Of a stretch of 53,876 nucleotides of DNA, positions 1 to 53,876 are shown piece by piece. Numbering within the stretch: the stretch's first letter is position 1; each line of letters starts with the position of its first letter. Where the stretch lies: IMG/VR virus record IMGVR_UViG_3300044640_001642, positions 1 through 53,876 of that record; one strand, 5' to 3'. This DNA is from a virus. Under the pieces are notes generated by a model that did no database searches, had not been told where the DNA came from, and saw nothing but the letters and a program-made list of their open reading frames with translations. The position numbers were made by a program, and so were the translations under genes.

Positions 1-56
1 AATCAATCGGAAGTTTCGAACCTTCCATTCTCAAGGTAATTAATCTTGAGTTTTGC
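1..56 (-). other. two hairpins at window edge
   Basis: Read on the minus strand, this non-coding stretch holds a 6-bp hairpin (CTCAAG/CTTGAG) and a T-arm-like hairpin (GGAAG, loop containing TTCGAA, CTTCC). There is no room for a D arm or acceptor 5' strand before tRNA-Asp, so it is not a complete tRNA. It could be a tRNA remnant or part of a structured RNA cut by the window edge. Confidence 0.35.
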
Positions 57-127
57 GGTCTATGAGAGAATCGAACTCTCGCCTCTACCGTGACAGGGTA
101 GCATCCTAGCCGTTAGACAAATAGACC
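57..127 (-). tRNA. tRNA-Asp(GUC)
   Basis: Cloverleaf with a 7-bp acceptor (GGTCTAT/ATAGACC), anticodon stem CTACC/GGTAG and loop CTGTCAC giving anticodon GTC. The T loop is canonical (GTTCGATTC). No CCA is encoded. Confidence 0.93.
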
Positions 128-192
128 TTTTTTATTCTCTACAAAGATAGTTATAACTTATTTAATAACCAAATTTATCTTTATTTTTTTTG

Positions 193-264
193 TGGAGGTA
201 CACGGTAACGCTCCGTGTTCTGTGATTTGCAAAACCACTGTAATTGCTTTTATACGATACCCCC
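193..264 (-). tRNA. tRNA-Ala(UGC), atypical T loop
   Basis: Acceptor GGGGGTA pairs with TACCTCC. The anticodon stem GTGGT/ATCAC closes the loop TTTGCAA, giving anticodon TGC. The T arm is CACGG/CCGTG with loop AGCGTTA, which lacks the usual TTC motif. Cys (GCA) was considered, but it would break the stem, and a clear tRNA-Cys lies at 3498-3567. Confidence 0.7.
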
Positions 265-322
265 AATTTTGGATAGATGAGGTTCTATCCGGACCAGGAC
301 CTTCTCCCTTGGGAGATGTCTG
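265..322 (-). other. short hairpins between tRNA-Ala and endonuclease gene
   Basis: This non-coding spacer has a 6-bp hairpin (GGATAG/CTATCC) and a compact CTCC/GGAG hairpin, both possible on either strand. No tRNA fold fits. Confidence 0.3.
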
Positions 323-1234
323 TTAATATTTACCTCCGGTTTTTTCGTAAAATTTTAACCACTTACGAATTGTATTTTCTGATACACCAAACATTTTACC
401 TGTTTTAACATATTTAAGTTCAGATACTAATTGTTTTAATGTTTTATAATCAGGTCTTTTCACTTTCCTTTGTTTAATACAACTTTCAAATTGAGCTTTG
501 GTATAACCAAAAGTTGTTTTTTCTTTTTTTTGATAACCTACCGGTATTGAAAGAATCCCTAAATTATATTTTTTAGATGATGTTTTAGAGTTAAGAATAT
601 TTTCAATTTCTAACATAACATTATCAAGATTAGATTTAACTTCTTTGTCCGTTATCCGAATAACACTCCAACCATCTTTTAACAATAACTTGTCTTTTTT
701 ATCATCACTTTCTTTTCTATCCGCCAATAAATGTTGAGAACCATCAATTTCAACAGCGACTTTTTCATTTACAAACGCAAAATCAATAAAATATGGAAAA
801 AAACAATATTCTCTAATAATTGAATATTTTTCACCCCAATTTGATATTTCTAATTTTTCTAAAAAAAGTTTTTCGGGATAAGATAAGTTAGAAGTTCTCC
901 AAGCTGTTTTATCAGGGTTATTTTTCATAAACTCAATTCGTTTTACCCTCATTATTTCTTTAGTTTCATCACTGTGTAAATATCTTTCAGGATATTTCTT
1001 ATGTGCTGTTTTAATACCCTCTGATAATGTTCGTTTTTTATCACCTAAAACTCTAATGACAATATCTTTACCAATACCATATTTTTTACCAATCTCATTA
1101 ATACCGACTAATGAATCTACATATAATGAAATAATCTCATTCTTTATAGTAAGAACATAATCACAAGTTTTTTTATGTGAGGAATACCCACCTTTATTTT
1201 TGAACTCTTTATTACAACCTTCACACTTTATCAT
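323..1234 (-). CDS. VSR/DUF559-like homing endonuclease
   Basis: This is a 303-residue free-standing nuclease lying between tRNA-Ala and tRNA-Glu. It has an N-terminal C2H2-like finger (CEGCNKEF..HKKTC, about residues 4-25) and a central PD-(D/E)XK/VSR-like domain with FIDFAFVNEKVAVEIDGSQH followed by DKKDKLLLKDGW, as in EDxHD or DUF559 nucleases. A C-terminal helix-turn-helix (MFGVSENTIRKWLKF) would bind DNA. The ATG at 1234 is chosen because it follows AAAAGGAGTT and the motif TATTTATAA; the longer reading frame begins with GTG inside that motif. A homing role is inferred from architecture and position. Confidence 0.85.
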   Translation of the reverse strand: MIKCEGCNKEFKNKGGYSSHKKTCDYVLTIKNEIISLYVDSLVGINEIGKKYGIGKDIVIRVLGDKKRTLSEGIKTAHKKYPERYLHSDETKEIMRVKRIEFMKNNPDKTAWRTSNLSYPEKLFLEKLEISNWGEKYSIIREYCFFPYFIDFAFVNEKVAVEIDGSQHLLADRKESDDKKDKLLLKDGWSVIRITDKEVKSNLDNVMLEIENILNSKTSSKKYNLGILSIPVGYQKKEKTTFGYTKAQFESCIKQRKVKRPDYKTLKQLVSELKYVKTGKMFGVSENTIRKWLKFYEKTGGKY

Positions 1235-1245
1235 AACTCCTTTTA

Positions 1246-1254
1246 TTATAAATA
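1246..1254 (-). promoter_or_regulatory. candidate late promoter TATTTATAA
   Basis: TATTTATAA lies 12 nt upstream of the endonuclease ATG at 1234. The same motif precedes most genes with the prohead-type leader. Confidence 0.5.
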
Positions 1255-1308
1255 TCACGAACTCTTGTAAAATCTTACATCCTAACCACTTTTTTTATTT
1301 TTTTTTGT

Positions 1309-1378
1309 AGCCCGACGGAGAATCGAACTCCGATTGCCCGGATGAAAACCGGATTTCCGCACCATTAGAAGACCGGGC
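1309..1378 (-). tRNA. tRNA-Glu(UUC)
   Basis: Acceptor GCCCGGT/GTCGGGC, anticodon stem TCCGG/CCGGG, loop TTTTCAT with anticodon TTC, and canonical T loop. It is transcribed from the promoter at 1427-1457, about 50 nt upstream. Confidence 0.92.
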
Positions 1379-1426
1379 CATTTTATATTACCAATATTTC
1401 AATTAACTTGTTTCTTTTTGATGGTA

Positions 1427-1457
1427 CAAAGATAATACTTTATTTCATTATACCAAA
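1427..1457 (-). promoter_or_regulatory. Bacteroidota promoter of tRNA-Glu
   Basis: On the minus strand TTTG is followed after exactly 19 nt by TATCTTTG. The -33/-7 elements and spacing match the Bacteroidota housekeeping consensus. The leader (TTACCAATATTTCAA on the plus strand) recurs in front of tRNA-Ser(UGA). Confidence 0.85.
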
Positions 1458-1459
1458 CT

Positions 1460-1588
1460 TTATTCTTCTTTTTTTTCATCTTTTTTTGAATCCACTTCAA
1501 TTAAGACATTTCTTAATCCGTAGGTTACACCTAAGATGGGTGAGTACTCCATCACTAACTCTTCATTCGTCGTTTTTTCTTCTGACAT
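1460..1588 (-). CDS. small acidic/basic-tailed protein, 42 aa
   Basis: This short gene encodes a 42-residue protein starting MSEEKTTNEELVMEYSPILG and ending in a Lys/Glu run (DSKKDEKKEE). A promoter with TTTG-19-TATCTTTG sits about 25 nt upstream and a terminator hairpin lies further upstream, so it looks like a monocistronic unit. I recognise no family. The plus-strand frame here is an antisense shadow. Confidence 0.7.
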   Translation of the reverse strand: MSEEKTTNEELVMEYSPILGVTYGLRNVLIEVDSKKDEKKEE

Positions 1589-1612
1589 AATAATTACATT
1601 TTTAATTCGGTA

Positions 1613-1643
1613 CAAAGATAATGTTTTATTTCAATCCACCAAA
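1613..1643 (-). promoter_or_regulatory. Bacteroidota promoter
   Basis: TTTG-19 nt-TATCTTTG upstream of the 42-residue gene at 1460-1588. Confidence 0.85.
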
Positions 1644-1657
1644 CTTTTTTACAAAAA

Positions 1658-1686
1658 AAAATCCACCTTTTTTGAAGATGGATTTT
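1658..1686. terminator. intrinsic terminator
   Basis: Inverted repeat AAAATCCA/TGGATTTT with flanking A and T runs. It could act on either strand and separates the 1861-2271 gene from the promoter at 1613. Confidence 0.7.
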
Positions 1687-1860
1687 TGAATATTTTTTTT
1701 ACTTAAATATATATCATACCATCGACTTCCAAGTTGTATCTCTACCCTCAGTTCCCGCTATCGTAAGTAATATGTTTAAAGTTTGCATTTGTTGTGTTAT
1801 TGTAATTTCTAATAAATATACGTTAGTTTTGTAAAAAGTCAAATAAATCTAAAAAATATT

Positions 1861-2271
1861 TTATTTTTTTTCTATAAGTTTACCTAAACTAGCCGGAATG
1901 TATTGTTTATAAAGTTTAATTGCTTTTAATTTAAGTTCAATCATTTCCTTAACATTATCTGATAATTTTTTAATCTTACCATATTCTTCGGGTGTTAATA
2001 AGAAAACTTCTTTTGGTTTTGTTAGATGTGTTCGCCCTTTAATTGGACTTGTTATTTCAACAATATCTGTCTCACCATCATAATAATAAGGGGTTAATCC
2101 CTGAGACTTAAATTTAGCCAAACTTATTGGTGTTATATCAAAATCTAAAATACGTCTACCTTTCGGTGAGTCTTTAGTATCCCATCCATCAAGTTCCGAA
2201 TATGGTTTAACCTTTAAATGTTGATTTAATATTTCGTCCTTTTCTTCTTCTGTGATTACAAATTTTTTCAT
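1861..2271 (-). CDS. leader-bearing protein, 136 aa
   Basis: The N-terminus MKKFVITEEEKDEILNQH belongs to the EEK..IL..H version of the shared leader also seen at 2497-2868 and 17804-18436. The remainder is a Lys-rich protein with a helical C-terminus; no family is recognised. No clean [I/L]-x-E cut site lies right after the leader. A TATTTATC motif lies just upstream. I infer a virion-associated protein. Confidence 0.8.
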   Translation of the reverse strand: MKKFVITEEEKDEILNQHLKVKPYSELDGWDTKDSPKGRRILDFDITPISLAKFKSQGLTPYYYDGETDIVEITSPIKGRTHLTKPKEVFLLTPEEYGKIKKLSDNVKEMIELKLKAIKLYKQYIPASLGKLIEKK

Positions 2272-2274
2272 ATT

Positions 2275-2282
2275 GATAAATA
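2275..2282 (-). promoter_or_regulatory. candidate late promoter TATTTATC
   Basis: TATTTATC lies 3 nt upstream of the ATG at 2271, in the lineage-specific late-type motif class. Confidence 0.45.
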
Positions 2283-2295
2283 TATTGATAAGAAA

Positions 2296-2492
2296 AAAAG
2301 TTTAACAACCCCGCCCTCGGGTCGTAGCGGGCTACAATGGGAATTCCGGAATTGGTCGTGTTCCTCACCGGCGTACTAGTCCTTATCTATCCTTTACCAT
2401 ATTTCTATGGTGCTACTATTGGGAGGTCACCCCTATCAACACGCTAGTCCATTAATTTTTTAGAGTATGGACACCCCGGTTGTTAAACTTTT
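2296..2492 (-). ncRNA. structured RNA element A (15-bp terminal stem)
   Basis: A 197-nt non-coding element is closed by a perfect 15-bp inverted repeat (AAAAGTTTAACAACC at 2296-2310, complement at 2478-2492). On the minus strand it ends in a U run. Internal helices are visible: 2447-2452/2467-2472 (GTCCAT/ATGGAC), 2357-2362/2438-2443 (CGTGTT/AACACG), 2397-2401/2406-2410 (CCATA/TATGG) and 2310-2314/2327-2331 (CCCGC/GCGGG). It is more GC-rich than its flanks. It does not resemble a tRNA, tmRNA, SRP RNA or RNase P RNA that I can recognise. Confidence 0.6.
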
Positions 2493-2496
2493 AATT

Positions 2497-2868
2497 TTAC
2501 CATCCTGAATCTGTTAAATCATTTTTGAATTTAACCCACATATGTGTGTTTGGGATATCTTCAAAATTAGATTCTAACAAATCAATTTCTCCTTCTGCTG
2601 ACCAAAAATTATCTAAAATTTCATCATCTGATAACCCCTCTATATCATCAAAATCATAGTCAAGATGATTATCAATTAAATCTGTATCAAAATCACTTTG
2701 TGTCGGGTAATTATCCACAAACTTAATGAAAAATGGGTTATTGGTTTTTTTATACCATTTTTTAGCAATTGAGTCCACTTTTTCGTGTTTTCCAATTGTG
2801 TTCTTTTCATCTGAGTGCATTTCAAGGATTCTACTTTTTTCTTCTTCAGAAATTATAAATTTTTTCAT
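2497..2868 (-). CDS. leader-bearing acidic protein, 123 aa
   Basis: It starts MKKFIISEEEKSRILEMH, so it carries the EEK-type leader with a possible ILE cut site at residues 14-16. The body is strongly acidic (DTDLIDNHLDYDFDDIEG). The stop lies 4 nt from structured element A and a TATTTATAA motif lies 12 nt upstream. No family is recognised. Packaging into the head is inferred from the leader only. Confidence 0.8.
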   Translation of the reverse strand: MKKFIISEEEKSRILEMHSDEKNTIGKHEKVDSIAKKWYKKTNNPFFIKFVDNYPTQSDFDTDLIDNHLDYDFDDIEGLSDDEILDNFWSAEGEIDLLESNFEDIPNTHMWVKFKNDLTDSGW

Positions 2869-2880
2869 AATATGTTTTTA

Positions 2881-2889
2881 TTATAAATA
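2881..2889 (-). promoter_or_regulatory. candidate late promoter TATTTATAA
   Basis: Lies 12 nt upstream of the ATG at 2868. Confidence 0.5.
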
Positions 2890-2893
2890 TAAA

Positions 2894-3044
2894 AAAAACA
2901 GACAGAATGATTATCCGATATTTACGTCTTAGGGGACTAGACGGGCATCATACCCGTGTTTACCCTCGGCGGTCTCTTGGTTTGGTTGATTATTCCGAAC
3001 CTCACATCCATTTTACCACTGACTTAAGTTATAGGTCTGTTTTT
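2894..3044 (-). ncRNA. structured RNA element B (10-bp terminal stem)
   Basis: A 151-nt element bounded by AAAAACAGAC (2894-2903) and GTCTGTTTTT (3035-3044). Inside is a stable ACGGG/CCCGT hairpin (2941-2957) enclosed by a weaker GGGAC/GTCTC helix. No convincing coding frame is present. The strand is inferred from neighbouring tRNAs. Confidence 0.5.
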
Positions 3045-3049
3045 AATTT

Positions 3050-3106
3050 GTGGAATATTGGGGACTCGAACCCCTACCTCGCAGCGTCTACCGCTTGCAC
3101 ATCCAC
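3050..3106 (-). pseudogene. truncated tRNA-Leu-like sequence
   Basis: On the minus strand GTGGA and TCCAC can form an acceptor end, a Leu-type D loop (GCGGTAGACGC) is present, and the T arm GGGG TTCGAGT CCCC is intact. Only 9 nt separate the D and T parts, so the anticodon arm and variable arm are absent. It looks like a tRNA-Leu with an internal deletion of about 40 nt, or an RNA that keeps only the tRNA elbow. Confidence 0.5.
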
Positions 3107-3192
3107 TTGTGCTTTTATCCCAAATTCTTCGGGAGAGACCCCCAAGGGATAACCATAACGGAATTACCCTTGGCTCACTCTCCGTCTTTTCG

Positions 3193-3263
3193 CACGTGAT
3201 TGAGGAATTGAACCCCACCGTCGAGAATTTGGAGTTCTGACCGACACCTTGTCTGTATCACGT
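3193..3263 (-). tRNA. tRNA-Trp(CCA)
   Basis: Acceptor ACGTGAT/ATCACGT with discriminator G, anticodon arm AGAA-CTCCAAA-TTCT with anticodon CCA, and T arm TGGGG/CCTCA with loop TTCAATT. The anticodon stem has one outer C-C mismatch. Confidence 0.85.
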
Positions 3264-3268
3264 ATTTT

Positions 3269-3333
3269 GGTATTCACTTTCTTATCCCGCTTATGGATAC
3301 TACACCATAAGAATTGCGGTAAGAGTGAATACC
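3269..3333. ncRNA. long three-tier hairpin E
   Basis: Four nested helices fold into one rod: GGTATTCAC/GTGAATACC, TCTTA/TAAGA, CCGC/GCGG and TTATGG/CCATAA, with an 8-nt apical loop. It sits 5 nt upstream of the tRNA-Trp 5' end. It has no U run typical of a terminator, so a processing signal or small RNA is possible. Confidence 0.6.
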
Positions 3334-3340
3334 GATTAAA

Positions 3341-3492
3341 AACATAATTCTTCGTAGTCCCTGCCGGGAGCTCCCCTACTTTTTCACACAACCCGGATGC
3401 CTCCGAATCTAATTTTCTATTTCACCCTTAGTCAAGAACGCGTTTCCCTTTCAGTAGTTCAAGCCCATTTTCGTGAGTTAAAAAATTATGTT
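3341..3492 (-). ncRNA. structured RNA element G (9-bp terminal stem)
   Basis: Bounded by AACATAATT (3341-3349) and AATTATGTT (3484-3492). It contains a CCGGG/CCCGG helix and the palindrome GGGAGCTCCC. It fills the space between hairpin E and tRNA-Cys and has no plausible gene. Confidence 0.45.
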
Positions 3493-3497
3493 ATTTG

Positions 3498-3567
3498 AGG
3501 TCTTGGAGGGTATCGCACCCCCTCCGTAAGTTTTGCAGACTTACCGGCCGCTTCGACCAACAAGACC
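3498..3567 (-). tRNA. tRNA-Cys(GCA)
   Basis: Acceptor GGTCTTG/CAAGACC with discriminator U, as usual for Cys. Anticodon stem GTAAG/CTTAC (extended by one pair) with loop CTGCAAA giving GCA. T loop TGCGATA. Confidence 0.9.
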
Positions 3568-3574
3568 ATTATAA

Positions 3575-3804
3575 AAAAAACACATCCACCAAGTTGGGAT
3601 AATTTCTTAGAGTTTAATAGTCCTGTTTGGACTCTTACGCCTACATCGCCTGTTAATTCAGGGATACTCACATACTCTTATCATACTCAACAAAACATAA
3701 CACTTCTTGGGGTGTTTAGAGTCGTCACAATATAGGCTAATGCTATATCGGGGCGTGGACTAACCAATTCATTCCTCTATTGTTCGTTTTTCTATGTGTT
3801 TTTT
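3575..3804 (-). ncRNA. structured RNA element F (11-bp terminal stem)
   Basis: A 230-nt stretch bounded by AAAAAACACAT (3575-3585) and ATGTGTTTTTT (3794-3804). A chain of hairpins is visible inside on the minus strand: ATATAG/CTATAT (3730-3748), AACAC/GTGTT, CCTG/CAGG and AGTCC/GGACT. The right arm overlaps the stop codon of the next gene by 2 nt. Confidence 0.55.
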
Positions 3805-4027
3805 AATACCCTATTTCGTTTTTTTCATTCCACAGTTCTTCTGGGGTTAATTTTTCAATTCTTTCAACCGGGATAAACCCGTCTAACCTTTCTTCTTTAA
3901 CATCCTCAAAATGTTCTATTGTGTCCAAACGATACCCGAACTTATATCTGAGGTATTGGAATTTTTCACCATCCCAATAAGCCATATAATTGTTCCTACA
4001 GAAACCCTTATACCACCCTTCAACCAT
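3803..4027 (-). CDS. hypothetical protein, 74 aa
   Basis: This small protein is rich in aromatic and charged residues (MVEGWYKGFCRNNYMAYWDG...). It lies upstream of structured element F and just downstream of the 44-residue gene. I recognise no domain. Codon use matches neighbouring phage genes. Confidence 0.7.
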   Translation of the reverse strand: MVEGWYKGFCRNNYMAYWDGEKFQYLRYKFGYRLDTIEHFEDVKEERLDGFIPVERIEKLTPEELWNEKNEIGY

Positions 4028-4041
4028 TTCACTTTTTGGTA

Positions 4042-4176
4042 TCAGTCTTGATTACTATTATAATTAATCATAAATTTTTTACACTCATCCATAGTCCCAA
4101 TGAACATATTTCTATCGTAATCCAAATCTCTTACAAAAAATAAATTTTGTTCTTTATCCCACTCGTTGATTATCAT
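4042..4176 (-). CDS. hypothetical protein, 44 aa
   Basis: The start is placed at the ATG at 4176 (MIINEWDKEQNLFFVRDLDY) because the longer in-frame extension would translate the T arm of the tRNA-like sequence at 4196-4285. No family is recognised. Confidence 0.6.
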   Translation of the reverse strand: MIINEWDKEQNLFFVRDLDYDRNMFIGTMDECKKFMINYNSNQD

Positions 4177-4195
4177 AATTTCTTTTTTTTTAAGA

Positions 4196-4285
4196 TTATC
4201 ACTACGGGATTCGAACCCGTATCTCGTGGACATATTCCACGGTGCTACCCAAGGTGGTATTCATTCCCACTTACACCAAGTGATA
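4196..4285 (-). tRNA. tRNA-like, D loop with inserted hairpin
   Basis: Acceptor TATCACT/AGTGATA, T arm ACGGG TTCGAAT CCCGT and a 5-bp arm CGTGG/CCACG are clear. The D stem GGTG/CACC encloses an oversized loop with an extra hairpin (GTGG/CCAC). If CGTGG/CCACG is the anticodon arm, the loop AATATGT gives UAU (Ile, AUA), but position 33 is A rather than U. Identity and function are uncertain. Confidence 0.45.
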
Positions 4286-4294
4286 ATCGTTAAA

Positions 4295-4564
4295 TTATTT
4301 TTTACTTTTTTTAGGTAAAACTTTGTTTTGTGATTTCAAGAATTTTCTTGTCTTACGACACATTTCTTCTAAAACCTCTAATGACTCAAGATTCTTAAAA
4401 AGGATGGTAACAACTTCTTCTGATTCAGAAGATAAACAATTTTCACCAATTACGTGTGGTTTTGATAATTTACTCAATCCAATAAAAGGTGTTTGAGTTA
4501 CACTCTCAATTCCCATACCAAAAGCTAATCCACCCATTCCAGCAACAACTACATTTCTTCTCAT
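4295..4564 (-). CDS. hypothetical protein, 89 aa
   Basis: The Gly-rich hydrophobic N-terminus (MRRNVVVAGMGGLAFGMG) could be a membrane segment or uncleaved signal; the tail is basic (VLPKKSKK). It has its own Bacteroidota promoter at 4587-4617. No family is recognised. Confidence 0.7.
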   Translation of the reverse strand: MRRNVVVAGMGGLAFGMGIESVTQTPFIGLSKLSKPHVIGENCLSSESEEVVTILFKNLESLEVLEEMCRKTRKFLKSQNKVLPKKSKK

Positions 4565-4586
4565 AATTTTTATGTTTTAATTTCAA

Positions 4587-4617
4587 CAAAGATAATACTT
4601 TTTTTTAATCTACCAAA
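4587..4617 (-). promoter_or_regulatory. Bacteroidota promoter
   Basis: TTTG-19 nt-TATCTTTG upstream of the 4295-4564 gene. Confidence 0.85.
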
Positions 4618-4624
4618 CTTTTTT

Positions 4625-5467
4625 TTAATTTTCTGTTTCTAATCTTTTAATAACATCCTTAATATTGATGTATGATGTGATAATTACCGGTAATCCAAGA
4701 AGAGCGTTACAAAAATCAAACATATATCTATACGTTGAAAATACACTTCCCACACTCACTTTATTATACATTACGTAGTATGTTAATAATACTGTTACAC
4801 TTCCGTAAACAATTGCTTGAATCCAAATTGAGAACTTGGAATCCACCACCGATAGTTTAATTGATAATTTTTGACCTCGTTTGAGTAAGTTATTTACGGC
4901 AGATATTTTTCTAGTATTAATAATCTCAGTTTGTTCTTCAGATAAGTCATTATTTAAACTAGTTACCTCAGCAATTTTTGGTGAGTAATAAAAACTAACA
5001 CCCAATATTAAAACCGCACTAATCATTAAGAATCCAACAATCGGTAAACTTACCATTGCTAAAAAGTAAATTGCTCCCACCAAACCAATTATGGTTTGTA
5101 ATACAACCAACATATCTCTCTCAAAGAAATGAACAATATAATTCATTAATGTTAATCGTCCGTTAATCTTTGTTGTCTCAACACCACTCTCAATTTGTTT
5201 GTGAGTTTCAATTGATGCAAATCTTCGATAAATCCCGGAGAATACTCTAACATCATAAATTCTACTGATGTATCCGAAGAACATAATGGCAACAAAGGTT
5301 GAAACCAAATACCAAATGTATGAATAATCTTTGGCAATCAAATGGTCAATTGAATTACCCAAAATTTTGGGGTAAATTACCATCAATATTGCATTCACCA
5401 TAAACAATGAATATGAAAATACTATTGATTTCCAATTCTCCTTAAACATCACTTTTAACTTATTCAT
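4625..5467 (-). CDS. ABC-exporter membrane domain without ATPase
   Basis: This 280-residue protein has the layout of an ABC exporter transmembrane domain: an N-terminal membrane pair (SIVFSYSLFMVNAILMVIYP..), the segment SRIYDVRVFSGIYRRFA, a central membrane pair around residues 125-165 and a final pair around 215-260. A full exporter of this class would continue with a nucleotide-binding domain of about 230 residues; here the frame stops after the membrane domain and no ATPase follows. It may pair with a host ATPase or interfere with a host transporter; both ideas are inference. It has its own host-like promoter. Confidence 0.75.
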   Translation of the reverse strand: MNKLKVMFKENWKSIVFSYSLFMVNAILMVIYPKILGNSIDHLIAKDYSYIWYLVSTFVAIMFFGYISRIYDVRVFSGIYRRFASIETHKQIESGVETTKINGRLTLMNYIVHFFERDMLVVLQTIIGLVGAIYFLAMVSLPIVGFLMISAVLILGVSFYYSPKIAEVTSLNNDLSEEQTEIINTRKISAVNNLLKRGQKLSIKLSVVDSKFSIWIQAIVYGSVTVLLTYYVMYNKVSVGSVFSTYRYMFDFCNALLGLPVIITSYINIKDVIKRLETEN

Positions 5468-5489
5468 ATCATTTCGTTTTTAATTTCGA

Positions 5490-5520
5490 CAAAGATACAA
5501 CTAAATTTTAATCTACCAAA
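5490..5520 (-). promoter_or_regulatory. Bacteroidota promoter
   Basis: TTTG-19 nt-TATCTTTG upstream of the ABC membrane-domain gene. Confidence 0.85.
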
Positions 5521-5523
5521 TAA

Positions 5524-5697
5524 TTATTCACCTTTTTTTCGTCCCTTGAAATCACAATCAAGACAAACGTATCTCTGTTCTTCAACACACCAATCAGTGT
5601 TATAATGTTGACACTCCTTAGGTTTTAAAGATTTTTGTTGTTTCTTGTAATCCGACACCACTTTAAGTGCCGTTTTGTACTGACTTTCTGTTATCAT
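5524..5697 (-). CDS. zinc-ribbon protein with ITESQY leader, 57 aa
   Basis: The ATG at 5697 gives MITESQYKTALKVVSDYKKQ, matching the ITESQY leader of larger proteins at 31111 and 52700. The remainder is a short Cys-rich unit (ECQHYNTDWC and CLDCDFKG) that could bind zinc. No [I/L]-x-E cut site follows the leader. The gene is just downstream of the HNH gene. Confidence 0.7.
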   Translation of the reverse strand: MITESQYKTALKVVSDYKKQQKSLKPKECQHYNTDWCVEEQRYVCLDCDFKGRKKGE

Positions 5698-5699
5698 AA

Positions 5700-6209
5700 T
5701 TAAAAGAATAAATATGGTTCCCATTCTTTCGGGATTTCGTGATGAACTTGTTTCATCAACATCAAATAGTGTGGTCTCCTTGGTTGAGGAATATCTTTAC
5801 CATATTCTTCCAACGTCAAATTGGACTTCTCACCGTTACATTTTCTACAAGCGGTAACCAAGTTGTCCCAAGAGTCTTTCCCCCCCTTAGATTGGGGTAC
5901 TACGTGGTCTAATGTTAATGTTTTTCTATTACTATCACCACAATACACACACTCAAAATTATCTCTACGATAAACATTCTCCCTACTTAAAGGAACTTTT
6001 TGAATTACCTGATTCACATATTTATAAACCCGGATAATTGATGGTTTTTTGATATCCAATTCAGGATTCACTAACTTAAATGATTCCGGATGTTCTTCAA
6101 CGATATCCGCATTACCTTTATAAGAAATGACGAAAGCCCTCTCTGTTGATATAATACTTCTCGCCATATAACTTGAATCCAAGACCAAAGTTTTTTGGTA
6201 CTTACTCAC
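5700..6209 (-). CDS. HNH endonuclease, 169 aa
   Basis: The HNH core is complete: RRDNFECVYCG, LTLDHVVPQSKGG, WDNLVTACRKCN, with paired CxxC motifs for structural zinc. The N-terminal 80 residues resemble the region preceding the HNH in a widespread family of bacterial HNH proteins. It lacks the modular DNA-binding repeats of the other homing nucleases here, so it may be a cellular-type HNH gene rather than a homing enzyme. Confidence 0.85.
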   Translation of the reverse strand: MSKYQKTLVLDSSYMARSIISTERAFVISYKGNADIVEEHPESFKLVNPELDIKKPSIIRVYKYVNQVIQKVPLSRENVYRRDNFECVYCGDSNRKTLTLDHVVPQSKGGKDSWDNLVTACRKCNGEKSNLTLEEYGKDIPQPRRPHYLMLMKQVHHEIPKEWEPYLFF

Positions 6210-6241
6210 GACTATTAATTTTTAATTAAACATTTGTTTTT

Positions 6242-12081: not shown

Positions 12082-14658
12082 TTAGGCTTGTACGGCCATT
12101 GTTTTCATTTGTTGTGCTTTGTCTTCTAATTTCGTTTTAACACCACTAAGTGCAGGACAAATTAATTTTGCCAACCCATTTTCGAGTGATTTAACCATTT
12201 CATTATTATCTATGGCACTAAATAAACCATTTCTAACAATATCTGAAATACCACCATCATAACCTTTATCGTGTTGGATTTTACGAGCAATTCCTTCACC
12301 GATTGATGATGACAATTTTTTAACTAAAAAGTTACAATCAGTTAATTTTGATAAATCATCAATATGTAAATTACCGATAGCTGCCACAACAATACTACCA
12401 ATCCAACCATTAGGATTAACTGGTGTTAATTTTTGTAATAACCATTTACCCATATATTCTTTGAATGTTCCAAATATTGCTTCAGAACCGTGTTGTCCGA
12501 ACATACCTTTTAACGTGTCCCAAAACTCTTCTTTGATAAGTTGTTTATCAAAACCTTGTGATTCTAAATAAATTGCTTCAGAAATAATTTCATTAAAGAA
12601 TTTTTCTCTTGGTTGTTTAAATTTAAGAATTCTGTTTTCGGTTAAAATTTTAGTTCTTGTTTGAATAATTCTAGTTTCAGCCAATAAATTACTATTTTTT
12701 TGTTCAGATAATTTTTGTAAATTTTCTTTAATTAAAGTATTTAATTTTGATTCGTTCATATTTCTTGTGTCTAAATTAAATGGTAAATATGGATTATTAC
12801 CGGATGGTCCAACTTTTGGTAATTTAAAGTGGTTACCTGATAATAATTTTTTAACATCATTAATGTCTAAATCATTACCAAATCCACGAAGACCTTTAAA
12901 TGGATTATTTTTATCGTTTAATTGAAGATTTAAATCAGTATCTTTAATTGGTGTCATTTTTTGGAACGCACCACTTGTATAACACCCTTGTAATGATTTT
13001 CTAACTGAGTTTGAATTAACGGTATCATCAATAGTTCCTTCTTTTTCAAAATCAAAAGCTGCTTTAAGATACGTGACTAAATCTTGTCTACATTTATTAA
13101 AATCGTATGTTGTGTCAGTAAAATCATTCGTATGTCTTCCACCTCGTTTTAGATAAATTTTAATTTGTTTATCCAAATATGTTAATCCTAAAGAATCTGC
13201 CGTTGCTGGAGTATATTGATTTAACTCATCGGGCATTGGGTTAGCAAAATTATCTTCAGTACCCGTTAAACGAACACCTTTTGGGTCCCAATATGTTAAA
13301 ACATCATTCCAATTTTTAAATACTGCAGACCTTGCTCCTTGATTTGTAATTAAATTTTGCAATTTAATTGTCATCTTTTTTATCAAATATAAAGGGTCAG
13401 AATCGTAATTAAGTGGGTTAATACCAAATCTACTTAAAACATCTAAATATGGCATGGATAAATCGGAGAATGGAATACCTTTAATGTGTATGTTATTCTT
13501 ATCGTCACCTTTAACATATTCAAAAACACAACTATTATCACTAACTCTTTTTATCACCATACCATCGTATGTTATATAAACAACAGTATTATCTTTTCGA
13601 GTAACCGCTTTACCGGCAAAATATGTTTTACCGTTATTAACTTTAATCGGTTTTGATGTTTGATTTGCTGTTCTACATAGTGTTTCTAAAGTACCCTTAC
13701 TTTTTAATATTGGGTTATTCTCTAAAGCCTTTAACTCATCCGCAGGTGCTTGAACCACTTGTTGTGTTTGTTCTATAATAAGGTCATTAACCTCATTTAT
13801 TATATTTTCTAAATTATCCATAGTTGATTCTGTTTTAACGGGTTGAGATGTTTCATCACCGGATAACTCATCTGGTGTCATCCAGTTAGTTCCAGTGTTT
13901 GTATCAGGAGTTCCTACTTTATCCGGAGATACTACCCACCCTGAACCTGACATCCATACTTGTCCATCATCTGTAGTAACTACTAATGAATTATCTTTAC
14001 AAGACCATTTACCGTATATTTTACCTTTGTTTTCATCTTTAAAAACATATAAAAACGTACCACCTTCCCAAAAATAACCATAATCACCACTATCACCAAA
14101 AACCATTTGAATAATTGAAGTGCCTTTACTGTCTTGACTTAATTTAAGATTTGGAACAACTTTTATACAAGTCGCCCAATCAGGTAAATTAATCTGATTA
14201 ATCACAGGTTTTACTTCTTCAGGTTTAGTTTTGTTACAATCTTTTATTAAATTAGGGTTAGCGTCATTTAATTTTTGGACTGAACTGATATATTTTGGAT
14301 TATCACTAATATTATATTCTTTAGTTTCACCAATTTTTCTAGCAACCCATTTACAATCTCTAAGTTGATATTCCCAAGTTTTATTTCCTGTTGGGTCAGA
14401 TAACCATCCTTGTGATACACTTCCACCACCTGTATGACCACCACCACCATCAGTTTCTACGTTTGAAGATAATCTACGTTCATATTCATCATAAGAACCT
14501 AAATTAACACCTTTACTTTTTAAAAATAAAAAATACTTATCGTAAAAACGTTTACGAGAATTAACGTCACCCATTTTATTTTTAAATTTGTTAAAATCCC
14601 CGAAATCTTTAACACTCTGTATCTTGTCGTGTAATTTTTTTAATTCTATCTCGTTCAT
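12082..14658 (-). CDS. large virion-type protein with internal cut motifs, 858 aa
   Basis: The ATG at 14658 overlaps the upstream stop (TAATG). The protein has a Gly-rich linker (about residues 70-82) and a Trp-rich beta region (about 85-245). An internal leader-like helix ends in LIIEQ near residue 296, and a second leader-like segment (NESKLNTLIKENLQKLSEQ) ends near residue 652. The C-terminal 150 residues are helical and Gly-rich (GSEAIFGTFKEYMGKWLL). The two [I/L]-x-E-Q sites could be cut by a prohead protease into three products. No database family is recognised; an internal virion protein is inferred. Confidence 0.85.
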   Translation of the reverse strand: MNEIELKKLHDKIQSVKDFGDFNKFKNKMGDVNSRKRFYDKYFLFLKSKGVNLGSYDEYERRLSSNVETDGGGGHTGGGSVSQGWLSDPTGNKTWEYQLRDCKWVARKIGETKEYNISDNPKYISSVQKLNDANPNLIKDCNKTKPEEVKPVINQINLPDWATCIKVVPNLKLSQDSKGTSIIQMVFGDSGDYGYFWEGGTFLYVFKDENKGKIYGKWSCKDNSLVVTTDDGQVWMSGSGWVVSPDKVGTPDTNTGTNWMTPDELSGDETSQPVKTESTMDNLENIINEVNDLIIEQTQQVVQAPADELKALENNPILKSKGTLETLCRTANQTSKPIKVNNGKTYFAGKAVTRKDNTVVYITYDGMVIKRVSDNSCVFEYVKGDDKNNIHIKGIPFSDLSMPYLDVLSRFGINPLNYDSDPLYLIKKMTIKLQNLITNQGARSAVFKNWNDVLTYWDPKGVRLTGTEDNFANPMPDELNQYTPATADSLGLTYLDKQIKIYLKRGGRHTNDFTDTTYDFNKCRQDLVTYLKAAFDFEKEGTIDDTVNSNSVRKSLQGCYTSGAFQKMTPIKDTDLNLQLNDKNNPFKGLRGFGNDLDINDVKKLLSGNHFKLPKVGPSGNNPYLPFNLDTRNMNESKLNTLIKENLQKLSEQKNSNLLAETRIIQTRTKILTENRILKFKQPREKFFNEIISEAIYLESQGFDKQLIKEEFWDTLKGMFGQHGSEAIFGTFKEYMGKWLLQKLTPVNPNGWIGSIVVAAIGNLHIDDLSKLTDCNFLVKKLSSSIGEGIARKIQHDKGYDGGISDIVRNGLFSAIDNNEMVKSLENGLAKLICPALSGVKTKLEDKAQQMKTMAVQA

Positions 14659-15437
14659 TACCAATTTGCCTCCCCTCCATTATCAGGGTCCTCTACAGGA
14701 CTATTATTATTATCCGGTGTAGGTGTTTCATTATCTTTAAACCTACTTTTTAAATATTCCCATAAATCGGAAACGTTCCACGCACCAACAAGAACACCCC
14801 CAACAGCGGTTAACAATAATAATTTACCACCACTAGTACTCATTAATTTATCTGAATATTTTAAAATAGTATCTAACATTGCTGGTTTTTTAACTACCGA
14901 CCTAATATGTGATTTAATTACGTCAGCACCAATATCATCAAAAGATTTACCTAATTGTACGTTTGATTCTAACCAAGGTTTAATTTTATCCTTAGCTTCT
15001 GGGTATTTTGAAAATAGTTTATTAATTCCACTATCTGATTTAACTTTAGCCCATTCAGTTTCAAATCTAAGATTATTTATTTTAGGTGTCTTAGGCGGGG
15101 TTACTTTACTTTTAGGACTTTTCAAATCGTTTAATACTCTTTTATAAATTTTCTTTTCATCCCCTACCATAGTAGCTACCCTACTTTCAAATTGAGATAT
15201 AAAATTTTTACCCTCAGTACTTTTAATGAAAGTTAAAAACTCTTGTTCTTGTTTTGTGTTTTTTAAATTACCTTTTAAAAATGATTTTAACAAAGATTCT
15301 TCTCTAACACCAATACCCAAACTTCTAACCATATTTTTTATTACTTCAGTCCATTGTTCTGATAATAAATTATTGGATGATGATATACCCATAATTTCTT
15401 TAATCCTAATAGATTCCAATATTACATTTTTTTCCAT
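14658..15437 (-). CDS. leader-bearing membrane-anchored protein, 259 aa
   Basis: It begins MEKNVILESIRIKEIMG and reaches NNLLSEQ near residue 28, so cleavage after LSE would remove the leader. The middle is charged and helical. A hydrophobic segment (GGKLLLLTAVGGVLVGAWNV, about residues 203-222) precedes an acidic tail. It lies between two large genes in one operon and overlaps the next ATG by 1 nt. Confidence 0.83.
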   Translation of the reverse strand: MEKNVILESIRIKEIMGISSSNNLLSEQWTEVIKNMVRSLGIGVREESLLKSFLKGNLKNTKQEQEFLTFIKSTEGKNFISQFESRVATMVGDEKKIYKRVLNDLKSPKSKVTPPKTPKINNLRFETEWAKVKSDSGINKLFSKYPEAKDKIKPWLESNVQLGKSFDDIGADVIKSHIRSVVKKPAMLDTILKYSDKLMSTSGGKLLLLTAVGGVLVGAWNVSDLWEYLKSRFKDNETPTPDNNNSPVEDPDNGGEANW

Positions 15438-15443
15438 ATTTTT

Positions 15444-16889
15444 TTATTTTTTAAAAACTTTATTTTTTATTGACGACTCAACATTACCTTTTGTTAATAA
15501 CCAAGTATCACTATTTTTTTTCTTTGTGTAATATTTACCATCTTTTTCCATATAATCCCACAATGAATCATAATCATTTATTATGTTATTTGAAGAATTA
15601 GTAATAGGTGTTAATAAAAGTTTTTCTTCAGCGTTATCTTTAAATTTATATTTTACCCCGTCAATAATTATTGTCGCGTTTTTATTTTTATCATACTTAA
15701 TTTCAATTTTACTTGAATCTGTTAATTTCATAGATGGGTTATCTGAAATAATAGATTTTTTAATACCGTTAGTTAAAATATCTCCATTTTTAAGTTCTTC
15801 ATCTGAATAACCAAATAATTTACGAACTCTATTGATAATTTTTTGACCTGTTTCTGTTTTTAAAAATTCCTCTAAAGTAAAATTAACTGTTGCCCAAATT
15901 ACACCTGTTTTAATACCCTTACTAATACCGGTAGATAACCTACTTTTAGTTAGTTTTTCACCACCACCAACTAATTTACCACTAACCGAATTAAAAACTT
16001 TAGTTAGTGTAGATTCAAGTGATTTTAATATTCCCGACATCCAAGATTTGGCTCCCGGACCAAATAATCCTGCCAACCATTCAGCTCCTTTACCGGCACC
16101 ACGAACAATCTTACCAACCATACTTTTACCCATCTCAATCATCTTAACTATAATCCCTCTTGATGCAACAGGAATTGCTCCCAAAGATTTTGCACCACCA
16201 ACAGCGGCCTTTCCTGACTTACTTAATGCCGGTACTAAAACACCTATTGCTGCGAAAATAACATTTAAAATGGTTTCCCAACCGGGTCCTTTTTCTATTA
16301 ATTCTTTAATTTCCCATAATAATAATGCTCCAAATACAACACTCATTACCACCTTACCTGCAGCAGGAATCGCAACAGTTAATGCAACATCTAACCCTAT
16401 ACCTATAGGACTATAACAAAAGTCTCTTAATTTATCAAAAAACGAAGGTAATCCTTTATCCCATAAATATTTGCCAACATCTGATAGTTTATCACCAACC
16501 CATTTAACACCTGATTTAGTTGCATCCCAAGCCTTACCGGCTTTATCTTTAACCCAATCCCAAGCTTGTTCGGTAAGTAATATTGAATCATTAATACTCT
16601 CAACTAATAAATCAATTTTTAATTTATTTTCAAGTTCAAATAAAAAGAATTGATTATCCACAACATTTAAATCATCATTTATTAAATGACCTATTGACCT
16701 AATAATTGAATTTATATGTAGTAAGTTGTCTTTATTTTCCTTTAATAATTCACTTGATTGACGTTTAAAAATATCAATAGTTTCATTTATTGAAAGTGAA
16801 AATATATTCATAGACGTTTTGGTATCTAAATTAGATATTTTACCATCAAAATATAACAAACTTCTATCTTTACTTATTAATATTTCCAT
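15444..16889 (-). CDS. amphipathic/membrane virion protein with LTE-Q site, 481 aa
   Basis: The first 107 residues end in SILLTEQ, matching the [I/L]-x-E-Q cut pattern. After it come repeated Trp/Lys/Gly amphipathic helices (AWDWVKDKAGKAW, GVKWVGDKL) and a long hydrophobic region (about residues 165-225, including VALTVAIPAAGKVVMSVVFG and IFAAIGVLVPAL). This layout would suit a processed internal protein that inserts into a membrane during DNA entry, which is inference. First gene of the operon, with TATTTATA 5 nt upstream. Confidence 0.83.
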   Translation of the reverse strand: MEILISKDRSLLYFDGKISNLDTKTSMNIFSLSINETIDIFKRQSSELLKENKDNLLHINSIIRSIGHLINDDLNVVDNQFFLFELENKLKIDLLVESINDSILLTEQAWDWVKDKAGKAWDATKSGVKWVGDKLSDVGKYLWDKGLPSFFDKLRDFCYSPIGIGLDVALTVAIPAAGKVVMSVVFGALLLWEIKELIEKGPGWETILNVIFAAIGVLVPALSKSGKAAVGGAKSLGAIPVASRGIIVKMIEMGKSMVGKIVRGAGKGAEWLAGLFGPGAKSWMSGILKSLESTLTKVFNSVSGKLVGGGEKLTKSRLSTGISKGIKTGVIWATVNFTLEEFLKTETGQKIINRVRKLFGYSDEELKNGDILTNGIKKSIISDNPSMKLTDSSKIEIKYDKNKNATIIIDGVKYKFKDNAEEKLLLTPITNSSNNIINDYDSLWDYMEKDGKYYTKKKNSDTWLLTKGNVESSIKNKVFKK

Positions 16890-16893
16890 AATC

Positions 16894-16901
16894 TATAAAT
16901 A
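16894..16901 (-). promoter_or_regulatory. candidate late promoter TATTTATA
   Basis: Lies 5 nt upstream of the 481-residue gene. Confidence 0.5.
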
Positions 16902-16918
16902 TACGTAAATTAATTATT

Positions 16919-17158
16919 TTATTCAACAGGATTTGCATGACCCCTAGCTAACCCGGTTCCCCACTTTTCACCTTTTAATCCCAACATATTTGCAGGACCT
17001 CTTGTTAATCCGGTTTCCCATTTTCTACCTCTAGTATTTAGATTGGCTCCCGCACCACCACCGGAAGCTGGAGCTGCGTCTTGTTCGTCCAACTCACCTT
17101 CATTTTTCGGTGTATATTTCTTCATTAGGGAAATTAAATAATCAACATCTGTTCTCAT
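16919..17158 (-). CDS. leader-bearing repeat protein, 79 aa
   Basis: The leader MRTDVDYLISLMKKYTPKNE runs to ELDEQ (cut after E25 by the [I/L]-x-E rule). The mature part is a Gly/Ala linker and two copies of a G-x-KW-x-TGL-x-RG-x-AN unit (residues about 44-57 and 62-75). A short virion decoration or DNA-binding peptide is possible. The gene is preceded by TATTTATAA. Confidence 0.75.
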   Translation of the reverse strand: MRTDVDYLISLMKKYTPKNEGELDEQDAAPASGGGAGANLNTRGRKWETGLTRGPANMLGLKGEKWGTGLARGHANPVE

Positions 17159-17161
17159 AAT

Positions 17162-17170
17162 TTATAAATA
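17162..17170 (-). promoter_or_regulatory. candidate late promoter TATTTATAA
   Basis: Lies 3 nt upstream of the ATG at 17158. Confidence 0.5.
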
Positions 17171-17183
17171 TCTTTTAAAAAGT

Positions 17184-17210
17184 AAAACCCCTCCGGTAAA
17201 GAGGGGTTTT
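17184..17210. terminator. intrinsic terminator
   Basis: AAAACCCCTC/GAGGGGTTTT hairpin directly after the stop of the 17212 gene. Confidence 0.8.
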
Positions 17211-17211
17211 T

Positions 17212-17517
17212 TTAATATAATTGTGTTATCGGTAATTTATCCGGATAGATTAAATAATATTCATTTAAAAATGAGATTATTTCTTCTTCATCTAATTCTA
17301 CATCATCATTATCATCAAAAATATCCTCAAATTCTTCATCGTCAAAAAAATCTGATGATGATTGATTGGTTAATTCGTACCCAAATGTTTTTGTTTCAGA
17401 TAAATCAATTTGGTCGGTTCTAATTTCGTCATCATTATCTGAATGAATTCTAAAAGTAACATCTAAAGTTTGGGATGTCTCATTTATATAAAACGACTCT
17501 AACTCTTTTATTTCCAT
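17212..17517 (-). CDS. acidic protein, 101 aa
   Basis: The centre is a run of Asp/Glu (DDEEFEDIFDDNDDVELDEEE). It lacks the leader. It is in one operon with the leader-bearing 17521 gene (3-nt gap). No family is recognised. Confidence 0.75.
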   Translation of the reverse strand: MEIKELESFYINETSQTLDVTFRIHSDNDDEIRTDQIDLSETKTFGYELTNQSSSDFFDDEEFEDIFDDNDDVELDEEEIISFLNEYYLIYPDKLPITQLY

Positions 17518-17520
17518 TTT

Positions 17521-17802
17521 TTAATCTTCTTTTTTCTTATCTGTAAAAGCATCGTGAAATTTTCCACGTCGTTTATAGATACCTCTTTTATCTACTTCAC
17601 CTCTCCATCCTAAATATTCTGATGTTGGGTTGAAATTTTTAAAATGTTTTGGGTGTCCTTTAACGTGGGGATGTAAATCGTGTAATTCATCATCTGACAT
17701 ACCACCAAAATCTAATCTTTCTTCTTCCATTTCTTGTTCTTTAATAATACGTTTTACAATATTTATTAAATCACTTTCTTTTAACCTAACTATTTTTTTC
17801 AT
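17521..17802 (-). CDS. leader-bearing protein, 93 aa
   Basis: MKKIVRLKESDLINIVKRII-KEQ is nearly identical over 23 residues to the leader of the 35448 gene, with a predicted cut after IKE (residue 22). The mature part is Gly/His/Lys-rich with no known domain. The gene lies 1 nt downstream of the 17804 gene. Confidence 0.8.
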   Translation of the reverse strand: MKKIVRLKESDLINIVKRIIKEQEMEEERLDFGGMSDDELHDLHPHVKGHPKHFKNFNPTSEYLGWRGEVDKRGIYKRRGKFHDAFTDKKKED

Positions 17803-17803
17803 T

Positions 17804-18436
17804 TTAATTGTATTTTGTAAATCTTTTAAACATATCTAACGATTCTTTTAAATCTTCAAATAATCCTTCAACTTCCTCATCATCAATTTCGTCCTCATCG
17901 TCAAAAATTTTATCTCCAACGTTGAATACTAATTCATCATCATCATCGTCCATAAATCCCCCATTTTTAATGTATTCGTAAGGGTCACCTTCCCAACCAT
18001 CTTCTTCTTCCTCTTCATGTCCGAATACTCCGTGGTCTAAATCAGTTGGTCCATCACCAATCATATCTAATTGTTCTCCCATGGATACGTAGTGACCTTC
18101 ATCTTCAGATTCAAAAGATTCTTCAGGTTCATATTGTCCTCCTGGGGATACATAACCTTCCATCGGTTCTTTAAATGCGTTTTCTTCGTCGGAGAATAAC
18201 CCTGTAGATTTGTTATCAAATCTCATTTCGTTAATACCCATGTTTTTATATGCTGTAACCTCACCTTTATTATTTACAGTTAATCCTTGCTTATCATTTG
18301 CAAAATCTTGAGTGTATAATGGTTGTTCTTTTGCTGGTTGAGCATAACTTGTAACATATCCGTCATAAATTGATTTATGTTGGTCGAGGATATTAGTTTT
18401 TTCCTCATTTGTCATTTTAAAAAAATATGCGTTCAT
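17804..18436 (-). CDS. leader-bearing acidic protein, 210 aa
   Basis: A short extension precedes MTNEEKTNILDQH, the EEK-type leader. The remainder is very acidic (EEEEEDGWEGD, MDDDDDELVF, DEDEIDDEEVEG). Highly acidic head proteins elsewhere act as DNA mimics or scaffold fragments, but nothing here decides between these. A TATTTATAA motif is present upstream. Confidence 0.78.
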   Translation of the reverse strand: MNAYFFKMTNEEKTNILDQHKSIYDGYVTSYAQPAKEQPLYTQDFANDKQGLTVNNKGEVTAYKNMGINEMRFDNKSTGLFSDEENAFKEPMEGYVSPGGQYEPEESFESEDEGHYVSMGEQLDMIGDGPTDLDHGVFGHEEEEEDGWEGDPYEYIKNGGFMDDDDDELVFNVGDKIFDDEDEIDDEEVEGLFEDLKESLDMFKRFTKYN

Positions 18437-18450
18437 ATTGTTTGTTTTAT

Positions 18451-18459
18451 TTATAAATA
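18451..18459 (-). promoter_or_regulatory. candidate late promoter TATTTATAA
   Basis: Lies 14 nt upstream of the ATG at 18436; the complementary strand contains TATAAATA. Confidence 0.5.
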
Positions 18460-18477
18460 TAATTGTTTATCGAATAA

Positions 18478-19050
18478 TCATAATCTAATGTAGGACTCTA
18501 CGATTTTAGGTGCGAATTTTCTTAAGTATTTGTTGATGTTTTCCATGTTTTCCTCAATTCCTTCGTTTTCCAAATATTTAATAACACCATTAATCATTTC
18601 AGCTTGAGCTTCGTTAGCCATATTTAACATTTCTTCAAAGGCTTCTTCATTTGGGATATGTTTATATTTGAATTCGTGTTTAATTCTATCTCGACCCATC
18701 CATAAATAAGGGGATGCTTCAAACATATTCACAATACTGGACTTTCTAATCAGTAATAAGTATCTACGAAAAAACCCAATCTTAAATAAACGAAACAAAT
18801 CCACATTTTTATTAAGGTATTCCATTTTTTTTAACTCATCTTCTTTTATTTGTTTTTTCTCATGTCTCCAAGCGTCAGTATCGGATAATAATGCCAAACG
18901 ACTACCATTATCCCAATTAACACCATATTGTGTTACACCAAATACGTTATCAACACTTTTAACTACACCACATTCACCAGGACTTATAGATACCTCCTCC
19001 GACATATATAATAGTGATACTCTATCACCCACTTTTAATTTTGGATTCAT
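18478..19050 (-). CDS. SH3/KOW-like N-terminal domain protein, 190 aa
   Basis: The first 60 residues (KVGDRVSLLYMSEEVSISPGECGVVKSV..QYGVNWDNG) resemble a small beta-barrel of the SH3/KOW type. The remainder is helical with no recognised family. Confidence 0.75.
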   Translation of the reverse strand: MNPKLKVGDRVSLLYMSEEVSISPGECGVVKSVDNVFGVTQYGVNWDNGSRLALLSDTDAWRHEKKQIKEDELKKMEYLNKNVDLFRLFKIGFFRRYLLLIRKSSIVNMFEASPYLWMGRDRIKHEFKYKHIPNEEAFEEMLNMANEAQAEMINGVIKYLENEGIEENMENINKYLRKFAPKIVESYIRL

Positions 19051-19091
19051 ATTTTTTTTTTAAGATTATATAACAATAAATATAATTAAAG

Positions 19092-19100
19092 TATTTATTG
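19092..19100 (+). promoter_or_regulatory. candidate late promoter TATTTATTG
   Basis: Lies 2 nt upstream of the plus-strand ATG at 19103. Confidence 0.4.
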
Positions 19101-19102
19101 TT

Positions 19103-19729
19103 ATGAAAATGAACATATTAATCACCGAATCCCAAGAAAGAATGATACTTAACGAATCAATTGGTCGTGAATTTGGTAATATTTTAAGAAAAAATAGTGA
19201 TATTGGTAAGTTAATATCGACTCAGATTAAAGAAATTACTGGTGGGGATAAAGCCGCATTAATAACATTTGGTGCATCAATTGGTGGTCTAATGGGACCG
19301 GTTGGTGATTTCCTTGAAGGAAAATATCCGTCTATGAATGATGGTGAGATTAGCTTATTACTTACCGGAGCAATCGCAACATTCTATTATAATAGTCCAA
19401 AGTTAATCAAAAAAATTAAAGATATTGTTAAAGAAAAAGGATTAGATTCAGAATTTGATGTAGCATTATCTAAAACTAAAGAATTAAATGAGGTATTTTT
19501 TGATTTTATGGAGAGTTTAAACATTACCTTATTTAAGGTGAGTAATGTGTTAGGATTTGCGTTTTTAATTCCATTATTACCGTATATTCATCAAATTTCT
19601 GAAGGTAAATTATCAATTATGGATATTAATAAAATTATAACAATATTATTATCCTATGGTGTGATAACTATTTCAAGTTCAGCATTAAAAGAAATTATGG
19701 TTAAATTAATTAAAAGATTTAGAGGTTAA
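19103..19729 (+). CDS. leader-bearing multi-pass membrane protein, 208 aa
   Basis: The leader MKMNILITESQERMILNESIG has a predicted cut after LNE (residue 18). About four hydrophobic segments follow (ALITFGASIGGLMGPVG, LLLTGAIATFYY, VLGFAFLIPLLPYI, IITILLSYGVITI). A membrane protein with a head-targeting leader could act during DNA delivery. Its stop overlaps the convergent gene's stop. Confidence 0.8.
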   Translation: MKMNILITESQERMILNESIGREFGNILRKNSDIGKLISTQIKEITGGDKAALITFGASIGGLMGPVGDFLEGKYPSMNDGEISLLLTGAIATFYYNSPKLIKKIKDIVKEKGLDSEFDVALSKTKELNEVFFDFMESLNITLFKVSNVLGFAFLIPLLPYIHQISEGKLSIMDINKIITILLSYGVITISSSALKEIMVKLIKRFRG

Positions 19730-20511
19730 TAATCCCCCGAAATAAAATCACATAATTTACTTGAGAATGTTGAATGATTAACATAATTATAATCATCAAC
19801 TTCAATATCTCCAATACTTCTAATATGAGTGTAAGTATGTGTCCATAGTTCACAATCTTCTAAATTCATATACTTAGTAACTTCATCCCAAACAATACTA
19901 TCTAAAGGTATTCTAAGGTCATCACTTTCAGTCATATATCCAACAATAGTTTCTGCAAGGTCTTGAGGTATGTTTTCTAAAGGTTCACCATTAACTAATG
20001 CTTGATGACAATAAACTGAAACATCTGTTGTTATTCCATCGTCTATATAAACATCTGAAATTTTATAAGTAATATTTAAGATTAGTTGTTTTTTTTCACC
20101 ACCACACCAAAAATGACCTTTTATTTCTTTTGGTCCAATTTGTTGTATTTGTTCTGATATTTTATTAATAAATGACTGAGGAATATTTCCACTAGATTTA
20201 TTTATTTTTTTACCTTCATAATAAATGTTATTAACATTAGTAAAAAGATTACTAAAATTAATACTCACCATCCTACAACCATCGTGTATAATATCTTTTG
20301 ATTTACAAGTGAAATACTCCCACATATATGGAATATCCGGTTGTTTTGGGGTGATATCTAAATCATATTGGATTTCAGTACCGGATATCATACCTCTAGT
20401 CACATGATTAACCTCAACATTAATAAATTTAAATCTAAATTCATCAACTGTGTGAGTTAATTTAGTCATATATGATATAATACTTTTTATTCGAATATTA
20501 TTTACCATCAA
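19726..20511 (-). CDS. hypothetical protein, 261 aa
   Basis: Mixed alpha/beta protein with several Cys and His (HFWCGGEKK, SVYCHQAL), co-transcribed with and overlapping the metalloprotease-like gene by 14 nt. No family is recognised; it may be a partner of that protein. Confidence 0.75.
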   Translation of the reverse strand: MMVNNIRIKSIISYMTKLTHTVDEFRFKFINVEVNHVTRGMISGTEIQYDLDITPKQPDIPYMWEYFTCKSKDIIHDGCRMVSINFSNLFTNVNNIYYEGKKINKSSGNIPQSFINKISEQIQQIGPKEIKGHFWCGGEKKQLILNITYKISDVYIDDGITTDVSVYCHQALVNGEPLENIPQDLAETIVGYMTESDDLRIPLDSIVWDEVTKYMNLEDCELWTHTYTHIRSIGDIEVDDYNYVNHSTFSSKLCDFISGDY

Positions 20512-21523
20512 TAATAATTTTAATCACTTTTTCCATTTCATCGTCAGTTAATCCGTGAATGTCTTTATGGTCCTCAAACCAATCTCTAACCACATCATTA
20601 TACGGTAGTTTTCTTAATTTAGCAACACGTCTAAAACCTACTCTTTGTGCTGTTATTTCGTGTGGTTGAGTATAATACTCAAATGATTCGTTTGGTGATT
20701 CTTGATGAATACGACCATCACGATTATATTGAAATCCGTGTTCCAATTCGTGAGCAACAATATCGTTTAATTCTCCGATTATATTGTAAAAATTTCTTTT
20801 TAATGTTTTTGGATTATAAATAACAATTATCTCAATTACATCATCGGATGATGAATATTCCCCATTTATTTGATATCCATCCAACTCATCATCAATTTGA
20901 AGGGTTAATTCGACCGAGTATTTAAAAGGTAAATTTGTAAAATGATATTCTTCACCATTTTCACCAGGGAAATAAAAAGACCCTGATTTACCTTCCTTTA
21001 ACTTACGGACAATATTAGTTACAGTCGTTCTAATAGCCTCTTTACTCATTCTACTCATTTGCGTCTCTAATATTGGTTGTTTTATATTAGTAGCAAATAT
21101 ATGTAAATTTTCTTTAATATTGTCAATTTTTTTTACGTCAAAATTTAAATCATCGATTGTTGTTCGTAAAATTTCACCAGTATTATTAAAATATTTTAAA
21201 TAATCTTGAATTTCACGGTTTAATTTATCATAAAAAGGATAAAGTTGACTCTTATACATCCTTTCAAAATCTAAGTGTTTATGTTCTTCATCAAAACCAA
21301 ATATTAATGGACTAAACTTATCGTTAAATCCTATAATTGTAACTTTAACCTTTAAATAATCGTAATATTCCCCAACACTCATCATTTTTCTTTGACCAGT
21401 AATTTGAAACTTATAATCAACATCAATATTAGGTCCCGATGAACCAATAATCACACCATAGTAATTAAAGGTCTTTTTAGTTACCACTTTATTTATTAAA
21501 TCTATTATCTTTTCACTTATCAT
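20498..21523 (-). CDS. HExxH metalloprotease-like protein, 341 aa
   Basis: The motif IVAHELEHGFQYN (HELEH, about residues 258-262) followed 20-25 residues later by QPHEITAQR fits a gluzincin zinc protease, where the second Glu completes the metal site. The ATG at 21523 (MISEKIIDLINKV) is chosen because it follows TATTTATAA; the longer frame runs through the motif and into the divergent gene. It has no canonical leader. The substrate is unknown. Confidence 0.8.
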   Translation of the reverse strand: MISEKIIDLINKVVTKKTFNYYGVIIGSSGPNIDVDYKFQITGQRKMMSVGEYYDYLKVKVTIIGFNDKFSPLIFGFDEEHKHLDFERMYKSQLYPFYDKLNREIQDYLKYFNNTGEILRTTIDDLNFDVKKIDNIKENLHIFATNIKQPILETQMSRMSKEAIRTTVTNIVRKLKEGKSGSFYFPGENGEEYHFTNLPFKYSVELTLQIDDELDGYQINGEYSSSDDVIEIIVIYNPKTLKRNFYNIIGELNDIVAHELEHGFQYNRDGRIHQESPNESFEYYTQPHEITAQRVGFRRVAKLRKLPYNDVVRDWFEDHKDIHGLTDDEMEKVIKIIIDGK

Positions 21524-21525
21524 AA

Positions 21526-21534
21526 TTATAAATA
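21526..21534 (-). promoter_or_regulatory. candidate late promoter TATTTATAA
   Basis: Lies 2 nt upstream of the ATG at 21523; divergent to the copy at 21567. Confidence 0.5.
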
Positions 21535-21566
21535 CTTTTATATTCAAATAATTCCATTTATTAATA

Positions 21567-21575
21567 TATTTATAA
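21567..21575 (+). promoter_or_regulatory. candidate late promoter TATTTATAA
   Basis: Lies 18 nt upstream of the plus-strand ATG at 21594. Confidence 0.5.
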
Positions 21576-21593
21576 TATAAAAACATTTCATTT

Positions 21594-22097
21594 ATGAAAA
21601 ATATAGTGATTAACGAAAGAGAACTTAAACAATCAATTAGAAAACATTTGGTTGAACAAGATTCGGAAAAAGAACAAGACCAAAAACCAAGATGTGTTGC
21701 CGGTAATATAATTCCTTTAGACACAATGATTGGTCCATCCGATAAATTTAATAACTACACATCAAGCGTTCTAAAACGTGATGGTGGTATTAACGGAATG
21801 GTTGATACTTTGGACGTATTGAGAACATTAAGATTACATAATGGTATTGAAGATAAAGGAGAACATTTGGCATATAACTTAATGAACCATATCAATACTT
21901 TTAGAAACAAAAATTATTTTGATGAAACAAATAATGAATGTCACAAAGCAATGGATAAAGTAATCGAATTATACAAAGAAAACGAACACGGGGAAGAACT
22001 TGTTAAAGATATTGAAAAAGTATTGGCACACAAAGACCCCTCATCAAGAGCGAAAGAATACCTTAAAAGATGTTTAATCTTAGTTAAGGAAAAATAA
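21594..22097 (+). CDS. leader-bearing protein, 167 aa
   Basis: MKNIVINERELKQSIRKHLV-EQ ends in LVE followed by Q22, a textbook [I/L]-x-E site. The mature part is helical (DTLDVLRTLRLHNG, CHKAMDKVIELYKENEHG) with no recognised family. A terminator-like hairpin follows at 22144. Confidence 0.8.
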   Translation: MKNIVINERELKQSIRKHLVEQDSEKEQDQKPRCVAGNIIPLDTMIGPSDKFNNYTSSVLKRDGGINGMVDTLDVLRTLRLHNGIEDKGEHLAYNLMNHINTFRNKNYFDETNNECHKAMDKVIELYKENEHGEELVKDIEKVLAHKDPSSRAKEYLKRCLILVKEK

Positions 22098-22143
22098 ACC
22101 CCACCATTGGGGACGTTTAGGACCGTTATCAGTGATGGTAACA

Positions 22144-22184
22144 AAATAAAGGGGAAGTTTCGCTACTATCCCCTTTTTTATTTT
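22144..22184 (+). terminator. intrinsic terminator
   Basis: AAAGGGG/CCCCTTT stem followed by a T-rich tract, after the 21594-22097 gene. Confidence 0.7.
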
Positions 22185-22215
22185 ATGAAAGTAAATACTT
22201 ATAATAAACATTATT

Positions 22216-22506
22216 ATGAAAAATAAAAAGTATTTTTTCGGATGGACCAACATCAAATGGTTCATCACCGAGATTGGAAAACAATATGGTAATTCAGACT
22301 CTTTTTTCTCCAAAAAAAGAATAGAGTCAGGAATTGCTTTTAGTGTTGGACAAATTGGTATGGTTTTCTTTTTAATTAAAAAGTACGAAACATTGGGAAT
22401 GTCTGATGTTATTATGTGGGCATCTTTGGAATTCGCAATTGCTGGATACATTGTTAGTCAAATTCAAAAAGAGAAAAAAGAAGAATCAAATGAAAACCCC
22501 CTTTAA
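22216..22506 (+). CDS. small membrane protein, holin-like, 96 aa
   Basis: Two hydrophobic segments (GIAFSVGQIGMVFFLI and VIMWASLEFAIAGYIVS) and a charged C-terminus fit a small class II holin or another phage membrane protein. It is not next to the endolysin gene, so lysis function is only a suggestion. The stop lies inside the terminator stem. Confidence 0.75.
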   Translation: MKNKKYFFGWTNIKWFITEIGKQYGNSDSFFSKKRIESGIAFSVGQIGMVFFLIKKYETLGMSDVIMWASLEFAIAGYIVSQIQKEKKEESNENPL

Positions 22507-22518
22507 CGAGGGGGTTTT
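22493..22518. terminator. intrinsic terminator
   Basis: AAAACCCCC/GGGGGTTTT hairpin shared by two convergent genes. Confidence 0.8.
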
Positions 22519-23028
22519 TTATTTCTTATTTCTAATCTTATTTTTAAGGTCGCACAGACCTTTAATTATTTTTTCGGAATTATCATCCTCAACATATCTT
22601 GGTTCATCACGTACAATTCTAACAGTATCTAACGTTACATTAGAATTTGAAGAACCCGTACCATGATTTCTAATCATTTGATGAGGTCTAACACTACCTC
22701 TCAACATATTTTCTAACTCATCAATTTGAGAAATTATTTCTTTCTCTCTTTGAATCCTTTTATGGGAACATTCTGATTGTCCGTTAATCACTTCCTGAGT
22801 CAAATCATCAACTCTAAAGGACAAACTATCCAATTGGGTGTTAAGAGATGTAATCATTTTTTTTTGTCTCTCAATAACCAAAATTTGTTGTGTGGGGTCC
22901 GGTTTTAACGCGTCGATTATGTCTGAACCGAATGTTATAAAAAAGACGGATACACATAAAATAATCAAAGCCCAAATACGTTGGGCTGTTGAAAATGTTT
23001 TAAGAATTTCTGTGAAGTATTGAATCAT
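22519..23028 (-). CDS. membrane-anchored coiled-coil protein, 169 aa
   Basis: An N-terminal membrane segment (IWALIILCVSVFFITFGS) is followed by a long coiled coil (QQILVIERQKKMITSLNTQLDSLS). The layout resembles inner-membrane spanins (Rz) but also other phage membrane coiled coils. No overlapping outer spanin is seen. Confidence 0.75.
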   Translation of the reverse strand: MIQYFTEILKTFSTAQRIWALIILCVSVFFITFGSDIIDALKPDPTQQILVIERQKKMITSLNTQLDSLSFRVDDLTQEVINGQSECSHKRIQREKEIISQIDELENMLRGSVRPHQMIRNHGTGSSNSNVTLDTVRIVRDEPRYVEDDNSEKIIKGLCDLKNKIRNKK

Positions 23029-23031
23029 ACT

Positions 23032-23039
23032 GATAAATA
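23032..23039 (-). promoter_or_regulatory. candidate late promoter TATTTATC
   Basis: Within the near-palindrome ACTGATATTTATCAGT just upstream of the ATG at 23028. Confidence 0.45.
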
Positions 23040-23627
23040 TCAGTCATTCAGGAATTGTAATAATTTTTCTTTAACCCCTGATTGTTTGATTCCTTCACTT
23101 TCTCTCGGTGTATGAACGAAATTGGATAATCCCCACTTTTGTTCTCTATCTTGAGTATCTGTTTCACCTAATTGTAAATCATCGATACAAGCCCAACGCG
23201 TAACTTCGGGATGGTCTGTTAGATATTGTCTAACTTCGATACATCTTTGTTGTTCAATCATTGTTCTTTTAACCCACTCAAAATCGTCAGGTTTATCACA
23301 ACCGATGTATCGTTTGGTAACATCGATTGGTTTTTTGATGATTCCTTGTGAAAGGTAATAATCACATAGTTCTTCTAAATTGGCGTATAATCTCCAATCT
23401 GAAGACACAACTAATTCTGCTCCGGTTTCTTCCAATACCTGATTCAATACCTTGATTGCCTTTTTATCAAAATCATCAAATCTAACATCAGCCGGGGCAT
23501 CCATATCGGTGGTCACCTCAGGATTAAGTTTTTTAAACTTATCCCATTTTTTTGCTCGTCCACCCCAATTATTTGAGAGACAGATAACCCCGTCATTATC
23601 CAGGAATATTACTTTCTTTGTTTCCAT
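23040..23627 (-). CDS. HAD-like protein, 195 aa
   Basis: HAD motif I is VIFLDNDGVICLS (residues about 5-17) and motif II-like is LVVSSDWRLY (about 75-84). The late WACIDDLQLGE could supply acidic motif IV. Similar short HADs occur in RNA-repair 'Swiss army knife' contexts. A paralogue lies at 25271. It is a likely phosphatase acting on a nucleotide or RNA end, by family inference. Confidence 0.78.
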   Translation of the reverse strand: METKKVIFLDNDGVICLSNNWGGRAKKWDKFKKLNPEVTTDMDAPADVRFDDFDKKAIKVLNQVLEETGAELVVSSDWRLYANLEELCDYYLSQGIIKKPIDVTKRYIGCDKPDDFEWVKRTMIEQQRCIEVRQYLTDHPEVTRWACIDDLQLGETDTQDREQKWGLSNFVHTPRESEGIKQSGVKEKLLQFLND

Positions 23628-23994
23628 CTATATCTTTTTTCCAAACGTAATTTTTATACTTATCTTGTATTTCATACGGAACCCTTAAAATTGCTATATG
23701 TGTGTTTGCCAGCATATTAACATAATCATTTACGTCTTCCGAGAACAAAGGTAAGTTTTTTTCTCTTGACCTCATAATCCATTCCAATTTTCTTTCCTCA
23801 ATATAGAGATATTTTCTTCTTTCAATTAATTCCCACAATAACTCTGGTGTTAAAAGACCCAATTTTTCTAAGGTTACGATTGTCCGACTAGTTGAGGTAT
23901 TCAACGATTTAATATTTATACTCTTCCCTTTTGCTCGTTTGTAATTCAATTTTTTTAATGAATCAAAACTTCTAACTTTTATAATCCCTTTCAT
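23596..23994 (-). CDS. hypothetical protein, 132 aa
   Basis: Basic protein with a helical middle (TSRTIVTLEKLGLLTPELLWELIERRKYL). Its 3' end overlaps the HAD gene by 32 nt, indicating translational coupling. No family is recognised. Confidence 0.72.
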   Translation of the reverse strand: MKGIIKVRSFDSLKKLNYKRAKGKSINIKSLNTSTSRTIVTLEKLGLLTPELLWELIERRKYLYIEERKLEWIMRSREKNLPLFSEDVNDYVNMLANTHIAILRVPYEIQDKYKNYVWKKDIDGNKESNIPG

Positions 23995-23997
23995 AAT

Positions 23998-24336
23998 TTA
24001 CTTCTTCTTATATTGTTGAAACCACATATTTATTCCTCCTATTAAATAAGGTAATTGAGGTTGATGTTCTTTTATGAATTTATGTATAAATGATACAACC
24101 TCTTCCTCACTATACTTACTTTTAATGGTTGAGTCCATATCTTGTATAAGTGATTTTAGAGTAGATATTTCAAATTCTAAAACATCAACATTAGAGTTCT
24201 CTTGTTGCCACTTTAAACCATCTAAAACACCAATTTTATAGTGATTCCAATATTCTGATTCTTCTGTTGAGTATCTACATAATTTATCATCTATTTTATC
24301 AAATACCTCTTCAAGTGTTTCTTTATTTTTCATCAT
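23998..24336 (-). CDS. hypothetical protein, 112 aa
   Basis: Helical protein (MMKNKETLEEVFDKIDDKLC...). It overlaps the upstream gene by 14 nt (ATGATGAAAAATAA). No family is recognised. Confidence 0.75.
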   Translation of the reverse strand: MMKNKETLEEVFDKIDDKLCRYSTEESEYWNHYKIGVLDGLKWQQENSNVDVLEFEISTLKSLIQDMDSTIKSKYSEEEVVSFIHKFIKEHQPQLPYLIGGINMWFQQYKKK

Positions 24337-24613
24337 TAAATTTACTTATTTCGTCCCAAATTTCTTGTGATGTGTATACTTCAGCCATTTCACCAACAAA
24401 CCCTTTAATCCCTCTTCTGTATCCGTTTGGAAACCATTCTCCTTCACCATTTAATCTAATAAATGTTGTGAATGAGTTTAGGCTCCAACGAGGTTCAATT
24501 TCACTATTTGGATTATAAGCACAATCACCATACCAAACATCAACACATCCTTCCACACAAGGTATTCGTGAGAATTTAACCCACCCTTCTTGTATATTTT
24601 CAAAATTTACCAT
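24323..24613 (-). CDS. hypothetical protein, 96 aa
   Basis: Contains several Cys and aromatic residues (IPCVEGCVDVWYGDCAYNPN). It overlaps the upstream stop by 1 nt (TAATG). No family is recognised. Confidence 0.75.
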   Translation of the reverse strand: MVNFENIQEGWVKFSRIPCVEGCVDVWYGDCAYNPNSEIEPRWSLNSFTTFIRLNGEGEWFPNGYRRGIKGFVGEMAEVYTSQEIWDEISKFNDEK

Positions 24614-24771
24614 TATATTGTAAAATCAAAATCGTCCTCATCATCTTCTTCCTCTTCCGATTCATTTGCCTCAAGTATTTTTGAAGCACTTAAATTGTAA
24701 AGGACATCTCCCAAACTATCCTGTGATAGGATATACTTTCTAATCTCGTCTATTGTAAATGTGTTTTGCAT
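24613..24771 (-). CDS. acidic small protein, 52 aa
   Basis: A short coupled gene: MQNTFTIDEIRKYILSQDSL then a Glu/Asp run (ESEEEEDDEDDFDF). It is in one operon with 24323-24613. No family is recognised. Confidence 0.72.
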   Translation of the reverse strand: MQNTFTIDEIRKYILSQDSLGDVLYNLSASKILEANESEEEEDDEDDFDFTI

Positions 24772-24823
24772 AATGTTTGTTATTTAATACGTATTGTTTT
24801 ATTTTGTTCGGAATAACGGACAT

Positions 24824-25081
24824 TTATATATAGTGATTAACTTTATATGCTTCATAATCATATAGATTTGCCGAGTAATGAGCATATTTTGGGTCAACCA
24901 AATATTGGATAACATTATCCGTCTTCAAATTCTTACTTTCCCAAATGTATTGACCGGTTTCATTTAATGTTGGTAATGTTGTTACCTCACATTTAATCCC
25001 TACCCCCAACTCATATTCATAATGAATATCACCAACTTTAATCTCCTCAACTATTACGTTTCCTTTTGTGTATGTTTCCAT
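24824..25081 (-). CDS. hypothetical protein, 85 aa
   Basis: Small beta-rich protein (METYTKGNVIVEEIKVGDIHYEYELGV). No family is recognised. Confidence 0.72.
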   Translation of the reverse strand: METYTKGNVIVEEIKVGDIHYEYELGVGIKCEVTTLPTLNETGQYIWESKNLKTDNVIQYLVDPKYAHYSANLYDYEAYKVNHYI

Positions 25082-25084
25082 CTC

Positions 25085-25267
25085 TTAACTTGTTACAGAT
25101 ACAATATAGAGAGTATTTGTGTCAAAATCAAACTCAACCCAAGAAACCATATAACTTTCTTCTTTCCATACAAAATGGTCGTCTTTTCTCGGTGTCATAT
25201 TATATGGGTTTGGAATATCAATATATTCACTACCTTCTCTACTTACTATTCTTAATACTGTTTTCAT
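25085..25267 (-). CDS. hypothetical protein, 60 aa
   Basis: Beta-rich small protein (MKTVLRIVSREGSEYIDIPNP), 3 nt upstream of the next gene in the same operon. No family is recognised. Confidence 0.7.
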   Translation of the reverse strand: MKTVLRIVSREGSEYIDIPNPYNMTPRKDDHFVWKEESYMVSWVEFDFDTNTLYIVSVTS

Positions 25268-25270
25268 CTA

Positions 25271-25771
25271 TTACGATTTTAATATTCTTATTGCTTTATT
25301 TGCACATTCATTTGTTAATCCATATCCGATATCTAATGAGTCCGGATGATTGATGTTATTTCCCGTTCTAACAAAATTCCCTCGTTGGTGTTGTAAGAAA
25401 TCATTGTCATCATCAAAGATAACATATTGTTCCACTTCAGGGTGTTCATCCAACCAATATTCCACTTCGTGACCTCTTTCAATTTGGTCCAACCACTCAA
25501 ATAAACCCTCGTTGAATAAGTCATTACAATCCGGTGTAATATCAATCACCTCACCAGGTAAGTTTCTCTTTTCCCATAAATCTTTCATTCTTTCTAACCC
25601 CGCATATCTCCAAGTGGAAGATATTACAATCTTGGCATCTGTTTCATCGATAACTCGTTTAAGGTTATCAACAAAATTTGGATGGAATATACGTCCGAAT
25701 TCGTCATGTTCAGGATAACACACATTAAGTACCCCATCAATATCAAGGAATATTATTTTAATCTTTTCCAT
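25271..25771 (-). CDS. HAD-like protein, 166 aa
   Basis: Motif I IIFLDIDGVLNV and motif II IVISSTWRYAG are clear; YVIFDDDNDF is the acidic motif IV. The ATG at 25771 (MEKIKIIFLD) is preferred over the longer frame, which only adds a basic tail overlapping the upstream gene. Paralogue of the 23040 gene. RNA- or nucleotide-phosphatase activity is inferred. Confidence 0.8.
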   Translation of the reverse strand: MEKIKIIFLDIDGVLNVCYPEHDEFGRIFHPNFVDNLKRVIDETDAKIVISSTWRYAGLERMKDLWEKRNLPGEVIDITPDCNDLFNEGLFEWLDQIERGHEVEYWLDEHPEVEQYVIFDDDNDFLQHQRGNFVRTGNNINHPDSLDIGYGLTNECANKAIRILKS

Positions 25772-26174
25772 TTTTTTTCTTTGGTATTTCGTAATTTTCC
25801 TCCAACCATTCAAATAATTCGTTGGGTAATTGACACGGGTAAAAATCTATAAAATCAAATAAAATTTCTTCCCAATCCATTATAACAACATCAACATTAA
25901 TGTTATACATTTCCTCCATTTCTTCCGGCATTATACCGTATAATGTGTTGATGTTTTCACTATTTCCACCTTTGAAATATTCACGAACCATATCTCGTCT
26001 TTTTTCCTCAGTTTGATTTAACCACCAAGTTCTAATTTCTTTATTGGTATAGGGCTCTTCAACCATACCCAACATTTCATTTTCAACCAACTTTAACTCT
26101 TCCGGTGTAATTTTTGATATCATATCTTTTAAGATTTCTGAATTATACACTCTTGGTTTGTTATAATCACCCAT
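25758..26174 (-). CDS. hypothetical protein, 138 aa
   Basis: Acidic helical protein (ITPEELKLVENEMLGMVEEP) overlapping the HAD gene start by 14 nt. No family is recognised. Confidence 0.75.
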   Translation of the reverse strand: MGDYNKPRVYNSEILKDMISKITPEELKLVENEMLGMVEEPYTNKEIRTWWLNQTEEKRRDMVREYFKGGNSENINTLYGIMPEEMEEMYNINVDVVIMDWEEILFDFIDFYPCQLPNELFEWLEENYEIPKKKNGKD

Positions 26175-26184
26175 TTTTTATTTT

Positions 26185-26445
26185 TTATTTTCTTTCATAC
26201 AATATGTCTTTTATTTTTCTTAACTTCTCCCCTGAAGGGTCTGTAATATGTAAAATTCTAATTAAAGAATTTATCTCCTTAATTTCATATGGTAATCCCC
26301 ACCCGGAAGAACAGGTTAGGGCATCTCTGCCTGTTAATTCTTCAAATTTATCTTTTACTATAGACCTTAACGGCCAATCACCAATACTTTCTCCCTCGTG
26401 TAGTGGACCAATCTCACAAAACCAATAGTTGTTAATTTCTTCCAT
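26185..26445 (-). CDS. hypothetical protein, 86 aa
   Basis: Small protein MEENNYW-like start (MEEINNYWFCEIGPLHEGES). No family is recognised. Part of the same minus-strand run. Confidence 0.72.
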   Translation of the reverse strand: MEEINNYWFCEIGPLHEGESIGDWPLRSIVKDKFEELTGRDALTCSSGWGLPYEIKEINSLIRILHITDPSGEKLRKIKDILYERK

Positions 26446-26457
26446 ATGAAATATTTT

Positions 26458-27048
26458 TTATTCTTTATTTAATTGTTCAATAATGTATTGAATACCTTTT
26501 TCTGTTAATTTAAAACCATCCGGAAATTCACCATAACCATCACTTGTCATTATTAAATGAGCTGGGTTGATTAAATACAAACCTTTCAAAACTTTATGTT
26601 GATGAATTACTCTTTTAGCCCCTTCTCTTTTCTCATCGTTAAAGATATCCTCAAGTTTAATTTCTTTAACTAAAGCAGTGCTACCTTTCGTGACAAGGTT
26701 ATTTTGGTCGATTTGTTTATATAACCCCAATTCTTCATCACCCTTCATCATATCAATTAGATGTTGTTTTTGTTCATCTTTTTCATCTAAATAGGGTCTG
26801 GCATACCATTTACAAAGAGAATGATTTTGACCTAAATTATTTGGGTCAACATCTCTTCCCATAGGATTGACTAACACATCAATAAAGTCAATTTCATCAC
26901 CATCGTAAAATCTCTCATTCTTAATATAAACAAAATCCGTCATTTCCACAAAATTTGGATGTAATGGTAATCTAAAAGACCCACCACCTTCATACCTCGT
27001 ATACCTTATGAACCACTTATCGCCTATTTTTTCTAATTTACCTTTCAT
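26458..27048 (-). CDS. hypothetical protein, 196 aa
   Basis: N-terminal beta-rich half and a C-terminal helical half (GDGYGEFPDGFKLTEKGIQYIIEQL-like ending). No family is recognised. Confidence 0.75.
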   Translation of the reverse strand: MKGKLEKIGDKWFIRYTRYEGGGSFRLPLHPNFVEMTDFVYIKNERFYDGDEIDFIDVLVNPMGRDVDPNNLGQNHSLCKWYARPYLDEKDEQKQHLIDMMKGDEELGLYKQIDQNNLVTKGSTALVKEIKLEDIFNDEKREGAKRVIHQHKVLKGLYLINPAHLIMTSDGYGEFPDGFKLTEKGIQYIIEQLNKE

Positions 27049-27051
27049 CTC

Positions 27052-27273
27052 TTACTTATTTTTATCAGTTAACGCCCAATTCCATCTGTCACGTAATTCA
27101 TCGTTCATTTCACCTGTGTAAATATTCTTTAATTCCTGACTTGTAAATCTTTCCGGACTTCCAAGTATGTAAAAATGAGATGAACCATCCGGTGTATAAT
27201 CAGGAAATGATTCTGTTTTATAATGTTGGAAATTCATCGCAACAATCCAATCTAAAAATTCTACTACATTCAT
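27052..27273 (-). CDS. hypothetical protein, 73 aa
   Basis: The ATG at 27273 (MNVVEFLDWIVAMNFQHYKTE) is preferred because the longer frame starts inside the -7 promoter box at 27292-27299. No family is recognised. Confidence 0.68.
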   Translation of the reverse strand: MNVVEFLDWIVAMNFQHYKTESFPDYTPDGSSHFYILGSPERFTSQELKNIYTGEMNDELRDRWNWALTDKNK

Positions 27274-27291
27274 AATATTTAATTTATGGGA

Positions 27292-27299
27292 CAAAGATA
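27292..27299 (-). promoter_or_regulatory. TATCTTTG -7 box
   Basis: A -7 element 18 nt upstream of the ATG at 27273; the -33 element is not obvious because the dnaK terminator occupies that place. Confidence 0.55.
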
Positions 27300-27306
27300 A
27301 ACAAAA

Positions 27307-27333
27307 AATCCCAATAAAAAAATTATTGGGATT
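27307..27333 (-). terminator. dnaK terminator
   Basis: 11-bp stem AATCCCAATAA/TTATTGGGATT with 5-nt loop, followed by a U run on the minus strand, 23 nt after the dnaK stop. Confidence 0.85.
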
Positions 27334-27355
27334 AAAAAAACATTATTGTAAAATG

Positions 27356-29224
27356 TTAATCAGGTTTAACCTCTTCAAACTCTACGTCCGAAGCGTTAAT
27401 ATCTGATTCCGGTGTCTCACTCTCATTTACACTATTGTATAATTCCTGAGTAATGGTTTGGAACTTTTGAGTAAGTTCTTCCATAATCGTTTTAACATTT
27501 TCCACATCTTTATTAGAATGCGATTCTTTCAAGGTATCAAGAAGAGTTGTTATTTCTGTTTTTTGTTCTTCAGAAATCTTATCCTCTAAATCCGTTAAAG
27601 ATTTACCTGTTTGGAATATCAGGTTGTCTGCAGAGTTTAACGTATCCACATCCTCTTTAACCTTTTTGTCTGCTTCAGCGTTTTCTTCAGCTTCAGTTTT
27701 CATTCTTTCAATGTCTTCTTGAGATAATCCCGTTGAACCCTCAATTCTAATTGATTGTGTTTTGTTTGTTGCTTCATCAACCGCAGAAACATTGATGATA
27801 CCATTTGCATCAATATCAAAAGTTACTTGTATTTTCGGAGTTCCTCTCATAGACGGTGGTAATCCATCTAAATGGAATCTACCCATCGTTCTGTTGTCTT
27901 TAGCCATCGGTCTCTCCCCTTGTAAAACGTGAATCTCTACAGAAGGTTGATTATCAATGGCCGTTGAGAAAACTTGTGACTTTTTGGTTGGGATTGTAGT
28001 ATTTGCCTCAATAAGTCGTGTTAAAATACCACCCATTGTTTCAATACCTAATGAAAGTGGTGTTACGTCTAATAACAATACATCTTTCACATCACCAGCC
28101 AATACACCTCCTTGAATAGCTGCTCCTAACGCAACTACTTCATCCGGATTAACACCTTTTGATGGTTCTTTACCAAAGAACTTCTTAACCGCCTCTTGTA
28201 TTGCCGGGATTCTTGTTGTTCCACCAACAAGGATAACCTCATCAATGTCGGAAACCTTAAGTTTCGCATTTTTCAATGCCGTTTTACAAGGGTCAATTGT
28301 TCTTTTAATTAAATCAGAAGCAAGTTGTTCAAACTTAGCTCTCGATAAAGTTTTAACCAAGTGTTTTGGTCCGGTAGCGTCGGCACTTAAATAAGGTAAG
28401 TTGATTTCTGTCTGAGGAGATGAAGATAATTCAACCTTCGCTTTCTCAGCACCTTCTCTTAACCTTTGTAATGCCATAGCGTCTTTTGAGATGTCTATAC
28501 CGACATTATCATTCTTAAATTCTTCAATCAAGTAATCAATAATGACTCTGTCAAAGTCGTCCCCTCCTAAGTGAGTGTCTCCATCGGTAGATAATACCTC
28601 AAATACTCCACCACCTAAGTCAAGAATAGACACGTCGTGAGTTCCACCTCCGCAGTCAAACACAACAATTTTACTATCCCCCTTTTTATCAAGTCCATAC
28701 GCAAGAGCAGCCGCGGTTGGTTCCGAAATTATCCTTAACACATTTAATCCGGCGATTTGTCCCGCTTCAATAGTTGCCTGACGTTGGGCATCGTTAAAAT
28801 AAGCTGGTACGGTGATAACCGCATCTGTAATTGTTTCACCAACATAATCTTCCGCAGTTTGTTTCATCTTTTGTAAGATAATTGCGGATAATTCTTGTGG
28901 TGAGTATTGTCTATCATCAATTTGAACTCTTGGTTGAGACCCTTCATTAATTACTGAGTAAGGAACATTTTTAAGTTCTTTTTTACTCTCATCATAGGTA
29001 AGTCCCATAAATCGTTTAATTGAGTGGATAGTTTTTGTTGGATTGGTAACCGCTTGTCTTTTTGCTGGGTCACCAACTTTTCTTTCACCGCCTTCTAAAA
29101 AAGCAATGATTGATGGTGTTGTTCTTTTACCTTCAGAATTGGCAATAATTATTGGGTCTCCACCCTCCATAATTGAACAACAAGAATTTGTGGTTCCTAA
29201 ATCCACGCCTAAAATTTTTCCCAT
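27356..29224 (-). CDS. dnaK: DnaK (Hsp70) chaperone
   Basis: A complete 622-residue Hsp70. Phosphate-1 motif [17 protein letters not shown] at the N-terminus, [13 protein letters not shown] and [18 protein letters not shown] follow in the ATPase domain, then the linker [16 protein letters not shown] and the substrate-binding domain. The C-terminal lid is present and ends acidic (FEEVKPD). It refolds proteins with host DnaJ and GrpE; neither cofactor is encoded in this window. Full-length phage DnaK is uncommon and may help assembly of large virions. It stands alone with its own promoter and terminator. Confidence 0.97.
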
Positions 29225-29245
29225 AGTTTTAATAAGTTTTGTTTA

Positions 29246-29274
29246 AGTATATATGTTTATTTTGAATGTGTCAA
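29246..29274 (-). promoter_or_regulatory. dnaK promoter, sigma70-like
   Basis: TTGACA-17 nt-TATACT lies 22 nt upstream of the ATG, close to the classic sigma70 consensus. The same TTG could also serve as a Bacteroidota -33 element, but no good TAnnTTTG box is at the right distance. Confidence 0.5.
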
Positions 29275-29353
29275 GCACAAACATTTTTTTATCAAAATCG
29301 TGCCAAAGTAATTAACCTGACACAATAACATACTTTACTGACAAATTGTCATA

Positions 29354-29950
29354 CTATAAGATTTTATCTCGTTTCATTATATTATCAATTGCCCAAAGAG
29401 GTTGTAGATTAGTGTAATGACATAATTTTTTTAATTTATGTAAATCATTACCTGCCGATGATAAAGGTACTATATGGTCAATATGCCATTTTCCGTAATT
29501 ATCCAAACTCATTCCGTCCGTAAATTGTTTAGTTAAATGAATTATAAAAAAATCAATAGAACACCCTAATAATTCTATTGTTTTTCCTGGTTTTTTAACT
29601 CCTTTAATTTTGAATGAGCGAGATAATAATGATGAATAATTTGATTTTATTTTGAATACAGGGTCATTTTGTTTTCTTTTACTTTCATAAACCCTTCTTT
29701 TTTTCTTTATTTTTTCCGGATTATTTTCTGCCCATCTTTTACTTTTATCCTTTACTTTGTCCGGATTATTTTCAGACCATCTTTTACTTCTTTCTTTGTG
29801 TTTTTGAGGGTTATTTAAGTTGTAAATTTTTCCTCTTTCAGAATTACATTTTTTACAAATACTCGTCTTACCATCTTTAGTTCTTTTAGAATTTATAAAC
29901 ACACAAAAATCCTTTTCAACCTTACATTTACTACAAATCTTTGTTTCCAT
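29354..29950 (-). CDS. HNH endonuclease with zinc finger, 198 aa
   Basis: N-terminal CxxC finger (CSKCKVEKDFCVF..CKKCNSE), tandem basic repeats (ERSKRWSENNPDKVKDKSKRWAENNPEK is one pair) and a C-terminal HNH of the type WHIDHIVPLSSA..LCHYTNLQPLWA. The repeats probably contact DNA. It is co-transcribed with, and overlaps by 20 nt, a small RHH-type gene. Confidence 0.85.
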   Translation of the reverse strand: METKICSKCKVEKDFCVFINSKRTKDGKTSICKKCNSERGKIYNLNNPQKHKERSKRWSENNPDKVKDKSKRWAENNPEKIKKKRRVYESKRKQNDPVFKIKSNYSSLLSRSFKIKGVKKPGKTIELLGCSIDFFIIHLTKQFTDGMSLDNYGKWHIDHIVPLSSAGNDLHKLKKLCHYTNLQPLWAIDNIMKRDKIL

Positions 29951-30083
29951 AATATTCTCTTAATAATTTTTCAATCAATCTTGATTTATTGGTTAATTCG
30001 TCCTCCATTCGTTTATCTAAATCAGGACTTAAAGTTATTGATATTTTAACTTTTTTTTCTTCAGGTTTTTTTAGTTCTTTCAT
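29931..30083 (-). CDS. ribbon-helix-helix-type protein, 50 aa
   Basis: The sequence KKVKISITLSPDLDKRM followed by KSRLIEKLLREYY fits the strand-helix-helix pattern of CopG/Arc repressors. It overlaps the HNH start by 20 nt, so it may repress its own HNH operon. TATTTATA lies 5 nt upstream. Confidence 0.72.
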   Translation of the reverse strand: MKELKKPEEKKVKISITLSPDLDKRMEDELTNKSRLIEKLLREYYGNKDL

Positions 30084-30087
30084 ATTA

Positions 30088-30095
30088 TATAAATA
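30088..30095 (-). promoter_or_regulatory. candidate late promoter TATTTATA
   Basis: Just upstream of the RHH-HNH pair. Confidence 0.45.
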
Positions 30096-30144
30096 TCTGT
30101 AAAATCGGTAAAATCCTACTTTATATAAAGTTTTTTATAATAAA

Positions 30145-30175
30145 ATTGGTAAATTCAAAAAATGTATTATCTTTG
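30145..30175 (+). promoter_or_regulatory. Bacteroidota promoter, leaderless gene
   Basis: ATTG-19 nt-TATCTTTG, with the ATG only 4 nt downstream (CAGT). Confidence 0.8.
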
Positions 30176-30179
30176 CAGT

Positions 30180-30539
30180 ATGAAATTATTTTTAGACGAT
30201 AACCGAAAACCTTACGATGTATTTAGAAACACTATTGACCCAATTTATGAAAATAATAATGAATGGGTAATAGTTAAGGACTATTTAGAATTTATTGATA
30301 CTATTTTAAAACACGGATTACCTGAAGTAATATCGTTTGACCATGATTTATCTCAAAATCATTATTTACCGGAGAACCAAACAAATATTAATTATGATAC
30401 CATAAAAGATAGAACCGGATATGATGCGGGATTATGGTTAATAGGGTATTGTAGAATGAATTCTCTTGAGTTACCTAAAATTAAAGTTCATTCTGCTAAT
30501 ATTGAAGGTAAAAAAAATATTGAGAGATTATTTTTCTGA
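30180..30539 (+). CDS. cREC-type receiver-like protein, 119 aa
   Basis: MKLFLDDNRKPYDVF, then VISFDHDLSQNH and DRTGYDAGLWLIGYC, match the cyclic-phosphate-processing receiver-like family that occurs in phage RNA-processing contexts. The acidic LDD and FDHDL residues are intact. The ATG at 30180 is chosen from the promoter position; the upstream in-frame ATG lies inside the promoter. Confidence 0.8.
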   Translation: MKLFLDDNRKPYDVFRNTIDPIYENNNEWVIVKDYLEFIDTILKHGLPEVISFDHDLSQNHYLPENQTNINYDTIKDRTGYDAGLWLIGYCRMNSLELPKIKVHSANIEGKKNIERLFF

Positions 30540-31109
30540 AACAAATGCTCTTAACTTCACTTTGTTCCAATTTTTAAAATCCTCACCATTATCACCAAGT
30601 TTTAATATGGACATTGTTCTATGCCATCCTTCAACTATTTCATACTTACCTTGATTATCTTTAAGTACAATTATCGGTTCGTTTTTACCTGTTGAGATGG
30701 CTAGTTCTTTTTGTGTTTCCATTCTTTCTTTATCGTCCTTAACAAAATAAGCATCCACTTCACCAAATTCTCTTTCAATGAATGCGTTTATATTATTTTC
30801 AACAAAATCTTCAGGATTAACATTAATTATCCGTAATTTCCAAGGACCTTTTAGATACTCATAAATCTTTTTACCTAAAAAAGGTATTGGGTCTCCATGA
30901 TATTGTCCCATCACAGTTTTATAACTCTCTTCATTACCACATATAACATTTGTAACAAATTCCTTTAAGATATATTCCGGAGTATTTGGAAATTCTTTTT
31001 TAAATCTATTATAAAATGATTTACAAACTGATGATGTTGGGTTAGATAAAGGAATTGATTGGATATCCTCTAATAATCTATATTGTTTTTCTGTTATTAT
31101 TAATTTCAT
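30528..31109 (-). CDS. leader-bearing ParB/Srx-like protein, 193 aa
   Basis: The leader MKLIITEKQYRLLEDIQ contains LLE (residue 14) as a possible cut site. The C-terminal third (NEPIIVLKDNQGKYEIVEGWHRTMSILKLG) matches the ParB/sulfiredoxin nuclease fold with its G-W-H-R core. A packaged DNA- or nucleotide-acting enzyme is inferred. It follows the 31111 metalloprotease gene by 1 nt. Confidence 0.8.
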   Translation of the reverse strand: MKLIITEKQYRLLEDIQSIPLSNPTSSVCKSFYNRFKKEFPNTPEYILKEFVTNVICGNEESYKTVMGQYHGDPIPFLGKKIYEYLKGPWKLRIINVNPEDFVENNINAFIEREFGEVDAYFVKDDKERMETQKELAISTGKNEPIIVLKDNQGKYEIVEGWHRTMSILKLGDNGEDFKNWNKVKLRAFVSEK

Positions 31110-31110
31110 A

Positions 31111-31569
31111 TTACATTCTTTCTTTTATATCGTCCAACATACTCTCATCAAACTCAACTCCGTGTCTTTCTTGGAAATGGTCTAATAATGTACGAACAGA
31201 TTCGTAATATCCTTTATGTTGTAATAATAGGTAAGCACCTAAATCAGCTTCCAACTCATCTTTCGCATCTCTTGGACCATCGTGAGATAATAATACGTGA
31301 GTAACCTCGTGAGCTTCAATAAATTTTAATATACTTTTAGCGTCTGGTTGTCCTTCCAATATTTGCCCATCAATAATAATTAAATCACTACCGGGAACCA
31401 TAAACCCAAAACCATATTCCTCAAAGTATTCTTTAACTTGTTCATATAATGGGTCATCTTCAAATACAACAACAACCGTAACACCATCTAAGAATTCACT
31501 ATTATATTCTATTTGGGTATCCTCTTTTATTATTTTTTTATACTGAGATTCTGTAATAATTAATTTCAT
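31111..31569 (-). CDS. leader-bearing HExxH metalloprotease, 152 aa
   Basis: The ATG at 31569 gives MKLIITESQYKKIIKEDTQ, with IKE (residues 14-16) followed by D. The catalytic part has AHEVTHVLLSH (H87, E88, H91) and KDELEADLGAYLLL, typical of small ImmA/M78-like zinc proteases. It is coupled to the ParB-like gene. If packaged, it could cleave a host repressor or defence protein on entry; that is inference. Confidence 0.83.
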   Translation of the reverse strand: MKLIITESQYKKIIKEDTQIEYNSEFLDGVTVVVVFEDDPLYEQVKEYFEEYGFGFMVPGSDLIIIDGQILEGQPDAKSILKFIEAHEVTHVLLSHDGPRDAKDELEADLGAYLLLQHKGYYESVRTLLDHFQERHGVEFDESMLDDIKERM

Positions 31570-31572
31570 ATT

Positions 31573-31580
31573 GATAAATA
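31573..31580 (-). promoter_or_regulatory. candidate late promoter TATTTATC
   Basis: Lies 3 nt upstream of the ATG at 31569. Confidence 0.45.
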
Positions 31581-31618
31581 CTTTAAATTTTCGTATCATT
31601 AGGCAAATATATAAAATT

Positions 31619-32317
31619 ATGATAAAAAACACAACACCTTACATCGGAAAACTTAGATTAAAGTTTGAAAAATATCCAGAATACACCGGAAAAGATAAAT
31701 TAAACAAAATTCACTTAAATTTGGGTTTTACAAAACTTGTTTCAAGAATTACACCAGTTAGAACATCTGCCGGATGGGTTGTTAATCCCGAATGCGTTTA
31801 TAAAATTCAAAAATATACTGGTGGAATCATTAAAAATCATACATTTGGGGATGAAAATGAACATGAATTACCTAATTCATTTTTATCAAAGACGGGTGAA
31901 TATATTGGAGATATTGAGATAGGTTGGTGGTATTATCAAAACAATATGGTGGTGAATGATGAATACCCCCACGGAGTTGCAACAATTATTGAATACAATG
32001 ATATGTATCCCGACCAACAATTTATTGCCGGATATCACGGATACACCCACAGAGGGGGACAAACATTTAAAATTGGTGATAGATTATTTGACCCATCTTA
32101 TAAACCAAAAGAAGAGGACTACGAAGAGTGGGAATGGGTTGGCTGGAAACAAAAATACGACAAATTATTTGATGAAAGTGATGACTTAGATAAAAAATGG
32201 ATGGTAAAATCCGGAATATCTTATGTAATGCCTTATACTAAACGAGGTCATAAAGTAATTGAGAATAATCCTGAAGCTTTACAAGCAGCAATCAATATGT
32301 CGAAGGACTTATCTTAA
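31619..32317 (+). CDS. hypothetical protein, 232 aa
   Basis: MIKNTTPYIGKLRLKFEKYP begins a soluble alpha/beta protein with a Gly/His-rich central part (IAGYHGYTHRGGQTFKIGD). The start is moved to 31619 because the longer frame overlaps the divergent promoter. No family is recognised. Confidence 0.75.
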   Translation: MIKNTTPYIGKLRLKFEKYPEYTGKDKLNKIHLNLGFTKLVSRITPVRTSAGWVVNPECVYKIQKYTGGIIKNHTFGDENEHELPNSFLSKTGEYIGDIEIGWWYYQNNMVVNDEYPHGVATIIEYNDMYPDQQFIAGYHGYTHRGGQTFKIGDRLFDPSYKPKEEDYEEWEWVGWKQKYDKLFDESDDLDKKWMVKSGISYVMPYTKRGHKVIENNPEALQAAINMSKDLS

Positions 32318-32321
32318 AATT

Positions 32322-32347
32322 AAAAACCCCCTTAATTGGGGGTTTTT
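32322..32347. terminator. intrinsic terminator
   Basis: AAAAACCCCC/GGGGGTTTTT hairpin between convergent genes. Confidence 0.82.
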
Positions 32348-32350
32348 ATA

Positions 32351-32788
32351 TTAATATTCTTCATCTTCGTCATCAAGACCTAATTTACTTAAATCAAAAT
32401 CCCCAAAAGTATCGTCTTCAAAATCATCAGGGTTAGTTTCATCAACATCGTCGTATCCATAACCTTCTTCCATTTCTTCATCAAAATCACCAACTTCAAC
32501 ACCACCAAATTTAGTTTCGTGTGGTATATCTGTTAAATGGATGTCAAAACCTAATTCTTCTCCGTGACGATTTGGGGTAAAACCTATTCCGTGTTTGTGG
32601 GTTCCAACAATCTTATCACTATCCATATGTTTCACTAATCTTTCAGGTAAACCACTTTCATCTATTTCAGTATCCAAATAATCGTCGGTAGTATAATCAA
32701 AATCTTGTTCTGAAATAACTCTACCAGCCTTATACCCAAAAAGATATTTCATATTTGCAATATCTTCATTAATTAATTTCTTATTCAT
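32351..32788 (-). CDS. leader-bearing acidic protein, 145 aa
   Basis: MNKKLINEDIANMKYLFGYK..RVISEQ has ISE (residues 25-27) followed by Q, a clear cut-site match. The mature part is highly acidic (DFDEEMEEGYGYDDVDETNP). It lies 3 nt downstream of the lysis-cassette membrane gene. Confidence 0.8.
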   Translation of the reverse strand: MNKKLINEDIANMKYLFGYKAGRVISEQDFDYTTDDYLDTEIDESGLPERLVKHMDSDKIVGTHKHGIGFTPNRHGEELGFDIHLTDIPHETKFGGVEVGDFDEEMEEGYGYDDVDETNPDDFEDDTFGDFDLSKLGLDDEDEEY

Positions 32789-32791
32789 TTT

Positions 32792-33067
32792 TTATTTATT
32801 ATTATTTATTAATTCCTCAACATACTTATCACGTTGTTCTAATAAATATTCAGTTCTTTCAATTAATCTCTGTCTTTCGTCGTCAGTGAGTTTTAAAATT
32901 AATGTTTCTTTATCATCAATCATTTTTTTATACTCAACAAGTTGATTGTTAAAGGTCATATTTTGATAATACATAATCCCCACCAATAATATAATGGTAA
33001 ATGATTGTTCCTTTAATTTATTAAAAAAAGTATCCGTTATTCCTCCCGTATTTTCTTTTTTTTCCAT
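32792..33067 (-). CDS. lysis-cassette membrane protein, 91 aa
   Basis: One membrane segment (FTIILLVGIMYYQNMTF, about residues 23-39) then a coiled coil (KETLILKLTDDERQRLIERTEYLLEQ). Being 10 nt downstream of the endolysin, it is a candidate holin or inner spanin; the layout favours a spanin-like protein. Confidence 0.75.
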   Translation of the reverse strand: MEKKENTGGITDTFFNKLKEQSFTIILLVGIMYYQNMTFNNQLVEYKKMIDDKETLILKLTDDERQRLIERTEYLLEQRDKYVEELINNNK

Positions 33068-33077
33068 AATAAGTAAG

Positions 33078-33896
33078 TTACTTCAATAAGTTATAAAATT
33101 CATTAAACTCTTTAATTCGTTGGTCTAACCCTATTGTCCCACCATTTATTCTCTTAGTTAATTGAGTCACAACATCAGTTGTCGCTCCTTTATCACAAAT
33201 AGACCAAAGACTGTTTGATGTAAAGAAAAATGCCGCAGATGCCAATGGATATTTTGTCGCCACAAGGTCTGGATTACTAACACAATCTTCACCAATAAAT
33301 TTTGTAAATTTTGTGTAGTTTTCTTTACCTGTGGTTTGTAAAAATCCTCTTCCACGAAATTTATAACCTTCTTTTGATGCTTCATCACCATTACCCATTC
33401 TACCACCATAAACACGAGATGCGATTTTTTCAGGATTTCTAGCGTAAGATTCTGATAAGTTACCAGGGAAATATTTTGGGAATATTTTTTTAAGACCATC
33501 CGACGAATAATTCACATTTTCTTGAACCGCTTTAAAACCCCCTGATTCGTGACTAGCCTGTGACAAGAAGTGAGCCAGTCTTAAATTACTAGTAATACCA
33601 AATTTAGAAGCAACTTCAGGAATTTGAGTAATAACGGAATCCGGGATATGTCCTTTTAATTTTTCCAATTTTAAATTCCCTGAAGAAGGTATTATAACAT
33701 CTTCTTTAATTACCGAACCAAACATTTTTATCCAAGTTCCATCACCAACAAGTCCGTCAGCGGTTAATCCATTTTTGGCTTGCCATTCTTTCACCAATTT
33801 ATCTGTACCAGGACCAAAAGTTCCATCAGGTGTTGCCCCTAGTTTTGTTTGTAGTTTTTTTACGTCATCACCTGTCGACCCTATTTTTAATAACAT
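33078..33896 (-). CDS. endolysin: PG-binding plus GH19
   Basis: A peptidoglycan-binding domain (residues about 3-62, GSTGDDVKKLQTKLG..PDGTFGPGT..GLTADGLVGDGTW) is followed by a GH19 chitinase-like lysozyme domain (about 85-272) with LAHFLSQASHESGGF, YKFRGRGFLQTTGKENY and INGG. The first Glu of HESG is the expected acid. It cleaves host peptidoglycan at lysis. TATTTATT lies 30 nt upstream. Confidence 0.93.
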   Translation of the reverse strand: MLLKIGSTGDDVKKLQTKLGATPDGTFGPGTDKLVKEWQAKNGLTADGLVGDGTWIKMFGSVIKEDVIIPSSGNLKLEKLKGHIPDSVITQIPEVASKFGITSNLRLAHFLSQASHESGGFKAVQENVNYSSDGLKKIFPKYFPGNLSESYARNPEKIASRVYGGRMGNGDEASKEGYKFRGRGFLQTTGKENYTKFTKFIGEDCVSNPDLVATKYPLASAAFFFTSNSLWSICDKGATTDVVTQLTKRINGGTIGLDQRIKEFNEFYNLLK

Positions 33897-33926
33897 AATT
33901 TTTAATTTTACAATTGTTTATATTAT

Positions 33927-33934
33927 AATAAATA
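33927..33934 (-). promoter_or_regulatory. candidate late promoter TATTTATT
   Basis: About 30 nt upstream of the endolysin ATG. Confidence 0.4.
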
Positions 33935-33975
33935 TTGTAAAATTTATTTGTGTATTTGTTAGTATTAAAAACGAA

Positions 33976-33999
33976 AAAGGTTACTTTACAGTAACCTTT
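33976..33999 (-). terminator. terminator overlapping a stop codon
   Basis: AAAGGTTAC/GTAACCTTT hairpin includes the last codons and stop of the 33981 gene, with a U run after it. Confidence 0.75.
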
Positions 34000-34163
34000 C
34001 TTGTGACTTTCTTGGTTCTAACCACTGGTCGTTTGTATTTTATTTCGACCTCATAAGGTCCAAATTTACTTTTTGAAGTATCATATCTCCAAATAACTGT
34101 TTCATCGGGGTCATCATAAATCTGTTCCCACTTTTTTCCTAATTCTTTTACCACTTTACTCAT
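33981..34163 (-). CDS. hypothetical basic protein, 60 aa
   Basis: MSKVVKELGKKWEQIYDDPD... ends in a Lys/Arg/Thr-rich tail (VVRTKKVTRKVTVK). It is monocistronic, probably leaderless (TACCTTTG-TCCT-ATG), and its end forms its own terminator. No family is recognised. Confidence 0.72.
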   Translation of the reverse strand: MSKVVKELGKKWEQIYDDPDETVIWRYDTSKSKFGPYEVEIKYKRPVVRTKKVTRKVTVK

Positions 34164-34167
34164 AGGA

Positions 34168-34199
34168 CAAAGGTAATAAATTATTCTATAACTTCCAAA
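34168..34199 (-). promoter_or_regulatory. Bacteroidota promoter, leaderless gene
   Basis: TTTG-20 nt-TACCTTTG, ATG 4 nt after the -7 box. Confidence 0.75.
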
Positions 34200-35011
34200 A
34201 CTTTTTGATTTAATTCATAAGCTCTTGCCAATCTTGTTAAACCAATTCCGGCTCCGAATCTTGGGAAAAAGTCCAAAGATAAGAATTCTTTTAATTCTTT
34301 CTCAACTCTATCTTTTCCAAATAATTCAAATAATTTCTGAGAGTAACCACCACCTTCAATTGTATAGAACATCTCTCGCATCTTTTCAACATCACAACTT
34401 CTTTCAGCAGAACCAATAGTTTCTTGACCAAAAAGGATTACGTCAACCTTATTGAAGATGTTATCTGAATCGTGTTTCATATTCCAAAATGGGTTTGTTC
34501 TAATTGGAAAGTTTTGTAATGATATAACCTCACTTTTTTCTTTCCACATTCTCGATTCGTGTTCATCTTCTAAAATAGAAACATCTCCATATTCTTTACA
34601 AACTTGTTCGTAATCTACGGGAACTGGTTCTGAGAAACCTAAATATTGTAATAATTCACGTTCTAATACGAGTAAATGAAGCATACCGCCCTTTGATTCA
34701 AATTCAAACATGGGAAAGATTAATTCGTGACGACCCGGGATTGGATTTTTCTCTTCTCTATATGATGTTGAAATACAGAACACTCCATCCCATTCAGGAT
34801 TCTTCAATAATTCCAATTCTAACCACATTTGCCCGGTTTGTGGTAATGGCCAAATTTCACCCCCATATTCAAAGGTTTTTACTGAGTGTGGGTTTTCACA
34901 AGCAGCTAAAATAGATAATCTTGATTGGGTCGGAACCTCAATAAAGTTCTTATTTACGAAGAACGTTCTTAATTTTTGTACCAACTCGTGGTAAGTTTTT
35001 GTGTTTTTCAT
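34181..35011 (-). CDS. class II aminoacyl-tRNA-synthetase-like protein (Asp/Asn type)
   Basis: A 276-residue catalytic core without an anticodon-binding domain. Motif 2 is CISTSYREEKNPIPGRHELIFPMFEFE and motif 3 is FGAGIGLTRLARAYEL; LPQTGQMWLELELL lies before motif 2. The layout is nearest the Asp/Asn/Lys synthetase and asparagine-synthetase-A subgroup. It could aminoacylate a small molecule, make asparagine or modify a protein; the sequence does not decide. A leader peptide with tandem Asn codons and a terminator lie upstream. Confidence 0.8.
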   Translation of the reverse strand: MKNTKTYHELVQKLRTFFVNKNFIEVPTQSRLSILAACENPHSVKTFEYGGEIWPLPQTGQMWLELELLKNPEWDGVFCISTSYREEKNPIPGRHELIFPMFEFESKGGMLHLLVLERELLQYLGFSEPVPVDYEQVCKEYGDVSILEDEHESRMWKEKSEVISLQNFPIRTNPFWNMKHDSDNIFNKVDVILFGQETIGSAERSCDVEKMREMFYTIEGGGYSQKLFELFGKDRVEKELKEFLSLDFFPRFGAGIGLTRLARAYELNQKVLEVIE

Positions 35012-35054
35012 GGTTTTTATATTTAATTTTAATTTTTAACATATGGGCAAAAAA

Positions 35055-35080
35055 AAGTCCCTAAAATAAAATAGGGACTT
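35055..35080 (-). terminator. leader terminator/attenuator
   Basis: 9-bp stem AAGTCCCTA/TAGGGACTT with an 8-nt loop and U8, between the 16-codon leader and the synthetase-like gene. The stem begins at the leader's last codon and stop. Confidence 0.75.
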
Positions 35081-35129
35081 ACTTTTCAGTAATATAATTG
35101 TTCGGCGTGTATAATTCATATCGGTTCAT
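35079..35129 (-). CDS. 16-residue leader peptide
   Basis: MNRYELYTPNNYITEK precedes the synthetase-like gene. It has three Asn and three Tyr, including adjacent Asn codons 10-11, and its stop abuts the terminator stem. The ATG is 6 nt from the -7 box, so it is leaderless. A role in attenuation is inferred from the arrangement. Confidence 0.5.
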   Translation of the reverse strand: MNRYELYTPNNYITEK

Positions 35130-35135
35130 TGGTAA

Positions 35136-35166
35136 TAAATATACTATATTGAGATAAAAAGTCAAT
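35136..35166 (-). promoter_or_regulatory. Bacteroidota-like promoter of leader
   Basis: ATTG-19 nt-TATATTTA (last base of the -7 box deviates). Confidence 0.6.
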
Positions 35167-35204
35167 ATGTTTTACTTTTTTATTAATCTATTTATAATTA
35201 AAAT

Positions 35205-35393
35205 ATGAACGAAGAACAAAAAGCCCAACAGTACAACAATCTAACGTATGGTTTCGATAGAATTGCTAATGAAATCGCCTCAATTAAAGGGGAGAATATT
35301 GACCTAAACCAAGAACAACAATCTAAAATAAACAAACTTTTAGAACAACAACAAAGAATTATGGGTCAATTACAACAGATTATGAATGGATAA
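35205..35393 (+). CDS. Gln-rich coiled-coil protein, 62 aa
   Basis: MNEEQKAQQYNNLTYGFDRI and a Gln-rich helical C-terminus (NQEQQSKINKLLEQQQRIMG). It is probably a small helical virion or regulatory protein. No family is recognised. Confidence 0.72.
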   Translation: MNEEQKAQQYNNLTYGFDRIANEIASIKGENIDLNQEQQSKINKLLEQQQRIMGQLQQIMNG

Positions 35394-35394
35394 T

Positions 35395-35425
35395 AAAAAC
35401 CCCCACCGTAAATGTGGGGTTTTTT
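35395..35425 (+). terminator. intrinsic terminator
   Basis: AAAAACCCC..AC/GTGGGGTTTTT hairpin directly after the 35205 gene. Confidence 0.82.
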
Positions 35426-35436
35426 ATTTTAGTTAA

Positions 35437-35444
35437 TATTTATC
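35437..35444 (+). promoter_or_regulatory. candidate late promoter TATTTATC
   Basis: Lies 3 nt upstream of the ATG at 35448. Confidence 0.45.
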
Positions 35445-35447
35445 ATT

Positions 35448-35684
35448 ATGAAAAAAATAGTAAGATTAACCGAATCAGATTTAACCAACATTATTAGAAG
35501 AGTTATTTCTGAACAAGACCATTATAAACCTGACCAATTATATAGACGGGAATCTATGATTAAAAGAATTGAAAGAGGTCCAAAATTTATTCATAAATAT
35601 ATCAAAACATTACCGCACTTAAAAAAAGAAGGTTCTGACGAAGTATGGACTAAAATACCACAAGTGGTTTGGCAAAATTTGTAA
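35448..35684 (+). CDS. leader-bearing protein, 78 aa
   Basis: MKKIVRLTESDLTNIIRRVI-SEQ gives ISE (residues 20-22) followed by Q; it is nearly the same leader as the 17521 gene although the bodies differ. The mature 56 residues are basic with no known domain. The ATG of the next leader-bearing gene is 1 nt after its stop. Confidence 0.8.
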   Translation: MKKIVRLTESDLTNIIRRVISEQDHYKPDQLYRRESMIKRIERGPKFIHKYIKTLPHLKKEGSDEVWTKIPQVVWQNL

Positions 35685-35685
35685 T

Positions 35686-35994
35686 ATGAAAATAATTATT
35701 ACTGAAGACCAATATGAAAAAATTGGTAGATACGAAACCTGTCCAACTCAAGTAACATTTCACGTTTATAAACGAATTGTTGGCCAATGGAAACAAAGAA
35801 CAAGATGTGTTAGTGATGAATTTTATGATTTAATACAAAAATACCAAAGACATAAATTTGATGATGGGTATGAAATGGATGAAAAATTAAAAGAATTAAT
35901 TCAAGAATACTATTATAAAACGTATTATTTAACACCGGACGAATATACAATAGAATACGTCACTGGTAACACAATATCAATTAAAACAAAATAA
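35686..35994 (+). CDS. ITEDQY-leader protein, 102 aa
   Basis: MKIIITEDQYEKIGRY has the leader core but no [I/L]-x-E site right after it. The remainder is basic and aromatic. It is coupled to the 35448 gene. Confidence 0.77.
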   Translation: MKIIITEDQYEKIGRYETCPTQVTFHVYKRIVGQWKQRTRCVSDEFYDLIQKYQRHKFDDGYEMDEKLKELIQEYYYKTYYLTPDEYTIEYVTGNTISIKTK

Positions 35995-36020
35995 AACCCC
36001 CACTCTTCAGTAGGGGTTTT
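35993..36020. terminator. intrinsic terminator
   Basis: AAAACCCC/GGGGTTTT hairpin between convergent genes. Confidence 0.78.
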
Positions 36021-36024
36021 ATTA

Positions 36025-36717
36025 TTACACAAACTCAACTTCGTTTGTTTCCGGATTCCAATCAATAGTCATTGGTTTTTGAGTGTAGATGTATCTCTCA
36101 TCTAACACCGCAGAATTAAAGTGGTGGGTATCTCCTTTTCTAACGTAACCATATCCGGTATGGATGTGACCAACATTATGAAGTTTAACATTCAATCTCT
36201 CTAATCTTTCAACTAATAACTCACAACCTAAGTTGTCGTGTCTTCTACCATCAACAGTATCTAATATTCCAAATGCTGGTCCGTGGGTAAGTAAGATGTC
36301 GGTATCATCAGGGATTCCTTCCCATTTACTAGCTAACCCAAAACCATTTTTAGGTAAATTAAATGCCCAATCGTAAAACCAAGGTTGCCAAGGGCTACCA
36401 TAGATTTTTACTTCTCTCTCATCACCAACTTTGATTACCAATTCACTATCCTGAAGATATGTGATTCCGGAGTAGAAATCTAATATTTCTTTTACCTTAT
36501 CAACGTTGTCTTGAAAACCCCAATCGTGATTTCCAGCAATAAATACCTTGTGAGTGTAACCTTCTATGTTGTTAAACCACTTACAGAACTCTCTGATTTC
36601 GTGTTCGTAACCCATAGAAGAAATGTCTCCACTATGAACTAACAAATCACCTCCCGGTAAATCGGCCGTCACTTGTTTGTGTTTATTGTGCGTATCAGAT
36701 AAAAAAGTCACTTTCAT
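36025..36717 (-). CDS. calcineurin-like metallophosphoesterase, 230 aa
   Basis: Metal-binding motifs are complete: FLSDTHNKH, VHSGDISS, IAGNHDWGF, LLTHGPAFG and NVGHIHTGYG. The order and spacing fit the MPPED-type branch of calcineurin-like phosphoesterases. It probably hydrolyses a phosphodiester or phosphomonoester; the substrate is unknown. A TATCTTTG box lies 18 nt upstream. Confidence 0.92.
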   Translation of the reverse strand: MKVTFLSDTHNKHKQVTADLPGGDLLVHSGDISSMGYEHEIREFCKWFNNIEGYTHKVFIAGNHDWGFQDNVDKVKEILDFYSGITYLQDSELVIKVGDEREVKIYGSPWQPWFYDWAFNLPKNGFGLASKWEGIPDDTDILLTHGPAFGILDTVDGRRHDNLGCELLVERLERLNVKLHNVGHIHTGYGYVRKGDTHHFNSAVLDERYIYTQKPMTIDWNPETNEVEFV

Positions 36718-36734
36718 AATTTCTATTTTTTTTA

Positions 36735-36742
36735 CAAAGATA
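36735..36742 (-). promoter_or_regulatory. TATCTTTG -7 box
   Basis: Upstream of the phosphoesterase gene; no clear -33 element. Confidence 0.5.
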
Positions 36743-36752
36743 ATAAAAAATC

Positions 36753-36989
36753 TTAGATTTCTATAACATTTGTCATTAATTCTCCTACGGAATAGTAATC
36801 AGTTAATGATTTAAAATTTGGGGGACATACGTCACCATTTTGAAATTCAATTTCATCTTGTTTATACTCTTCCGAAGTATAATCTACCATTCCTTTTTTC
36901 AAAGCTTCATATTTGTCTTCAGCTTCAACTTTAAATAATTGTAAGTCGTTTTCAAACAAACTTAAAATCCCTACCACATAATTTTTCAT
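36753..36989 (-). CDS. hypothetical protein, 78 aa
   Basis: The ATG at 36989 (MKNYVVGILSLFENDLQLFK) is preferred over an upstream ATG overlapping the preceding stop because it follows an A-rich stretch and begins a regular beta strand. No family is recognised. Confidence 0.68.
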   Translation of the reverse strand: MKNYVVGILSLFENDLQLFKVEAEDKYEALKKGMVDYTSEEYKQDEIEFQNGDVCPPNFKSLTDYYSVGELMTNVIEI

Positions 36990-37057
36990 ATTTTCTTTAT
37001 TTGTTAGTGGCCATTCTTTAGCCTTGTGTCTTGTTGAATGTCCTTTTGTGTTTTCGC

Positions 37058-37705
37058 TCAATCCCACCATTTTTCAATATTATCACTCATAATATTGAAT
37101 AACAATTTTCGAGCTCTATCGTGGTTAATATGTCCGATATTCATAGCAATTCTTTGTTTTTTATCGGTACTGACGTTATCGTGGTCTTCTAATGAAAAAA
37201 TACCTTCACCATTTAAGACTCTTTTATAAATTCGTGGATATTTTTTAAAGTAGTCATCGAAGTTTTCTTCTAATAATCGTGATTCCCAAGAACTATACCC
37301 TTCTTTTCCCGGTACGGGTTCAAACCAATGTTTTGTATTATGATAGTCAGTGTATTCGCCTGAATAAAATTCATCTTGAACTAACCCCATCAATTTTACG
37401 CACAATTTCATTCTTTTTACATCTTCTTGAGCTCGAGTATGTAAGTCTCTACGACCAATATATTCAGCTTGTCCTGATAATTTATGTTTCATAATCTCAA
37501 AGATATAATGACTATCCCAATTTCGGTCTTTCCATATAATTGGGAACCAATAAATTAGGTTCTTCACACCTTGTTTGATGTATTTGTGGTAATATCTACC
37601 ATCGTGATTCCACCACAACGGAATAAACTGTATTTTTCGTACAATCCACGATTTTTTTTCAGATTTTTCCGCCCATTCGTCGAATATGTCTTTTTCTGGT
37701 TCCAT
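37058..37705 (-). CDS. hypothetical protein, 215 aa
   Basis: MEPEKDIFDEWAEKSEKKSW starts a Trp/Tyr/His-rich soluble protein (YYHKYIKQGVKNLIYWFPIIWKDRNWD is a short part of the aromatic region). The start is set by the promoter at 37722-37752, since the longer frame overlaps it. No family is recognised. Confidence 0.78.
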   Translation of the reverse strand: MEPEKDIFDEWAEKSEKKSWIVRKIQFIPLWWNHDGRYYHKYIKQGVKNLIYWFPIIWKDRNWDSHYIFEIMKHKLSGQAEYIGRRDLHTRAQEDVKRMKLCVKLMGLVQDEFYSGEYTDYHNTKHWFEPVPGKEGYSSWESRLLEENFDDYFKKYPRIYKRVLNGEGIFSLEDHDNVSTDKKQRIAMNIGHINHDRARKLLFNIMSDNIEKWWD

Positions 37706-37718
37706 TTCTAATATTTTT

Positions 37719-37931
37719 TTACAAAGATAGTAATTTTTCTTTATGAGACAAATAATTTTCATTAAAATCTCGATTAAAATTTATTTTTAAATCTTGAGTC
37801 ATCTCAAAACTCCATTTATTCATAAAATTATTGAATAAATTAATACAACATTCTATATGTTTATCAGTTTGGGATGAAAATAAGACCTTATTAACCCAAT
37901 TGAACTCCTGGTGAATTTGATATACGTCCAT
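37719..37931 (-). CDS. hypothetical protein, 70 aa
   Basis: MDVYQIHQEFNWVNKVLFSS is a soluble, helical small protein coupled to the upstream membrane gene (1-nt overlap). No family is recognised. Confidence 0.72.
   Translation of the reverse strand: MDVYQIHQEFNWVNKVLFSSQTDKHIECCINLFNNFMNKWSFEMTQDLKINFNRDFNENYLSHKEKLLSL
37722..37752 (-). promoter_or_regulatory. Bacteroidota promoter
   Basis: TTTG-19 nt-TATCTTTG. It lies inside the 3' end of the upstream gene at 37719. Confidence 0.85.
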
Positions 37932-38191
37932 TATTTGAATTTACCCATATTTTTAGTCATAGACTCTAATTGTTTCATCATTTCACTCATGTCCGGGATA
38001 TTTGCGAATAAATTAGGGTTTTTAATACCATCTTTACTAACAGAATTCATCATTTGAGATGGAAAACTTTTTTTTATTTCAGTAAATGATGTGAAAAGTT
38101 TTCTTCCATATTTTTTCCACCATTTATAAATTAATACTATTGTCACCACTTGGACAATCACGAAAATTGTTAAAATTACATTTAAATACAT
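37931..38191 (-). CDS. membrane protein, 86 aa
   Basis: N-terminal membrane segment (VILTIFVIVQVVTIVLIYKWW) then a cytoplasmic Met-rich tail (MSEMMKQLESMTKNMGKFK). No family is recognised. Confidence 0.75.
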   Translation of the reverse strand: MYLNVILTIFVIVQVVTIVLIYKWWKKYGRKLFTSFTEIKKSFPSQMMNSVSKDGIKNPNLFANIPDMSEMMKQLESMTKNMGKFK

Positions 38192-38277
38192 AGTTTTTTC
38201 TTTAAGAATAAATCATTAATTTGGTTAAATCAAATTTTCAATTGAAATTACCATTATTTAATCTTATATTTAACAAT

Positions 38278-38547
38278 ATGAAAAGGTCAGTTCAATTTTA
38301 CATAAACAATTTACGAAAAGATGAGATGGAAACCTTATTTGGTGAAGGTAGCCAAGTTGTTATTAATTTTATCAAATACTCAACCAATAATAAATGTTTC
38401 ACAATCGATTGTAAATTACTTACAACCGACCCTGAATTATGTGAAGATTTTTTCCCTGATGGATTAATTCTTTTAGTGATGGAGAGTTGGAAATATACGG
38501 GACTTAGAGAAAATATTAACATAAGTCACTCAATCGATGTTAAATAA
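38278..38547 (+). CDS. hypothetical protein, 89 aa
   Basis: MKRSVQFYINNLRKDEMETL starts at 38278; the longer frame is promoter-like A/T sequence. Contains two Cys but no recognised domain. It converges with the 38540 gene. Confidence 0.72.
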   Translation: MKRSVQFYINNLRKDEMETLFGEGSQVVINFIKYSTNNKCFTIDCKLLTTDPELCEDFFPDGLILLVMESWKYTGLRENINISHSIDVK

Positions 38548-38734
38548 ATAAATGTAAATCAGATTGAATTAAACCTTCTGTCGTAAAACTTTCAAACACT
38601 TCCTGGACGACCGTAGAAAAATTAATTTTTGGGTCATTATTTCTAATTTTAGTTACTTCATTTGAGAATTCTCTGAATACTCCTGAAATATGTGCGAAAT
38701 AGTACATTTCCTCAACGTGTTCTTCGTTTGACAT
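38540..38734 (-). CDS. hypothetical protein, 64 aa
   Basis: Helical acidic small protein (MSNEEHVEEMYYFAHISGVF). It overlaps the convergent 38278 gene by 8 nt. No family is recognised. Confidence 0.7.
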   Translation of the reverse strand: MSNEEHVEEMYYFAHISGVFREFSNEVTKIRNNDPKINFSTVVQEVFESFTTEGLIQSDLHLFI

Positions 38735-38854
38735 AATAATATAAAAGTTTTAGGGGGTTAATTACTAATAATTATAGTAATATTTTGTTTTTTAATCAAT
38801 ATGGTTTGATTTTTATTTTTATTAATCTTATAATTATCTAAAACATTTAATTTT

Positions 38855-39283
38855 ATGAAAAAAGTAGAAACAACAAGTAAAGTAAAAGTACATTACACAG
38901 GTAGATTAGAAGACGGAACAATTTTTGATACATCAATCGCTGAAGGTAGAGAACCATTAGAAGTTGAACTAGGTTTAGGACAACTTATTAAAGGATTTGA
39001 ATCAGGATTAATTGATATGTCTGAAGGTGATAAAAAAACTGTTGAGATTTCTGTGGAAGACGCTTACGGTGAGCCAAAACCTGAATTTATCAATGAAGTT
39101 CCAAAAACTAATGTTCCTGAAGGAATTCAAGTTGGTGAATCTTTACAAGGTATGGGACCTCAAGGGCCCGTTAATGTTCAAGTCGTTGCCGTGAATGATG
39201 AAACTGTCACATTAGACGCAAATCATCCGTTAGCCGGTAAAAATCTTATATTTGATTTAGAAGTTATTGAAATTTCTGAATAA
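38855..39283 (+). CDS. FKBP-type peptidyl-prolyl isomerase (SlyD-like)
   Basis: The 142-residue protein starts VKVHYTGRLEDGTIFDTS, continues LIKGFESGLIDMSEGDKKTV, and has an inserted insert-in-flap segment (VPEGIQVGESLQGMGPQGP) before NHPLAGKNLIFDLEVIE. That is the SlyD-type FKBP layout, combining proline isomerisation and chaperone activity. It lacks the His-rich metal tail of SlyD. Together with DnaK and ClpP it suggests a phage protein-folding set. Confidence 0.93.
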   Translation: MKKVETTSKVKVHYTGRLEDGTIFDTSIAEGREPLEVELGLGQLIKGFESGLIDMSEGDKKTVEISVEDAYGEPKPEFINEVPKTNVPEGIQVGESLQGMGPQGPVNVQVVAVNDETVTLDANHPLAGKNLIFDLEVIEISE

Positions 39284-39285
39284 TT

Positions 39286-39311
39286 AAAAAGGGACTTAAT
39301 TGTCCCTTTTT
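39286..39311. terminator. intrinsic terminator
   Basis: AAAAAGGGAC/GTCCCTTTTT hairpin after the FKBP gene. Confidence 0.83.
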
Positions 39312-39701
39312 TTATTTATACATCTTTTTTTCGTCTTTTGGATATTTCTTTTCATATTTTTTAATAATTGCTCCGGATTCAGAATTCGCTTCATCTTCAT
39401 TCTTACCACCAATATCAGGACCTTGATTACGTTTTAAAATTGTTCTTTGATATTCGTGAACCCATTCGTGGGCAAGTGTTCTTAAAATGTCCCTATTCAT
39501 TCTACCCTTAGATAAAATTAATAACTCATCTTTATCATTTCTTTGACCTGTTGTCATATTACCAACTCTTTCACCAACAAACTTAATCGTTATATCATTT
39601 TTTAATGGATACAGTTTTTGTAAGTATTTGATGAAGTCATTAAAGAATTTATAATTCTCTTTTGGAACATCAGAATCAATATGTTTAACTATTACTTTCA
39701 T
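39312..39701 (-). CDS. HExxH metalloprotease-like protein, 129 aa
   Basis: RTLAHEWVHEYQRTI gives H78-E79-x-x-H82, and NEDEANSESG about 25 residues later could supply the third ligand. The N-terminus (MKVIVKHIDSDVPKENYKFF) keeps only the MK-hydrophobic start of the leader. TATTTATAA lies 2 nt upstream. Substrate unknown. Confidence 0.8.
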   Translation of the reverse strand: MKVIVKHIDSDVPKENYKFFNDFIKYLQKLYPLKNDITIKFVGERVGNMTTGQRNDKDELLILSKGRMNRDILRTLAHEWVHEYQRTILKRNQGPDIGGKNEDEANSESGAIIKKYEKKYPKDEKKMYK

Positions 39702-39703
39702 AT

Positions 39704-39712
39704 TTATAAATA
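39704..39712 (-). promoter_or_regulatory. candidate late promoter TATTTATAA
   Basis: Divergent to the copy at 39729. Confidence 0.5.
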
Positions 39713-39728
39713 TATTAAAATTTGTTAG

Positions 39729-39737
39729 TATTTATAA
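39729..39737 (+). promoter_or_regulatory. candidate late promoter TATTTATAA
   Basis: 15 nt upstream of the ATG at 39753. Confidence 0.5.
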
Positions 39738-39752
39738 TAAACTAAATTTTAT

Positions 39753-40355
39753 ATGTCTAAGAAAATTTTAATAACAGAAGAAGATAAAAACCACATTAAA
39801 TTATTATATAATATTAATGAACAGGGGGCCGATGATATTTTTAAAGGATTAACCGATAAAATATCCAATATGTTAAAAACAGGCAAGTTTAATGATGATG
39901 ACGATAACACTTCAAATAACATAACAACAACTGATGACGATTTTTATAAATCAGTTTTAAAATGTTTAGGTGCTGAACCAACTAAAAATAATATGTTATT
40001 TATGTACGCTTGGAGACAAGCTGAAGGTGGTAAAGCAAAAAACAACCCATTCAATACTACTATGAAAATGCCTGGAGCAACAAATATTAGTAATACTTCC
40101 GTAGGTGTTAAAAATTATTCAACTCCGGAAGAAGGTATTGAAGCAACCTGTAAAACTCTTAAAAATGGTAGAGATAAATACGGATATTATAATATTATCG
40201 ATGGACTAAAAAATGATGTAGGTTTATCTCAATTATCCGATGCAGTTATAAATTCAAAATGGGGTACTAAAGATTTATTACGTAAAGTAACTCAAGGATA
40301 TGTTTCCGGTCATTCCCCAAAACCACACCCAATCAATAAATCAGAAATCGCTTAA
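39753..40355 (+). CDS. leader-bearing lysozyme/transglycosylase-like protein, 200 aa
   Basis: MSKKILITEEDKNHIKLLYN-INEQ gives INE (residues 21-23) followed by Q. The C-terminal half (FMYAWRQAEGG..NNPFNTTMKMPGA..GVKNYSTPEEGIEATCKTLK) matches a lysozyme-like fold found in phage and bacterial muralytic proteins, with Glu of QAEGG the likely acid. A packaged wall-degrading enzyme used at entry is inferred. Confidence 0.82.
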   Translation: MSKKILITEEDKNHIKLLYNINEQGADDIFKGLTDKISNMLKTGKFNDDDDNTSNNITTTDDDFYKSVLKCLGAEPTKNNMLFMYAWRQAEGGKAKNNPFNTTMKMPGATNISNTSVGVKNYSTPEEGIEATCKTLKNGRDKYGYYNIIDGLKNDVGLSQLSDAVINSKWGTKDLLRKVTQGYVSGHSPKPHPINKSEIA

Positions 40356-40361
40356 AACAAC

Positions 40362-40383
40362 AAAACCGACATATGTCGGTTTT
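40362..40383. terminator. intrinsic terminator
   Basis: A perfect 22-nt palindrome (AAAACCGACAT and its complement) followed by T run. Confidence 0.82.
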
Positions 40384-40384
40384 T

Positions 40385-40741
40385 TTATTTAATAAAGTGT
40401 AATAAAATATAACTTAATTTGTATCCGGTGAACGCTCCTAAAGCAGATGGTAATGGAAACACAATTAATTTACCCAAATCAGTCACATATTTTGTTCTAT
40501 TAACAATCTTACCCATAAAGAAATAATATACTAAATAATCTAAGAATACCGCAATATCGGTACGTGTAGAGATGAAAACAACTAAGGTAGCACCTAAGAA
40601 CCCAAAGGTAAAATTATCTCTTACACCCACCCAAATTTCTTTTGGTGTTGCACTCTTATATTCCTTAACAATTTTATTAATTTTTACTTTATTTTTCTTA
40701 AAGTAATTATTGTTCTCCGAGTCTATATTTTGTTTTTCCAT
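40385..40741 (-). CDS. small multi-pass membrane protein, 118 aa
   Basis: Soluble basic N-terminus then hydrophobic segments FGFLGATLVVFISTR, AVFLDYLVYYFFMG and LPSALGAFTGYKLSYILL. A holin is possible; no lysis gene is adjacent. No family is recognised. Confidence 0.75.
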   Translation of the reverse strand: MEKQNIDSENNNYFKKNKVKINKIVKEYKSATPKEIWVGVRDNFTFGFLGATLVVFISTRTDIAVFLDYLVYYFFMGKIVNRTKYVTDLGKLIVFPLPSALGAFTGYKLSYILLHFIK

Positions 40742-40898
40742 CTAATGTTTCTGCCGTAAATTCATCCTTATTTAAGAATGTTAGTTCTAATTGGATACTT
40801 GCCACTAATAATTCCTCAACTTGGTCCCAAGTTATCAAACCTTTCATCCATAATGTATGGAGTGACCTCATCATCTCAAATTCTGTTGCTTCGTTCAT
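40707..40898 (-). CDS. hypothetical protein, 63 aa
   Basis: MNEATEFEMMRSLHTLWMKG is a helical small protein overlapping both neighbours (23-35 nt). No family is recognised. Confidence 0.72.
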   Translation of the reverse strand: MNEATEFEMMRSLHTLWMKGLITWDQVEELLVASIQLELTFLNKDEFTAETLDGKTKYRLGEQ

Positions 40899-41079
40899 TT
40901 TCTACTTGTTTATATAATTCGTCTAAATTTTGTTCATCTAACTCTGTTGTTGTGAATTGTTCGTTTGTTAATTCACATAGGTAGAAGTGGTGATTCACAT
41001 TGTATTGTTTTCCTCTGTAATTTAATGTGGATGGTTCCGACATTAATTTCATTTCTTTTCCGGTTAATGGACTTTTCAT
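40876..41079 (-). CDS. YgiT/MqsA-N-terminal-like protein, 67 aa
   Basis: MKSPLTGKEMKL..YRGKQYNVNHHFYLCELTNEQFTTTELDEQNL resembles the N-terminal module of Bacteroidota YgiT-type antitoxins. The usual second half (helix-turn-helix) is missing and the first CxxC pair is not conserved, so antitoxin function is doubtful. Confidence 0.65.
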   Translation of the reverse strand: MKSPLTGKEMKLMSEPSTLNYRGKQYNVNHHFYLCELTNEQFTTTELDEQNLDELYKQVENERSNRI

Positions 41080-41084
41080 AATAT

Positions 41085-41288
41085 TTATATTAGTTGGTAT
41101 TTAATCCAAATTTCTGTTTGTTCAGGTAATGTAAATATGGAATGAATGAATAATTTTGTTTTACCTAATTTACGATTTCTTTCCAAGTAATTTTGAAAAT
41201 CATTAAAATCTATAAATCTTCGGGTACATACACTATATTTTTCATCATTATATTCAAAAGTCGATGTCGTTATTTGTGTTATAGTCAT
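41085..41288 (-). CDS. hypothetical protein, 67 aa
   Basis: Small beta-rich protein (MTITQITTSTFEYNDEKYSV). It overlaps the upstream gene by 4 nt (ATGA type). No family is recognised. Confidence 0.72.
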   Translation of the reverse strand: MTITQITTSTFEYNDEKYSVCTRRFIDFNDFQNYLERNRKLGKTKLFIHSIFTLPEQTEIWIKYQLI

Positions 41289-41521
41289 AATATTATTTCA
41301 ATTGTTATACCTGCCGGTCCTAATGATAGGTTGTAGGTGTTAAATCTATTATCGTTTAACCACCCATACTTTTTGAAGTTAAAGATTATCACATCTTTTC
41401 CTTCGTATTGTGCGTGGATGGCATTTGTTTGGTAATCAATCGCCGGATGAGACACAAACCCATTTTTAACCGGATTTATGAATTCTTTTTCCAATTCCTG
41501 TGTCTGAATATGTATTAACAT
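41285..41521 (-). CDS. hypothetical protein, 78 aa
   Basis: MLIHIQTQELEKEFINPVKN is a beta-rich protein lying 3 nt downstream of the GIY-YIG gene. No family is recognised. Confidence 0.73.
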   Translation of the reverse strand: MLIHIQTQELEKEFINPVKNGFVSHPAIDYQTNAIHAQYEGKDVIIFNFKKYGWLNDNRFNTYNLSLGPAGITIEIIL

Positions 41522-41524
41522 TTT

Positions 41525-42355
41525 TTATTCTTTATATTGGTAATTATTAAATTTTTCATTATTACTTTTCACTCTCCAACGAATTGTAACCATTGGAATT
41601 TTAAGTATATTTGACGCTTCCGCCAAACTTTCATAAATAATATTATCAATCATTACCGGTTTCATATTTGTTGGTTTTACCCCTTTCCTTTTTTCACTTA
41701 ATTTTTTTTTAGTCTCTTCGGAATGTTGTTTCCCATAAAATGGATTATTGTTTTTAGTTCTAGGTCTACATTTGTTACAATGAATGTGACCATAACCTAT
41801 TCTTTTACCACATTCACAATAAACATATGTAACACCACCTTTCCAATTTGGGTTTTGTTCTTTATCGTAACTTCTTCTATTCTCCAATGACTTTTTAATA
41901 ATATCTATTGGTATTTTTTTACCCTTCCAAAATCCATCTTTACCATACATCCCATTTTTTTCACCTGAAACAATTTCACTTCTTTTTTTTCTTTCATCTT
42001 CAGTTAGATTGTCCCAATATTTTTTTGTGGAGATTCTTTGTTTTTCAACCCAATTCTCACCATACTTTATAAATTCAGACAAATCACCCCCTGTTCCACC
42101 TTCAGTCAAATTATAACCATTTTCAATAGTTTTTAATTTATCTATCCAAAAAATTTCTTTTTCATTCAATTCATTTTTATTAAAGCACTCTTCTAAAATT
42201 GTTTTAGAAAAATTTTCTAACCCATATTTTTTTATTGATAACTTAATTAATTTTCCACTTCCAAAATACTTTTCAAATGACTCACCACTATATTGTCCAA
42301 TATAAGATTTACCATTTATATTGTTTTTTATTTCATAGATTAAAAACTTTTTCAT
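41525..42355 (-). CDS. GIY-YIG homing endonuclease, 276 aa
   Basis: GIY-YIG domain: FLIYEIKNNINGKSYIGQYSG with the catalytic region extending to GYNLTEGGTGG. NUMOD3-like repeats (ERKKRSEIVSGEKNGMYG; NNPFYGKQHSEETKKKLSEK), a zinc-binding CECGKRIGYGHIHCNKC and a C-terminal NUMOD1-like helix-turn-helix (LAEASNILKIPMVTIRWRV) follow. It lies directly downstream of thyA, the classic neighbourhood of such enzymes in phages. No intron is seen in thyA. Confidence 0.92.
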   Translation of the reverse strand: MKKFLIYEIKNNINGKSYIGQYSGESFEKYFGSGKLIKLSIKKYGLENFSKTILEECFNKNELNEKEIFWIDKLKTIENGYNLTEGGTGGDLSEFIKYGENWVEKQRISTKKYWDNLTEDERKKRSEIVSGEKNGMYGKDGFWKGKKIPIDIIKKSLENRRSYDKEQNPNWKGGVTYVYCECGKRIGYGHIHCNKCRPRTKNNNPFYGKQHSEETKKKLSEKRKGVKPTNMKPVMIDNIIYESLAEASNILKIPMVTIRWRVKSNNEKFNNYQYKE

Positions 42356-42384
42356 ATTGATTTAGTTTAAGGATTACTCTTTAA

Positions 42385-42392
42385 TATAAATA
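42385..42392 (-). promoter_or_regulatory. candidate late promoter TATTTATA
   Basis: In the 56-nt gap between thyA and the GIY-YIG gene. Confidence 0.45.
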
Positions 42393-42411
42393 TCATAAAA
42401 TTATGAAAAAA

Positions 42412-43560
42412 CTAGTTAGATAATGGCATTTTTATGGTTGGATGTGATTGATAATTTTCAACAATAAAATCAGTTATTAGACAACTATTCAAAAATTCAG
42501 CAACACTTTCATTAAAATTAATTTGGTTAGACATAACTAATTTAGGTAATTCAAATGGTTTCCTTGTTAATTGTTCTTTAACACCATCTACTTGGTTTTT
42601 ATAGATATGAGCATCACCTAAATTAGTAATTAATTCGTCAGGTATCATATTAACCATTTTCCCAATAATTTCTAATAATAAACCATAAGATGATATATTA
42701 AATGGAAGCCCTAATGGAACATCATTTGACCTCATATTAAACATTAAAGAGATTGCTCGTTTTGGGATGTCATTATCGTTTAGTAAATCCATAATATCGT
42801 GTTCTTCCATATTATGCCACGACATATCTTGACTGAAATTGTTTTTATTCCAAATATCTTTTCTATCATCTAAACTCAACTCTCTTGTATAAACTTGAAA
42901 TCCATAATGACAAGGTGGAAGAACCATTTGGTCTAATTCTCCAACATTCCAAGCATTAACCATCAATCGTCTTGAGTCTGGATTTGTTTTAAGGTCGTTG
43001 ATTAGGTTTGTGATTTGGTCTATACCTTTTTTACTAAGGTGTTCAATTTCTTCTTTAGAACCAAATTGTAATTTGTTATAGTCTTCTCTCCATTTATCAC
43101 TATCATAACCCCACTTTCTCCATTGCTTACCGTACACAGGACCTAACTCACCCCACTTCTTAGCAAACTCATCATCTGTTTTGATTTTGTTGGTGAATTC
43201 TTCTTGTGTTAATATTCTAGGTGGCATCGCATCTATTACGGGGTCATTTGATAATCTATCAAAGGATTCTAAAATACTTTGTTTATAAGATTTGTAGCAA
43301 TCACCATCCCAAATATGACAATTATTATCAACCAAAAACTTAATGTTGGTATCTCCTCGTAAGAACCAAAGAAGTTCTGTTACGATTGTTTTGAATGGCA
43401 TTTTCTTTGTAGTCAAAAGAGGAAAACCATCTTTCATATCGTGACGTATTTGTCTTCCGAATACTGAGATTGTCCCTGTACCTGTTCTGTCTTGTTTTGT
43501 TACTCCGTTGTCAAGAATGTCTTGGAGAAGGTCTGTGTATTGTTTATCTAGTTTATTCAT
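42412..43560 (-). CDS. thyA: thymidylate synthase ThyA
   Basis: Converts dUMP to dTMP using methylene-tetrahydrofolate. The active-site Cys is C217 in LPPCHYGFQVY; RTGTGT (25-30), GPVYGKQWR (139-147), DSRRLMVNAWN, GLPFNISSYG and GDAHIYKNQVD are present. At 382 residues it is longer than typical (about 264-316) because of two insertions: about residues 88-136 before GPVYG, as in some bacterial forms, and about 226-270 after the active site. The second insertion resembles part of the 47273 protein. Its ATG overlaps the upstream small gene. Confidence 0.97.
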   Translation of the reverse strand: MNKLDKQYTDLLQDILDNGVTKQDRTGTGTISVFGRQIRHDMKDGFPLLTTKKMPFKTIVTELLWFLRGDTNIKFLVDNNCHIWDGDCYKSYKQSILESFDRLSNDPVIDAMPPRILTQEEFTNKIKTDDEFAKKWGELGPVYGKQWRKWGYDSDKWREDYNKLQFGSKEEIEHLSKKGIDQITNLINDLKTNPDSRRLMVNAWNVGELDQMVLPPCHYGFQVYTRELSLDDRKDIWNKNNFSQDMSWHNMEEHDIMDLLNDNDIPKRAISLMFNMRSNDVPLGLPFNISSYGLLLEIIGKMVNMIPDELITNLGDAHIYKNQVDGVKEQLTRKPFELPKLVMSNQINFNESVAEFLNSCLITDFIVENYQSHPTIKMPLSN

Positions 43561-43726
43561 ATTTCAAAATATCTACGTAATAATTATCGGTGTTATAACC
43601 GTATTTAATTCTGTTTTGTTCTGCCTCTTCTTTAGTTTTGAAAGGAGCCAAAATTACATTATGTTCTTTGCTCCCGTGTGCCGGTGATTTTTCATACACA
43701 GCATAAAGATTATTTATAAGTCCCAT
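43553..43726 (-). CDS. hypothetical protein, 57 aa
   Basis: MGLINNLYAVYEKSPAHGSK... ends KYE, with its stop overlapping the thyA start by 8 nt, so it is translationally coupled to thyA. No family is recognised. Confidence 0.72.
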   Translation of the reverse strand: MGLINNLYAVYEKSPAHGSKEHNVILAPFKTKEEAEQNRIKYGYNTDNYYVDILKYE

Positions 43727-43750
43727 ATACTTTTTCTTTTTCGTTTTATT

Positions 43751-43897
43751 TTATTCAGTAGTAACTTCAGTATCATCACTATCACTTGTATCTTCTTCTT
43801 CATCCTCTAATTCTTTATTACGTTGATACCACATTGGATTTGGTAACCCACTGTAATGGTCCCATAATTCATCGTCAATTATTTCCGGTTTATTCAT
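43751..43897 (-). CDS. acidic small protein, 48 aa
   Basis: MNKPEIIDDELWDHYSGLPN then an acidic Ser/Thr-rich tail (EDEEEDTSDSDDTEVTTE). It overlaps the upstream gene by 8 nt. No family is recognised. Confidence 0.7.
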   Translation of the reverse strand: MNKPEIIDDELWDHYSGLPNPMWYQRNKELEDEEEDTSDSDDTEVTTE

Positions 43898-44192
43898 ATT
43901 TTTTATCCACAAAGGAATGTATTAATTCGGCTTGTATATCAATTGTGGTGAAATGTATAAATATTTCACCACCTTTACTTTCATTATCAAGGTATAATTC
44001 ATCAAGATAAGTTTCAAACTCTTTCATTTCAGATAACACCATTTCCTTATCAATAGTTAAGTTACCTCTGAAAATCATATAATATGATAGTAACGGTAAA
44101 ATAGAATCGTTCAATTCAAAAAGGTGACTTCCGTTACAACGATGTTCACCTTTCTTATAGGTACATCTAAAATTATATTCTTTACTCTCCAT
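43890..44192 (-). CDS. hypothetical protein, 100 aa
   Basis: Soluble protein with N-terminal Cys/His (RCTYKKGEHRCNGSH). It overlaps the upstream gene by 11 nt. No family is recognised. Confidence 0.74.
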   Translation of the reverse strand: MESKEYNFRCTYKKGEHRCNGSHLFELNDSILPLLSYYMIFRGNLTIDKEMVLSEMKEFETYLDELYLDNESKGGEIFIHFTTIDIQAELIHSFVDKKYE

Positions 44193-44475
44193 CTTTTAAA
44201 TAAAATCTATATCCTCGTTTATATTCACCATTAATTTCATAAATCCCACTACTAAAAACGTAAGCAAATGGAAATTCTTCACCTTCAAACCAAAATAACG
44301 TAACTTCATTTGATGACCCCAAAAAATATGAGATTATTCCATTATTTTGTCTTTTACCATCAGCATATTTGTCAAAAAAATCATTCCAATCATTATAAAC
44401 CTCATCAAGTTGTTTATATTTTCCCTTCATTTCTGGGGGGATTCTTGTATTGTATTTATGATTGTTATTCTCCAT
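44182..44475 (-). CDS. hypothetical protein, 97 aa
   Basis: The ATG at 44475 (MENNNHKYNTRIPPEMKGKY) overlaps the upstream stop as ATGGAGAATAA, a junction type repeated in this region. No family is recognised. Confidence 0.72.
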   Translation of the reverse strand: MENNNHKYNTRIPPEMKGKYKQLDEVYNDWNDFFDKYADGKRQNNGIISYFLGSSNEVTLFWFEGEEFPFAYVFSSGIYEINGEYKRGYRFYLKDGE

Positions 44476-44968
44476 CCAATTCTTTTTCTCTACCTTCTTC
44501 AACTTTTTTATTAATATAATTTCTAAGGTCTTCCATAGATTGTAAGAATCCCAATCTTAATCGGTGGAACTCTTCATCTTTGATTTCATCCCAATGACTA
44601 TAACTTTCAAAACAATAGTCAAATCCTTCTTCATCCATTCTGTACTGAACTGATTCCCAAAGTTCCAAATCATCTTCCTCATCTTCTAAAGAATCCAATC
44701 CCAAGAAAATTCTTAACTTTTCGTCAGTTGGTCTCGCATCTTTATGTTCATTTGGAATGGTATATGTTCTACCATAACTTGTTGTTAAAGATTTACCACC
44801 ATTCATAATGTAGATGATACCTTTTGTGTTGGTCATCTCAATTATCTCGTGTTGGTCATCCACAATTACGTAATCAGAGACACCAAGTTTGTATGCTCTG
44901 AATGTATCCCCTTCAAAATTTAGTAACCCTAAATGGGGTTTTCTGTTTTTATTATCGTATTTCGCCAT
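44465..44968 (-). CDS. hypothetical protein, 167 aa
   Basis: N-terminal beta-rich half (FEGDTFRAYKLGVSDYVIVDD) and acidic helical C-terminal half. No family is recognised. Confidence 0.75.
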   Translation of the reverse strand: MAKYDNKNRKPHLGLLNFEGDTFRAYKLGVSDYVIVDDQHEIIEMTNTKGIIYIMNGGKSLTTSYGRTYTIPNEHKDARPTDEKLRIFLGLDSLEDEEDDLELWESVQYRMDEEGFDYCFESYSHWDEIKDEEFHRLRLGFLQSMEDLRNYINKKVEEGREKELDGE

Positions 44969-44969
44969 T

Positions 44970-45287
44970 TTATTTATATTTGGTTGTTGTAACTGTTTTA
45001 GGAAATACTTCTTCTAAGAACTTATCTTCAAAGACATAACCATTATGTGAACCTGCATCCCAAACATTAAATTTGAAATGTTTTCCATCAGATTTTCTTT
45101 GTACAATATAATCCCAAGAATCACCATCTGACTTATCAGATGTGTTTATTTTATCTACGTGAGTATATTTCTCACCGTTTAATTCGTGACTATCACCTTT
45201 ATAATTAACATTATCCCATAAATCCATAAGGGTATCGTGGTCCAAATCAATCTTTTCTCTAACTTTTTTTTCTTTTTTAGTTGCCAT
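44970..45287 (-). CDS. hypothetical protein, 105 aa
   Basis: Lys-rich start (MATKKEKKVREKIDLDHDTL) and beta-rich remainder. It overlaps the upstream gene by 11 nt. No family is recognised. Confidence 0.75.
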   Translation of the reverse strand: MATKKEKKVREKIDLDHDTLMDLWDNVNYKGDSHELNGEKYTHVDKINTSDKSDGDSWDYIVQRKSDGKHFKFNVWDAGSHNGYVFEDKFLEEVFPKTVTTTKYK

Positions 45288-45678
45288 TTGCGTGTTTTAT
45301 TATTAATCTGTTTATTCTCCCTATTTTATTGATACTATCCGCCCATTCTGTGTGAGATTTTGGCTCACCAAACATCTCCAAATATATCTTTTCCGATAAA
45401 GATAGTAATTTTGAATAATATTTCCAACTATTAAGGTCAGGTTTTTCCAAAATAGTTTCAATTGGTTCATTTATGAATGTTGTTATTTTCTTAAACGAAG
45501 GAAATCTTCCGTGAGGAACTTCCCATTCTCGTCCGGTTTCAACATCCTTTAATAAATGTCTATCCCCACCTAAATTTTTTAAGTATCTAATTTTTGTGGG
45601 AGACCATTTACCAATAAACTCATCACCTTCAGATAATTCATTTAGTTTAATCGTTCTGTCTTCGTATTTATTTTCCAT
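45277..45678 (-). CDS. hypothetical protein, 133 aa
   Basis: The ATG at 45678 (MENKYEDRTIKLNELSEGDE) overlaps the upstream stop as ATGGAAAATAA; the longer frame would run antisense-free through the repeat gene's end and is rejected. The N-terminal half suggests a small beta barrel. No family is recognised. Confidence 0.73.
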   Translation of the reverse strand: MENKYEDRTIKLNELSEGDEFIGKWSPTKIRYLKNLGGDRHLLKDVETGREWEVPHGRFPSFKKITTFINEPIETILEKPDLNSWKYYSKLLSLSEKIYLEMFGEPKSHTEWADSINKIGRINRLIIKHANGN

Positions 45679-46273
45679 TTGTTTTTTGTTCATATAATTC
45701 TTCAACATCCTTTTCAGAGTAAAATTGTAATTGGTTGTTGGTTGTTTGAATTTCTTTGTATTGTTTCTCCACCGGTAGAGTTGCGTTACCAAAATCAGAT
45801 AGTGTTGTTGTTACCCTCATTTTGTAGTGTTCCTCCACCTGACTTAGGTGGTGTTGATGGATTAATCCAGTTGTTGTTACCCCCATTTTGTAGTGTTCCT
45901 CCACCTTACTGTAATTCAATCTATCCAAACCAAAAGTTGTTGTCACCCCCATTTTGTAGTGTTCCTCCACCATTCTTCTTCCAATTCTCTCATGTAATTT
46001 AGTTGTTGTTACCCCCACTTTGTAGTATTCCTCCACCCATATCTTTGTAATGTCCTTAATTTGTTGGTTAGACATACTAAAATAGGATTCAAAAAATTTC
46101 CAAATTTCTCTATAACTCACATAAACATACCCATTTTTTTTATTGTATTGTAAAATACATTTCCCATCTTTCATATGAAAAATATAATCAGGGTATTCTT
46201 CCATAATGAATGGTTCCATAGGGTTAAAATTTTCATTCAACCACTTAATACAAAGATTCTCTAATTTAGTCAT
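45668..46273 (-). CDS. protein with 22-residue tandem repeats, 201 aa
   Basis: A unique N-terminal 79 residues (MTKLENLCIKWLNENFNPME...) are followed by units of exactly 22 residues beginning at positions 80, 102, 124, 146 and 168, plus a partial unit. Each starts VEEHYKMGVTTT (or a variant) and continues with 10 unrelated residues. At the DNA level the 36-bp conserved part differs by at most two bases among four copies, while the 30-bp parts share nothing. The repeat uses codons rare in neighbouring genes (GGG, GTG, GAG, CAC). It may be a true repeat protein or a coincidental frame through a CRISPR-like array. Confidence 0.7.
   Translation of the reverse strand: MTKLENLCIKWLNENFNPMEPFIMEEYPDYIFHMKDGKCILQYNKKNGYVYVSYREIWKFFESYFSMSNQQIKDITKIWVEEYYKVGVTTTKLHERIGRRMVEEHYKMGVTTTFGLDRLNYSKVEEHYKMGVTTTGLIHQHHLSQVEEHYKMRVTTTLSDFGNATLPVEKQYKEIQTTNNQLQFYSEKDVEELYEQKTNGK
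45804..46037. repeat. 36-bp repeats with 30-bp spacers (CRISPR-like geometry)
   Basis: Four copies at 45804-45839, 45870-45905, 45936-45971 and 46002-46037, each beginning GTTGTTGTTACCC and ending GTTCCTCCACC on the plus strand, separated by three unrelated spacers of exactly 30 bp. A degenerate fifth copy lies near 45738-45773 at the same 66-bp period. The repeat/spacer sizes match many Bacteroidota CRISPR arrays, but no cas gene is present and the whole array is in frame in a 201-residue gene. Confidence 0.6.
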
Positions 46274-46511
46274 TTGATTTCAAATTAAATTCTTTAATAA
46301 TCATATTACTAAAATCCGTGATAATATCTATTTCATAATAATCGATAGTGTTTTTATAATCACGTAAAACTGAATTAGTTAAACCCTTAGAAACACCATC
46401 AATTATTATAAACATACCAACGTTAAATTCCATAGGTATAAATTCAATAATTTTTCCCGTTAGGTGTTTAACATTTTCAATTACTTTTTCAATAAATTTT
46501 TCTTTATCCAT
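46266..46511 (-). CDS. hypothetical protein, 81 aa
   Basis: MDKEKFIEKVIENVKHLTGK starts at 46511, overlapping the upstream stop as ATGGATAA; an ATG 12 nt upstream is also possible. Alpha/beta small protein with no recognised family. Confidence 0.7.
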   Translation of the reverse strand: MDKEKFIEKVIENVKHLTGKIIEFIPMEFNVGMFIIIDGVSKGLTNSVLRDYKNTIDYYEIDIITDFSNMIIKEFNLKSND

Positions 46512-46695
46512 TTGATTCTTCATAAATTTTATAATCAAAATACCAGGGACTTTGTTCCCCCTCATTTTCGTTTTTAACAATTTCTTCGGCAGCAGCCTTA
46601 GCCTCCTCGTAACTATAATACGACTCCAAAAAACTACGAGAATCCGTATCTAAAAAAGGTTCCCGGTGACTATTTCTCCAAACTATAATATACAT
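46504..46695 (-). CDS. hypothetical protein, 63 aa
   Basis: MYIIVWRNSHREPFLDTDSR then YSYEEAKAAAEEIVKNENEG resembles small phage proteins with one beta-alpha unit. It abuts the upstream gene. No family is recognised. Confidence 0.72.
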   Translation of the reverse strand: MYIIVWRNSHREPFLDTDSRSFLESYYSYEEAKAAAEEIVKNENEGEQSPWYFDYKIYEESNG

Positions 46696-47282
46696 TATTC
46701 TAAAATATTTTCTCTGTTACCACCCCACACTTTGTTAAACTCCTTGTCGTCTCTTAACTTATCAATAAATTCTTGTTTAGTTAAACACACATCAGTATAT
46801 GGACCTGAAAATGGGGGATTCTCCTTCATCCAATTAAGTTCGTATCTCTTATACAAATTACTAAACAAATCAATTTCCGGTAGTAATAACTTAAATTTAC
46901 TTTTGAAATCATCACTCTTGATTTTATATTGTTCTCTCACCCACTCCTGTCTTCCATCATCAATCAAAGTTCTATTAACAATCTTATCAATCTTCTTGTC
47001 AATTTCCTCCAATAGTTTATCCGGCCCCTTATGACGGGACATATAGAATATATCGTTCATTTGATAATCCTCAAATTTGACACATAACTTAGCAGAACGA
47101 GTGTATTTTTCAACAATCTCAATTTCCACAGACATATAAACGTGAGGTCCGATTTTACTCATTCTCTTATATCCATACTCTCCGTTCTCCATTGGAGGTG
47201 GGGGATTTAATAATACTCTTCTCGTTTTTGGTAGTTCATTACAGATGAATGCTACATACCTTTCCATCACACTTAATTCCAT
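46695..47282 (-). CDS. hypothetical protein with TQEEF-WG motif, 195 aa
   Basis: The ATG at 47282 (MELSVMERYVAFICNEL) overlaps the upstream stop. Near its C-terminus, LTKQEFIDKLRDDKEFNKVW (residues about 167-186) matches a segment of the ThyA insertion and of the 47273 protein. No other domain is recognised. Confidence 0.75.
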   Translation of the reverse strand: MELSVMERYVAFICNELPKTRRVLLNPPPPMENGEYGYKRMSKIGPHVYMSVEIEIVEKYTRSAKLCVKFEDYQMNDIFYMSRHKGPDKLLEEIDKKIDKIVNRTLIDDGRQEWVREQYKIKSDDFKSKFKLLLPEIDLFSNLYKRYELNWMKENPPFSGPYTDVCLTKQEFIDKLRDDKEFNKVWGGNRENILE

Positions 47283-47935
47283 TTTAATTTTCTTTTTGGT
47301 GTTGGTGTCCAATATGAGTTATCAAAGTCAATAATAGTAATCATTTTTTCGTCGTCATATTCAAATCCGGTTTCATAGTTTTTACTGAACCATATTTTAT
47401 ATCTTTCCTCGTAAGTCAATTCCTTACAACAATTCTCACCCCACTTTTGGTAGAAGTCATCATCAAATAATAACTTATTAATGAACTCTTCTTGTGTTAA
47501 GGGTCTAAATCCGTATTGAAAAGATGGGTTTGTGAAATGTTCATAATACCCATCAAACTCAACTAAACATCCATCTAAATAACCTTTTATCCTATCAAAT
47601 CCGTTTTTAACACCCTCAATAACATAAACCAAATAATTCTTATACAATCTATCGTTTGTATTCATCGGAATGATATCAGGATTAGGTTCACCACCACGTA
47701 ATTGGTTTACAATCTCTTGGTCAATTTCTTTTTGAACTTCTTTGAATATCTCGGAAGTTAATTCATCGTGTTCTTTTTGTTTTTGAATTTCCCTTTCAAA
47801 AGTTTCCGGAGTTAATTGATGTAAAGAATCAATTTTAAAATGTTGGGTTGGGATTGTGAATACTTGATATCCACCAACCGGGTCACCATTAATGGTTATC
47901 CCATTTTTTATATATTCGTAAATTGCGTTATCCAT
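47273..47935 (-). CDS. hypothetical protein sharing ThyA-insert motifs, 220 aa
   Basis: Contains PLTQEEFINKLLFDDDFYQK (residues about 145-164) and LTYEERYKIWFSKN (about 173-186). Counterparts in ThyA are LTQEEFTNKIKTDDEFAKKW and LSLDDRKDIWNKNN. The N-terminal part is not recognised. The shared modules suggest a small mobile domain common to several genes of this phage. Confidence 0.77.
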   Translation of the reverse strand: MDNAIYEYIKNGITINGDPVGGYQVFTIPTQHFKIDSLHQLTPETFEREIQKQKEHDELTSEIFKEVQKEIDQEIVNQLRGGEPNPDIIPMNTNDRLYKNYLVYVIEGVKNGFDRIKGYLDGCLVEFDGYYEHFTNPSFQYGFRPLTQEEFINKLLFDDDFYQKWGENCCKELTYEERYKIWFSKNYETGFEYDDEKMITIIDFDNSYWTPTPKRKLKWN

Positions 47936-47936
47936 C

Positions 47937-48371
47937 TTAATTAATTTGAATTGACATTGTTTGTTCGTTAGTTACATATTTATCGTTACATACGTTACTT
48001 ACTGTCAAAATATACTCACCCGGTTCAACACTCGTAAATTGAAAAACATAATTTTTCTTAATCTCCTTACACCCACCTGATTTATATGTTATAAATGACC
48101 AACCCATTTCTCTTACGTGACCTGAATGTTCAAAAAATGCTTCAGTTACAGAATAATTAACACCACCAATCGTCATTTTAAGAGCAAACTCTTTATGTAT
48201 CTCAATCTTCACATCCATATCAATATCGTTGGTATACATAATTTTGGGCGTTGTAGTTAAAGTCATTATTTTTTTAACCTTATCGTAAGATAATGTTACA
48301 CCTCTCACTTTTATTGTTTGTGAGAACATCGTCATCGTTCCAATTAGGAACATTAATAGTATTTTTTTCAT
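47937..48371 (-). CDS. exported protein with signal peptide, 144 aa
   Basis: MKKILLMFLIGTMTMFSQ is a typical signal peptide (cleavage probably after FSQ or SQT). The mature part is beta-rich with paired Cys (GGCKEIKK and VSNVCNDK). Export by a phage-encoded protein suggests an effect on the envelope or on superinfection. No family is recognised. Confidence 0.8.
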   Translation of the reverse strand: MKKILLMFLIGTMTMFSQTIKVRGVTLSYDKVKKIMTLTTTPKIMYTNDIDMDVKIEIHKEFALKMTIGGVNYSVTEAFFEHSGHVREMGWSFITYKSGGCKEIKKNYVFQFTSVEPGEYILTVSNVCNDKYVTNEQTMSIQIN

Positions 48372-48544
48372 AATTTATCTTCTATTGTTTTTCTTTTTAA
48401 TCCCATATCATTTTCTCTAAGTTTTACAATTATGGAATATAATTGAATTACCACACCTATCGTAACAATAGTGATACATTCCAAATATATACCTAATAAT
48501 GACCCCATGAACCCAAAAATTAAGAATATTACTGATTTTTTCAT
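48368..48544 (-). CDS. small membrane protein, 58 aa
   Basis: MKKSVIFLIFGFMGSLLGIY and ITIVTIGVVIQLYSIIV form two hydrophobic segments, followed by a basic tail. It overlaps the signal-peptide gene by 4 nt (ATGA), so both are probably co-translated and may act together at the envelope. Confidence 0.73.
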   Translation of the reverse strand: MKKSVIFLIFGFMGSLLGIYLECITIVTIGVVIQLYSIIVKLRENDMGLKRKTIEDKL

Positions 48545-48545
48545 C

Positions 48546-48749
48546 TTATTCTAATTTTTTTAATAATTTTTGCCAATAACCCTCTTCGTTTCTATATCTA
48601 TAAACCACTTCAACCTCGTTAGGAAATCCTAACGACAATTTAGTTAAATTTTCAATATCAGCACTAAAAATTGTTTGAAATAAATTCGTTCTAAACGACC
48701 CGGATGTACCTCTCATAAAGCACACAAATTCTAATTCTGTTTGTTCCAT
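48546..48749 (-). CDS. hypothetical protein, 67 aa
   Basis: The ATG at 48749 (MEQTELEFVCFMRGTSGSFR) is preferred because the longer frame lies within the upstream coupled gene. No family is recognised. Confidence 0.7.
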   Translation of the reverse strand: MEQTELEFVCFMRGTSGSFRTNLFQTIFSADIENLTKLSLGFPNEVEVVYRYRNEEGYWQKLLKKLE

Positions 48750-48750
48750 T

Positions 48751-48918
48751 TTAATTGTTGTTTTCAAATTGTTTTCTACCAATACATTTAGTTTCTTCTT
48801 TTGTTTCCCACAGACCACCTCTTTTCTCGGGTGATATCATATGACAATTGTGGGACTTGTCGTGTTTCATTGAATGTCCAATAATCATATCGTTAAAACT
48901 ATTCTTTTTACCACTCAT
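48751..48918 (-). CDS. hypothetical protein, 55 aa
   Basis: MSGKKNSFNDMIIGHSMKHD is a small His/Cys-containing protein (KSHNCHMIS, ETKCIGRK). It overlaps the upstream stop as ATGAGTGGTAA. No family is recognised. Confidence 0.7.
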   Translation of the reverse strand: MSGKKNSFNDMIIGHSMKHDKSHNCHMISPEKRGGLWETKEETKCIGRKQFENNN

Positions 48919-49111
48919 CTACGTCAGTTAAATCTAAGGTTAATTTAGTTAAGTCATTATAGACTTTAATTGTTTGTCCAATACCACAGTCGGAAACCGA
49001 CCAAGTCATATTTCCGTATTTACCATATAAACTTTTAATGGTTAAAATCCATTTATCGTATTTTTCTTGTTGCTTATCACTAAGCTCAATTGTTATTTTT
49101 GTGTTACCCAT
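48908..49111 (-). CDS. hypothetical protein, 67 aa
   Basis: MGNTKITIELSDKQQEKYDK is beta-rich with C-terminal Asp-rich strand. Its own promoter lies at 49131-49161. First gene of the minus-strand run ending near thyA. No family is recognised. Confidence 0.73.
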   Translation of the reverse strand: MGNTKITIELSDKQQEKYDKWILTIKSLYGKYGNMTWSVSDCGIGQTIKVYNDLTKLTLDLTDVDEW

Positions 49112-49130
49112 ATTTTTTAATTTTATTCAG

Positions 49131-49161
49131 CAAAGATATAATATTTATTTTAATCTCACAA
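49131..49161 (-). promoter_or_regulatory. Bacteroidota promoter
   Basis: TTG-20 nt-TATCTTTG upstream of the 48908 gene. Confidence 0.75.
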
Positions 49162-49165
49162 TTTT

Positions 49166-49396
49166 TTAATTAAATTTATCTATAATAACTTCTAACCCCG
49201 TCATACGAGTTATATGCTCACCAATATTAACACCCGGTTCAATTTCACCAGTCACCTCAACAAATATTGCAGGAGAATTTGGTTTTATAAATTCACCATT
49301 TTCATCAACTTCATATCTTTCCCATAATTTATAATCTATAATTTTAAGATTGGGAAATAAACCATATAATATTCTTTCAAACTTTTTCTGTTCCAT
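49166..49396 (-). CDS. hypothetical protein, 76 aa
   Basis: Alpha/beta small protein (MEQKKFERILYGLFPNLKII). A TATATTTG -7 box lies 7 nt before the ATG. No family is recognised. Confidence 0.73.
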   Translation of the reverse strand: MEQKKFERILYGLFPNLKIIDYKLWERYEVDENGEFIKPNSPAIFVEVTGEIEPGVNIGEHITRMTGLEVIIDKFN

Positions 49397-49403
49397 AACA
49401 ATA

Positions 49404-49411
49404 CAAATATA
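49404..49411 (-). promoter_or_regulatory. TATATTTG -7 box
   Basis: Very close to the ATG at 49396; the -33 element is not clear. Confidence 0.45.
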
Positions 49412-49433
49412 AGAAAAATATTTTTAATAAAAA

Positions 49434-49465
49434 GTTGTTGTAATAAGATTTTTTGTATATCTTTG
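49434..49465 (+). promoter_or_regulatory. Bacteroidota promoter of clpP operon
   Basis: GTTG-20 nt-TATCTTTG about 30 nt before the ATG at 49496. Confidence 0.75.
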
Positions 49466-49495
49466 TCGAATAATAATAATCTAAAACATTTAAAA

Positions 49496-49717
49496 ATGGG
49501 AAAATTAAACACGAAAGGGAAATATGTTGTTAAAGCAGGTCTTTATGACATTTATGTTAAAATCATGTCTAAACCGGACACAACAAAAAAACACGGATAC
49601 ACGATGTCTTATGATTATTGTATCTTCAAATCAGGGAAACTTGTTGAGAAAGGATTAAAATCAAAAGATGCTGCCGTGGCAAAAGCATTAACGTTAGTTC
49701 CAACCAAACAAAAAGCA
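49496..49717 (+). CDS. hypothetical basic protein, 74 aa
   Basis: MGKLNTKGKYVVKAGLYDIY starts at 49496, placed downstream of the promoter; the longer frame begins inside the -7 box. Lys-rich, beta-rich; the stop overlaps or abuts the clpP ATG (TAATG), so the two are coupled. No family is recognised. Confidence 0.75.
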
Positions 49718-49719
49718 TA

Positions 49720-50457
49720 ATGAATTACGGAAACGATTTTAAAAAGTTCGCAATGAGCGACAGAGGTATTTCAGGACTTAATTTAGATTACTACCAAAAA
49801 CATATGGAAAATTCATTAACCCCGTATATTTTGGAAGAACGAGAAATGAGAGCAACTCAGATGGATATTTTTTCAAGATTAATTCTTGATAGAATTGTTT
49901 GGGCATCAGGACCTGTAGATGATAGAATGGGTGATATTATCCAAGCACAATTAATTTTTTTAGACACCACAGATAAAAAAGATATTAGTCTTTACTTAAA
50001 TAGTCCTGGTGGGTCAGTGATGATGGGACTTGGTATAAGAGATGTTATGAATTATGTTAAAGCAGATGTTTCAACAACTAATCTTGGAATGTGTGCATCT
50101 ATGGGTTCAATATTATTGTCTTCGGGAGCTAAAGGTAAAAGAAATTCATTAATTTTTTCTAAAGTTATGACTCATTTTGTAAGTTATGGGACATCGGGGA
50201 ATATCCAAGATACTCGTATAAGTCATATGGAAGCCGAAAAATATAACTATATGTTATTCAAAATATTATCTCAAAATTGTGATAAAACTTTTGATGAGAT
50301 TTATGAAATTTCAAGACGAGATAAATGGTTTAACTCTGAAGAATCAAAAGAAATTGGATTAATTGATAACATTATTGGTTTAGAAAATAGTCCCTCAATC
50401 AGTCAAATGATGGAAGGTTTTGAAGATTACTATTCAAAAGAAATTTACAATAAATAA
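49720..50457 (+). CDS. clpP: ClpP-type serine protease
   Basis: A 245-residue ClpP homologue. The triad is visible: Ser127 in GMCASMGSILL, His152 in KVMTHFVSYG and Asp201 in RRDKWFNSEESKEIGLID; the oxyanion strand LYLNSPGGSV is intact. The N-terminal 35 residues are longer than usual. No ClpX/ClpA ATPase is in the window, so it may use a host unfoldase or act as a capsid-maturation-type peptidase; ClpP-fold proteases serve as prohead proteases in several phage groups. Confidence 0.93.
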   Translation: MNYGNDFKKFAMSDRGISGLNLDYYQKHMENSLTPYILEEREMRATQMDIFSRLILDRIVWASGPVDDRMGDIIQAQLIFLDTTDKKDISLYLNSPGGSVMMGLGIRDVMNYVKADVSTTNLGMCASMGSILLSSGAKGKRNSLIFSKVMTHFVSYGTSGNIQDTRISHMEAEKYNYMLFKILSQNCDKTFDEIYEISRRDKWFNSEESKEIGLIDNIIGLENSPSISQMMEGFEDYYSKEIYNK

Positions 50458-50458
50458 A

Positions 50459-51358
50459 TTAAAAGTCCGGTTTTCCGGACTTTTTTACTTTAAACCCCCA
50501 ACCATTCCAACCCTCATTTTTGTATTGTGTTGATGGGACTGAGGGAAGACAATATTTATCTCTAATCGTTTTATCTATTTTTTTATACTGATAACCACTT
50601 TTAATGTCAAGTTTTTTAACTATTTTAATAAATTCATCAAAAGAAACAAATTTTTTATCAATATTGGTAACCTTATTATTACTCAAATAATTTGACCAAC
50701 TAACCCACCCCCTTTTACCATAATATCTGAAAGGTTTTAACGGAACATCAAACGGGATTAACCCATTTCTATGATGTTTCCGATAATCTTCGGAACATTT
50801 AAATTTAAAATTACGTAATTTAAATTTTGCCTCATCATATGAAATATAGGTAACATCATTATCAAATTTATTATTTGACCCCAAAAAATCAATCCAACTA
50901 ATCCAACCTCTTTTTTCGTAGGATTGGTCGGGATATTTACAAATATAATCAGGCAATTTAAGTGTTTTAATTTGACGATACCAATCTGATTTTGATTTAA
51001 TTTTTAAATTTTTTTGAATCCAAGATTTAGTTTCATCATAAGTCATTTTATAAGTTATTCCACAACCACCTAACCCACCCGACGAAGTGTTTGTCAAATT
51101 TGTGTGTTTTAAGATATATTCTTTTTCTTTTTCACTCCATAATAAATTATCACACTCTTCAAGGATAATAAAATCAATATCATAATTGTTTTTAATTATC
51201 CAATAATCTTTATGTGTTAAATTTTTATTTTTTTTAACCGAGTATTTTGTTAAATATATATGTCTTTTCAATCTATAAGAAGGATTATCCGATTTCCCAA
51301 TATATCTAATTTCATTAGGTGATTCTTTACTGACTAACCCATAAATAAATGTATTCAT
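50459..51358 (-). CDS. GIY-YIG nuclease with integrase-type repeats, 299 aa
   Basis: N-terminal GIY-YIG domain (FIYGLVSKESPNEIRYIGKS, residues about 3-22, extending to LTNTSSGGLGG). About four repeats follow, each like YDEAK..lkis..W......PxxPxxxYkxxGWxsWxdfLG, as in the integrase repeat unit family. They probably read DNA sequence. A homing role is likely. Its stop lies in the clpP terminator and TATTTATAA precedes it. Confidence 0.87.
   Translation of the reverse strand: MNTFIYGLVSKESPNEIRYIGKSDNPSYRLKRHIYLTKYSVKKNKNLTHKDYWIIKNNYDIDFIILEECDNLLWSEKEKEYILKHTNLTNTSSGGLGGCGITYKMTYDETKSWIQKNLKIKSKSDWYRQIKTLKLPDYICKYPDQSYEKRGWISWIDFLGSNNKFDNDVTYISYDEAKFKLRNFKFKCSEDYRKHHRNGLIPFDVPLKPFRYYGKRGWVSWSNYLSNNKVTNIDKKFVSFDEFIKIVKKLDIKSGYQYKKIDKTIRDKYCLPSVPSTQYKNEGWNGWGFKVKKSGKPDF
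50461..50484. terminator. clpP terminator
   Basis: AAAAGTCCGG/CCGGACTTTT hairpin with 4-nt loop, between convergent genes; it overlaps the 3' end of the GIY-YIG gene. Confidence 0.83.
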
Positions 51359-51371
51359 AACTTATCTTTTA

Positions 51372-51380
51372 TTATAAATA
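51372..51380 (-). promoter_or_regulatory. candidate late promoter TATTTATAA
   Basis: 13 nt upstream of the GIY-YIG ATG at 51358. Confidence 0.5.
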
Positions 51381-51468
51381 TCAACAAATTATGTAAAATC
51401 ATAGTTTTACTTCCGGTGGTATTGTTTTTATTTATTTTTTTATTTATACTTAAATAAAAAACGATAAT

Positions 51469-51795
51469 ATGATTACAAGAATTTACGGAGCATCCGATGA
51501 TTTGATAGAAATTGACGGACAAATTATTGATGAGGTTGAGGCTTACTCAGCCGACAGGGAACCTATTAAATTCAAAACTCCCTCAGGAACCAAAGGGTCA
51601 TTTTTTTACGACGGTGAATGGAAAATTACAATCGATGAGAAAGGAACTGATTTCGTTAAGGTTATTGAATCTGTTGGTGATGATAATGAACACACCGAAG
51701 AAAACACTAAAGATGTCCCATCACATAGTGATGTATTAATCTTGGATGGTGATTTGGAATGGGTTAAAATAAAAGGAGAAAAATTTAAATCTTAA
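51469..51795 (+). CDS. hypothetical protein, 108 aa
   Basis: Beta-rich N-terminus (MITRIYGASDDLIEIDGQII) with an acidic linker. It precedes the 51800 gene by 4 nt, forming an operon. A TATTTATAC-like sequence lies about 25 nt upstream. No family is recognised. Confidence 0.77.
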   Translation: MITRIYGASDDLIEIDGQIIDEVEAYSADREPIKFKTPSGTKGSFFYDGEWKITIDEKGTDFVKVIESVGDDNEHTEENTKDVPSHSDVLILDGDLEWVKIKGEKFKS

Positions 51796-51799
51796 TACG

Positions 51800-52324
51800 A
51801 TGGCAAACACAATGACAAGTTATGTTAAGGTTGGCGGCCTTAACGAAGAAACACACAAAAAATTTGTTGAGTTATTTGAAAAATCTGACGACCTATTAAA
51901 TCACGTCAACACATTATACGGAACCGACTTTAAAGAGATTGATAAAGATTGGATGTTGTTAAATGTTGGGTCAACATTTTTAGAGATTGAGTGTGAAGAT
52001 TTAGAATATCGAGAAACGATAGATTTGATTCTTGAAACTGCTTGGTCAGTCCCGACAGAGTATTTTCAAAAGATAGTTGAGGTTATTGGTGGAGATGTTG
52101 TAATATATGGTACTTATGAAGACGAAGGTTACGACCCACTTGGAGCATTTGTATATGCTGAGAACTACGATGATATTGAAAATTATGAAGAGTTTGAATA
52201 TGATAAAATGTTTCAGGACGATGATTATATGGATGAAATGTATGACGGTCTATACGAACTTCGAGATTCTTTATATGAAGGTTATCGTGAGGTGATGGAT
52301 GAAAGAAGTGTAGAAGAAAATTAA
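51800..52324 (+). CDS. hypothetical acidic protein, 174 aa
   Basis: MANTMTSYVKVGGLNEETHK begins a very acidic protein (DDIENYEEFEYDKMFQDDDY). It resembles phage proteins annotated only as hypothetical. Operon with 51469 and 52344. Confidence 0.77.
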   Translation: MANTMTSYVKVGGLNEETHKKFVELFEKSDDLLNHVNTLYGTDFKEIDKDWMLLNVGSTFLEIECEDLEYRETIDLILETAWSVPTEYFQKIVEVIGGDVVIYGTYEDEGYDPLGAFVYAENYDDIENYEEFEYDKMFQDDDYMDEMYDGLYELRDSLYEGYREVMDERSVEEN

Positions 52325-52343
52325 ACCATTATAAAAAACAATT

Positions 52344-52685
52344 ATGAAATCACATTTTAGAAAAACGGAGTATTACACCTCCCACAACGCAAACACTCCG
52401 GTAGAGTTGGATAGCGAAAAATTCCCTAACTTCAAGGGAGAAACAGAAGAAGACTTTTTACAATACATCTCTGAAAATTTGGATGAATGGGTTGACGGAG
52501 AAGGCGAACCATCGTTTGATGAGGAAACACAAGACGCATTGTATGAATTAAAAAACGGGTCAATGGAAGAATATTGGGGTTCTTATCAAAACTATTTTGA
52601 AGGTGAACTACAAGTAGGAGAACCAACACCTCAAGATAATTACAAAAATGGTAATTTTAAAACCATAGATTCAATCTCAATCTAA
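52344..52685 (+). CDS. hypothetical acidic protein, 113 aa
   Basis: Acidic helical protein (MKSHFRKTEYYTSHNANTPV...). Last gene of a three-gene operon; a terminator follows. No family is recognised. Confidence 0.76.
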   Translation: MKSHFRKTEYYTSHNANTPVELDSEKFPNFKGETEEDFLQYISENLDEWVDGEGEPSFDEETQDALYELKNGSMEEYWGSYQNYFEGELQVGEPTPQDNYKNGNFKTIDSISI

Positions 52686-52688
52686 AAA

Positions 52689-52716
52689 AAAACCCCCAAT
52701 TATTGTTGGGGGTTTT
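52689..52716. terminator. intrinsic terminator
   Basis: AAAACCCCCAA/TTGGGGGTTTT hairpin between convergent genes. Confidence 0.83.
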
Positions 52717-53818
52717 CATCTTTTATTAAGGAATATATTTTACTTAGTTTTTTCATCATCTTAAGACAAATGTTTCTTGTTTGATTAATTTCATATCTAA
52801 AGAATTTTTCATAATCAGTACCAAATCTAGTTATTTTATTTAAATATTTATCAAAATACCTTTGTTTTGCACCTCTGAATCCAAACATATTTTCCATAAA
52901 GTCGTTAGTTAAAAAATCTTTCATTAATCCTCCTCTCCACTGTAATAGTGTTTTAAAATATTGTTGTAATGTTAAATCAACCATTTCATCGTCGGTTACA
53001 TTATCCGGATAATCCATATCATTATCATCAAAAGTTTGTTTTATTTGGGGGATAATTAATTTTAATTCTTCCCTCAACCCTTCATAAGTTAATTCGGAAC
53101 CCTCTTTATACGCAACATAGACTCTGTGGTTTGTTATGAACTTATAAAAATCTTTCTTTGTAATCCCACTCTCTTCTAAGGCGGCATATAACTCAGTTGC
53201 TCTTACCAAGTTTTCTGTGGTGTGAGCAAAATACATATAATTTAACAATTTATTTAATGGGGGTATATTTCCGAACCTTCTTTGAGAACCAATATGATAT
53301 TCAACTCTTTCAGGTGTTTTAACTATTGGGTTAACAGATTCATCATATGCGTGTTTTAGTTCGTGAGCCAAACTTGAAACCATAACAACTCTTTCTTTAT
53401 TAAACTCATCAATAACGTCCTGAGTGGTTACACCATAATCAACGGCAAAAGTGATTGATAACACCACATTATTTATGTCTTGAGTTCTTTCATAATTAAA
53501 TTTAGCGTTTATCTCAACCTTCCCGTGGTGGGTCATACCATTTACCAATACTTTAGGTTTTTTAACCCCATCAAAACTATAATCATTAATATCTTCAATG
53601 TTGAAGGATAATTTTATCTTCTTAAATTTATAATCGTTAATTTGGAAATCACCTTTTAATATAATTGTTTTTTTAAATTGAGTTTGTAAATCAGATGTTG
53701 GTTTAAGCTCCATCATCATTTTGTCAAATAATTGTTGTGCAACTGAAACAATGTTAGTTGGAACACCTACGGCTTCATTCAATTTAGTATATTGAGATTC
53801 TTTAATTCTAATTTTCAT
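52700..53818 (-). CDS. leader-bearing HExxH metalloprotease, 372 aa
   Basis: MKIRIKESQYTKLNEAVG carries the ITESQY-type leader with LNE (residues 13-15) followed by A. The zinc site is SSLAHELKHAYDE (H152, E153, H156), and AHTTENLVRATELYAA about 60 residues later could provide the third ligand. The long C-terminal region is helical. Largest of four HExxH proteins in the window. Packaging and injection are inferred. Confidence 0.83.
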   Translation of the reverse strand: MKIRIKESQYTKLNEAVGVPTNIVSVAQQLFDKMMMELKPTSDLQTQFKKTIILKGDFQINDYKFKKIKLSFNIEDINDYSFDGVKKPKVLVNGMTHHGKVEINAKFNYERTQDINNVVLSITFAVDYGVTTQDVIDEFNKERVVMVSSLAHELKHAYDESVNPIVKTPERVEYHIGSQRRFGNIPPLNKLLNYMYFAHTTENLVRATELYAALEESGITKKDFYKFITNHRVYVAYKEGSELTYEGLREELKLIIPQIKQTFDDNDMDYPDNVTDDEMVDLTLQQYFKTLLQWRGGLMKDFLTNDFMENMFGFRGAKQRYFDKYLNKITRFGTDYEKFFRYEINQTRNICLKMMKKLSKIYSLIKDENPQQ

Positions 53819-53833
53819 AATTATAAATTTCTG

Positions 53834-53841
53834 TATAAATA
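53834..53841 (-). promoter_or_regulatory. candidate late promoter TATTTATA
   Basis: About 15 nt upstream of the protease ATG at 53818. Confidence 0.45.
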
Positions 53842-53846
53842 AAAAA

Positions 53847-53863
53847 CCCTCCGGTAAGGAGGG
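53847..53863 (-). terminator. intrinsic terminator
   Basis: CCCTCC/GGAGGG hairpin followed on the minus strand by a U run; it would end a gene lying beyond the window. Confidence 0.7.
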
Positions 53864-53876
53864 AATTTGGGTCTTG

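Follow-up and report, generated by a model that had tools for sequence, protein, structure and literature searches.

A conserved folded RNA carried in the tRNA arrays of very large T4-like phages

What is encoded by a GC-rich island that is closed by a perfect inverted repeat and lies between two short protein genes of a phage: a terminator, a leader, a mobile DNA element or a gene for an RNA? The question arises from a 197-nt element on the minus strand at 2296-2492 of the window, that is, the whole stretch of 53,876 nucleotides analysed here (IMG/VR record IMGVR_UViG_3300044640_001642, positions 1 to 53,876). The initial annotation, made from this sequence alone, described a structured element with a perfect 15-bp terminal repeat, GC-richer than its surroundings, placed between two leader-bearing genes, devoid of any plausible gene and assignable to no recognised RNA class. 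The arms of the repeat, 2296-2310 and 2478-2492, indeed match each other at 100%, and the GC content of the element is 45.7%, against 28% in each flank and 31% in the whole window. The bordering genes, 2497-2868 and 1861-2271, do both start with MKKF(V/I)I(T/S)EEEK leaders; their presence is however incidental, the RNA belonging to a tRNA array and the neighbours varying among phages. No conserved ORF was found inside 2296-2492, and indels of 1, 15 and 16 nt among the homologues exclude a coding role, in line with the absence of a plausible gene noted at first.

Folding of the single sequence was not significant on either strand (minus strand, z -1.58, with 14 of 200 shuffles folding as well; plus strand, z -2.14, with 7 of 200, not clearly better than shuffled), thus the window alone could not establish a structure. 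Searches of Rfam with the group A element (groups are defined below) returned no match at the gathering score and none credible below it, and those with representatives of all three groups gave only chance matches and tRNAs, whether the threshold was the gathering score or a lax one. Covariation among homologues, together with this absence of Rfam matches, supports the original description of a structured element outside the recognised classes: the element is an apparently undescribed folded RNA, not protein-coding, present in several families of very large phages. A search of the accessible literature found no description of it, which is not proof of its being undescribed.

Besides the window, the element was found in 40 IMG/VR contigs, falling into three sequence groups (28 in group A, 6 in group B and 6 in group C) with mean identities of 50-59% between groups and 87-99% within them. 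Of the 27 contigs returned when IMG/VR was scanned for an exact 16-mer, 26 carry the element at high identity, and a second pattern added one contig; the downstream gene, used as a lead, gave two contigs with a diverged copy, core patterns then gave more, and the last pattern brought in the six contigs of group C. Homologues scored between 139 and 252 bits with the covariance model, and a single copy per genome was present in the large records searched, whose sizes reach 322 kb. The carriers are uncultured phages known as contigs only, and they represent few independent lineages, namely three groups with few sub-lineages. Seven other loci (L033, L143, L144, L146, L174, L175 and L180) were discarded as chance pattern matches, as was a 13.6-bit match in Flavobacterium phage immuto, located within a coding gene. 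The pattern scan of genome contigs gave seven matches, none containing the element according to nhmmer, and the five inspected look unrelated; no element was found in INPHARED or among the named phages, and a model search of 295 Bacteroidia genomes, run with stricter filters and with no positive control among them, gave no match.

The whole RNA, about 197 nt in the group A type (2296-2492, minus strand), is supported by the homologues and the covariance model matches, and its ends are joined by the closing helix P1, formed by AAAAGUUUAACAACC (2478-2492, 5' strand) and GGUUGUUAAACUUUU (2296-2310, 3' strand). P1 measures 13-16 bp across the alignment, and its two strands have changed in a compensatory manner in groups B and C: the letters are AACAACC/GGUUGUU in group A, AACACCU/AGGUGUU in most of group B and AAAUAAAAUARCAAUC/GAUUGUUAUUUUAUUU in group C. 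When the homologues were examined for loss of the terminal repeat or lack of covariation, either of which would speak against a structured element, covariation proved strong and the terminal helix was kept in all 23 distinct sequences, with 8 of 10 pairs formed in the worst case.

Next to the 5' strand of P1 lies an H-type pseudoknot. Its stem S1 pairs GGGGU (2473-2477) with ACUCU (2462-2466), and occurs as GGGGU/ACUCU, AGAGU/ACUCU, UGGUU/AACCA and AAGGU/ACCUU; stem S2 pairs UCCAU (2467-2471) with AUGGA (2448-2452), and occurs as UCCAU/AUGGA, UCUGU/ACAGA, CCUAU/AUAGG and GUUUC/GAAAC. The one-sequence fold of the initial annotation was right in part only: the GUCCAU/AUGGAC hairpin that it drew is in reality S2 of a pseudoknot, and it did not include the long-range helix P3. 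The pseudoknot is followed by the segment GUGUUGAUAG (2433-2442), identical in 23 of 23 distinct sequences, and by hairpin H3, GGGGUGACCUCCC (2421-2433), whose stem is GGG/CCC in groups A and C and GUG/CAC or CGC in group B. P3, which pairs GUAGC (2412-2416) with GCUAC (2324-2328), appears as GUAGC/GCUAC, UUGUAAY/RUUACAA or GUGAC/GUCAC; it is 100% paired, with both-side changes in three of five pairs. In the 3' part, a local hairpin of GUAG with CUAC was rejected because P3 uses the CUAC and covaries, and the GUAG varies to GUUG.

P3 encloses a variable hairpin, a single-stranded core and a second hairpin. The variable hairpin H4 (ACCAUA-GAAA-UAUGGU, 2396-2411) has one A-U/G-C double change, and is missing in three loci (L012, L023 and L145) and in groups B and C. 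The core, AAAGGAUAGAUAAGGACUAGUACG (24 nt, 2372-2395), is nearly invariant in all three groups. Hairpin P5 (CCGG UGA GG AACACGA CC AAUU CCGG, 2346-2371) covaries both in its outer stem (CCGG/CCGG, CCUG/CAGG and GUGG/CCAC) and in its inner 2-bp stem (GG/CC, CG/CG, CU/AG, CC/GG and CA/UG). The invariant GUGUU could possibly pair with AACAC of the P5 loop, over 5 bp in groups A and B and 4 bp in group C, a candidate tertiary contact that shows no variation. A further helix, P6, between GCCC (2329-2332) and GGGC (2313-2316), is a weak candidate for the fold: it is kept in groups A and C with G-U changes only, and one or two of its pairs are broken in group B.

Two alignments were used to count these changes. 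Among 20 distinct sequences (A4; helices P1, S1, S2, H4 and P5), 98.4% of the cells were paired and both-side changes occurred in 14 of 36 pairs; none of 500 shuffles reached as high, and slid registers gave at most three both-side pairs. A4 was aligned to the covariance model R1, whose structure includes P1, S2, H4 and P5, so the counts for those helices lean towards R1; S1 is not part of the model. The second alignment (A5; 23 distinct sequences; P1, P3 and P6) was a plain MAFFT alignment, in which 98.3% of the cells were paired, a level reached by 0 of 500 shuffles, and both-side changes were seen in 7 of 18 pairs, a count reached by 2 of 500. Anchored extraction recovered each helix in all three groups with differing letters. 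Judged from the aligned sequences, compensatory changes preserve the fold in P1, the 5' H-type pseudoknot, P3 and P5.

As to the genomic setting, in most loci ARAGORN finds tRNAs around the element and on its strand: group A copies usually lie between tRNA-Cys/Trp and tRNA-Glu, and those of group C between tRNA-Arg(UCU) and tRNA-Ser(GCU), with 0-4 nt on either side, a spacing that leaves no room for a promoter or a terminator of its own. No tRNA was detected on the fetched stretch of two loci, L137 (14 kb) and L141 (3.4 kb); a wider fetch around the latter (L162) revealed a tRNA array 2.8 kb upstream. The genes that follow are unrelated to each other, being MKKF leader proteins, a 114-aa MKNFKFLMDK protein, a 78-aa protein or tRNA-Ser. 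A gene begins 15-23 nt past the element in several loci of group A, and in some loci the following gene is 141 to more than 500 nt away. The unrelated downstream frames and the position in the array, on the tRNA strand, indicate that the element behaves like an additional array gene and not like a leader.

These comparisons established the fold of the RNA, its conservation in three groups, its single copy, its tRNA-array setting and its independence from downstream genes. On these grounds we consider it probable that the element encodes, as a stand-alone gene, a structured and stable RNA of some 200 nt, transcribed with the tRNA array and released by the tRNA-processing enzymes. Transcription would take in the element together with the phage tRNAs, and the enzymes acting on the neighbouring tRNAs would excise it; P1 would keep both ends of the RNA together, and the pseudoknot, H3 and the P3 domain, with the invariant core and P5, would form a compact fold inside it. 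With less certainty, the RNA may act in trans during infection, its invariant single-stranded core binding a protein or some component of translation or RNA processing. It is conceivable, if rather unlikely, that the element represents a new class of pseudoknotted RNAs of T4-like jumbo phages, catalytic or protein-recruiting and moving with tRNA genes, which would serve the takeover of translation or of tRNA maturation, or block host defences that target tRNAs.

The other readings of the locus fare less well. Catalysis, as a ribozyme that cleaves itself or acts on the tRNA array and so helps tRNA release, is improbable: the compact pseudoknotted fold and the invariant single-stranded core inside a tRNA array would suit it, but no Rfam ribozyme or RNase P RNA matches groups A, B or C, and the ends, where self-cleavage might be expected, vary freely between groups. 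Moreover, the RNase P protein RnpA (PF00825) was absent from 8 phage records, with the control positive in 10 of 14 genomes; such a protein would support an RNase P RNA but is not required for one. While the data leave the ribozyme reading simply unsupported, they argue down the remaining alternatives. Control of the next gene by a cis-acting leader or riboswitch, to which we give a somewhat lower probability still, would explain the group A loci with a gene 15-23 nt after the element, and in group A the 5' pseudoknot with its A-rich third loop, CUCUAAAAAACUAA, resembles preQ1-I riboswitches. This resemblance was dropped because groups B and C do not keep the A-rich loop; besides, the element is much larger than preQ1-I, matches no Rfam riboswitch in any of the three groups and is not tied to a downstream gene, the following genes being unrelated or distant, with no fixed class among them.

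The terminator-like U end of the minus strand was also part of the initial annotation, and a transcription terminator or insulator, with the inverted repeat as its stem, might account for it. The U-run after the repeat is real in the window (U-tract 2293-2299) and is kept in groups A and B, but it is absent in group C, where a tRNA follows directly. An intrinsic terminator was thus rejected, its stem and U-tract not being kept across the homologues; the two strands of the stem are, furthermore, about 170 nt apart, and the interior of P1 is strongly conserved, so that this reading is very unlikely. Taken together, the differing downstream genes and the U-tail missing from group C indicate that the element is neither a leader nor a terminator. 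Just as improbable is a DNA element, whether a miniature transposon bounded by terminal repeats or a site of recombination: it would fit the perfect terminal inverted repeats and the group B copy found in a phage whose terminase belongs to the group A clade, but not the one copy per genome in a constant tRNA-array setting, nor the compensatory changes of the internal helices, nor terminal repeats that differ between groups and yet stay paired.

The nearest counterparts of the element in setting are rnaC and rnaD of T4, which are likewise small RNAs of a T4-like phage, encoded within a cluster of tRNAs and on the same strand as these. They are two adjacent stable RNAs of 139 and 119 nt (species 1 and 2), and to our knowledge their function is unknown as well. 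They are not homologous to the element in sequence or structure: model R1, run with filters off on T4 69500-73500, found nothing convincing (best hit 10.3 bits over 42 nt, outside rnaC/rnaD), and rnaC ends in a tRNA-like T-arm, which the element lacks. Homology to GOLLD and ROOL is likewise absent, comparable as they are: neither gave an Rfam match in groups A, B and C, and ROOL RNAs are much larger than the ~200-nt element. GOLLD, which like the element is phage-borne and near tRNAs, is a structured, pseudoknotted RNA of phages and prophages, often found near tRNA islands, with many members above 800 nt and of unknown function (PMC12286853). ROOL is a phage and prophage RNA with pseudoknots that also occurs near tRNA islands (PMC12286853). 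Ro60/TROVE (PF05731), the partner of Y RNAs, was absent from 8 phage records. As to retron ncRNAs, with their terminal a1/a2 repeats, the downstream ORFs seen were short proteins or tRNAs. The tRNA arrays of phages are usually taken to contain nothing but tRNA genes; large T4-like phages add to them at least one, and probably two, strongly conserved structured RNAs. The consensus fold offers exact compensatory pairs for testing and a model with which transcriptomes can be searched for the RNA. A family of such sequence diversity also gives a way into the question posed by rnaC/rnaD, namely the role of small RNAs within the tRNA clusters of phages.

The distribution of the element among its carriers, whose terminases are T4-like, points to exchange. 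The terminases of groups A and C are about 44% identical, and that of G049, a group B phage, is about 27-30% identical to both and shares 60% identity with the terminase of Flavobacterium phage immuto, from which the element is absent. G048 carries a group B copy, yet its terminase is 79-83% identical to those of the group A phages G001, G002 and G004; the copies of G048 and G049 are 93-95% identical, whereas their terminases share only about 27%. Such near-identical copies in phages with distant terminases suggest that the element has been exchanged between phage families as a small module, much as tRNAs are. Over the 20-kb stretches of G048 and G049 (loci L163 and L162), the other alignments are mostly short and tRNA-sized (78-97%), plus one HNH gene region (72%); this points to a trade in parts of the arrays, too, between phage families. 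When the first 20 kb of the window are compared with the group C locus, the element is the only stretch alike at the DNA level.

A second candidate RNA of group A phages, RNA2, emerged from the comparison of relatives as a conserved non-coding stretch of ~150 nt (2893-3043, minus strand), closed by AAACAGAC/GUCUGUUU and followed by U's. It also occurs in L011 (57-215), L013, L017, L022, L029, L031, L034 and L010, and in several relatives it lies directly upstream of the element, while in the window a 123-aa MKKFIISEEE gene separates the two. RNA2 had no match in Rfam, and its single-sequence fold (z -0.39) was not significant.

Other small genes were noticed in the same region of the window. 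On the minus strand at 1714-1788, a 24-codon frame, MQTLNILLTIAGTEGRDTTWKSMV, conserved in the relatives compared, is preceded by a TTGACA/TATATT-like promoter and followed by a strong intrinsic terminator; it is likely, from these sequence features, to be a monocistronic micropeptide gene within the tRNA array. A tRNA-Ala(UGC)-like gene at ~187-260 (minus strand), missed by ARAGORN, has the non-standard T-loop CACGG-AGCGUUA-CCGUG; the same form is present in L019, L022, L023 and L131, while in L014 and L017 the T-arm at this position is more ordinary. A tRNA-like gene at 3193-3264 (minus strand), with anticodon CCA and a short D-arm, is also missed by ARAGORN and is weakly matched by the Rfam tRNA-Sec model; it is probably a tRNA-Trp, a gene that ARAGORN places at the corresponding position in several relatives. 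Finally, a leader of the MKK(F/L)IITE(E/S)(E/Q) type is found on many unrelated proteins of the window (2497-2868, 1861-2271, 30528-31109, 31111-31632, 35686-35994, 39753-40355 and 52700-53818), which suggests that it is an N-terminal signal for targeting or processing in these phages.

Follow-up and report, generated by a model that had tools for sequence, protein, structure and literature searches.

A CRISPR array is extended by Cas1-Cas2, which duplicates a repeat and inserts a spacer between the copies; off-target CRISPR integration, known from work in E. coli, creates new arrays outside CRISPR loci, and repeats within open reading frames (ORFs) are usually rejected by array finders as false positives. 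In Bacteroidota, type VI-B systems (effector Cas13b) have arrays of 36-nt repeats with spacers of 29-31 nt (mode 30), and the VI-B array of F. columnare acquires its spacers via the Cas1 of a II-C locus (PMC8092290). Viruses, large phages among them, carry mini-arrays that are short and lack adaptation genes, with repeats like those of host arrays and spacers against related viruses (Medvedeva 2019, PMC6858448; for huge phages, PMC7162821). RNA anti-CRISPRs, or solitary repeat units (Racr, PMC10651486), are phage sequences that imitate a CRISPR repeat.

CRISPR-shaped arrays occur in giant freshwater phages, within the 3' ends of otherwise ordinary genes; they seem to be products of the insertion chemistry behind CRISPR memory and yet remain readable as protein. 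As far as we have found, arrays of this form and in this place have not been described before; a literature search of incomplete coverage returned phage mini-arrays and RNA anti-CRISPRs, and nothing on arrays inside translated phage genes. With the virus-borne mini-arrays they have in common that they are short, come without adaptation genes and occur in large phages, but their repeat is coding sequence, and no target was found for their inserts in the collections searched. As in Racr, phage sequence imitates a CRISPR repeat, but the phage gene is translated and holds 2-8 repeats separated by private inserts, and no processing-competent repeat fold is seen. The products of off-target integration also form outside CRISPR loci, at sites that look like a repeat; the phage arrays differ from these in that they recur in many phages at the 3' ends of a single gene family, and in that selection acts on their reading frame. 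With type VI-B they share repeat length, spacer lengths and their mode, and repeat ends (G.TG.....GGGT....ACAAC) that are alike and equally oriented relative to the supposed leader; they differ in that the phage repeat lies within an ORF and has no hairpin, and neither a Cas13b in the carriers nor an identical host repeat was found.

The array of the window (the whole stretch of 53,876 nt that was analysed) is contained with every unit in a single ORF of 201 residues on the minus strand (45668-46273, ATG start), the strand of all features of the locus. The N-terminal 79 residues (46037-46273) form the predicted domain part of the ORF, a conserved phage domain with 84-100% amino-acid identity across carriers, and lie where a CRISPR leader would be. 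There follow repeat 1, proximal to this domain (GGTGGAGGAATACTACAAAGTGGGGGTAACAACAAC, 46002-46037), insert 1 (45972-46001), repeat 2 (45936-45971), insert 2 (45906-45935), repeat 3, the consensus copy (45870-45905), insert 3 (45840-45869), repeat 4 (45804-45839), insert 4 (45774-45803), and a degenerate fifth, terminal repeat (45738-45773), which matches repeat 4 in 25/36 positions and retains the 5' half. The four 36-bp repeats and the degenerate fifth (45738-46037 in all) are separated by inserts of 30 nt, with a start-to-start spacing of 66 at every step. A C-terminal tail (45671-45737, ..NNQLQFYSEKDVEELYEQ..), conserved in several carriers, follows, and the start codon of the downstream gene (45277-45678, MENKYEDRTIKLNELSEGD..) overlaps the end of the array ORF. 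The original prediction had thus placed the repeats, the exact 30-bp spacers, the 66-bp period, the degraded fifth copy and the one open frame of 201 residues correctly; its statement that the four repeats show at most two differences is slightly optimistic, as repeat 1 differs from the other window copies at 2-4 positions. Searches of the array protein, N-terminal domain included, against Pfam and PHROG gave no accepted match; the domain has weak similarity to T5-family hypothetical proteins (E about 1), and an AlphaFold2 model from a six-row alignment is uninformative (mean pLDDT 36).

Elsewhere in the window, an N-terminal tag (MKIIITESQ or MKILITENK) is found on many otherwise unrelated proteins (30528-31109, 31111-31632, 35686-35994, 39753-40355, 52700-53818 and others) and may be a packaging or processing signal. 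The motif QEEFxNKIKTDDEFAKKWGE of thymidylate synthase is found again in two neighboring uncharacterized proteins, toward their C-terminal side (42412-43560, 46695-47312, 47273-47935), and a 45-bp tandem repeat (KRWSENNPDKVKDKS) lies in an ORF whose C-terminal part is HNH endonuclease-like (29354-29950). Judged by their translations, the products of 27356-29224, 49720-50457, 38855-39283 and 4625-5467 appear to comprise DnaK and a ClpP-like protease, along with an FKBP-type isomerase and the membrane domain of an ABC transporter.

The gene is found in 12 IMG/VR contigs (up to 322 kb), and in 12/12 it carries an array, whose repeats number about 3 to 8 with the degenerate last copy included. Among these homologues of the N-terminal 79 residues, the repeat DNA is nearly fixed and the inserts are private to each lineage, as had been predicted; a single distal insert (QEFGWR..), which is an old one, is common to three lineages (L018/L019, L020, L024/L026), and apart from it the 30-bp parts are not conserved as protein. 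Over 33 unit pairs from five in-register arrays, that of the window included, identity is 97% in the 36 repeat columns and 27.8% in the 30 insert columns, where composition alone gives an expectation of 27.7% (shuffling P 0.28); the inserts are thus unrelated to each other, and the claimed division into a conserved 36-bp part and an unrelated 30-bp part extends beyond the window, whose own units give 94% and 27.8%. The identity profile drops abruptly at the boundary between the two. Insert lengths in the phage arrays keep to a ruler of 29-31 nt with a mode of 30 (in-frame exceptions: 27, 33 and 36), and the insert GC content of 34% is not distinct from that of phage DNA after allowing for open-frame filtering. 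The phage arrays thus show what is expected of a CRISPR array: near-identical direct repeats of fixed length with a sharp edge, and spacers that are unique and vary little in length. In 11/11 arrays the last repeat is degenerate (34.1/36 identical positions in the first repeat pair, 22.5/36 in the last; P 0.001). Two carriers with flanks 99.2-99.8% identical (L024 and L026) are set apart by a single whole unit (69 nt), located at the end next to the domain; the pair was dropped as proof of gain at the leader end, since repeat 1 of L024 is not the same as its repeat 2 and loss is therefore equally possible.

The unit of repetition is DNA rather than protein, as the edges of the repeat lie within codons. 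The repeat begins at codon position 3 and finishes at codon position 2; the codon that bridges insert and repeat (two insert bases and the first repeat base) ends in G in 32/32 main-family units that could be assessed, regardless of the residue it encodes (M, K, Q, P, R, W, E, G, T, L, or S), against a third-position G content of 11.5% in these phages (P~8e-31). At the other repeat edge, the fourfold-degenerate third base of an ACN codon varies freely. We see no way in which protein selection, or the duplication of protein units, could produce the invariant bridging G.

The array ORF is nevertheless under selection, since the inserts of the main gene contain no stop in the coding frame (0/278 codons), whereas every one of the other five frames has 16-25, and all main-family inserts preserve the reading frame. 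Their codon usage resembles that of DNA read in an arbitrary frame. A similar overlap at the end of the array ORF is seen in L018, L021, and L022; judged from the gene arrangement, the array ORF and the downstream gene are likely to be translationally coupled, and the window and its relatives suggest this coupling as a simple reason for the array to be kept open.

Array-bearing paralogues, which come from the same phages and from related ones, show a different relationship to the frame. Repeats identical in 36/36 positions with frame-breaking inserts are seen in the L202/L233 paralogues (in L202, three repeats with inserts of 29, 29 and 31 nt) and in that of L095/L212 (inserts of 29 nt), and slightly different repeats with frame-breaking inserts of 29 nt in L214 and L222. 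In some paralogues, perfect repeats lie beyond a frameshift and are hence untranslated. In the more distant family C, on the other hand, ORFs of 313-643 codons, some of which are cut at the ends of the sequence pieces examined, contain as many as about 20 units that have diverged but stay in frame, each made up of VEDTIQNGVKET and roughly ten further residues (L069 3-1931, L041 from 2431, L092 from 1054, L095 from 16045, L100 from 18194, L322 9539-10555). The variable pieces of this family are common to, and reshuffled between, phages, and from their sequences these proteins would be old arrays retained as protein.

These observations bear on the reading of the array as a tandem-repeat protein, in which a 22-residue unit was duplicated, gene conversion kept a 12-residue motif, and 10-residue linkers drifted. 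Such a protein would have a protein unit with edges on codons and would keep its frame, a combination that the array does not have. While the stop-free coding frame, the in-frame inserts of the main family and the shared or shuffled linkers of family C are in its favor, it does not account for repeat edges inside codons, for perfect repeats in untranslated sequence, for inserts at chance identity even where the repeats match in 36/36 positions, or for insert lengths that, beyond the main gene, are not multiples of three; we consider it unlikely overall and strongly disfavored as the origin of the units. Of the two readings originally proposed, a mini-array that doubles as coding sequence is therefore well supported, and a diversifying protein is not needed to explain where the units come from, although selection at the protein level is real, as seen from the stop-free frame and from family C.

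Arrays are not confined to this gene. The 309-kb phage G013 (IMGVR_UViG_3300033995_001164) carries several further ones with different repeats. They include a second coding family (IKEWVESALNCGVTTT) and an array outside coding sequence with 36/29-30 geometry, whose repeat (GTTGGGAATCATCACAATTTGAAAGGTAGTCACAAC) is identical in 31/36 positions to a Chryseobacterium VI-B repeat. This noncoding array lies about 200 nt downstream of a 443-residue TnpB/Cas12f-like ORF (L322 12003-13783; also in G014), and for this reason the reading of it as a VI-B mini-array was set aside; the ORF and the array together are a possible TnpB-to-Cas12 intermediate in a phage.

For comparison with bacterial arrays, 85,000 species genomes were scanned for VI-B-like repeat ends spaced 66 bp apart, which yielded 93 stretches. 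Many of these adjoin an ORF 1030-1250 residues long that has at least two HEPN-like motifs; in the four panel members tested for the neighboring effector, all four are Cas13b. The 315 spacers in 30 bacterial panel arrays measure 30 nt in 255 cases (81%), 29 nt in 42 (13%), and 31 nt in 14 (4%), and the range and mode of the phage inserts match them, bearing out the proposal that the geometry equals that of Bacteroidota CRISPR arrays. In register, phage and panel repeats agree in 14-24/36 positions (19-21/36 for well-known VI-B hosts), the best match of 27/36 being on the other strand. In global alignments to 50 panel repeats the coding repeats score above all or nearly all shuffles, and similarity to the panel is higher for array-bearing paralogues than for 71 paralogues that lack an array (P 3e-7); the panel motif was partly derived from the phage repeat, which inflates the similarity for the main family and less so for family B and par3. 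This sequence similarity is supportive and not proof, and coding families A and B may owe their likeness to protein homology. The repeat resembles those of Bacteroidota type VI-B, at a level short of a family match, but is identical to none of those sampled: in 398 genomes from the order to which Chryseobacterium belongs, the consensus repeat has no match even when 3 mismatches are allowed, and repeats searched in genomes at class level and order level gave no match.

In folding, the coding repeats do not form the VI-B hairpin (paired GUUG/CAAC ends and a central stem); bacterial VI-B repeats reach -7 to -11 kcal/mol with end pairing, the coding repeats about -2 to -5 kcal/mol without it. This disfavors a role as Cas13b guides. 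A Bacteroidaceae MAG (L135, JAFTEV010000081.1) contains an orphan array (GGTGGAAGCGGATGAGAAAAAGAGGGTAGTTACAAC) with inserts of 30, 29 and 30 nt at the end of an ORF (approximately 400-650 of the reverse complement), whose repeat is identical to the phage repeat in 24/36 positions; the neighboring gene reads as class 3 fructose-bisphosphatase. Sphingobacterium genomes (L106, L118, L127, L128, L136, L141, L144, L155, L172) have short arrays of 2-8 copies with a 66-bp period, sometimes at two sites per genome and with no obvious Cas13b in the DNA examined.

We propose, with a probability of about 0.6, that the array is of CRISPR type and grew at the 3' end of a translated phage gene by Cas1-Cas2-like integration. 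The end of the gene (..TGGGTGGAGGAAC...GGGGTAACAACAAC, coding for WVEEHYKxGVTTT), which resembles a Bacteroidota VI-B repeat, would serve as the integration site; each event would duplicate exactly 36 bp and place about 30 bp of presumably foreign DNA between the copies, with growth probably polarized from the side of the domain. As 36 and 30 add up to 66, most events would preserve the reading frame, and the downstream gene that overlaps the array ORF would cause only open, in-frame units to be retained by selection, the frame being broken in other paralogues. The integrase would most likely be host Cas1-Cas2 acting in trans, the most economical assumption given that no cas1 was found in 16 carrier records searched and that F. 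columnare provides a precedent. In favor of the proposal are the repeat boundary out of codon phase, the frame-breaking paralogues, the length ruler, the private and unrelated inserts, the degenerate terminal repeat, the one-unit difference of L024 and L026, the resemblance of array sites to panel repeats, and the open-frame selection. Counting against it are the carriers' lack of cas1 and, in ten records searched, of Cas13b, the failure to find a source for any insert in the collections searched, the absence of the VI-B hairpin, and the lack of a consensus-repeat match in the 398 genomes. The same lack of cas1, the several different array loci in a single phage, and the lack of a host array with the same repeat among those found would also suit a phage-encoded mechanism independent of host CRISPR (template switching, or a diversity-generating or homing element), which we regard as unlikely since the 36/30 geometry and its 29-31 spread equal those of Bacteroidota VI-B-type arrays, the array sites resemble VI-B-type repeats, and the Bacteroidaceae MAG has an orphan array with the same geometry and a related repeat.

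As to what an array built by Cas1-Cas2-like integration might do, our leading guess is that it is a tolerated or mildly useful integration site. It could also be a working phage mini-array, with transcripts that provide guides for a host Cas effector against competing phages, as known for other phage mini-arrays (PMC6858448, PMC11656645, PMC7162821). Forty inserts compared to 3.3 Mb of sequence that included several 300-kb carriers, and with them the inserts' own genomes, gave no source and no self match (0/40), as expected if self-targeting guides are purged; pooled inserts gave no convincing match in INPHARED and PLSDB, and an exact-pattern search of IMG/VR with six inserts, pooled as two-spacer ambiguity patterns, returned arrays only. 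In the window, the exact IMG/VR matches of inserts 2, 3, and 4 are likewise arrays only, and insert 1 has no source found. The matches to phage and plasmid sequences that were looked for in these three collections did thus not emerge, and with no target for any insert, coding repeats that do not form the VI-B hairpin, and no identity to any sampled host repeat, a guide function appears doubtful. Somewhat more doubtful still is an adaptation sink, in which decoy sites in several gene copies would divert host Cas1-Cas2 from its own CRISPR array. That every contig with the gene has an array, that G013 has several array loci with different repeats, and that the repeats look like integration sites yet lack a processing hairpin would all fit such a sink, but it should gather much phage DNA, and no self insert is seen. 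The absence of self inserts suggests either that self-targeting guides have been purged or that DNA other than the phage's own is captured.

More broadly, and only tentatively, the 3' ends of this gene family in giant Bacteroidota phages may be landing sites for host adaptation machinery, at which foreign DNA is written as in-frame units, some of which, as in family C, are now long repeat proteins. If so, CRISPR memory, or a trap for such memory, would be hidden in coding sequence, and the integrase would be a route to newly invented protein sequence. If the arrays are real products of CRISPR adaptation, phages hold unrecognized records of the contents of the cells they infected; they could steal or divert the adaptation step of their hosts without any cas gene of their own, and CRISPR-type integration would be a source of new in-frame protein sequence.
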